A DNA stretch of 33,804 nucleotides. It comes from an uncultured Planctomyces sp. GTDB taxonomy: Bacteria > Planctomycetota > Planctomycetia > Planctomycetales > Planctomycetaceae. Under the pieces are notes generated by a model. That model saw nothing but the letters and a program-made list of their open reading frames with translations, had not been told where the DNA came from and did not search any database. The DNA lies in NCBI GenBank assembly GCA_937904325.1, contig CALGTK010000250.1, positions 1 through 33,804 on the forward strand, given 5' to 3'. A program made the position numbers and the translations under genes. Below are positions 1 through 33,804 of this stretch, in pieces. The number at the start of each line of letters is the position of its first letter. The stretch's first letter is position 1.

Positions 1-120
1 GATGGAAGTTCAGGCAGGACAACGCAGATTTGTTTTTGTGTGTGTGGTGGTGGTGGCGTCTTGACTCACCATCAATGCAGGTGCGGCCGTGGTGTGTCGA
101 AACGGCCCCTTTGATTCTGG

Positions 121-140
121 ATTCCCGCCTCGGCGGGAAT
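121..140. repeat. Perfect hairpin 3' of the kinase gene
   Basis: Arms ATTCCCGCC and GGCGGGAAT flank a 2-nt TC loop, giving a 9-bp perfect stem 40 nt past the stop codon of the minus-strand kinase gene. There is no T-run after it in either direction, so it is not a classic intrinsic terminator. GC-rich inverted repeats of this general sort are common dispersed elements in bacterial intergenic space. It may end or stabilise the kinase transcript. Confidence 0.45.
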
Positions 141-180
141 GGTCAAAAATGGACCACGTAACGGCTGGGAACCGTAGTTG

Positions 181-1641
181 TTAGTGACGGTCCAGGCCAG
201 TGAGGCGTTGCTCAATCTGGTCGGCGTGGTGAGCGATGTCCAAAACGGTTCGGCGGATTTCTTCAGGGTCGACTGTTGAGCGAGGATAAGTGTCCACAAC
301 GACGAAGTGCGGCTTACCGTCGACTTCTCGGATGGCAAGACTGCCGTGCATCATTTCCGAGTTCAGCCGCAACGCTTGCTCGAAGTAGTCGCTCTGAGCC
401 GGTCCGCAAACACTGTAAAAAAGTAGTAGCCTGTCACCGAAAGAGTGATCGCTTGGTTCGAGGAAAACTGTTTGCTTCCGGTCGCCGGGAAGGGTCCGGA
501 CCAGCGTGTAGGAATCTCCGGAACGAGTCCAGGTGATGCCCGGCTTGTGTCGGAACGCTTCGATGAGCAGCGATTCGAGGTCGCGTTCCTGGCCAAGCAC
601 TGCGTGCAGAAGCTGCGATGCTTCGATCGCGTTCTTTGGCCGGTTCCCCGGAGCGGGGGCGGTCATCATCGATACGCATTCGGCCACTTCCAGCGGGACG
701 TCGGATCGGACTCGGCGAACGTTCGGAATTAGCTCGTTACGACCTTTCCAGCGGAGCTGCTGCAAGGACTTCGCCTGGTAGGGCAGCCTTCCGGTCAAGG
801 CGAGATATAGTGTGACTCCCAGAGCGTAGACATCACTGGCCGGCGAGGCTTCTTTGCCCTGAAAGAGTTCGGGTGCCATGTAATTTGGCGTTCCGCAAAT
901 TTCTTCGGCAACTGGCTTGCCTTTGCTGTTCAGTACGCGTTTGGCGAGTCCGAAGTCGCTGATTTTCGGGTCGCCCTGCTTCGTAAGCATGATATTGTCA
1001 GGTTTGACGTCACGATGAATGATGTCGTCGCGGTGGGCGGCGGCGAGTCCGTCAGCAGTGCGAGCGGCGAGCGACAGGGCTCGCGGAATCGTCAGTTGCC
1101 CTTCGTCATTGATGAGTTGCTGCATCGATCGCCCGGCAATGAATTCCATTTCGAGAAAGTGCATTCCACCGACTTGACCGACGGCGTGGACGGTGACAAT
1201 GTTTGGGTGAACAAGCGCCGCGGCCGCTCGGCCTTCTTCAACGAATCGGGTAACGTATGCCTGGTCACAGGTTGCTCGGCGCGGAGAAAGAAGTTTTAAC
1301 GCGCAACGGCGTTCAAGGTCGTTGTGATGTGCGAGGTAGACTTTGCCCATTCCACCGCTGCCAATCAGCGACATGCACTGATAAACGTGTAGTACCTGAC
1401 CGATAAGCGGGTCGTTTTCCGCCGCGAACCTGGCGATTTCTCGAAAGCCTTCTTCGTTGGCGTCGCGAGAGACGACTGTTTCGTCACTGGAAGTGTCATT
1501 GCAGCTCGCGTGGAAACCGCAGTTCGGGCAGGCGCTGTTTTCCGAGTTGCAGGGAAAGCGGCCGTTGCAGCCGACGCAGAACAATGTCCACGTGGCGGAG
1601 AGAGCGTCTTTGGGCAGCATGTCGTCAGAATTGGAACTCAC
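181..1641 (-). CDS. Ser/Thr protein kinase with N-terminal zinc ribbon and C-terminal YbjN/chaperone-like domain
   Basis: A Hanks-type protein kinase of 486 residues. Cys22-x2-Cys25 and Cys38-x2-Cys41 form a probable zinc ribbon. The kinase domain spans about 85-350: glycine loop GSGGMG at 94-99, catalytic Lys116, HRDVKPDN at 209-216, DFG at 229-231 and APE at 256-258, so every key residue is present and it should be active. Residues about 352-480 are not kinase; their pattern resembles the YbjN / type III secretion chaperone-like fold (family-level guess). No membrane segment is visible, so it is likely cytoplasmic, unlike most PknB-type kinases. The GTG start is chosen because AGGAAGAG lies 5 nt upstream (1647-1654 on the plus strand), whereas the ATG at codon 8 has no ribosome-binding site. 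It diverges from the CPBP gene. Confidence 0.94.
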   Translation of the reverse strand: MSSNSDDMLPKDALSATWTLFCVGCNGRFPCNSENSACPNCGFHASCNDTSSDETVVSRDANEEGFREIARFAAENDPLIGQVLHVYQCMSLIGSGGMGKVYLAHHNDLERRCALKLLSPRRATCDQAYVTRFVEEGRAAAALVHPNIVTVHAVGQVGGMHFLEMEFIAGRSMQQLINDEGQLTIPRALSLAARTADGLAAAHRDDIIHRDVKPDNIMLTKQGDPKISDFGLAKRVLNSKGKPVAEEICGTPNYMAPELFQGKEASPASDVYALGVTLYLALTGRLPYQAKSLQQLRWKGRNELIPNVRRVRSDVPLEVAECVSMMTAPAPGNRPKNAIEASQLLHAVLGQERDLESLLIEAFRHKPGITWTRSGDSYTLVRTLPGDRKQTVFLEPSDHSFGDRLLLFYSVCGPAQSDYFEQALRLNSEMMHGSLAIREVDGKPHFVVVDTYPRSTVDPEEIRRTVLDIAHHADQIEQRLTGLDRH

Positions 1642-2034
1642 TCGGACTCTTCCTCAGCTCCTGACAGTAGGACCGAACCCAGACTTCCTCGGTGTCGGAT
1701 TGGCAACCCGCATCATTCGAACAATTTTGCTCCGCCGCCAGAGCGTAATGCGGGAAGAATGACAGACTATCTTACTGGATGAACATAAGGGTCGCGATTG
1801 TGTCCATTTCCGGTTTACCGGAAATGTCTGATTTGTCCCGTCTGACAGAGTTCGCATCTTGCCTGACTGTTTTGACCAGAAACGTTCGAGGCCAGTGCGG
1901 CCGTGTTTTGCTGGTGGAAGTGATTGCCTGCTTGAAACTCGCTCTCGAGCAGCACACCGTGAGAGTACTTGTCTGATATTTTCGTGATTGCAGCCTGGTT
2001 TCTGACCAAATTGGAAGCCAGTGCCGGAGTAGAC
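1642..2034. other. Divergent intergenic region, kinase / CPBP protease
   Basis: About 390 nt between divergent genes, which should hold promoters for both. The only clear structure is the 22-bp inverted repeat listed separately. Open frames here are short and unlike known proteins; the frame of the CPBP gene can be extended upstream to a TTG at 1969, but that start is not preferred. I could not assign convincing -35/-10 boxes. Confidence 0.6.
1805..1826. promoter_or_regulatory. 22-bp perfect inverted repeat, possible operator
   Basis: Arms CATTTCCGGT (1805-1814) and ACCGGAAATG (1817-1826) are exact reverse complements around a TT centre. It sits between the divergent kinase and CPBP starts, about 165 nt and 210 nt away respectively. 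The symmetry fits a dimeric repressor site or a short hairpin. No T-tract follows, so it is not a typical terminator. Function is inferred from symmetry and position only. Confidence 0.45.
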
Positions 2035-3360
2035 ATGCCCGACCCGACCACTCCTGAAGATCATCTGAACGACCAGCCCGTGGACGCTGCACAAGTTTCG
2101 CCGAGGATGGAAGATACCCCGAATTCTGACATCGGGGATGGCCTCAGCAATACTGCCCGCGAGGGAGTTGCTGCCTTTCGTGAAAACCTGGGAACGGCTG
2201 GCGTTCGTTTGTCAGAGCAGGACGACTTCGCTGAACTAGCCGGACGTCTGAAGGCACATCGGAGTCAGGTGGCTGTTCGGCCGCCCGGTCCCGGAGTTCC
2301 AGAAGCTGTCGGTTGGATGTTCGGCGTCTTAGTCGTACATATTATTGGGATGGTCGTTGCGGTCTTTGGCCTTCTGATACTTCAGATTGCGGAAATCACA
2401 TGGCAAGGTGGCAAACCGGCTGGCACGGATTTTCAGGCGATGGTCGTGAACTTGCCCGAAACTTTCGCACTGGAACTGATGGCAATCGAAATGCTCGTCT
2501 TCCTGGTCTCAGCGGTGGTCGCAACCAGGCTTCGCCTTGGACCCCGAACGTCTCATTTACTAGGTATCCGCTCGCTCGAGATGAGCCACGTCCTTTTGAT
2601 CGCTGCCGTTTCGATTCCGATTTCTCTGATGTGCGGCGGATTTCACCAGTTCACGTTGTCTGTCTGGAATGAATTCTTTGCACACCTGCCGGGAATGAGT
2701 GTTTTCGACCACCTGAACGTCAATGAGAGCATCAAACCGCTAGGCAGGACTGCTCCGCTGGGACTTCTGTTTCTCGTTGTGGCAGTCGCACCCGCGATTG
2801 GTGAAGAAGTGATTTTCCGGGGGATTATCGGCCGTGGGCTGGTGGCTCGTCACGGAATTCTGGCTGGGGTTATCATGACTTCGGTGTTGTTTGCGGCGGT
2901 GCACATTCATCCAGCACACGTGGTCGCTCTGCTGCCGCTCGCGTTTTTCATCCACTTGGTCTACCTGGTGACTCGGAGCATTCTCGCTCCGATGCTTCTG
3001 CACCTGCTGAATAACTCGCTGGCCGTTGTCCTTCTTAAAGCGACCGCAACGGTTCCGGCTCTTGAGGGAGCCAGCGAACCTGAAATGCCGGGCTATGTTC
3101 TGCTGATTTCGGCGGGCATTGTTGGACTCGTCGGCTGGACGCTCTGGAAGAGTCGCGTTGAGTATCGAACCGACGACGGAGAACGCTGGAACCCGGGATA
3201 TCCGACGGTCGAGATGCCGCCGAAGTCAACCGGATGTGCTCTCACGATGACGGGGTGTTCAGTTGGACTCCGCCGAGGAGCGATTGGCCTGGCAGGGGCA
3301 TACTCACTGGTATTTGTGGTCTCGCTCGTGCTGGTGCTGACCGGCCATATTTCAGCCTGA
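2035..3360 (+). CDS. CPBP family intramembrane metalloprotease (CAAX protease/Rce1-like)
   Basis: A membrane protein of 441 residues with the CPBP/Abi signature. Numbered from this start, Glu257-Glu258 with Arg262 form the EExxxR motif (GEEVIFRG), His290 lies in the FAAVHIHP motif and His323 with Asn326/Asn327 form the third motif, so the proposed metal and catalytic residues are intact. An acidic, polar tail of about 85 residues precedes the first membrane segment. Two further hydrophobic stretches follow the catalytic core. The ATG at 2035 is preferred because GGAG (2026-2029) lies 5 nt upstream; a TTG 22 codons earlier (1969) is in frame but lacks support. Substrate is unknown; family members process prenylated proteins or peptides or take part in anti-sigma cleavage and bacteriocin immunity. 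Confidence 0.9.
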   Translation: MPDPTTPEDHLNDQPVDAAQVSPRMEDTPNSDIGDGLSNTAREGVAAFRENLGTAGVRLSEQDDFAELAGRLKAHRSQVAVRPPGPGVPEAVGWMFGVLVVHIIGMVVAVFGLLILQIAEITWQGGKPAGTDFQAMVVNLPETFALELMAIEMLVFLVSAVVATRLRLGPRTSHLLGIRSLEMSHVLLIAAVSIPISLMCGGFHQFTLSVWNEFFAHLPGMSVFDHLNVNESIKPLGRTAPLGLLFLVVAVAPAIGEEVIFRGIIGRGLVARHGILAGVIMTSVLFAAVHIHPAHVVALLPLAFFIHLVYLVTRSILAPMLLHLLNNSLAVVLLKATATVPALEGASEPEMPGYVLLISAGIVGLVGWTLWKSRVEYRTDDGERWNPGYPTVEMPPKSTGCALTMTGCSVGLRRGAIGLAGAYSLVFVVSLVLVLTGHISA

Positions 3361-3561
3361 ATCAGTGTATTTTGCGATCCTGGTAGCCAGGTTGAATGAG
3401 CGGGTTCGCGTGGGTAGAATCTCACACCTCACATGCTTCTGGTGAAGGGGTTTCTGGTCGAAAAGTTACCCCGATTTCGTCAGTAGTCACGCCGTAGTTT
3501 GGCAGAGCACGCAGCCGCAGAGAGAAGACTGGATTCTCTCTGCGATAAGGAACACAGGTTC

Positions 3562-4665
3562 ATGGTGGAGATGGTCCGGCCTGACGGCCCTGAGGAACAG
3601 CAAGACCTCATCCATCGCGCTGCGCAAACGCTTTCTGAAGGCGGACTGATTGGTCTGCCAACTGAGAGTAGTTATGTGCTCGCAGGATTGGCGAATTCAG
3701 ATCAATCAATTAAGAATTTAGACAAATACGGTCTAGGTACGGCGACGTTGCTGTCCCGGTCCGTCGAGGAAGCATTCGACTTTTTTCCGGATCTGTCTCG
3801 AATCGGAAAGAAGCTGGCTCGGCGCTGCTGGCCCGGACCAGTCATTCTGGCTTCAGACGCCGCGGCGACTTCCGGCGGACTGGTAGATTCACTCAGTCCT
3901 CAAACAAGATCGCTGCTCGGAGAAGATCGAGTCAGCGTCACTGTTTCTTCCGATTCGCTGGTGACAGAAATTGGCCGGATTCTGCCCGCACCTCTTATTG
4001 CGGTTGTCCCGGATTCTCCCGCCACTAAAGCCAGCGATATGAACGGACTGTCGGACGGCGCCGAGTTCGTCGTTGATCTTGGGGAAGTACGATTTCCCGA
4101 CGGTCCGACGGCGGTTAGCCTGACCGGTGACGAATTTGCGGTGTCCCGTGAAGGAATCGTCAGCAGTCAAAGCGTTCGTCGCATGACCGCTGATGTCATT
4201 CTGTTTGTCTGTACGGGCAACACCTGCCGCAGCCCGATGGCGGAAGCCCTGTTCCGCCAAATGCTTGCGGCTAGAATCGGTTGCAAGCCGGACGAACTTC
4301 CGGATCATGGCTACTTTGTGTCGTCGGCCGGAATCGCTGCGTCGTATGGTGCTCCTGCGAGTCCGGAATCTGCAACGCTAGCGGCGGACCGTGGTGCAGA
4401 TTTGGACAATCACGAGAGTCAGCCTTTGACCGAACGCTTGCTGAATCATGCTGATTTTGTCTACACCATGACTCGAAGCCACAGGCAGGCGATTGTGACG
4501 CGGCGGTCTGAAGTGGCTGACCGAGTCCGAGTACTGGCCAGTGATGGCGGAGACGTCCCCGATCCAATCGGAGGAGGGATGGGGGAATATGAGCGTTGTC
4601 GAGAGGCGATCGAGACACATCTCAATCAGATTCTGGCGGACTTTCCGCTACCTGATCCATCTTGA
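3562..4665 (+). CDS. YrdC-like domain fused to low-molecular-weight (arginine-type) protein phosphatase
   Basis: A 367-residue two-domain protein. Residues about 10-208 match the Sua5/YciO/YrdC fold (PTES near the start, WPGP, SREG near the end), the enzyme that makes threonylcarbamoyl-AMP for tRNA t6A. Key motifs are missing: KxRP is replaced by a GLGT stretch, the Arg before HPL is lost and TSAN is replaced by VVPD. Residues about 211-360 form a low-molecular-weight phosphatase with the P-loop CTGNTCRS (Cys217, Arg223) and the general acid in DPIGG (Asp334). Thr221 matches Thr11 of Bacillus YwlE, which selects phosphoarginine over phosphotyrosine. The order YrdC-phosphatase-rpiB equals Bacillus ywlC-ywlE-ywlF. 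Start: ATG with AAGGAA 9 nt upstream; an in-frame TTG at 3499 is the alternative. Confidence 0.9.
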   Translation: MVEMVRPDGPEEQQDLIHRAAQTLSEGGLIGLPTESSYVLAGLANSDQSIKNLDKYGLGTATLLSRSVEEAFDFFPDLSRIGKKLARRCWPGPVILASDAAATSGGLVDSLSPQTRSLLGEDRVSVTVSSDSLVTEIGRILPAPLIAVVPDSPATKASDMNGLSDGAEFVVDLGEVRFPDGPTAVSLTGDEFAVSREGIVSSQSVRRMTADVILFVCTGNTCRSPMAEALFRQMLAARIGCKPDELPDHGYFVSSAGIAASYGAPASPESATLAADRGADLDNHESQPLTERLLNHADFVYTMTRSHRQAIVTRRSEVADRVRVLASDGGDVPDPIGGGMGEYERCREAIETHLNQILADFPLPDPS

Positions 4666-4780
4666 ATCAGGGCGTTCGTTCCGAATGCCTGTCCGCTGCG
4701 GAGTTCTTCGACAGCGGCATGTCAGAATTCAACTGACAGCATTGAGTAACTGAAGTCGCGGCCTCTGTGCCGCAGGTGAA

Positions 4781-5263
4781 ATGATGAAAATTGTCGTTGC
4801 AAGTGATCACCGTGGAGTCAACGTTCGAGCGCGAATTCTCGACATCATTCAGGGCTTGGGCTTTGCAGGTGTCGACTTTGGTGCCAACGGTGAAGAAAGC
4901 GTTGACTACCCTGATTACGCCTCTAAAGTGGCGGGATCCGTTTCGTCTGCAGAAGCGGACCGTGGCATATTGGTATGCGGAACGGGCATCGGCATGTGCA
5001 TTGTTGCGAACAAGTTTGACGGAGTCCGCGCAGCGCCAATTCATGACGATATCACCGCCGCGCTGAGTCGACAGCACAACGATCTCAACGTACTTTGTCT
5101 CTCGGCTGACCTGATCAGCGATCAGGCCTTGGAAAGAATTGTTACGACCTGGCTGAAAACCGAATTCGAAGGTGGCCGACACGCCAGACGGCTTGAGAAG
5201 GTCGCCAGAATCGAATCCGACAAACATGATGAGCCAATTGCTCAGGAAGACCCTGTCTCCTGA
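4781..5263 (+). CDS. rpiB: Ribose-5-phosphate isomerase B
   Basis: RpiB interconverts ribose 5-phosphate and ribulose 5-phosphate in the pentose phosphate pathway. The 160 residues match the family length. Asp9-His10 (SDHRG), YPDYA at 43-47, the CGTGIG loop with catalytic Cys66 and Thr68, and SRQHND at 96-101 with ring-opening His99 are all at the positions known for E. coli RpiB. The last 20 or so residues are a charged tail. Two consecutive ATGs occur; AGGTG just upstream fits the second (4784) slightly better, so the first residue may be absent. It lies 115 nt after the YrdC/phosphatase gene and 110 nt before gcvH, all on the same strand. Confidence 0.95.
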   Translation: MMKIVVASDHRGVNVRARILDIIQGLGFAGVDFGANGEESVDYPDYASKVAGSVSSAEADRGILVCGTGIGMCIVANKFDGVRAAPIHDDITAALSRQHNDLNVLCLSADLISDQALERIVTTWLKTEFEGGRHARRLEKVARIESDKHDEPIAQEDPVS

Positions 5264-5306
5264 TGTGTTGACGACTGACCGCTGAGTGAAAATGGAATAT
5301 TCATGG

Positions 5307-5334
5307 CGACTTCCGGACGCCGACTTCCGGACGC
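5307..5334. repeat. Tandem 14-bp direct repeat upstream of gcvH
   Basis: The unit CGACTTCCGGACGC occurs twice back to back (5307-5320 and 5321-5334), 40 nt before the gcvH start. It may be a simple duplication or a pair of protein-binding sites in the gcvH leader. No glycine-riboswitch motif is recognisable here. Confidence 0.6.
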
Positions 5335-5373
5335 CTCGGCAATTGACAGCGATAGTGCACGGAGCAGCACCCG

Positions 5374-5760
5374 ATGGATCTCGCCTCGCTGAAGTATGCA
5401 AAGAGTCACGAATGGGTCGCCGTCGATGGCGAGATTGCCACGATCGGCATCACTGATTTCGCGGTGAAGGCGCTGACTGATTTAGTCTACGTTGATCTTC
5501 CCGCGGTGGGCGGTCAGCTTGGCGTCGGAGACAACTGTGGCGAAGTGGAAAGCGTAAAAGCCGTCTCGGACCTTTATGCTCCCGTCAGCGGCGAAATCGT
5601 CGAAGTCAATGAAGAAATCTCAGACAACCTCGATTTGTTGTCCGATGACGCGTTTGGAGCCGGCTGGATTTTAAAAATTAAAATGTCATCGCCAGGCGAT
5701 CTCGACAATCTACTGGACCGGACGACTTACGAACAGATTTGCCAGAACGAAGATCACTGA
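5374..5760 (+). CDS. gcvH: Glycine cleavage system H protein
   Basis: GcvH is the lipoylated shuttle that carries the aminomethyl group from the P protein to the T protein during glycine breakdown. The 128-residue length is normal. The lipoylation motif ESVKAVSDLYAP places the modified lysine at Lys62. Residues 11-14 (SHEW) and the GxGW segment near 96-99 are also typical. A GGAG 9 nt before the ATG supports the start. It is the first of three glycine cleavage genes here and is followed after 184 nt by gcvPA. Confidence 0.97.
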   Translation: MDLASLKYAKSHEWVAVDGEIATIGITDFAVKALTDLVYVDLPAVGGQLGVGDNCGEVESVKAVSDLYAPVSGEIVEVNEEISDNLDLLSDDAFGAGWILKIKMSSPGDLDNLLDRTTYEQICQNEDH

Positions 5761-5843
5761 CAGAGAACAATTTTCAGGTTAAGTTTGTGATTGGCGGAGC
5801 CGGTCACTGCGACACCGACACCTGACTTTTCGCCACGGATGGC

Positions 5844-5863
5844 TGCGAAAATCTGTTTTCGCA
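5844..5863. repeat. Inverted repeat in the gcvH-gcvPA spacer
   Basis: Arms TGCGAAAA and TTTTCGCA are exact complements around TCTG. The element lies 82 nt before the chosen gcvPA start. The T-rich right arm gives it some resemblance to an attenuator or terminator that could lower gcvPA-gcvPB expression relative to gcvH, but the stem is only 8 bp and half A-T. No riboswitch consensus was found in the spacer. Confidence 0.4.
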
Positions 5864-5934
5864 CGCGGTTTTGCAAACACATCCCACTTGGCGATTGCAT
5901 TTCGCTCGGCTCACAGCCGACAAGTGTCACCTTC

Positions 5935-5939
5935 GGAGG
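5935..5939 (+). promoter_or_regulatory. Ribosome-binding site that decides the gcvPA start
   Basis: GGAGG is placed 5 nt before the TTG at 5945. This is a strong Shine-Dalgarno match and points to TTG 5945 rather than the upstream in-frame TTG at 5888. Confidence 0.75.
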
Positions 5940-5944
5940 TTCTG

Positions 5945-7414
5945 TTGAGCTACCTCTTTAACACGCCTGACGAGCAGCGGGAAATGCTCGACACCATCGG
6001 CGTTGACTCGATCGAAACGCTGTTCGATCAGATTCCAGAGTCCTTGCAACTCAAGCGGCCACTCGACATTCCGCCGAAGCTGTCCGAGCTGGAACTCGAA
6101 CAGGTGGCTCGTGAACTGGCTGCACTAAACGTGGGGTCATCCGCCCGGCCGTGTTTCCTTGGCGGCGGAGTTTACGATCACTTCATACCGTCGGCCGTCG
6201 ACGCGATTGCGGGACGTAGTGAGTACTACACCGCATACACGCCGTATCAGGCTGAAGCCAGTCAGGGCAGTCTGCAAACGTTCTTCGAATTCCAGACGCT
6301 GGTCTGCCAGTTGACGGGCATGAACGTCTCCAACGCCAGCCTTTACGAAGGCGGAACGGCGGTCAGTGAAGCCGTCTTTATGGCGATGCGATGCACGAAG
6401 CGGCATGGACGAGACGATGAGCTGGGATCGGTTCATCCTGAATATCGCCAGGTGGTTGAAACTTATCTCGGCCGGATGGACTGCGAACTTGTCATCGTCC
6501 CGACGCCTGGCGGGACAGTTGCTCCGGCCGCGGTCGAAGAAGCCATCGATGACAAGACTGCGTGCGTCGTCATTCAGCATCCAAACTTCTACGGATGCCT
6601 GGAAGAAGTCGAGCAGATTTCGGCGATGGCTCACAAGCACGGAGCATTGTCGATCGTCTCGTTCGATCCGATCAGTCTCGGAATTCTGAAACGTCCAGGA
6701 GATCTCGGAGCCGACATCGCGGTCGGAGAAGGTCAGTCTCTGGGAACCCCGATGCAGTATGGCGGGCCGTTTCTGGGAATACTCGCCTGTAAGCAGAAGT
6801 TTGTTCGACAGATGCCGGGCAGGTTAATCGGGCAAACGACCGATCGAAATGGCAAACGCTGCTTCGTGCTCAATCTGCAGGCTCGTGAACAGCACATTCG
6901 TCGTGAAAAGGCGACCAGCAACATTTGCACGAACCAAGGTTTGATCGCCATCCGGGCGACGGTGTTCATGTCGCTGCTCGGCCCAGCGGGAATGCGGCAG
7001 GTGGCAGAATTGTCGTGCAGCAAGGCTCACTATGCCGCCCAGAAACTGACCGAACAGGACGGGATTGAACTTGCATTCGATCAGCCATTTTTCAAAGAGT
7101 TTACTTTGCAGTGTCGTGACGGCGCCGAAGTAATCATTGAACGGGCGAAGACCGCAGGCTTTGACATCGGTCCGGCCTTGCGACGAGTCTCAAACAGTGA
7201 GTCCGAAGATCGACTTCTTGTCGCCGTTACGGAATGTCGATCGCGCGAAGAAATTGACGCCTTGGCAAACGCGATTGCATCGTGTGCTGTTGACACCATC
7301 GGCGGAGAGGCGGCCGAAAGCCAACAGGAAGCGGCGGCATGCGGAAGCTCGGTAGGTGCACCGCATGATCCAGCGTTGCGTTCAGCACGAAGCTCAACCC
7401 GGAAGACAACATGA
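5945..7414 (+). CDS. gcvPA: Glycine dehydrogenase (decarboxylating) subunit 1, P-protein N-terminal half
   Basis: One half of the split glycine cleavage P protein, a PLP enzyme that decarboxylates glycine and passes the aminomethyl group to lipoyl-GcvH. It works as a heterotetramer with GcvPB. With the TTG start it has 489 residues and begins MSYLFNTPDE, the usual N terminus of this family; the longer reading from 5888 adds 19 residues not seen in homologues. The conserved FLGGGVYDHFIPSAVD and YTPYQAEASQG segments are present. The last 40 or so residues form a polar, Ala/Ser-rich extension beyond the normal end of about 450. Its TGA overlaps the ATG of gcvPB by 4 nt (ATGA), which implies translational coupling of the two subunits. 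Confidence 0.96.
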   Translation: MSYLFNTPDEQREMLDTIGVDSIETLFDQIPESLQLKRPLDIPPKLSELELEQVARELAALNVGSSARPCFLGGGVYDHFIPSAVDAIAGRSEYYTAYTPYQAEASQGSLQTFFEFQTLVCQLTGMNVSNASLYEGGTAVSEAVFMAMRCTKRHGRDDELGSVHPEYRQVVETYLGRMDCELVIVPTPGGTVAPAAVEEAIDDKTACVVIQHPNFYGCLEEVEQISAMAHKHGALSIVSFDPISLGILKRPGDLGADIAVGEGQSLGTPMQYGGPFLGILACKQKFVRQMPGRLIGQTTDRNGKRCFVLNLQAREQHIRREKATSNICTNQGLIAIRATVFMSLLGPAGMRQVAELSCSKAHYAAQKLTEQDGIELAFDQPFFKEFTLQCRDGAEVIIERAKTAGFDIGPALRRVSNSESEDRLLVAVTECRSREEIDALANAIASCAVDTIGGEAAESQQEAAACGSSVGAPHDPALRSARSSTRKTT

Positions 7415-8877
7415 GAAACGAACAGGCTACTCAACTGCTTTTCGACCTGTCAGTTCCCGGACGTTGCGGCGCCGAATACCCGGAATCGGACTGTCCGGAA
7501 TTCTCGTCAACGGCGTGTATTCCTGCTGAGTTTCTCAGTGACACGCCGCTCCCACTGCCGGAAGTGAACGAGCCCGACGTCATTCGGCACTTCACAAACC
7601 TGTCGACGCTGAACATGTCGGTCGATACGCATTACTACCCGCTGGGTAGCTGTACGATGAAGTACAACCCGAAGCGGCACGAACGGTTGGCTGCTGTTCC
7701 GGGACTTGTCGATTTGCACCCGTGGCAAGCGGAAGAAAGTCTGCAGGGTATGCTGCAGATTCAGTACGAAATGCAGCAGATGCTTGGCGAGATTGCTGGT
7801 CTGCCGGCCGTTTCTTTGCAGCCGGCCGCGGGGGCGCAGGGAGAGTTGGCCGCGCTGCTGGTTGCTTCTGCGTATTTCCAGGACAAAGGCGAACACCGCT
7901 CGAAAGTTATATTCCCGAACAGCGCTCATGGGACGAACCCGGCAAGCGCCGCGCTCGCAGGTTTTGACTGCATTCAACTTGGGGCGGGAAAGAACGGATT
8001 CGTCGATCTCGACGAACTGAAAGAGCATCTCGACGATCAGACGGCCGTGTTCATGATCACCAATCCGAACACTCTTGGATTGTTTGAGCCAGAAATTGAC
8101 GAAATCAGCAAAATGCTGCACGACGTCGGCGGTCTCGTCTATATCGACGGTGCCAACATGAACGCGATTCTTGGCATCGCTCGCCCGGGAGACTTTGGCG
8201 GCGATATGATGCACTACAACGTGCACAAAACTTTCACCGGGCCTCACGGAGCTGGCGGGCCGGGTTCAGGTCCAATCGCAGTAAGGGACTTTCTTGCAGA
8301 TTATCTACCGGGACCAGTTGTTGCTCACGATGAAGAATCTGGACAGTACAAGCTACAAACTCCGCCGAAATCCATCGGGCGAGTTAGATCGTTCTTTGGT
8401 AACGTCGGGATCCTGCTGCGAGGCTATTTTTATCTGCGAACGCTCGGCGGCGACGGACTGAAAGAGCTTTCAGAACACGCGGTCCTCAATGCGAACTATC
8501 TCAAAGAAAAGCTGAAACACGTTCTGCCTGTTCCCAACGGTGAGCGCTGCATGCACGAGTTCGTTGCTTCTGCTCAACATCTGCAGAAGGAACTTGGCGT
8601 TTCCGCAATGGACATCGCGAAGCGACTGCTCGACTACGGTTTCCACGCCCCGACCGTCTACTTTCCGCTGGTCGTCCCGGAAGCGATCATGGTCGAGCCA
8701 ACCGAAACTGAATCAAAAGCAACACTCGACGCTTTTGTCGAAACGATCGAAAAGATAATTGCCGAAGATCCCGAGTTACTTCACACAGCTCCGCACTCAA
8801 CGCCAGTTTCACGTCCAGACGACGTGAAGGCTGCACGGAACCCGATCCTGTGCTGGTCTCCAGTGTGTGATGTTTGA
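7411..8877 (+). CDS. gcvPB: Glycine dehydrogenase (decarboxylating) subunit 2, P-protein C-terminal half
   Basis: The PLP-binding half of the split P protein, 488 residues. The Schiff-base lysine is Lys273 in HYNVHKTFTGPHG, followed by the glycine-rich GAGGPGSG phosphate loop. Asp246 in YIDGANMNA is the usual residue that pairs with the pyridine nitrogen. YYPLGSCTMKYNP at 76-88 and the PNSAHGTNPASA segment near 169-180 are family hallmarks. The gene overlaps gcvPA by 4 nt and ends 28 nt before the convergent DUF218 gene. gcvT and lpd, needed for a full glycine cleavage system, are not in the window. Confidence 0.97.
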   Translation: MRNEQATQLLFDLSVPGRCGAEYPESDCPEFSSTACIPAEFLSDTPLPLPEVNEPDVIRHFTNLSTLNMSVDTHYYPLGSCTMKYNPKRHERLAAVPGLVDLHPWQAEESLQGMLQIQYEMQQMLGEIAGLPAVSLQPAAGAQGELAALLVASAYFQDKGEHRSKVIFPNSAHGTNPASAALAGFDCIQLGAGKNGFVDLDELKEHLDDQTAVFMITNPNTLGLFEPEIDEISKMLHDVGGLVYIDGANMNAILGIARPGDFGGDMMHYNVHKTFTGPHGAGGPGSGPIAVRDFLADYLPGPVVAHDEESGQYKLQTPPKSIGRVRSFFGNVGILLRGYFYLRTLGGDGLKELSEHAVLNANYLKEKLKHVLPVPNGERCMHEFVASAQHLQKELGVSAMDIAKRLLDYGFHAPTVYFPLVVPEAIMVEPTETESKATLDAFVETIEKIIAEDPELLHTAPHSTPVSRPDDVKAARNPILCWSPVCDV

Positions 8878-8905
8878 TTGATCAGCTTTCTCGAACTCAG
8901 GTGCG

Positions 8906-9949
8906 TCAAAGCCCGGTCAACGGGCGAGCGTAGTAGAACCACAAGGCAACGGTTTCTCGGACGAGCATGAAGCCTTCGTTGGGTAGTTGAAACTGCTGCC
9001 TGGCGGGAACGGTGAAATCGTCGACACCCGCGCGGTGGTATGTCAGTTTGATTCGTGGCAGATGAAAAAAATGGCTGACCGCAAGTACGCGTTCAAAGCC
9101 ATGCTCCCGAAACAGAGGAACCGTTTTGGCTACGGTTTCGTCGGTGCTCAGTCCTGATCGATCGGTCAGGATTCGACTTGGAGGGATTCCGAGACTGACA
9201 GCGAAGTCTCGCATCGCATCGGTCTCGTGAATGTTTCCCTGCCCAGGGCCACGGGACATGACAAGATGTCCCACAAGTTCCTGATGGTAAAGCTCGCAGG
9301 CGCTGCGTACCCGGTCGGAAAGAGCGGCTGAGAGGTTCCCGCTAGCGTAGACTTTGCACTCAAACACGACAGCCACATTTGCGGGCCGCCGATAGTCAGT
9401 CCATCCGAAACAATGAATTTGCAACATTGGAAATGTCACTGTGCAGCCGACCGTTGCGGCAAAGATCATTGCTTTGCCACGTGCAGAAGTTCGTCTGCCG
9501 CGGACTCGGATATGCAACGCACCGAAAATAGTCAGCAAGAGCAGCGCGACAATGATTGACAATGGAAGCGGGAATTGTGTCGTGATCGCGCCTTGAGAGA
9601 TCAGGGAATGAAATACCCAGGCATCGCGGACGGCAACGACCAGAACACCAGCGACTGCCATTTTCTGGACACGGTTCAGGAAGCGGGAAGATTCAGGTCT
9701 GCGGGTAAATTCAAACATCAGCCCCGCAAAAACTAGAATCAACGTGCGACTAACGAAACTCGGCACACTGCGCGTGTCCAGCCACCAACCCGACGCATCA
9801 AAGCCTGGGTGAAATAATTCACCGATGACGTTCAACAGGGAGAAAGCAGCTAAAAACAGGGCAAGCCCTCGGCCAATGTTTAGAAGGAGCGACGTAGACC
9901 AGTCTCGCGGATTTGGATCGTCCTGCGAGTTGCGTTTGGAATCAGCCAT
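8906..9949 (-). CDS. Membrane protein with YdcF/SanA-like DUF218 domain
   Basis: A protein of 347 residues with four or five hydrophobic segments in the first 180 residues, then a DUF218 domain at about 188-330. Recognisable pieces of that domain are HETDAMRDFA, the STDET stretch and SHFFHLPR near 290-297. E. coli relatives (ElyC, SanA, YdcF) act in envelope maintenance and peptidoglycan or lipid-carrier metabolism, and the exact reaction is unsettled. The usual glycine of the first strand motif (VVLG) is replaced by FEC here. The start has GGAG 7 nt upstream on the minus strand. It is convergent with gcvPB and diverges from the giant-protein genes. Confidence 0.8.
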   Translation of the reverse strand: MADSKRNSQDDPNPRDWSTSLLLNIGRGLALFLAAFSLLNVIGELFHPGFDASGWWLDTRSVPSFVSRTLILVFAGLMFEFTRRPESSRFLNRVQKMAVAGVLVVAVRDAWVFHSLISQGAITTQFPLPLSIIVALLLLTIFGALHIRVRGRRTSARGKAMIFAATVGCTVTFPMLQIHCFGWTDYRRPANVAVVFECKVYASGNLSAALSDRVRSACELYHQELVGHLVMSRGPGQGNIHETDAMRDFAVSLGIPPSRILTDRSGLSTDETVAKTVPLFREHGFERVLAVSHFFHLPRIKLTYHRAGVDDFTVPARQQFQLPNEGFMLVRETVALWFYYARPLTGL

Positions 9950-10011
9950 CCCAAGACTCCGTTTTTTTGAAATATTCTGGTCTATATTGAATTGTTAGCG
10001 GAAACCGTATC

Positions 10012-10203
10012 GTGGGCCTGCGTGAATCTAAGGCTGCGTCAACGAGAAAACCCTCGCGACGTGACACACTTAGTCACTCGTTAGATGCCGGCGGATCAGT
10101 GGAAATAGAACAGCGCATCTGTCGTAGCGAACATGTCGTGCCTTCAACTCTGATCAGCGAGTTAATTGCTGCTACCGATACGCTGAAAGCTGACGTATTA
10201 TGA
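10012..10203 (+). CDS. Possible small hypothetical protein (63 residues)
   Basis: A GTG-started frame of 63 codons with GCGGAAA about 10 nt upstream. The protein is charged at the N terminus and has an Ala/Leu-rich C-terminal helix-like part (ISELIAATDTLKADVL). I recognise no family. Codon choice is not obviously unlike the neighbours, but a frame of this length can arise by chance. Confidence 0.25.
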   Translation: MGLRESKAASTRKPSRRDTLSHSLDAGGSVEIEQRICRSEHVVPSTLISELIAATDTLKADVL

Positions 10204-10326
10204 CAGTGTCTGGATTGTCAAACTGCCGCCTTCCTACGTTCCTGTCTTTGATGACCCCGGCAGTTGATAGCTCGGATCAGTACGCCGTCCGGCATTACTC
10301 TGGGTTCCTCTGTATGAACGCTAACC

Positions 10327-10343
10327 GTCGAACATCGTTCGAC
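10327..10343. promoter_or_regulatory. Inverted repeat just upstream of the first giant gene
   Basis: Arms GTCGAAC and GTTCGAC are exact complements around ATC, and after a C-C mismatch the next three bases (AAC/GTT) also pair. It ends 12 nt before the ATG at 10356, where a bound regulator or an RNA hairpin could affect expression. If translation starts at one of the later ATGs it lies in the leader. Function is inferred from position only. Confidence 0.35.
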
Positions 10344-10355
10344 CGTTGAGTATTT

Positions 10356-13300
10356 ATGGGAGTAGTAAATCGTCGCGTCATGATGGTGAATGTGAACAGA
10401 TCGGTATGTGGCCAAGCATCTGCGCTGAGGATCCCTCGGTCAGCGATGGTGGATTCACCAATGGCGTTGCTGATTTTCGCAGGAACATGGCCTGCTTACT
10501 TTGTACTGGCGGTTGCTGTCTTTATTTCAGCGGCCAGTCCAGTCATTGCTCAGAAGTCTCTACCGGATTCGGCCGTCGAAGCTTCGCCGGTGTCAACCAG
10601 TGACAGGGGTGCTCCACAAGCAGAAGTTCGCCTGACAGATCCGCCAAAAGCGAATGAGCATGTCATTTTCGTTGATGAGCATGGCGAAGTGGTCAGATTG
10701 ACAGCAGGAGGTCAGATTGGCGCGTACCTTAAGTGGCGTGAGGAGCTCCTTCGCGGGACAAATGACACGGGGCCTGGCTACTACGTTGCGGCGGTGACGT
10801 TGGCTGGCGACGTAAACGCTGCTCGAACCACAGCAAAGCTGGACGCGTCAGTTGAGGTATTCGTTCGAGACGGGATTAACCAGGTCGACGTGCCGCTTCG
10901 GCTGAACGAAGCAACGTTGCTTGCGCACCGTCAAACAAAAAATGGCGATGTTGAGTTCCTGCCAACGGATCGCGGAACCGGCTTGAAGTGCCGCATCTCT
11001 GGAACCGGCCAACACAGGATTGATTTGCAGATTTCCGTACCCGTTCGGAAATCCGGTAAGTCCTACAGGATGCACCTTTCGTTGCCAGAGACAGCCCAAA
11101 GTTCGTTACGACTCGTCGTCCCCGGCGATGCATTCGCTGTCAGGTCTGAACAGCTTGCCGACATCGAAGTTGAAACGCTGCCCGATGCCCGTTCAGCCTT
11201 AATCGCGCATGGGTTGGGCGATGACCTTGATTTGCCATGGCAGGTAGTCGAGACGCAGCCAGCAGAAGAGACGTCGTTTCAAGTCGAAACATTGTTGTCT
11301 GCTGACGCTGGCGAGGACGGAGTCGCCGTCGAGGCTGTGCAAACAATTGTTGCATCCGGCGTGAGCTTTGAATCAGTAAGAGTCAACGTACCACGCGGGT
11401 GCAACGTTCTTTCAGTGAGCAGTTCGACGCACGATTCAATTGAGACGACTGATCTGCAATCGAACCCTGTCGTTATTTCTCTTCAGGAGAGCACTGCTGG
11501 ACCCTTGAAATTGAAGTGGCTGATTTCGTCGGAAGTGAAGGCGGATACGAAGTCATTCTCGATTAGTGGGTTCACTGTTGAAAACGCTGCACGAGAGGAA
11601 ACATTCTTCGGTCTTCGAGTTGCCGAAGGATTCCGTTTGAGCCAGCTAACGCCGCGACCACTGCAAGTGCAACGGATCGCGACCTCGTTGTTTCGAAAAC
11701 GAGTGGAATCGCAACTTGATCCGCAGGCCAGATTTCAGCAGGCCTATCGTCTGACAAACCGCAACGCCCGCGTACAGTTCCAAATTGAAAAGATCGAAGC
11801 AAATTATCGTGTAAGTTCCGAATACGAAATAATGTTTCGCGAAGCTTCTGCAGATTTGGAAGCGCGGTATGAAATTATCGTGTATCGGGGGACGCTGGAT
11901 CACATTCAGCTTCGGTGGCCGGAGCTTACGGCTCAGGAATGGGAACAGGTAGAGGTCATCGAACCTGCAGACCGAGTTCACATCGCGAGGCGTCTTACGG
12001 ATGTAGCCGACGTGTCTGAAACAAAGGCTGACTTTGAAACGATCAGGTTAGAGTTTGTGGAACCTATAAATCGAACTCATGGGCCAATTACCGTCAAACT
12101 TCAGGCCCGTCGTCCGGTTCCACTTGGTGAAGAATCGTTTCTGATTTCTATTCCCGTGGCTGACTCCGAATCCAAGCCTGTTTCTCGGCTAACATTGTTA
12201 AACGCGAGTAACGTCGAAAGTACATTGGAAGGTGCGCGTAATACCGCTGTCCAAATGATCTCGAGCGCTTTAGGCAACGCAGCCACAACTAAGGCTGATG
12301 GACCATTGAATCAGGTGCCACGGTACTTTGAGAGTGCATCGTCTGCCCTCGAGTTTCGAGCGACGGTGACGACTCATGCACAGAAAGTAACGGTTTCGTC
12401 ACATGCCACGCTCACGTTGTCCGATAACCTGATCAATGTTGAGCAGCGTCTCAATTATTCGGTCACTTATGAAGAGCTTGACCGACTTCAGATTCTTGTT
12501 CCAGGTTCAGTGACACCCGAAGCGTTTCGGCTCACAGGTGAGGATGGCATTTCAACAGTGCTTCTAACCGCAGAAACAGGGAAAATGGTAATTGACGGCG
12601 AGCGGCAGATTAGAGTCAACCTGCCACAACCGATCCTTGGTCTGTTTGAAATTATCTGCACGTATTCCGTTCCTGTAGATGCAGCGTTTGTCGAATCAGG
12701 AATTGGCCAATCTGACGTCCCCTTACTGCGACCGCCCGACGATGTTCCAGGTAAGTCCACACGAGTTGAGCTTCGATCGCCAGACAACGTTGGTGTCCTG
12801 GTTAGCGGAGAGCAATGGGACCAGAAACTGACGTTGAGCAGTGCTCCAACATGGGTGGCAGCAGGAATGCGCAGGAATGTTGTCCTGACCATGGAAGCCG
12901 CACCGGAACGAGCAACTCAGAACTTTGTCGTACGGCGATCTATGGTCAGGACTCGTTTTCAGAATGGCGGAGCGGTAAGGACGACATGTGTCTCGCTGAT
13001 TGACGGCGATATTTCGTTTCTTACAGTTACTTTGCCAGCTAAGACCGACCGCTCGTCCCTGAGTGTCTGGTGGGATGGCAAACCGGCGACTGCTGATAAT
13101 CTGCTGATCTCGTCGGCAGACAATGATCTCATCGAAATGCGGCTTCTTCTCGACGAGCAGATGCGTCGCAGGCAACATAGTCTTACGTTTGAGTTCGACG
13201 TCAATCAGGCTGGCAGGTTTGGCAGTATCAACGAACTCTCCGCTACGGCGCCGAGTTTTGCAGACGATGTCTGGCTCGCCGATACACTGTGGGAAGTGAT

Positions 13301-13919
13301 ACTCCCAGTTGATCAACATTTGCTCGTTTATCCTGAAAACTATACGCCTCTATTCTCGTGGCAGCGGCAAAGTTTCGCATGGAGTCGGCGACCATTTGGC
13401 GGGAGTGTTTCCCTGAATGACTGGTTGCTCACGGACAATGATTTCGAACTGGCTACGGAACTACGTAGTCAACTGAAGGACTTGCATTTAGCCCCATTGT
13501 CCGGTCCGGCTTACGGAAACAGCTACCTCTTCAGCTCTTTTGGTCATCAACGGGAAATTCGAATTCAATCCATGAGCCAGCCTGCAGTTATCCTGGCAGG
13601 CGCCGGGTTAGCCCTCGCGTTCGGGCTTGCACTGCTTCGGATTCCGGCGACCCGACATGTACTAACGATCCTCGTTGTTGGATTTGGCCTTTCACTTGTG
13701 GGGCTCTGGCACCTTGAGACCGTGCAGCTTCTTCTTCAGCCAGCCGTTTTCGGTCTACTTCTTGCATTTGTTGCATCGGTGATCGAATCGCAAATTAAAC
13801 GGCGACAGCGTGCGTCGTTAGTAACGTTTTCGTCTCCCAGTGATTTTCTCGTTCCAGGTTCTTCTCGAGAAGAAATCATTCACGACGAATCGAATGAGCG
13901 AAGTGAGCGACCTGCTTGA
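10356..13919 (+). CDS. Giant secreted, membrane-anchored beta-rich protein, unit C (1187 residues)
   Basis: I recognise no named family. A hydrophobic signal segment covers about residues 36-66 and ends SPVIAQ, a plausible signal peptidase I site. The first 35 residues are probably not translated: the ATG at codon 36 (10461) has GGTGGA 7 nt upstream, while the ATG at 10356 has no clear ribosome-binding site. Residues about 70-1070 show short alternating hydrophobic strands and very few cysteines, as in stacked beta-sandwiches. Three membrane segments follow at about 1076-1095, 1101-1120 and 1128-1144, then a charged cytoplasmic tail. Three stretches (about 501-600, 665-770 and 888-980) can be aligned by eye with both halves of the next gene. 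It starts an apparent two-gene operon. Confidence 0.85.
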   Translation: MGVVNRRVMMVNVNRSVCGQASALRIPRSAMVDSPMALLIFAGTWPAYFVLAVAVFISAASPVIAQKSLPDSAVEASPVSTSDRGAPQAEVRLTDPPKANEHVIFVDEHGEVVRLTAGGQIGAYLKWREELLRGTNDTGPGYYVAAVTLAGDVNAARTTAKLDASVEVFVRDGINQVDVPLRLNEATLLAHRQTKNGDVEFLPTDRGTGLKCRISGTGQHRIDLQISVPVRKSGKSYRMHLSLPETAQSSLRLVVPGDAFAVRSEQLADIEVETLPDARSALIAHGLGDDLDLPWQVVETQPAEETSFQVETLLSADAGEDGVAVEAVQTIVASGVSFESVRVNVPRGCNVLSVSSSTHDSIETTDLQSNPVVISLQESTAGPLKLKWLISSEVKADTKSFSISGFTVENAAREETFFGLRVAEGFRLSQLTPRPLQVQRIATSLFRKRVESQLDPQARFQQAYRLTNRNARVQFQIEKIEANYRVSSEYEIMFREASADLEARYEIIVYRGTLDHIQLRWPELTAQEWEQVEVIEPADRVHIARRLTDVADVSETKADFETIRLEFVEPINRTHGPITVKLQARRPVPLGEESFLISIPVADSESKPVSRLTLLNASNVESTLEGARNTAVQMISSALGNAATTKADGPLNQVPRYFESASSALEFRATVTTHAQKVTVSSHATLTLSDNLINVEQRLNYSVTYEELDRLQILVPGSVTPEAFRLTGEDGISTVLLTAETGKMVIDGERQIRVNLPQPILGLFEIICTYSVPVDAAFVESGIGQSDVPLLRPPDDVPGKSTRVELRSPDNVGVLVSGEQWDQKLTLSSAPTWVAAGMRRNVVLTMEAAPERATQNFVVRRSMVRTRFQNGGAVRTTCVSLIDGDISFLTVTLPAKTDRSSLSVWWDGKPATADNLLISSADNDLIEMRLLLDEQMRRRQHSLTFEFDVNQAGRFGSINELSATAPSFADDVWLADTLWEVILPVDQHLLVYPENYTPLFSWQRQSFAWSRRPFGGSVSLNDWLLTDNDFELATELRSQLKDLHLAPLSGPAYGNSYLFSSFGHQREIRIQSMSQPAVILAGAGLALAFGLALLRIPATRHVLTILVVGFGLSLVGLWHLETVQLLLQPAVFGLLLAFVASVIESQIKRRQRASLVTFSSPSDFLVPGSSREEIIHDESNERSERPA

Positions 13920-14009
13920 CGCTTCTCATTGTTGTCATGCCAACCGAAAGCAGGGTGAGGCAGCATTCGGACCATCAGAGTTTTTCTCAAGAAAAGGCGA
14001 GTTATCCCG

Positions 14010-17000
14010 GTGCTACGCGAACGCCGTCATCGACTGAATCAGGCCAGAAAGGCGAGATTGCTCACAACTGTCGTTGTCTTGAGCGCTGTTCTGCTTCACA
14101 TATTCGTTTTCGATTCAGTTGGATCGTGTGCGGAACCGAACACCGAGCGTCTCAGGCGGATGTTTGTTCCGGGCAATCGTCCAGAACTATGGCCGCAAGG
14201 CGATTGGGTACCGGTTCGTCCTGAGCAACTCGACATGCTGATGAAGTCTGCCATGGCTTCGTCCAGTGAAATCGACCGCTTTTCATTTACCTCAGCTCTT
14301 TATGAGGCGAGTTTTAACGTAAAGACTGCACACTTCGAGCAGGGCACGGCGACACTCTTTCGAGTCCGCGACGAAGCAGAAGTTACTCCGTTTGAACCTT
14401 GTAACCTGTGGCTGTCAAACGCTTGTTGGGGCAACGAGGACACTGAACGACCTGCGATTCTCGGGACGGGCCTGGACAACGTGCAACGGCTTGTGATGCC
14501 TGAAACCGCTCATGAACTGAGATTCGACTGGCGACTTGAAGGGCAGAAACGACTGACAGGATACGACTTCGATTTTAATGTTCCACGATCTGTCGTCACG
14601 TCGTTTCGTTTGTTTGTTCCTTCAGGATGGCAGGTGACGTCCAATACGGGAATCGTCCAACTGGATAAAGTTGACCTGCAGTCCCAGAAACAAAGTCGCG
14701 ATAGAGCTTCTTTGGTTGCTTGGCGCGTGCAACTCGGTCATGCGAATGTCTGTAGAATTCGAGTTCACCAGCCGACTGACGAAGATAGACGCGGACGGGG
14801 CGTTAGTTCGTATCGTTTGAATTCGCGATGCCAGTTGCAGTCGGAATCGCTTGAGCAGTCTTTCGAGTTCAGCTTTGATTCGATGTCGACAGACAGCAAC
14901 GAAATTACCATCGCAATACCTCCGGCTTTGATTGTGTCGTCTATTGAAGACGAGCTTGGCAGGGCCTTCTCATGGCGTGACGCTGGACCACGGTCAGATA
15001 AGTGGCATGCCTTACGTATCAACCTGGCAGGCGACAAAAAAGAAGACCTTTCACGAGTAACGATCCGCGGTCGGCAATCCGTCCCGTTGCCGGGTTCTGG
15101 CTACCTTCAGTTCAGGATAGAACCACCACGACCGGACAAAGCGGTTTTGCTGGGAGGCAACGCCAGTCCATTCAGCGTAGCTATTGAATCACCATTTCAG
15201 GTGGCAACATATTCTTCCGACGGACTCCGTCAAACGGCCACATCGGTGGACGACGACAGGCATGAACTTGCCTTTGAGCAATATGCATCTCGGTCATTTC
15301 TCAACTTGCAGATTCGAAATACGGGAAGGAAGTCGTTGCAAAGGATTTCCGTCCGTGAGTATTCATTGCTCAATGTCGGAACAATTCCGCAGGAACTCGA
15401 TGTACTGCTGGAGTTGACGTCACAGGCTCAAGGTGCGTTCGAATCGATCTGGCTGGTTCCATCCGAATGGGAAGTGACTGCCGTGGTCTCGGTGACTCCG
15501 ACAGGCACAGCGGTGTCCTCGTCTGAGGATGTATCCTGGAACATCAAACGACAGTCTGAGAACTTCCAGCGACTCACCATTGATCTTGCCGACGGGTTAC
15601 CGGTCAGAGAACTATTGAGACTGCGGGTTATCGGGCAGCGCGCAGATCAAAGCCGTCAGTCTGAATTTCAGGTGCCAGTGATCCTGCCGGAAGCAACGAG
15701 ATCAGCAGCCATCGCATTCGGTGTGGTGGGCTGTGATGACCCGGAAGACGTGCAACTTACATCAGACGACTACCGACGGTATGCGGAACCGGAAATGTTT
15801 ACAGAGTCAGACTGGTCAGACCTGATTGCTGTGTTCGGAGAAGTGCCACAGGCTGTTTGGACTGCCGACAATTGGATGTCGAGGGGGCAAATAGAAAAAG
15901 CGATGTTGCATTTCCCCGGTGACATGTTTGCCCCGGTCGGTTCATCGCCGGTTCAATCGGACACGACAATCCCGAGAATTAATCAGCCATACGACAATAA
16001 CGATATGGATAAATTTAACGGATCGCTGTCGGAACTCCCTCACGAAGCTGAAGAAAACGACCGAGCGTCAGAAACGCAACATCAGGTAGGGTTGACGACT
16101 CAACGCGTAATCGTAAGCGCCGAGTTCGATTCACAGTTGTCGCCCGGTTCGGGCAGTCGCGATTTGCATCGGTTTACCTGGAGATTTCACTATTCATCAG
16201 AAGCGTCGCCATTCCGATTTCGATTGCCTGTGAATTCCGAACCACTTGCGGTTATGTGGAGAGGGCAAAAGATTGCACCGGTTCGCGACGGAAGCGATTG
16301 GATTATTCCACTCACGGTTGTCAGTGCAAGCGATGAATTGTCGATTGAATACACGTTGCCATCACAGGCTGTCTATCTACGAGAAACATATCGCTGCCGC
16401 ATTCCTGTTGCGGAGGCCACAGTCGTTCAGTTTAACTGGAATATTCGGATTCGCGATCAGTTCTCAGTCGTGTCATTTGCTTCGGGATTGACTCCGGACG
16501 ATGAACCTCACCGTGGAAACTGGTTGAGCTGGTGTTTCGGTCCGCTCGCCCGAAGTGCTTCTTCGAAGGTCTTTAACCCAGTTGGTCTTGGGTCATGGGT
16601 GCGGTTTTTGAAGGGACGTGGCACTCAGATTGCGGCTCCAACCGCATCAAGATCAACTGATTGGAAGACGTTTTCGGCTTCTTCTACCGGCATCCCCGAT
16701 TCACTGGCTGTTCATGTTTGTGATCATTCCAGACTGTACGCTCTTGCATGGTTTGTCTTGACGCTAAGTTTGCTGGTTGGTGTGCTGTTGCGTACAGTCG
16801 CCGTACCACTTCGCAGTCGGTTCACCTTGGTTTGGCTAAGTGGGTGCGTTGCTTCGGTTGCGCTCGTGCCAGACGCCTACGCTGAACTGGTCGGAGGGTG
16901 CGCGCTGGGTAGCATCCTGGCGACGCTTCTTCCAAGAAGCTTCGTACGACCAGTGAAACTTAGCAAATCAGACGCCGCTCAAGTCAGCATAGCATCGACG

Positions 17001-20000
17001 ATAACGCGGCGTTTTGTGTCTGGTTCGGTCATTCTAGCGGTATCAGCACTGGCTGGTTCGGCGATCGCACAGCAGCGTACTGCAGAGCAGCGCCGCTTTG
17101 AAATTGATGTTCTGGTCCCGTATGCCGAAACCCCATTTTACAGCAATCATGTGCCGTCCTACGTTTACATTCGAAGTCGCGATCTTCAGATACTGTCGGA
17201 CACTGAGGCGATTGATGAAGATAAAACGCCCGACTATCTTCTGACCGAAAGTGACTGGACGATCCGGGTTACTGAATCTGGCCGCGCCGAGATCGTAGCG
17301 ATGATCATCGTTGCGTCGCACCGTGATGACGGCAGCGAAATTGAGATTCCGATTCCTGCGAGGTTCCTTGCTGGACAGACTGAGTGTTCGGTAAACGGCA
17401 GGCGTGTTGGAGTGCTGCCAAACGCTGATGGTTCACGCCTCCGCGTTCCGCTGCCTGATGTGTTGCATGAGGCAATTTCGGTTGGACCGGGCGAAACACC
17501 AGTACCACCTCCAATCGCTGAGTCGGTCAATCAGTGGCGTGAATACAAGATTGAACTGGGGTTACGCCCGTTGACGCAACGCTCACAGAACGTCGCGCGA
17601 ATCTCGCTCCCGATTCCCGCGATCTCAAATTCACGTGTGTCACTATCATTTGATCAGAGGCCGCAAATTTGTTTCTCCAGCCGATCGCAGACCTCAAGAG
17701 AACTGACCACAAATGGAACAGCAGACTTTATCCTTGGCCCGACGAACGATTTGACGATCAGTTGGAGCCAGACGATCGCCAAACTCACGCTCGGCCGAAC
17801 GCCAGCCGAACAGCCGGCTGTTGAAATCAGGTCGTCGGTTGATGTTCATCCCAACTGGATGGAACACCTAACTCATGCGAGGTACATCGTTGACGGTCAG
17901 AACGTGCGATACATTGAGTGGGCGTTGCCTGAATTGTGCCAGGTTGACCTTACTCAATTTCGTATACGGAACCTGGTTGACAAGTCATTGCGCCGTGAAG
18001 CGGGAAAGATGCTCTTAACATGTGAGTTTGATCCGCCGGTCAATCAATCATTCGATTTCGAATTTCGATGGCGGCAGATGCAGCATGAATCGAGGAACGA
18101 TTCAGCAGTTGTCTGGGCTATTCCGGTTGTTCCAGATCAGATCGATGTTCCACTGACCGTTACTTCCCACGTTGCCGGGCTTACGCCGGAGGCCGGCTTC
18201 CAGTTTTCTCCGCAGGTGCAGAATCCAGCATCAACTTCTTACATCGCTGGTAGCGATTTCATCAAGATGTGGCCGGAGAATGAACGTCCACGCGTTCCGT
18301 TAGTTGCACTACGAGTTTTGGAACAACCAGTAGTAAATGCTGCCCTTATTCCGGCGAAGTCGCAACGGACAACACGCGTCATCCAGGTTGCCAGAATTCG
18401 TCCATCGGGAATTCATTGGACGGTTTCGGCGGAAGTTGATACGGCAGTTGTCCCTGCATTCGCTCATGAATTTCTTCTTAATCAGTCATTCCGCGTTGAC
18501 TCAGTAAACGTTTTCGAAGACGACGTTGACCGATTGAGCCATTGGGACCATGTAAACGGTAAGCTGACTTTACATCTTCAAGATCGGCGGTCTGGCGTTC
18601 AAAATATCACGATCACCGGCCAGCAGGCAATTGCTACAGGTAGTGATGCCGTAAAGTTGCCGCTCCTTAAGACCGTGGCCGGTGAGAACGCAGAATCAAC
18701 TCTTTTGATCTACCGATCGAATGAACTTCAGGTTTCGATTGAAGGCCCCGATCCTCTTACCGATGATCAAGCAGTCGCAACAACGAACCGGACTCGAGAG
18801 GAGTTCGTTGGACGTTTTCGGATCCTTCCTGAACAGGAAGCAGAAGTCAGAATTGAGCAGATTGCAAACACTCCAATCGCGTGGATTGTCGCTGACGTTA
18901 CGTCGGACGCCGTTGGAGAGTGTTTCGTTTCTGCAACGATCCATCTTCATAAGATGTCGAAGAGAAATCTGAAGGTCGAATTACCAGAATGGGCTGCGGC
19001 GGGGGAGCTCGCAGTGATGCCAGGCAGGAATGGCCCCAGTGTGACCCAGAATATTTCAATCGATCAGCGGTCGATCGACGTGCAGCTTCCACGACCGGTT
19101 CCGCGGCACGTTGAAATTGTATTGACGGCAAGGTTTCTACCACGGATAGGTCAATCGATTCGTCTATTACCGCCGACCATCGAAGACATTAAGCAGCAGT
19201 ACGCAGTGTTAACTCTTTCACAAGGAATGGATGAGTGGGAACTCCTTCCTCGCGATACTCCAAGTGAGCTCCATTTGAAAACATTGCGAGAGTTTGCGCC
19301 AGGACTTGCAGACAGCAGTCAAGATCTTGTCGTTTGGCAGGACTCAACGAAAGTCAGTCCAACAGCGTCTTCATTGGTTCTGGACGGTCTACCGACCCTT
19401 GTAGTTCATTCAATTCGTCCAGGCGTTCGGCAAAGCGGCGTAGCGGAAACGAACATCCTGCTTCAGACAGATCGCCGTCACGCGAGATTGCAATGGCCTG
19501 CGAGTCTTAGATTGATATCTGCCCGAATTGACGGAGAAGTCGAAGATGTCTCGCCCTCTGTTGATGGCACATTACAGTTGCCATTTACCCAGAGCGGGCC
19601 AGTACATGCCGTTGAGTTACTATGGAATATGGAGCAGGACTCGCAAGCAATGAAAATCCAACGGCGAACAATGCCGATACCTCGACTGATTGATGCGGGA
19701 GGTGCCCGTTCCTTTGTTATCGCAATGCCTACACGCCGAATTCGACTGATTTCAACAGGCAAATCGCAAGCATGGACCAGTGGCGAAGCCGTGAGAATTT
19801 CCAACCAGTGGCTTGGAGCGGTGAATCGAAGTTCGCACTCTTCGGCAAGTTTCGGAGTCGCGCAACAGATCGTTGAATTACTTGTGTTTACTGATGTTGA
19901 CGCAAACCAGCAACGCGGAAGTCGGACAATTTCTGATGCAGCCGCAAATCTTCTCCTCGCAGATCAATCTGGCAGGAAAACCGCAGACAGTAGCAACATG

Positions 20001-20309
20001 ATCGTCGAACAGATCGGCGAAGCCCAAGTGGAATTCTGGGTTGTTGATACCCAGGTGGACCGAATCCTGAGCAGTATACTCATTGCGATCATCGCCATCC
20101 CCGCCTTCATCGTTCTTCTCAAACTTGAGATTGGCGACAGGATTGCACAACGTCCCGAATGGTGCTGGCTTACACTTGGACTGATCTGGTGGCTGTGCCT
20201 GAAAGGGAGTGGTGCCGGATTCATACTGGGGACTGTGTCCGTATTATGGATCGCGGTTGCCCATTTCGTCCGCCGCCGTTCTGAACTCGTTGTGTTGAGC
20301 AGCCAGTGA
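14010..20309 (+). CDS. Giant double-unit secreted membrane protein, units A and B (2099 residues)
   Basis: I recognise no named family. The N terminus is a good signal peptide: Arg-rich start, hydrophobic core at about 17-34, then SVGSCA before Glu-Pro. Unit A runs to about 980 and ends in three hydrophobic segments (about 909-930, 937-955 and 958-975) plus basic residues. Unit B opens with a second signal-like segment at about 1000-1020 ending GSAIAQ, followed by about 1000 residues of beta-rich sequence and three membrane segments (about 2020-2040, 2050-2065 and 2070-2087) ending in RRR. An even number of membrane spans between the units would put both ectodomains outside the cytoplasm. Unit B aligns by eye with the whole preceding protein. 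The GTG start lies 90 nt after that gene and has a weak ribosome-binding site. The frame is unbroken across the junction. Confidence 0.87.
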   Translation: MLRERRHRLNQARKARLLTTVVVLSAVLLHIFVFDSVGSCAEPNTERLRRMFVPGNRPELWPQGDWVPVRPEQLDMLMKSAMASSSEIDRFSFTSALYEASFNVKTAHFEQGTATLFRVRDEAEVTPFEPCNLWLSNACWGNEDTERPAILGTGLDNVQRLVMPETAHELRFDWRLEGQKRLTGYDFDFNVPRSVVTSFRLFVPSGWQVTSNTGIVQLDKVDLQSQKQSRDRASLVAWRVQLGHANVCRIRVHQPTDEDRRGRGVSSYRLNSRCQLQSESLEQSFEFSFDSMSTDSNEITIAIPPALIVSSIEDELGRAFSWRDAGPRSDKWHALRINLAGDKKEDLSRVTIRGRQSVPLPGSGYLQFRIEPPRPDKAVLLGGNASPFSVAIESPFQVATYSSDGLRQTATSVDDDRHELAFEQYASRSFLNLQIRNTGRKSLQRISVREYSLLNVGTIPQELDVLLELTSQAQGAFESIWLVPSEWEVTAVVSVTPTGTAVSSSEDVSWNIKRQSENFQRLTIDLADGLPVRELLRLRVIGQRADQSRQSEFQVPVILPEATRSAAIAFGVVGCDDPEDVQLTSDDYRRYAEPEMFTESDWSDLIAVFGEVPQAVWTADNWMSRGQIEKAMLHFPGDMFAPVGSSPVQSDTTIPRINQPYDNNDMDKFNGSLSELPHEAEENDRASETQHQVGLTTQRVIVSAEFDSQLSPGSGSRDLHRFTWRFHYSSEASPFRFRLPVNSEPLAVMWRGQKIAPVRDGSDWIIPLTVVSASDELSIEYTLPSQAVYLRETYRCRIPVAEATVVQFNWNIRIRDQFSVVSFASGLTPDDEPHRGNWLSWCFGPLARSASSKVFNPVGLGSWVRFLKGRGTQIAAPTASRSTDWKTFSASSTGIPDSLAVHVCDHSRLYALAWFVLTLSLLVGVLLRTVAVPLRSRFTLVWLSGCVASVALVPDAYAELVGGCALGSILATLLPRSFVRPVKLSKSDAAQVSIASTITRRFVSGSVILAVSALAGSAIAQQRTAEQRRFEIDVLVPYAETPFYSNHVPSYVYIRSRDLQILSDTEAIDEDKTPDYLLTESDWTIRVTESGRAEIVAMIIVASHRDDGSEIEIPIPARFLAGQTECSVNGRRVGVLPNADGSRLRVPLPDVLHEAISVGPGETPVPPPIAESVNQWREYKIELGLRPLTQRSQNVARISLPIPAISNSRVSLSFDQRPQICFSSRSQTSRELTTNGTADFILGPTNDLTISWSQTIAKLTLGRTPAEQPAVEIRSSVDVHPNWMEHLTHARYIVDGQNVRYIEWALPELCQVDLTQFRIRNLVDKSLRREAGKMLLTCEFDPPVNQSFDFEFRWRQMQHESRNDSAVVWAIPVVPDQIDVPLTVTSHVAGLTPEAGFQFSPQVQNPASTSYIAGSDFIKMWPENERPRVPLVALRVLEQPVVNAALIPAKSQRTTRVIQVARIRPSGIHWTVSAEVDTAVVPAFAHEFLLNQSFRVDSVNVFEDDVDRLSHWDHVNGKLTLHLQDRRSGVQNITITGQQAIATGSDAVKLPLLKTVAGENAESTLLIYRSNELQVSIEGPDPLTDDQAVATTNRTREEFVGRFRILPEQEAEVRIEQIANTPIAWIVADVTSDAVGECFVSATIHLHKMSKRNLKVELPEWAAAGELAVMPGRNGPSVTQNISIDQRSIDVQLPRPVPRHVEIVLTARFLPRIGQSIRLLPPTIEDIKQQYAVLTLSQGMDEWELLPRDTPSELHLKTLREFAPGLADSSQDLVVWQDSTKVSPTASSLVLDGLPTLVVHSIRPGVRQSGVAETNILLQTDRRHARLQWPASLRLISARIDGEVEDVSPSVDGTLQLPFTQSGPVHAVELLWNMEQDSQAMKIQRRTMPIPRLIDAGGARSFVIAMPTRRIRLISTGKSQAWTSGEAVRISNQWLGAVNRSSHSSASFGVAQQIVELLVFTDVDANQQRGSRTISDAAANLLLADQSGRKTADSSNMIVEQIGEAQVEFWVVDTQVDRILSSILIAIIAIPAFIVLLKLEIGDRIAQRPEWCWLTLGLIWWLCLKGSGAGFILGTVSVLWIAVAHFVRRRSELVVLSSQ

Positions 20310-20341
20310 AATAGACGTTGGCACTTCAACACGGGCGTCAA

Positions 20342-21709
20342 TCAAGCGAGTTCCGGTATGTGTTCGCCATAAGAGATGTGGATCGGCCGTCCGGCCTGGT
20401 CGTTGAATGTCTGGCGGTAGTCGATTCCCAGGTGGTGCAGGATCATTGACCGGAAGTTCTGCGGAGTCAGTTCGCGTTTGATGGGGTGCTCGCCTTTGGA
20501 GTTGGTCGCACCGATGACCTGGCCCGTTCGTGTACCGCCACCGGAGACCAGGATTGACATTGCGTGTGGCCAATGATCGCGGCCCCAGTTGATCTTGCCG
20601 TCTCGATTTCCTGGACGTTCGTTACCACGGGGGGTACGGCCGAATTCGCCCGTCACGATGACCATGACGTCTTCATCGAGCCCCCTTTCGTAGATGTCTT
20701 CAATAAGAGCCGTCACTCCCTGGTCGACGCCGGGCAGGCGTTCGCGCATCGCGGTGGGCAGGTCACCGTTGACTGCGTGGTCGTCCCAGTTATAGACCTC
20801 TTTTCCGCCGGGAATGCTGACTGTTACAAGGTTTACTCCGGCTTCAACGAGTCGTCGAGCGAGCAACGCCTGTTGAGCCCAGCCTTCGCCGTAACGCTCG
20901 CGAATTTTTTCGTCTTCCTGGGAAAGGTCGAAGGCGATACGGGCTCGGTCGGTGGTCAGTATTTCGAACGCCTGCTGATTAAAGCCGTCGAGAGATACCA
21001 TGACGCCGCTGTCCAGGTCTCCCCGAAGACGATCGACGCTGGTCAGCAGTTCTTTGCGATTACTCAGTCTTTGGCCGTCGATCGTGGCCTTTGCGTTCTT
21101 TAGCCCCTTTTCGCTGACGGTCGGCGGGCGGAAGACATCACTCCAGTAGCCCGTCGCGGTTGTGGGCACGTAGCTGTAATGCGTTGCTCCCATTCCACAG
21201 GCGACAGGCATGCCACCGTGGCACTGGCCGAAGACTCGACTGACGACGGCTCCAAGTTCCGGATGGACGGATTCGTGTTTGGACTCGTCCCAGTCGGGGT
21301 AGCCGCTCATCATTACCGGGATGCCGTCATTGTGGCCGGCGTAGTTGTGTGAGCACGATCGGATGAGCGAAAACCTGTCGGCAATCTTTGCGTGCATCGG
21401 CAGCAGTTCGCAGATATCCATTCCTGACACGTTCGTGTTAATTGGCGAAAACGGGCCGCGGATTTCTCGCGTCGCATTCGGCTTTAAATCGTACGTTTCA
21501 AGATGGCTTGGACCACCGTTCTGCCAGAGCAGAATTACAGATTTTGGAGACGGAGACCTCCGATATTCTGAAGCGGGGGATGCCTGAGACTGCAGACGCA
21601 GATAATCCGCCAGAGTTAACCCTCCGATACCCAGAAAGCCGGCCCGCATGAAGTGGCGCCGTGAGATTCCATCGCACAGTTGATGACGGTTGGTCAGGAC
21701 TTCGAGCAT
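20342..21709 (-). CDS. Tat-exported DUF1501 protein (first copy)
   Basis: A 455-residue DUF1501 protein, a family related to the alkaline phosphatase/sulfatase fold and very expanded in planctomycetes; no substrate is established. The N terminus carries a twin-arginine motif (SRRHF, Arg17-Arg18) before a hydrophobic stretch, so it is probably exported folded. The hallmark motifs are LLWQNGGPSHLETYD at about 60-74, GEFGRTPR at about 352-359 and GRDHWP with ILVSGGG at about 373-388. It is convergent with the giant gene, with 32 nt between stops, and lies 137 nt downstream of a second DUF1501 gene on the same strand. The usual DUF1549/DUF1553 cytochrome partner is absent. Confidence 0.93.
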   Translation of the reverse strand: MLEVLTNRHQLCDGISRRHFMRAGFLGIGGLTLADYLRLQSQASPASEYRRSPSPKSVILLWQNGGPSHLETYDLKPNATREIRGPFSPINTNVSGMDICELLPMHAKIADRFSLIRSCSHNYAGHNDGIPVMMSGYPDWDESKHESVHPELGAVVSRVFGQCHGGMPVACGMGATHYSYVPTTATGYWSDVFRPPTVSEKGLKNAKATIDGQRLSNRKELLTSVDRLRGDLDSGVMVSLDGFNQQAFEILTTDRARIAFDLSQEDEKIRERYGEGWAQQALLARRLVEAGVNLVTVSIPGGKEVYNWDDHAVNGDLPTAMRERLPGVDQGVTALIEDIYERGLDEDVMVIVTGEFGRTPRGNERPGNRDGKINWGRDHWPHAMSILVSGGGTRTGQVIGATNSKGEHPIKRELTPQNFRSMILHHLGIDYRQTFNDQAGRPIHISYGEHIPELA

Positions 21710-21846
21710 GTTATCTATCCATGATCAGACAAAATTCGCCACAAAGAACACAGCCGCCACAGAGAGTACAGCGGTCACTTGGTTGCTCGTGTCAGGCGTT
21801 TGCTGTGACCTGATTCTGTCTTAATTTCATTTCGAATTAATCGCGA

Positions 21847-23217
21847 TTAGCTTAGCTCGGCAATCGGCTTACCAAATGGAAGGATGGGCATCGGACGACC
21901 AGCTGCGTCGATGAATTCCGCTCGGTAATCGATTCCCAGATGTTGATACATCGTTGCCAGCAGATCGTTCGGATCCAGCTTGTTGTCTTTGGCGTACGCG
22001 CCGTTCGAAGTCGTCGAGCCGATCACCTGCCCCATTCGCATGCCGCCACCGGAAACGAGGATTGACATCGAACCGGGCCAATGATCGCGACCTGGCTGAA
22101 TGACTCCGGAACGTGTCCCTTTTTGAGGGTTGATTCGAGGCGTACGACCGAACTCGCCGGTGACTACCAGCATGACTTTTTTGTCGAGACCTCGTTGATA
22201 GAGATCTTCAACCAGTGCGGCTATGGCGCGGTCGAAGATTGGCAGTCGGGCTCTAGTGTCGTCAAAGAGGTGTCCGTTGACCGCGTGGATGTCCCAATTG
22301 CCGATTGCGTTTGGAACTCCTGGATTCTGCATTTGCATCGTAACGAACGTGACTCCTGCCTCAACGAGCCGACGAGCCAGCAACGCTCGCTGTCCCCATT
22401 TGTGCCGTCCGTATTTCTCTCGAGTCTCTGGATCTTCGCTTGAGATATCGAAGGCCTGCTTCGCACGGTCGCTGGTGAGCAGGCTGATTGCTCTGCCATT
22501 GAATTCGTCGATCGATGCCAACGAGCCAGAGCGGTCGATATCACGCTGCATATCGTCGAAAGATTTAAGCAGGGCGACGCGATCATCCAGTCGGTCTTTC
22601 AGGCTGCCAGACATGGCCAGGTTCGGTACCGAAAAGTTGTCTTCGTTGGGGTCTCGCGCGACGACGAAAGGCAATTCGGATTCACCCAGGTAAGAACTGC
22701 CTCCGCCGTAGACTCGATTGGCACTGCCAACGTAGTTGGGCACTCCGATATCGTGCGACTTTTTTATACGGCTGACCACAGTGCCGATCGTTGGAAACTG
22801 CGCGATCGGATCGAGTGGACGTAGCGGGTCGCGGCCGGAAAGGAACCGTCCAGCGCCACCAGCGTGATTGGCGAAGCCGTGAGAGATCGAGCGGATGATT
22901 GTGAACTTGTCGGCAACCTTCGAGTGCATCGGCAGCAGTTCGCAGACATCCATTCCAGCCACATTCGAGTTGATCGGATTCATTTCGCCGCGGTAATCCA
23001 GTGGAGCGTCGGGCTTTAAATCGTAGGTCTCCATATGGCTGGGGCCGCCCTGCAGCCAGATCAGTATTATCGACGTGTCCTGTCCTGTTTCGTTCTTTGC
23101 TGCTGTGCGCAAACGAAGAAGGTCGCTGAGACCAAGTCCACCGAGTGCCAGAAAACCGGCCTGCAGAAAGCTACGGCGCGATTGCGGGTCTGGGCCGTGC
23201 GTTGTTTGACGTGGCAT
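21847..23217 (-). CDS. Tat-exported DUF1501 protein (second copy)
   Basis: A 456-residue DUF1501 protein with the twin-arginine motif SRRSFL (Arg14-Arg15) and hydrophobic core GFLALGGLGLSDLL. It shares with the first copy the order WLQGGPSHMETYD, CELLPMHSKVADKF, RALLARRLVEAGV, GEFGRTPR (about 352-359) and GRDHWP (about 374-379), so the two are clear tandem paralogues; the middle third, about 100-260, is the most divergent. It is transcribed towards the first copy and diverges from the third, with 221 nt between starts. The biochemical role is unknown. Confidence 0.93.
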   Translation of the reverse strand: MPRQTTHGPDPQSRRSFLQAGFLALGGLGLSDLLRLRTAAKNETGQDTSIILIWLQGGPSHMETYDLKPDAPLDYRGEMNPINSNVAGMDVCELLPMHSKVADKFTIIRSISHGFANHAGGAGRFLSGRDPLRPLDPIAQFPTIGTVVSRIKKSHDIGVPNYVGSANRVYGGGSSYLGESELPFVVARDPNEDNFSVPNLAMSGSLKDRLDDRVALLKSFDDMQRDIDRSGSLASIDEFNGRAISLLTSDRAKQAFDISSEDPETREKYGRHKWGQRALLARRLVEAGVTFVTMQMQNPGVPNAIGNWDIHAVNGHLFDDTRARLPIFDRAIAALVEDLYQRGLDKKVMLVVTGEFGRTPRINPQKGTRSGVIQPGRDHWPGSMSILVSGGGMRMGQVIGSTTSNGAYAKDNKLDPNDLLATMYQHLGIDYRAEFIDAAGRPMPILPFGKPIAELS

Positions 23218-23438
23218 GAAAATAATCCTGCACGCGGCGGGAAGGTATGGAAGGTTGTAGGATCGGTGGGGATTTTCCTGACGGAAATACTGGACGTCTA
23301 TTGTCGCAAAGTAGTGTCGTCAGATTCAACATCGGCAGGCTGGTTGGAGTGCACTCACATAATCTTGACGTCGTAGCCGCACATTTGTGATCGCTTGAAT
23401 CGTTAAGTCGTGCTAATCTGGTCAGACGGCAGGACGAG

Positions 23439-24845
23439 GTGAATAGTAATTCTGGACGAACAACAGCAGCAGGGTTTTGGTCGATGTTTCGAGTGGCGGG
23501 TGGCACAACTTCAGGCGGTGCGGATTTAACGAGACGTAGCTTCGTAGAAGCAGGCGTGCTTGGCGTTGGTGGGATCTCGCTGGCACAGATGATGTCGCTG
23601 CGTGCAGAGTCCGCGACATCGACGACCGGAACGTCTGACACGAGCGTGATCCTGGTCTGGATGAGCGGCGGACCGGGTCATCATGAAACGTGGGATCCAA
23701 AGCCGGATGCGGTCAGTCAGTACCGCGGACCTTTCGGAGCGATCTCGACCAACGTCAGCGGAATTCAGTTCAGCGAAATGCTGCCCGAACAGGCGAAGAT
23801 CGCTGATCGCATTTCGGTTTTAAGAACTATTCGGCATCGGTCTGGTGATCACACCAAGGGTAATCACTGGATGTTGACAGGCTTCGAAGGCCCAGACTTC
23901 AACAAGCCGGACAATAAAATTCAGCGGCGTCCATCGATGGGGGCGGTCGCGTCAGCGTTGTGCGGGACGCGGCGATCTGGCATGCCGGCGTACTCCGCCG
24001 TTCCACACTTGAAGGGCGGTACTGATAACCTCTTTCACTACGCGGCGTACCTCGGCGGTGCACACAACCCGCTGGTAACGAACTCCGACCCGAACGGGAA
24101 ATTGTTCGGCGTTGCGGATCTTTCGCTTCGGTCCGGCCTGACGTTCGATCGGTTGAACGATCGCCGTTCGCTCTTGAAAATGATCGATCAGTATCGTCGA
24201 CGAGCTGACGGCGGCATGGTCGACATGAGCGATCAGCAACAGTCAGCGTTCAGCCTGTTGACCGGCTCGGTTGTTCGAGAAGCCTACGACATGACACAGG
24301 AGCCGGACGCGATTCGCGACGACTATGGCAGACATACTTTCGGCCAGAGCGCATTGCTGGCACGTCGTCTTGTCGAACGCGGCGTTACGTTTGTGACGGT
24401 TAACACTCAGCCGTGGGATCATCACGGAACTGCAAATCGCTTGCCCACTGAAAAGGGCGCAAAGCAACTGATCCCGCCTGTCGATCGAGCAATCGCAGCG
24501 CTGATCCGCGACCTTGTTGAACGAGGTATGTTTGAAAAGACGCTCATTGTCGCAATGGGTGAATTCGGACGCACGCCAAAGATGAACGATGCTGCCGGCC
24601 GCGATCACTGGGGACACACATTCAGTGTTATGATGAGCGGGGGCTCTTTCCGCATGGGTCAGGCGATTGGCGTCTCAGATGATCGAGGAGCCTACGTCGC
24701 CGAACGACCACTCAGCCCTGAAGATGTCACCGCGACGGTGTATCACCACCTTGGCCTCGACGCTCGCAACACGGCGATCCCAGACCGCACCGGTCGCCCA
24801 CGATATCTCGTCGAACATGGTGAGCCGATTCGCGAATTATTGTAG
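23439..24845 (+). CDS. Tat-exported DUF1501 protein (third copy, divergent)
   Basis: A 468-residue DUF1501 protein on the opposite strand from the other two. Tat motif TRRSFV (Arg32-Arg33) comes after an unusually long polar leader of about 30 residues. Family motifs are present with changes: WMSGGPGHHETWD, GEFGRTPK at about 374-381 and GRDHWGH at about 387-393. The GTG start has AGGACGAG directly upstream; the ATG at codon 16 (23484) is an alternative that would still keep the Tat motif. It belongs to a different subgroup from the two minus-strand copies, so simple recent triplication is unlikely. The broken cytochrome gene lies downstream on the same strand. Confidence 0.92.
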   Translation: MNSNSGRTTAAGFWSMFRVAGGTTSGGADLTRRSFVEAGVLGVGGISLAQMMSLRAESATSTTGTSDTSVILVWMSGGPGHHETWDPKPDAVSQYRGPFGAISTNVSGIQFSEMLPEQAKIADRISVLRTIRHRSGDHTKGNHWMLTGFEGPDFNKPDNKIQRRPSMGAVASALCGTRRSGMPAYSAVPHLKGGTDNLFHYAAYLGGAHNPLVTNSDPNGKLFGVADLSLRSGLTFDRLNDRRSLLKMIDQYRRRADGGMVDMSDQQQSAFSLLTGSVVREAYDMTQEPDAIRDDYGRHTFGQSALLARRLVERGVTFVTVNTQPWDHHGTANRLPTEKGAKQLIPPVDRAIAALIRDLVERGMFEKTLIVAMGEFGRTPKMNDAAGRDHWGHTFSVMMSGGSFRMGQAIGVSDDRGAYVAERPLSPEDVTATVYHHLGLDARNTAIPDRTGRPRYLVEHGEPIRELL

Positions 24846-25111
24846 TCGAAATTGCAGGCTCAAATTCAGTCTTTCGACATCGTTACGGTGCAGAACCCCA
24901 TCTTTCCGTGTCCACCCCCAGCGAGCGAAATTCTGAGTTGTGATTTGAACTCGACCGTTGTCTTCCTGTGCTGATGATCGCTTCGTTGTGCTCGCCTGTA
25001 ACTGGCCAGGTTTCAAAAGATTCATCTTGAAATCACCGCCGCAATCGGGCGTTGTTTGCTCAGCGAGTATTTGCGGCGTGTCACGCAGTCGGTGGGGGAA
25101 TTTCCGCGTAG
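24846..25111. other. Unassigned stretch downstream of the third DUF1501 gene
   Basis: About 270 nt without a recognisable gene. A minus-strand frame covers it and runs into the DUF1501 gene at 24837; its text contains a coherent-looking stretch (ITTQNFARWGWTRKDGVLHR) but matches no family I know. Together with the broken gene that follows it reads as decayed sequence. Confidence 0.4.
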
Positions 25112-25690
25112 GGGGCCCGATTTGTCGAAGCCATAGAATGGCAAGCCTCTGACTGTCACTACCTTGGAGAATCATCGCGACAAACTGCCAGTCTGGCGGT
25201 TGCCGATTCTGACGCTCGCGTAAAACTTACGGCGATTCGAATTTGCGAACCGTTGCTGGCGGACGACCTGGAGCTCATTCAAACCGTTAGTGAAGCTGGG
25301 TACCACGGCGACATGACTGTCGTCGTGCAGGTCATCAAGTCGCTGCATTTTTCCAGGACGAAGGAAACGCAGGTCGCTATCTCGGCGGAGCAACGTTCGC
25401 CAATTTTAGTGCCGGCATGATCGCCAGGATACAACAAGGTTACAGGTCCTGAACGATGGTCTGCATCCGTTTTCACGGCCCCGACGCAAAGGGGGGGGCG
25501 ATTTCCCGCGATGGCCTGCAACTGGTGTCCTCAATGGTGGGTTCGCCACGTCTACTGGGGCCTCCGGAAGTTTCGGCGAAAATTCTCATACACGGCCTGA
25601 CGGGGCCGATTGACGGAAAAAAATATCCTGGCGTCATGGAGTCGATGAAACGGCAGGACGACGAGTGGATGGCAGCGGTGTTGACTGTTT
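25112..25690 (+). pseudogene. Broken planctomycete HEAT-repeat / cytochrome c protein
   Basis: Two pieces in different frames belong to one former gene. From 25187 to 25420 the text VADSDARVKLTAIRICEPLL and what follows has the pattern of the HEAT repeats that precede the haem domain in planctomycete membrane-bound dehydrogenase-like proteins. From about 25390 the next frame reads ARIQQGYRS, a TGA at 25450-25452, then CIRFHGPDAKG and HGLTGPIDGKKYPGVM to DDEWMAAVL near 25685, which is the PVC-type cytochrome c domain. At least one frameshift, one internal stop and loss of the second haem cysteine (CIRFH in place of CxxCH) show the gene is dead. The N-terminal propeller part of such proteins is missing upstream. 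Confidence 0.72.
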
Positions 25691-25912
25691 TTTGTATTTT
25701 CAGACCGGAGCAACGAAACGCAATTTCAGGTCAATCCATGTGTTATCGATCTCTGGGCGGGAAGCTGTTTCTGCCGGGCAAGATCCCCGCGACATCGGAT
25801 AACCCACCTGCAACCAGACTACAGACAACTGCCGAGTGATGATTCGTGTCAGGTAAGAATTCGTTGCCGGCAAGCATTGCTGGCGTGTCGGTCGCGTGCG
25901 GCTGCACGATGA

Positions 25913-26971
25913 TTAAGGATGGGTTCGCCATCGCTCTGTGATGTTGTTCCATGTGGGACCGTTGCTGGTCGGTATTTTCTGAAGATATGGCGAACGTTCG
26001 ATGAGCTGTTCGAACAGCGTGACGATCGCCTCGCCCATTTCCCACAACGCATGACGGAAATCAGCCTTATCGGCAAGATTGACCATTTCGGAGTAGCGAA
26101 GGCCTCCTGACTGACGAGTCAGTTCTGCGTCGCAGTGCCACTCCGATTTGAGTTTCTGGAGGCGATAGAGCTTCAATAATCGCGGGTTACGGATTATCTG
26201 GTAACGTCGATTCTGGTGCAGAACGTCATCCAGAAGAGGGGCCAGGTTCGGTGTCCATGCGTTCGGGAAGTGTGCGGCAAGTTCTCCTCGCGGCTGGGCG
26301 ACTCGCATGTAGTGATGCTGTATCGGTTCGACTGGAGTTTCCGCGAGATCACTCAACAGTGCCGGCCAGTTGAGACCGAATTCTTTGACGCCGATTTCGT
26401 GAAAACTAACAAGATCCTGAATGGGCCGATTCATTGGTGTGTACTTACCACCGTGTAGATCGAGCGTGATTCCAGGACGAATTGACTTGATCAGACTGTC
26501 GCCGACAATGTGAGCCATCCAGCCAAACAGGTACGCGAGCTTTCGCTCACCGGGCCCAAATAGCTCCATCGCGTCCTGGACAACTGCCGCACAGTAGTCC
26601 GTCAGATGATCCCACGGCACAGTCTGCTGGCGCTCGGCCGTTGTCCACCCGAAAACGAGATGTGACCGACCATAGAAAAGACGGTGGATATCGCGCGGCC
26701 GGTATGACTGACCATTAACCGTGAATGACCACGGGCGAACCTCGCCACCGGTTAGCGGACTCTTATCAAGTGGAGCAGTTCCGTAGCCGATTTCTTTTTC
26801 CGTGTCTACACAAACTGCCTCGGGCATCGTCTGAATGTCACAACCCAGGTACGCGCCGCAGAGATAGCTGGCATAGTGCTGGTGGATGAGCGAAGAGACC
26901 GGCAGTTTACGGTGCTCAGCTGCCTTGCCTGCGAGAACCGCATACATTGTGTGCCCGATAACTCCGCTCAT
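25913..26971 (-). CDS. Zinc-dependent phospholipase C-like protein
   Basis: A 352-residue protein without an obvious signal peptide. The segment AYLFGWMAHIVGD (about 146-158) has the His154-x3-Asp158 spacing seen in the zinc-dependent phospholipase C/P1 nuclease fold, and GAYLGCDI near 39-46 resembles the conserved Asp-containing GAxAPDI segment. His7, Asp45, His96, His104 and His191 are further candidate ligands. Assignment rests on these local matches and the alpha-helical, His-rich nature of the first 200 residues; the C-terminal 130 residues are unassigned. Activity may be on phospholipids, or the fold may be used for something else. It lies between two decayed genes. The start ATG has only a weak purine-rich leader. 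Confidence 0.55.
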   Translation of the reverse strand: MSGVIGHTMYAVLAGKAAEHRKLPVSSLIHQHYASYLCGAYLGCDIQTMPEAVCVDTEKEIGYGTAPLDKSPLTGGEVRPWSFTVNGQSYRPRDIHRLFYGRSHLVFGWTTAERQQTVPWDHLTDYCAAVVQDAMELFGPGERKLAYLFGWMAHIVGDSLIKSIRPGITLDLHGGKYTPMNRPIQDLVSFHEIGVKEFGLNWPALLSDLAETPVEPIQHHYMRVAQPRGELAAHFPNAWTPNLAPLLDDVLHQNRRYQIIRNPRLLKLYRLQKLKSEWHCDAELTRQSGGLRYSEMVNLADKADFRHALWEMGEAIVTLFEQLIERSPYLQKIPTSNGPTWNNITERWRTHP

Positions 26972-27069
26972 TCAGACATCTTCTTTCTGCAATCCCTGAA
27001 CTGGGTTTCGTCCAATTGACCTGGAAGAGTATCGGATTGCTCGCGTAAATTCAGGGATCAAGACTTAGA
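26972..27069. other. Spacer upstream of the phospholipase-like gene
   Basis: About 100 nt between the start of the phospholipase-like gene and the recognisable end of the sigma-factor relic. It probably includes the promoter of the minus-strand gene, but I cannot assign boxes. The C-terminal part of the sigma factor may once have extended into it. Confidence 0.4.
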
Positions 27070-27420
27070 TTCAGCTGAAAGATTTATTGATTGACCCAAC
27101 TAAACGCTTGACGGTCAAGTTCCAGCTGCAGCTCATTTTCTGACGGTTCCGGCTGCTCAGCGACCTCCTGCAGTTATTCGTGAACGCTGGTGCCTCCGCG
27201 AGCGACGTTGGGGCGGACTCGGCGAATTACATCAACGGCCGTGTTTCGAGCGATCGTTGCCAGCCACATGCGGAGTCCACCTGCAGGCTACGCCTGATTC
27301 ACAGCGATCCACTTGTCGTGTCACTTGCTGCAGGACGTCCGGGACCAGAATCTGAGCGTCCACTCCTGCAGCCCATGTCGCCATACCATGCGATAAAACA
27401 GCGGCCGATAGATCGAAAAA
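27070..27420 (-). pseudogene. Decayed ECF-like RNA polymerase sigma factor
   Basis: On the minus strand three reading frames in succession give pieces of one sigma factor. IYRPLFYRMVWRHGLQE is read near 27415-27365. After a frameshift the next piece is VDAQILVPDVLQQVTRQVDR, which looks like region 2. After another shift comes MWLATIARNTAVDVIRR at about 27270-27220, followed by RPNVARGGTSVHE, a stop at 27176-27178, and then LQEVAEQPEPSENELQLELDRQAFSW to a stop near 27085. The promoter-recognition region 4 is not recognisable. Several frameshifts and stops mean it cannot be functional. Copies of a 14-bp element sit in or beside it. Confidence 0.68.
27284..27297. repeat. 14-bp repeat with palindromic core, copy 1
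   Basis: CAGGCTACGCCTGA. The first 13 bases are an inverted repeat (CAGGC-TAC-GCCTG). An identical copy is at 27425-27438. This copy lies at a frame break of the sigma-factor relic. Confidence 0.55.
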
Positions 27421-27580
27421 AATTCAGGCTACGCCTGAAGAACCTGTGGATCACGAACGCGAGTAAGCAGAGTTTTGCTGGTAGCAGGTTCTGTCATCTC
27501 TGTTTTCGTTTCCTGGATTCATCCCCTGAACCTTTAACGCCCCGGCGGCAAAACCCAGTCATAAAAGAATCGAGCTTTTC
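27421..27580. other. Spacer between sigma relic and galT
   Basis: About 160 nt downstream of galT (minus strand) and upstream of the relic. Apart from repeat copy 2 I see no gene. A plus-strand frame of 134 codons crosses it and the relic but has no family resemblance and is a shadow. Confidence 0.45.
27425..27438. repeat. 14-bp repeat with palindromic core, copy 2
   Basis: Exact second copy of the element at 27284-27297, in the same orientation, 141 nt away. It lies just at the start side of the sigma-factor relic, where recognisable coding text ends. Confidence 0.55.
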
Positions 27581-28564
27581 TTAACGAATGGTGTCACGGA
27601 AGCGGGCAGCGGCATCCTCAGGAGGCACAACGTTGATCCAGGAACCAGAGCCGATTTCGAAACCGGCGATACCTGTAAGCCGTGGTGTAATCATCAGGTG
27701 CCACCGATAAGAACTTCGGCGGGAATCGCGCGGCGGAGCGGTGTGCAGACCAAGATTGAAAGGAGCATTTGGAAAGACATCATTAAGCGATTTAAGGGCG
27801 GTCTTTAGAAGTTTGGCGAGCAGTGTCAGATCACCGTCGGATGTTGCTTCGAAACCGGGCAATGGAGCTGTTGGATAAAGGCACATTTGTCCCGGAAAAC
27901 GGCTCGCGAACGGACAGTGCAGAATGTACTGGTCGGTCACCGCTACGATTCTTGATCCGTCGGCGAGTTCACGGGCGAGCATTTCGGACCAGGCGTTCTT
28001 TTCTGTTTGATCAAAATGTTTCTTGCCGGCTGCTAGTTTCGCTTCGATCTCTGGTGGTGTGAACGACGTTGCCAGAAGCTGCGAGTGGACATGTTCAAGC
28101 GATGCTCCGGCTGCAATTCCTTCGTTCTTGAAAATCATCGTGTGTGCGATGGAGTCGTCGGAGCTGACAACAGCCAGACGCTCCCGCCAGGCTCGCATCA
28201 CTCGAGCGATCTGGGCGGTAGGCAGGCTCTGCGTAGCATGTTCGTGCAATGGACTTTCGATAATCACGTCATGGTAGCCGACCGCGGGCGTTCGCTTGAA
28301 GTGGTCGGCCGTAGACAGTTCTGGCGCCGAAGAAGCAACAGCCGGGTATCGGTTGGGAATGACTCTGACGGCCCATTCGTCAGTTGAGTCGTCGTTTGGG
28401 ATCGTCAGGACGGCTTCTGGAGTTGCTGTCTCGTTCCCTTTACAGAAGGGACAAATCGCTGACGCAGCGGCTCCGTGTTGTCCATAGTCGAACGGCCGTG
28501 CCGCCCGTTCCGGAGCGACGATCACACAGTCGCCGAGAATCGGATCCTTCCGAAGTTCTGCCAT
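27581..28564 (-). CDS. galT: Galactose-1-phosphate uridylyltransferase family protein
   Basis: A 327-residue nucleotidyltransferase of the HIT superfamily. GalT exchanges UMP between UDP-glucose and galactose 1-phosphate in the Leloir pathway. Cys38-x2-Cys41 (CPFC) is the zinc pair, and the active site is EHVHSQ with His158 and nucleophile His160 followed by Gln162. The classical motif is HPHxQ; the HVHSQ form is common in bacterial GalT-like proteins, so a related hexose-1-phosphate nucleotidyltransferase is also possible. RWHLMITPRL near the C terminus is typical. The ATG has GGAAC 4 nt upstream. No galK or galE is nearby. It is followed on the same strand, towards lower coordinates, only by decayed sequence. 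Confidence 0.88.
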   Translation of the reverse strand: MAELRKDPILGDCVIVAPERAARPFDYGQHGAAASAICPFCKGNETATPEAVLTIPNDDSTDEWAVRVIPNRYPAVASSAPELSTADHFKRTPAVGYHDVIIESPLHEHATQSLPTAQIARVMRAWRERLAVVSSDDSIAHTMIFKNEGIAAGASLEHVHSQLLATSFTPPEIEAKLAAGKKHFDQTEKNAWSEMLARELADGSRIVAVTDQYILHCPFASRFPGQMCLYPTAPLPGFEATSDGDLTLLAKLLKTALKSLNDVFPNAPFNLGLHTAPPRDSRRSSYRWHLMITPRLTGIAGFEIGSGSWINVVPPEDAAARFRDTIR

Positions 28565-28629
28565 AAGTTCCGTTTGTTTCGTGTCAGCGCGAGATGTTGC
28601 GGGTCACTGTGTCGGTGATTCTGATCACG

Positions 28630-29598
28630 TCAACGCCGCGTTTCGAAATAGCCGAGTGAGTCTAGAAATGCATCCAGTTGAATGATCGTCTTGTGATAGT
28701 TGCAGTTTGCTTTTGCGCGTGCTTCGCCTTTGCCGCGGCCGGCGTTGAAGAATCCGTGAACCTGATCTTTGTGCGGCATCAGTTCGCAACGATTGCCGGC
28801 CGCGACCATTCGTTTGGCGAATTCTTCGACGCTGGCAAACAGGACGGTCGGGTCTGCCGTTCCGTGAAAAATGATTGACGGTGGCAGGCCCGCGCGAACG
28901 TGATTAATCGGTGCGATTTCTTCCGGATTGCCTTGGGTTCTCGCTTTGATGTCTTCAAGTTTTTCTTCGGGAACAAGTTTCAGGCTGTCGACCTGAGTCA
29001 ACGCTACTGCCGGGTTAAACAGGACCATCGCATTCGGGGAAGAGCTGATCGATGTGTCTTCGGAGTCGCGTTCAAAACCATCAATATTCGCTGTCGCGGC
29101 GGCGAGGTGTCCGCCGGCTGAGCCGCCGCCAGCAGCAATTCGATTTGGATCGATTCCCAGGCGTTTTGCATTTTTTCGAGTCCAGCGAATCGCCGACTTG
29201 GCATCTTCAAGACAGTCCTGCGGCCAGGCATTCTGTCGACTCTTGACCCTGTAATCGACGGAAATTGCGACCATGCCTCGTTCAGCCAGATGCTGGCAGT
29301 GCGGCAGGAATTGTCCCGGAGTGCCACCTCTCCAGCCGCCACCGAAGAAGAACACAATGGCTGGTCGATCGTCGTCAGCAACGTGCCCCTGCGGCTCGAA
29401 GATGTACGCATTCAAGGAAACATTGCCGACGCGTTTGTAAATTTCGATACGCGAACCGGGCATGTCCGGCGGGTACTTCCAGCTTGTATCCGGCTCCGGT
29501 GGATCGCCTGCGAAGATGCGGTCATCAAGCGTTAAATTATCGGCAAGAATCAGCAGAGCCACAAGGAGTAGCAAAACTGAACGAAGGCAGGCAGTCAT
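28630..29598 (-). CDS. Secreted alpha/beta hydrolase (esterase/lipase family)
   Basis: A 322-residue serine hydrolase with a signal peptide (hydrophobic core about 6-20). The oxyanion loop FFFGGGWRGG lies at 83-92, the nucleophile Ser160 in GGGSAGG, the acid Asp249 in HGTADPT and the base His281 in QVHGFF, so the triad is complete. The overall pattern is that of the esterases annotated in planctomycetes as acetylxylan esterase or lipase-like (BD-FAE/Abhydrolase_3). The likely substrate is an ester of an external polysaccharide or lipid, but the sequence does not settle it. GGAG lies 7 nt before the ATG. It lies 65 nt upstream of galT on the same strand and could share a transcript with it. 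Confidence 0.9.
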   Translation of the reverse strand: MTACLRSVLLLLVALLILADNLTLDDRIFAGDPPEPDTSWKYPPDMPGSRIEIYKRVGNVSLNAYIFEPQGHVADDDRPAIVFFFGGGWRGGTPGQFLPHCQHLAERGMVAISVDYRVKSRQNAWPQDCLEDAKSAIRWTRKNAKRLGIDPNRIAAGGGSAGGHLAAATANIDGFERDSEDTSISSSPNAMVLFNPAVALTQVDSLKLVPEEKLEDIKARTQGNPEEIAPINHVRAGLPPSIIFHGTADPTVLFASVEEFAKRMVAAGNRCELMPHKDQVHGFFNAGRGKGEARAKANCNYHKTIIQLDAFLDSLGYFETRR

Positions 29599-29686
29599 AA
29601 TTATTCTCCAGACACAGAGCGTAAGGCAGCCACTAATCGACTGACGCGTATGGACAATGTAGCGGGAGCGGCAGTCGGCTCGAAAC

Positions 29687-31783
29687 TCAGTCTGACATTA
29701 CGGAAAGCAGGTTGCTGAAGTTGTCAGTCCAGAGGATTGAAGACTCACCGAGCAATGACGTTGTTGTCTGACCAAAGTTAAGTTTTTCAACAGCTTCTGC
29801 TGAACGAGAGAGCAGAACCCAGTGAGCGTAACTGGTGCCCATGTCTGTATTTTTCATCGAAATCGTAGACACAGCAGTGAGACCGAATTCTTTCGCCAGG
29901 CCGTTGCAGACCGGCTGCAGGTCGACATGCCGATTCGTAATGTGGATGGCGAGAATCCCGTCTTGCTTAAGATGCTTCATGTAAAGATCGCCGCATTCTT
30001 TAGTCAGCAAATGAGTCGGGATGGCGTCTCCGGAGAACGCGTCAAGGACCAGTACGTCAAATCTCTGAGGTTCTTCACGCTCCAGTGCGATGCGGCCATC
30101 GGCGACAACAGTCTCCAGTTCTCCTGCGGCTTCGGACAGGTAGGTGAAGTGTTTGGCGGCCATTTTAATGACCGCGGGATTGATCTCGTAAATCCGGTAG
30201 TAGTCACCTGGCCGCGAGTAAACAGTCAGCGTGCCGACTCCGAGCCCAATCAGTCCAACTCGCATCGGCCGGTCGGGCATATGCTGCTTCAGGGTGAGGC
30301 CGCATCCAGACTCGTAGCCGTAGTAGGACGTCGGAAGCTTACGCTTTTCTGCATCTCGAAACTGATGTCCGTGTCGGATCTGGCCGTGTTTCAAAATGCA
30401 GGACTCACGGAAGCCTTCGACTCGCAACGAACCGTAGAAGTTTCGCGAGACAGAGATTGCGTTCTTTGTGGTTCGGTTTACATGGGAGTTAAGCGTCCAG
30501 CCGAGCAGGACGACTGCAATGAGTATCGCGGCCCATGCGGCTGGAATTCGTCCCCGGTAGAGAGGCGAAGATTCGTCTCGATAAATAAGGGCTAGCAGCA
30601 GCAGGCAACCCGCGACGATGCCGATGTGCAATTCGATCAGAGTGTCAAAGATAATTGGAGCAACTATTCCGACAAAGATTCCACCCAATGCGCCGCCAGC
30701 AGAAATCGATAAATAGAAGATGGTCAGGTATTTCGGCTCGGGTTTAAGGCGGACCAATTCACCGTGGCAGACCATGCAACTGCAGAACAGCGTGCCAAAG
30801 AAGATTGCCGCCTGGGCAGCGATCCATCGAATTGAATGCCAGCCTAACGCAGCGTCCCAAAGCAGGAAGCACGAACTGGCTGTAAAGATGGCAAGCGAGA
30901 TGCCAAAGATCGGTCGGTTGTACCAGCGGTCGCTGTCAAAGCACAAAATGAAGCTCAGCAGGTACAGTGAGAGGGGCAGTACCCACAGAAACGGCACGGA
31001 AGCAATGTCGGCGCAGACCTGGTTCGTCGTGGCAAGAAGTAATGTCGAAGGCACTGCGGCGAGGGAAAACCAAAGGAATATTTGTTCGGCGGCAGGCCGA
31101 ATTGAGCTATCCTCGGAATTCATAACGGACTCTGATTCGTTGTAGTCCGAGAACACTTTGCGTGGCGCAGCGATGTCATGTTTGGCTGTCAGCAATGCGC
31201 ACCCCGCGCAGATCACAGCAAACACGACAAAAGTCATGGACCAGACCTGAACTTGAATCTCCGCCGTGAAACCAGGCTCGAAGACGAGCGGGTAGGTCAG
31301 CAGTGCGAGCAGCGAGCCAACGTTCGACAGCGCGTACAGTCGGTAAGGTGATTGCCCGGGAACGGCTTTCAAAAACCATCCCTGAAGTAGCGGGCCTGTC
31401 GCGGAAAGAATGAAATAGGGAAGTCCGACGGTGGCTGCCAGGAGCGTTATGATGCGCCAGGCTGGATTGGATGCGTCTGTCGGTTTCCAGACCTCACTGG
31501 GTGAAATCGGCAGAAAGGCCAGCGCGGCGGCGAGCAAGGTAATGTGCGTAATCAACTGCCATTTCGGAGACATCCGTGCCGTTAAAAAATGAGCGTAAAG
31601 GTAGCCTCCAAAGAGCGTGATCTGAAAAAAGAACATGCACGTTGTCCAGACGGCGGGCGAGCCTCCGAACCACGGCAGAATGTACTTACTGATCAGCGGC
31701 TGCACCTGAAACAGCAGAAACGCGCTGGTGAAAACTGTGAGCAGGAAAAGAGCAAACGCTCCGGGATGCTGCTTGTCGACCAT
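29687..31783 (-). CDS. Membrane-fused spermidine-synthase-like protein
   Basis: A 698-residue protein with about a dozen hydrophobic segments over residues 10-450 and a Rossmann methyltransferase/spermidine-synthase-like domain at about 460-690. The cofactor loop GLIGLGVGTL is at about 508-517, the acidic ribose-binding strand end in YEINPAVI, VVADGR, and LDAFSGDAIPTHLL at about 580-592, which holds the Asp expected in the active site. Such fused proteins are widespread in bacteria and their reaction is not established; polyamine transfer is assumed from homology only. No speD or speA is close by. The gene lies 88 nt upstream of the hydrolase gene on the same strand. Its start has only a weak ribosome-binding site. 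Confidence 0.88.
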   Translation of the reverse strand: MVDKQHPGAFALFLLTVFTSAFLLFQVQPLISKYILPWFGGSPAVWTTCMFFFQITLFGGYLYAHFLTARMSPKWQLITHITLLAAALAFLPISPSEVWKPTDASNPAWRIITLLAATVGLPYFILSATGPLLQGWFLKAVPGQSPYRLYALSNVGSLLALLTYPLVFEPGFTAEIQVQVWSMTFVVFAVICAGCALLTAKHDIAAPRKVFSDYNESESVMNSEDSSIRPAAEQIFLWFSLAAVPSTLLLATTNQVCADIASVPFLWVLPLSLYLLSFILCFDSDRWYNRPIFGISLAIFTASSCFLLWDAALGWHSIRWIAAQAAIFFGTLFCSCMVCHGELVRLKPEPKYLTIFYLSISAGGALGGIFVGIVAPIIFDTLIELHIGIVAGCLLLLALIYRDESSPLYRGRIPAAWAAILIAVVLLGWTLNSHVNRTTKNAISVSRNFYGSLRVEGFRESCILKHGQIRHGHQFRDAEKRKLPTSYYGYESGCGLTLKQHMPDRPMRVGLIGLGVGTLTVYSRPGDYYRIYEINPAVIKMAAKHFTYLSEAAGELETVVADGRIALEREEPQRFDVLVLDAFSGDAIPTHLLTKECGDLYMKHLKQDGILAIHITNRHVDLQPVCNGLAKEFGLTAVSTISMKNTDMGTSYAHWVLLSRSAEAVEKLNFGQTTTSLLGESSILWTDNFSNLLSVMSD

Positions 31784-32416
31784 GTCCGTTGATCCTGTGT
31801 CACACTGTCACTTTCCGATTAATTCGGCACACTGAAGATTAACTGTCAGACGAGGACGATCCTTACTGCGAACTACGCGCGGGATGGCCATCTCAATGAC
31901 GGTGCGATGACCGTGCCAGGCCACGTTTGCGGTGCCACGATTCGTTACGGATAAACCTGATCATCAAACTTTTGCATTGATTCTTAGAACACAAGTGGTC
32001 TGACAATCGCTGCCGTTGGAATTTCGCGACATTCTGATCATTGCTGCTGCTGCTCATCGTCAATGTATTCGTCTAAACGGTCTAACACCGTGTGTTCAGA
32101 ATCCTCAACAGGCGTCTGTTCTCAGCAAGTGTGGATCGACACGCCAAACGTGAATGCAATGCCAGCATTGATCAAAACGATTATGGGACATAAATGGTCT
32201 TCAGGGATTAGTTCGTGAGCGAATGCCTTACATGCCAGACATTTTCCGCCAATCACTGAACGTCCACAGACGCCGTTTGACCATCTTACTGCGTGAGCTA
32301 TATGCCATATGGGCGGATTCCCGCGTGCATAGTGTTTGTGTTCGTTTCGCAGGCGGGCATAGTTGATCTAGAAGTTTGCAACCTGACACGGTTCGACTTC
32401 GCAGGAGTTTTCTTTC
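31784..32416. other. Divergent intergenic region before the FHA gene
   Basis: About 630 nt between the spermidine-synthase-like gene (minus) and the FHA gene (plus). A minus-strand fragment at 32038-32121 reads as a plausible protein C terminus and is discussed as a finding; a 138-codon minus-strand frame at 32228-32644 overlaps the FHA gene and looks like a shadow. No RNA gene, strong hairpin or repeat family was seen. Promoters for both flanking genes are expected here. Confidence 0.5.
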
Positions 32417-33804
32417 ATGCTCGCTTCTCCAGTCAATCAGTCGACCAATACCGAGGCAACGGCGGTAACCTCGACGCGTACGGCGAATATCCTGAGACTT
32501 GAGTTTTCGGGAGTTCAGCACGAACCAGTTCTGCTTTCGCCGGGCAAATGGAACATCGGTGCATCCGCATCCGCATCGAATCAGATTATCCTGGATAATG
32601 ACGGAGTGGCACCCCGACAGTTTCTGATCATCGTTACGGAGCACCGTTCAGTGATCAAAGACTGGTCTGCGGATGGCCTGTGGAATGGTAGACCGTTCGA
32701 CAGTGCAGTCCTCGGTGACGGTGATAAGGTTGAGATCGCTGGTGTCGAACTCTCATTCAGAGTGGCAAAATCAGTCGACCTGATCTCGCAATTGCCATAC
32801 GTCGCGGATCATGATGCTTCGGAACTCGTCAAGTCAGATACTGAAGCCGTGGTCGAAGTCGCCGAACAAAGTCAACAAAACACTGTCAACGTCATTGCGG
32901 ATGGGATGCTTTCATTTGAGAACAGTGCGGATCGACTCAACGAACTGGTCAACCGAATCGAGTCGTCGGTTACGTCTGACACATTGTTGCACGGGGATAA
33001 CGACGTAAGCGATTGCCTGCCACAAGTTGAGATGAGAGCAAGTGAGACTCAATTTGTAGTTGACGAAGTCTCCACAGCAGCAACACGATCTGATGACGCA
33101 ACAATGGAGTTGCAGGCAACCAGCGTCGATGCAGATTTGCGGCAGTTGGAAGAATTACGAGCAGCAGTGCAACAGGAACGCGAGCAACTGCTTGAGAAGC
33201 GAGCACTGCTGGTTCAAGAAAGCCTGCACGTGGAGTCTCAATTGAACGCTGCACAAGGCAGTCATGAAGCATTGCCAAGTCTCGATAGAGTAGTTCGATG
33301 TTGTGACGGCGTTGTTGATGAATCCGCAAGTTCCGAAAGTCATGGAAACACTGAGGTCAGCAAAGAGTTCGACTCGGTAGACGAAGCTAACTGCGATGAA
33401 GCGGCCAGCGTCGAAGTTACAGTTGGAGTAGCTCAAACAAACGCAGGATACAGCGTGATGAACGCATCACGGTTACGTGATGATGCCGTGAAACAACTGG
33501 ATGAACTGGTTCTGGCAGCAACGGGTGGACAGGAAACTCAAATCCCCGCCAATCGAGAGTCGTTGCCCGGAAGTGTCTTAGATGTCCCACCACACGAGAC
33601 GTCGCGACGTTCAGCTACTCTACCTGCGGGTGAGTACCGCTCTGAACCAAACGATGCGGCAGATGACCACAATCACTCATCGCTGAACGACGAACCCTCT
33701 CCAGAGTACGAGCGAGTCTCAAATGTTGAAGCATCGATGGCTGACCTGGGAACATTGATTAATAAATTGGATCCTGCAGCAACGCAATCTGTCGATGGCA
33801 CAGT
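32417..33804 (+). CDS. FHA-domain protein with coiled coil, cut by the right edge
   Basis: An open frame from ATG 32417, with AGGAG (32403-32407) 9 nt upstream, stays open to the window end, so at least 462 residues are encoded and the C terminus is missing. Residues about 25-117 form a forkhead-associated fold: WNIGAS at 45-50, IILDNDGV at 57-64, VIKDWSADGLWNG at 79-91 and LGDGDKVEIAGVELSF at 99-114. Asn90-Gly91 is kept, but the Arg after IG is Ala49 and the Ser-x2-His pair is replaced by APRQ (65-68), so binding of phosphothreonine is doubtful. A charged heptad-like stretch at about 239-280 predicts a coiled coil; the rest is acidic and probably disordered. Such proteins can act as scaffolds in kinase signalling. 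Confidence 0.82.
   Translation, partial: MLASPVNQSTNTEATAVTSTRTANILRLEFSGVQHEPVLLSPGKWNIGASASASNQIILDNDGVAPRQFLIIVTEHRSVIKDWSADGLWNGRPFDSAVLGDGDKVEIAGVELSFRVAKSVDLISQLPYVADHDASELVKSDTEAVVEVAEQSQQNTVNVIADGMLSFENSADRLNELVNRIESSVTSDTLLHGDNDVSDCLPQVEMRASETQFVVDEVSTAATRSDDATMELQATSVDADLRQLEELRAAVQQEREQLLEKRALLVQESLHVESQLNAAQGSHEALPSLDRVVRCCDGVVDESASSESHGNTEVSKEFDSVDEANCDEAASVEVTVGVAQTNAGYSVMNASRLRDDAVKQLDELVLAATGGQETQIPANRESLPGSVLDVPPHETSRRSATLPAGEYRSEPNDAADDHNHSSLNDEPSPEYERVSNVEASMADLGTLINKLDPAATQSVDGT

Follow-up and report, generated by a model that had tools for sequence, protein, structure and literature searches.

Three giant related membrane-anchored proteins, each built from similar tandem domains, encoded by two adjacent planctomycete genes

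Introduction

What do two adjacent genes, together filling about 10 kb per copy, contribute to the planctomycete cell? Planctomycetes have unusual envelopes, and their peptidoglycan and division genes are largely dispensable (PMC10632474). Planctopirus limnophila has many essential phylum-specific genes of unknown function (PMC10632474). Here, we analysed the two genes in a 33,804-nucleotide stretch of DNA from an uncultured Planctomyces sp. (the window). A first-pass annotation had read the pair as three copies of an unrecognised, beta-rich, membrane-anchored unit. The units are named C, A and B; A and B share one reading frame.

10356..13919, + strand: gene C, 1187 residues (open reading frame, hydrophobic segments and an AF2 model of mean pLDDT 77)
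14010..20309, + strand: gene AB, 2099 residues, units A and B (open reading frame; an AB-type protein is conserved)

Both frames were recovered exactly where the first-pass annotation had placed them. In relatives, the AB-type protein is about 1870-2900 residues long. Our analysis gives good support to the view that the three giant proteins C, A and B are membrane-anchored and related to one another, and that each is made of four or five domains of similar type.

Results

C, A and B are homologous

The comparison of unit profiles proposed by the first-pass annotation was run with ortholog alignments, and all three pairs were significant. A and B matched at 99.5% (E 3.5e-22, 734 columns). The values were 99.8% for A and C (E 1.7e-29, 847 columns, membrane segments included) and 99.9% for B and C (E 2.2e-33, 790 columns). 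Reversed profiles, used as the control, reached a maximum of 11%. Hence, three copies of one unit are present, and their homology covers nearly the whole length of C, A and B. Mere convergent composition of beta-rich secreted proteins is scarcely credible as an explanation. Pairwise identity is indeed low (13% in the B-C alignment), but the profile matches are full-length and collinear, and the negative reversed controls already refute this reading. Furthermore, a profile built solely from C-type proteins directly matches both AB halves in other genomes, at about 1e-40 to 1e-70. Within the ortholog alignments, mean column identity is 22% in C and 17% in A. On a tree of 87 units, C/A/B identity switches 5 times, compared with about 42 when shuffled. 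Hence, the three-unit set is old.

Each unit is a tandem of smaller domains

The units had been taken for a single unrecognised fold of 900-1000 residues. This is not so. Each consists of four or five smaller domains, with a fold that structure comparison can recognise. Predicted beta domains of 120-190 residues number five in C and four in A. In gene C, a signal segment is followed by five beta-saddle-like domains in tandem, and then by three membrane helices and a basic tail that close the protein.

10494..10553, + strand: signal segment of C (hydrophobic residues 47-65), with an SPase-I-like VIA↓Q motif in which Q66 is nearly invariant
10779..11246, + strand: C domain 1 (residues 142-297), predicted strands; profile link to domain 3, 80%
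11274..11753, + strand: C domain 2 (residues 307-466), linked to domain 3 at 98.1% and to domain 4 at 95.8%
11769..12260, + strand: C domain 3 (residues 472-635), linked to domain 4 at 97.4%
12321..12899, + strand: C domain 4 (residues 656-848), with profile links and a fold match to the LTA4H/ERAP1/IRAP N-domain (Z about 13, rmsd 3.8 over about 163 residues)
12927..13394, + strand: C domain 5 (residues 858-1013), with the closing W-DG turn; the domain 4-domain 5 pair matches Ost1/RPN1
13410..13814, + strand: C juxtamembrane helices, beta hairpin and three membrane helices (residues 1019-1153)
14058..14114, + strand: N-terminal signal segment of A (residues 17-35)
14286..16478, + strand: predicted periplasmic array of A (AF2 model, pLDDT 76)
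16521..16946, + strand: A juxtamembrane helices, hairpin and three membrane helices (residues 838-979)
17007..17069, + strand: internal signal peptide at the A-B junction (residues 1000-1020), with a putative signal peptidase I site AIA↓Q after residue 1020
17226..19769, + strand: predicted periplasmic array of B (residues 1073-1920), aligned to C by hhalign at 99.8-99.9%
20064..20270, + strand: closing membrane segments of B (residues 2019-2087), from hydrophobic segments

The four predicted domains of A span residues 93-253, 266-437, 446-634 and 701-823. Alignment to C gives B five domains. The closing membrane module of C is homologous to that of A (93.8%). A shared membrane plan had been proposed, and it stands for the signal segment and three closing segments of C and for the three helices of the A model; in B, hydropathy gives two or three. 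Two of the pairings made by eye, at VNLPQP/VQLPRP and at the closing DG turn, are in register in the B-C alignment. The tandem of related domains within each unit explains why the ARY/WPEL pairing (C 501-600, B about 1290-1370) is shifted by one repeat.

The units match no catalogued family but the domain fold is known

Pfam contained no family for C, AB, 38 C orthologs or 13 second-copy AB orthologs. Consistent with this, NCBIfam gave 0 matches for C, AB and the paralogous pair, and a sequence search of the PDB gave no family match. Hence, the earlier view that no known family is involved stands for these three resources. Weak matches to DUF7139, TgpA_N and gB/insulin-receptor were judged to be chance. 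In a literature search of incomplete coverage, we found no account of these proteins or of an operon joining them to a gene for an anti-sigma factor with a von Willebrand A (VWA) domain. Within these searches, the family and system appear to be new; the domain fold itself is known.

AF2 models were made of units C and A (mean pLDDT 77 and 76). Global confidence, which bears on the arrangement of the domains and any assembly, is low (pTM 0.44 and 0.39). Independently, the two models agreed in their best fold matches. For single domains the match was to M1 aminopeptidases, in their N-terminal beta-saddle, and for domain pairs it was to ribophorin I/Ost1. Single-domain matches to the M1 N-domain (Z 12-13, rmsd 3.2-4 Å, 150-165 residues) involve a single C domain and two A domains. 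In A, M1-N-like matches lie at residues 262-436 and 695-905, and an Ost1-like match at 87-443. As modelled, this is the same beta-saddle fold as in the N-domains of M1 enzymes (LTA4H, ERAP1, PepN; PF17900) and of M61. Unlike M1 and M61 enzymes, the units carry the saddle in tandem copies with no attached catalytic domain; Pfam identified no peptidase match, including the zinc-peptidase domain of M1, in C or AB. Profile comparison gave no sequence homology to M1_N: hhalign against a 16-sequence planctomycete M1_N alignment gave a probability of 0.4% or less for every domain and unit.

Ribophorin I/Ost1 (RPN1, PF04597), a subunit of the eukaryotic oligosaccharyltransferase, ranked first among PDB structures for both models, in each case across a pair of adjoining domains (Z 14, rmsd about 16 Å). 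The large rmsd indicates that domain placement differs from that in ribophorin I. Ribophorin I has a signal peptide and a C-terminal anchor, as the units do; its saddle-like beta domains, which follow one another on the non-cytoplasmic side, may have a counterpart in the predicted arrays. However, it is eukaryotic and has two domains rather than four or five. Ribophorin I has one anchor helix, compared with a module of about three in the units. A profile search gave no homology to Ribophorin_I: PF04597 matched none of 40 relatives (the window's genome among them) at E<=1, and Pfam found none in C or AB. On these models, the likeness to the M1 N-saddle and to ribophorin I/Ost1 is one of fold only. 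It bears on the old debate over eukaryote-like features in planctomycetes, at present as a fold similarity only.

BatD and alpha-2-macroglobulin-type periplasmic multi-domain proteins combine a signal peptide, tandem beta domains and a membrane anchor. This is also the layout of the units. Neither family matched C or AB in Pfam, and BatD matched none of 38 C orthologs. Foldseek matches to integrin, complement and A2M had very low TM-scores and were judged generic to tandem-beta proteins.

AB is probably processed into two proteins

An SPase-like motif occurs in 28 of 46 A-B junctions (not all) and in 29 of 360 other hydrophobic segments (odds ratio 17.8, P 7e-16, a statistic that treats related sequences as independent). 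In loci L118 and L119, A and B are separate genes. Since the internal signal peptide is conserved and some lineages have separate A and B genes, AB is probably cut in two. Signal peptidase I would make this cut, giving proteins A and B.

The gene pair is near-universal in Planctomycetia

The first-pass annotation had proposed a survey of planctomycete genomes for the pair and its neighbours. The system was present in 58 of 59 Planctomycetia relatives and in 50 of 51 good-quality genomes. Distribution across the rest of the phylum is patchy. Members of the window's family, Planctomycetaceae, usually have two copies per genome, and a scan of genome contigs found only three close relatives. With no family in Pfam or NCBIfam, this near-universal gene set offers a concrete candidate envelope system that can be tested. 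C precedes AB in most mapped loci. At 30 of 68 C-AB junctions, start and stop codons may overlap by 4 bp, which suggests translational coupling and matched amounts. In a scan for promoters and terminators, sites were no more numerous than in shuffled sequences. A gene for undecaprenyl-pyrophosphate phosphatase (BacA) adjoins four loci; it gives no mechanism.

Unit genes are linked to a sigma factor module in other families

In 11 genomes, from 8 families other than the window's, a gene for a transmembrane anti-sigma/VWA protein lies directly ahead of the unit genes; these are 11 of the 34 strongly matching genomes outside class Planctomycetia. In this protein, the N-terminal region is zf-HC2-like, there is a single membrane segment, and the metal-site motif of the VWA domain is intact. 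An ECF sigma gene was visible ahead of it in 5 loci. The closest known counterparts of this module are VWA proteins of the YfbK type that carry a fused zf-HC2 anti-sigma domain and go with an ECF sigma factor; they are operon partners of the units and not homologous to them. At the window's own locus (a type I copy) the regulatory genes are absent from the operon; a sigma-VWA pair does occur in its genome, but it is linked to none of the unit genes. The second copy in this genome (L106) lies downstream of two genes, one for an ECF sigma factor and a small one for an anti-sigma-like, single-pass protein. Flanks of the other type II (second-copy) loci examined held no common sigma/anti-sigma pair by phmmer or Pfam. 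Among type II loci the pair is thus clear only at L106, and we make no general claim for this type.

Discussion

A structural or receptor role had been suggested at the outset, and it is still an inference. Operons with the anti-sigma/VWA gene in other lineages make a link to envelope sensing more specific. The odds are about even that C, A and B make up a scaffold-receptor complex of the inner membrane and periplasm, so far undescribed, with a tie to envelope sensing. The candidate comes with a predicted partner module (ECF sigma/VWA anti-sigma) and a predicted processing site. Briefly, C, A and B would be three paralogous inner-membrane proteins, each using a hydrophobic C-terminal membrane module to anchor four or five M1-N/ribophorin-like saddles in the periplasm. 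Together, the three would build a single scaffold-receptor complex there. Where a lineage has the linked module, its VWA protein would bind or monitor this complex; upon envelope change, it would release the sigma factor and production of the complex would be adjusted. For the window's type I copy we assume a mainly structural role, with regulation from elsewhere, since the regulatory genes lie outside its operon. The boldest reading, an undescribed envelope machine of planctomycetes, is somewhat less likely than not, at a probability of about 0.4. Three old paralogous polysaddle proteins would form a periplasmic complex, and signal peptidase would release two of them from a shared polyprotein. 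In many lineages, an ECF sigma factor would read the state of the complex via a transmembrane anti-sigma protein with a periplasmic VWA domain.

A purely structural strut is the next candidate, with perhaps one chance in four. The units would be a load-bearing periplasmic scaffold from the inner membrane to outer layers, and the sigma-VWA genes would only time expression. The large size, tandem arrays and near-universality fit this role, as do the absence of any enzyme motif from the search results and the lack of a linked regulator at most Planctomycetaceae loci. However, the close operon link to the anti-sigma/VWA protein recurs in 8 families.

It is rather unlikely that the units are a ligand receptor or adhesin, whose saddle surfaces bind an extracellular or periplasmic ligand (polysaccharide, peptide) and whose signal the VWA anti-sigma protein relays. 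The N-domains of M1 and M61 peptidases contribute to substrate binding. Together with the fold match and the operon link to the VWA anti-sigma gene, this is consistent with such a role. Conversely, conservation is low (22% in C, 17% in A) and there is no obvious conserved binding site.

Least probable of the functional readings, and improbable in itself, is a ribophorin-I-like accessory. Here, the units would hold in place a translocon partner or a transferase of lipid-linked sugars, the part that RPN1 plays in the eukaryotic oligosaccharyltransferase. The top PDB rank of ribophorin I/Ost1 and the BacA neighbour in four loci favour it. The absence of PF04597 from the 40 relatives, the different domain arrangement and the lack of a glycosyltransferase recognised as a recurrent neighbour all argue against it.

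As a separate observation, an inositol-monophosphatase gene is found upstream of 14 type I loci, an association that gives no mechanism.

Homology and tandem structure of units C, A and B

Two adjacent genes encode the three units; AB carries A and B as its two halves.

10356-13919, same strand as AB, gene C (1187 aa)
14010-20309, same strand as C, gene AB (2099 aa)

AB starts with a GTG codon, 90 bp past the C stop. The first-pass annotation took C, A and B to be copies of one unit. Profile-profile comparison, using ortholog alignments from loci of relatives (24 sequences for each unit), bore this out. All three pairs matched: A and B at 99.5% (E 3.5e-22, 734 columns), A and C at 99.8% (E 1.7e-29, 847 columns, reaching into the membrane region) and B and C at 99.9% (E 2.2e-33, 790 columns). 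Reversed-profile controls did not exceed 11%. A profile built from C only also matched both halves of many AB proteins in other genomes. For the closing membrane modules alone, the match was 93.8% between A and C and weaker, at 63%, between B and C; similarity of the A and B modules was not detectable by profile comparison over that short stretch.

Each unit is a tandem array. In self-comparison, off-diagonal matches appeared at shifts of about 165-185 residues for C (E 2.4e-15 over 626 columns), B (E 6.9e-11) and A (E 8.8e-9). Boundaries for the five beta domains of C, D1 to D5, were taken from an AlphaFold2 model. By profile, D2-D3 matched at 98%, D3-D4 at 97%, D4-D5 and D2-D4 at 96%, and D1-D3 at 80%. 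Because the units are tandem arrays, the earlier by-eye alignment was partly displaced: two of its pairings are in register but the ARY/WPEL pairing is one repeat out of phase. The architecture, taken alone, is close to certain in our judgement.

Predicted fold

AlphaFold2 models cover C (38 sequences; mean pLDDT 77, pTM 0.44) and A (35 sequences; pLDDT 76, pTM 0.39). In the C model, five all-beta domains start near residues 142, 307, 472, 656 and 858; a closing module of juxtamembrane helices, a hairpin and three membrane helices follows. The A model has four beta domains and ends in that closing module as well; its linker at 638-698 is predicted at low confidence. The domain count of B comes from its alignment with C. 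Single domains are mostly predicted with confidence, but their mutual arrangement is not.

In Foldseek searches of the PDB, the top-ranked match of each model was ribophorin I/Ost1, an oligosaccharyltransferase subunit (E 1.6e-11 and 8e-7); M1 aminopeptidases and GPI-transamidase subunits ranked below it. A second aligner gave Ost1/RPN1 a Z of 14 across about 310 residues for both models. The rmsd was about 16 Å; hence, two consecutive domains match in order but differ in mutual orientation. M1 N-domains aligned at C 676-848, A 262-436 and A 695-905 (Z 12-13, rmsd 3.2-4 Å, 150-165 residues). Sequence-level tests of the units against M1_N and Ribophorin_I were negative. Hence, the modelled folds clearly resemble ribophorin I and M1 N-domains, and we claim no family membership.

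The first-pass annotation had stated that the units have no known family, and sequence comparison with Pfam, NCBIfam and the PDB gave none. We found no paper on the tandem, triplicated, planctomycete-wide arrangement or its sigma/VWA link. Hence, we regard both the family and the system as new; the domain fold itself is already known.

Distribution and history

The proposed survey of planctomycete genomes for the gene pair and its neighbours detected the unit system, by C profile, in 58 of the 59 Planctomycetia relatives (50/51 of those of good quality). Phylum-wide, 60 of 148 genomes match the C profile, 34 being strong matches outside the class. Close relatives with the pair that carry a name are listed under Planctomycetaceae or Planctomyces sp. 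Most mapped loci have C then AB, and at 30 of 68 gene junctions a start codon could lie within a 4-bp stop/start overlap. In a tree of 87 units, the C/A/B label changes 5 times, compared with about 42 for shuffled labels. Hence, the set of three units is older than most of the diversity sampled.

Genomes of the window's family usually contain a second, paralogous set (C' and AB'), in which AB' is longer, at about 2700 residues. The window's genome has one:

L106 5503-18985 (G000:C200), one strand, consecutive genes for ECF sigma, a small single-pass anti-sigma-like protein, C' (1256 aa) and AB' (2710 aa)

AB' of L074, L079, L069 and L089 has an additional 220-320 residues or so between mid-protein membrane segments, with no Pfam family.

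Junction of A and B

In many AB proteins, the region between the last A membrane segment and the first B domain contains a basic segment, a short run of hydrophobic residues and a motif like that of signal peptidase I sites (SALAGSAIA|QQR in the window). Of 46 proteins, 28 have the motif [AVSTLIGC]x[AG]Q after the junction segment; among 360 hydrophobic segments elsewhere, 29 are followed by it (odds ratio 17.8, P 7e-16, with related sequences counted as independent). At L118 and L119 the units are three separate consecutive genes, each starting with a signal-like segment. We infer that AB is probably cut into two proteins.

Sigma and VWA partner genes

Outside the class, a VWA/YfbK gene immediately precedes the units at nine loci from eight families (L122, L124, L125, L147, L148, L152, L158, L159, L164) and, by coordinates, in genomes G161 and G171. 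Hence, the linkage occurs in 11 of the 34 strongly matching genomes outside the class. Most linked proteins combine a zf-HC2-like N-terminus, matched by Pfam zf-HC2 in L124, L158 and L159, with a single membrane segment around residue 100-170 and a VWA domain that carries a DxSxS motif; the L147 sequence is truncated at the N-terminus. An ECF sigma gene lies 5' of the VWA gene in L124, L125, L148, L158 and L159. None was detected there in L152 or L164; for L147 and L122, the available sequence (contig or retrieved stretch) stops too early to show one. L148 has all four genes, with 4-bp overlaps. The window's genome also encodes a pair unlinked to any unit gene:

L171 8112-12276 (G000:C209), stand-alone ECF sigma gene and membrane-anchored VWA/YfbK protein

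In our proposed mechanism, the domain arrays would be periplasmic and the tails cytoplasmic. AB would be cleaved, and C, A and B may assemble as a single periplasmic scaffold-receptor complex. In lineages keeping the link, the VWA anti-sigma factor would sense this complex. The whole reading joins computed architecture, homology, repeats, predicted fold, conservation and operon links to this putative topology, cleavage, assembly and sensing; we give it a probability of about 0.5.

Neighbourhood in the window

The window neighbours are ordinary genes, with no linked regulator gene at this C/AB locus. Upstream are a kinase, a CAAX protease, a Sua5-phosphatase fusion, two glycine-decarboxylase subunits and DUF218; downstream are three DUF1501 genes.

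3499-4665, Sua5/YrdC and low-molecular-weight phosphotyrosine phosphatase domains, one fused ORF
20342-24845, two on the minus strand and one on the plus, three adjacent DUF1501 genes
24944-25832, broken gene remnant, four tblastn fragments (51-80% identity), several with stops

Several other loci likewise have DUF1501-like genes close to the unit genes. An intact counterpart of the remnant (1295 aa; cytochrome c, DUF7133, F5/8 type C) occupies the same position in the relative L063. In 14 loci of the window's kind (type I; for example L070 3610-4383), an inositol monophosphatase gene is immediately 5' of C, on the same strand, with a gap of 70-520 bp.
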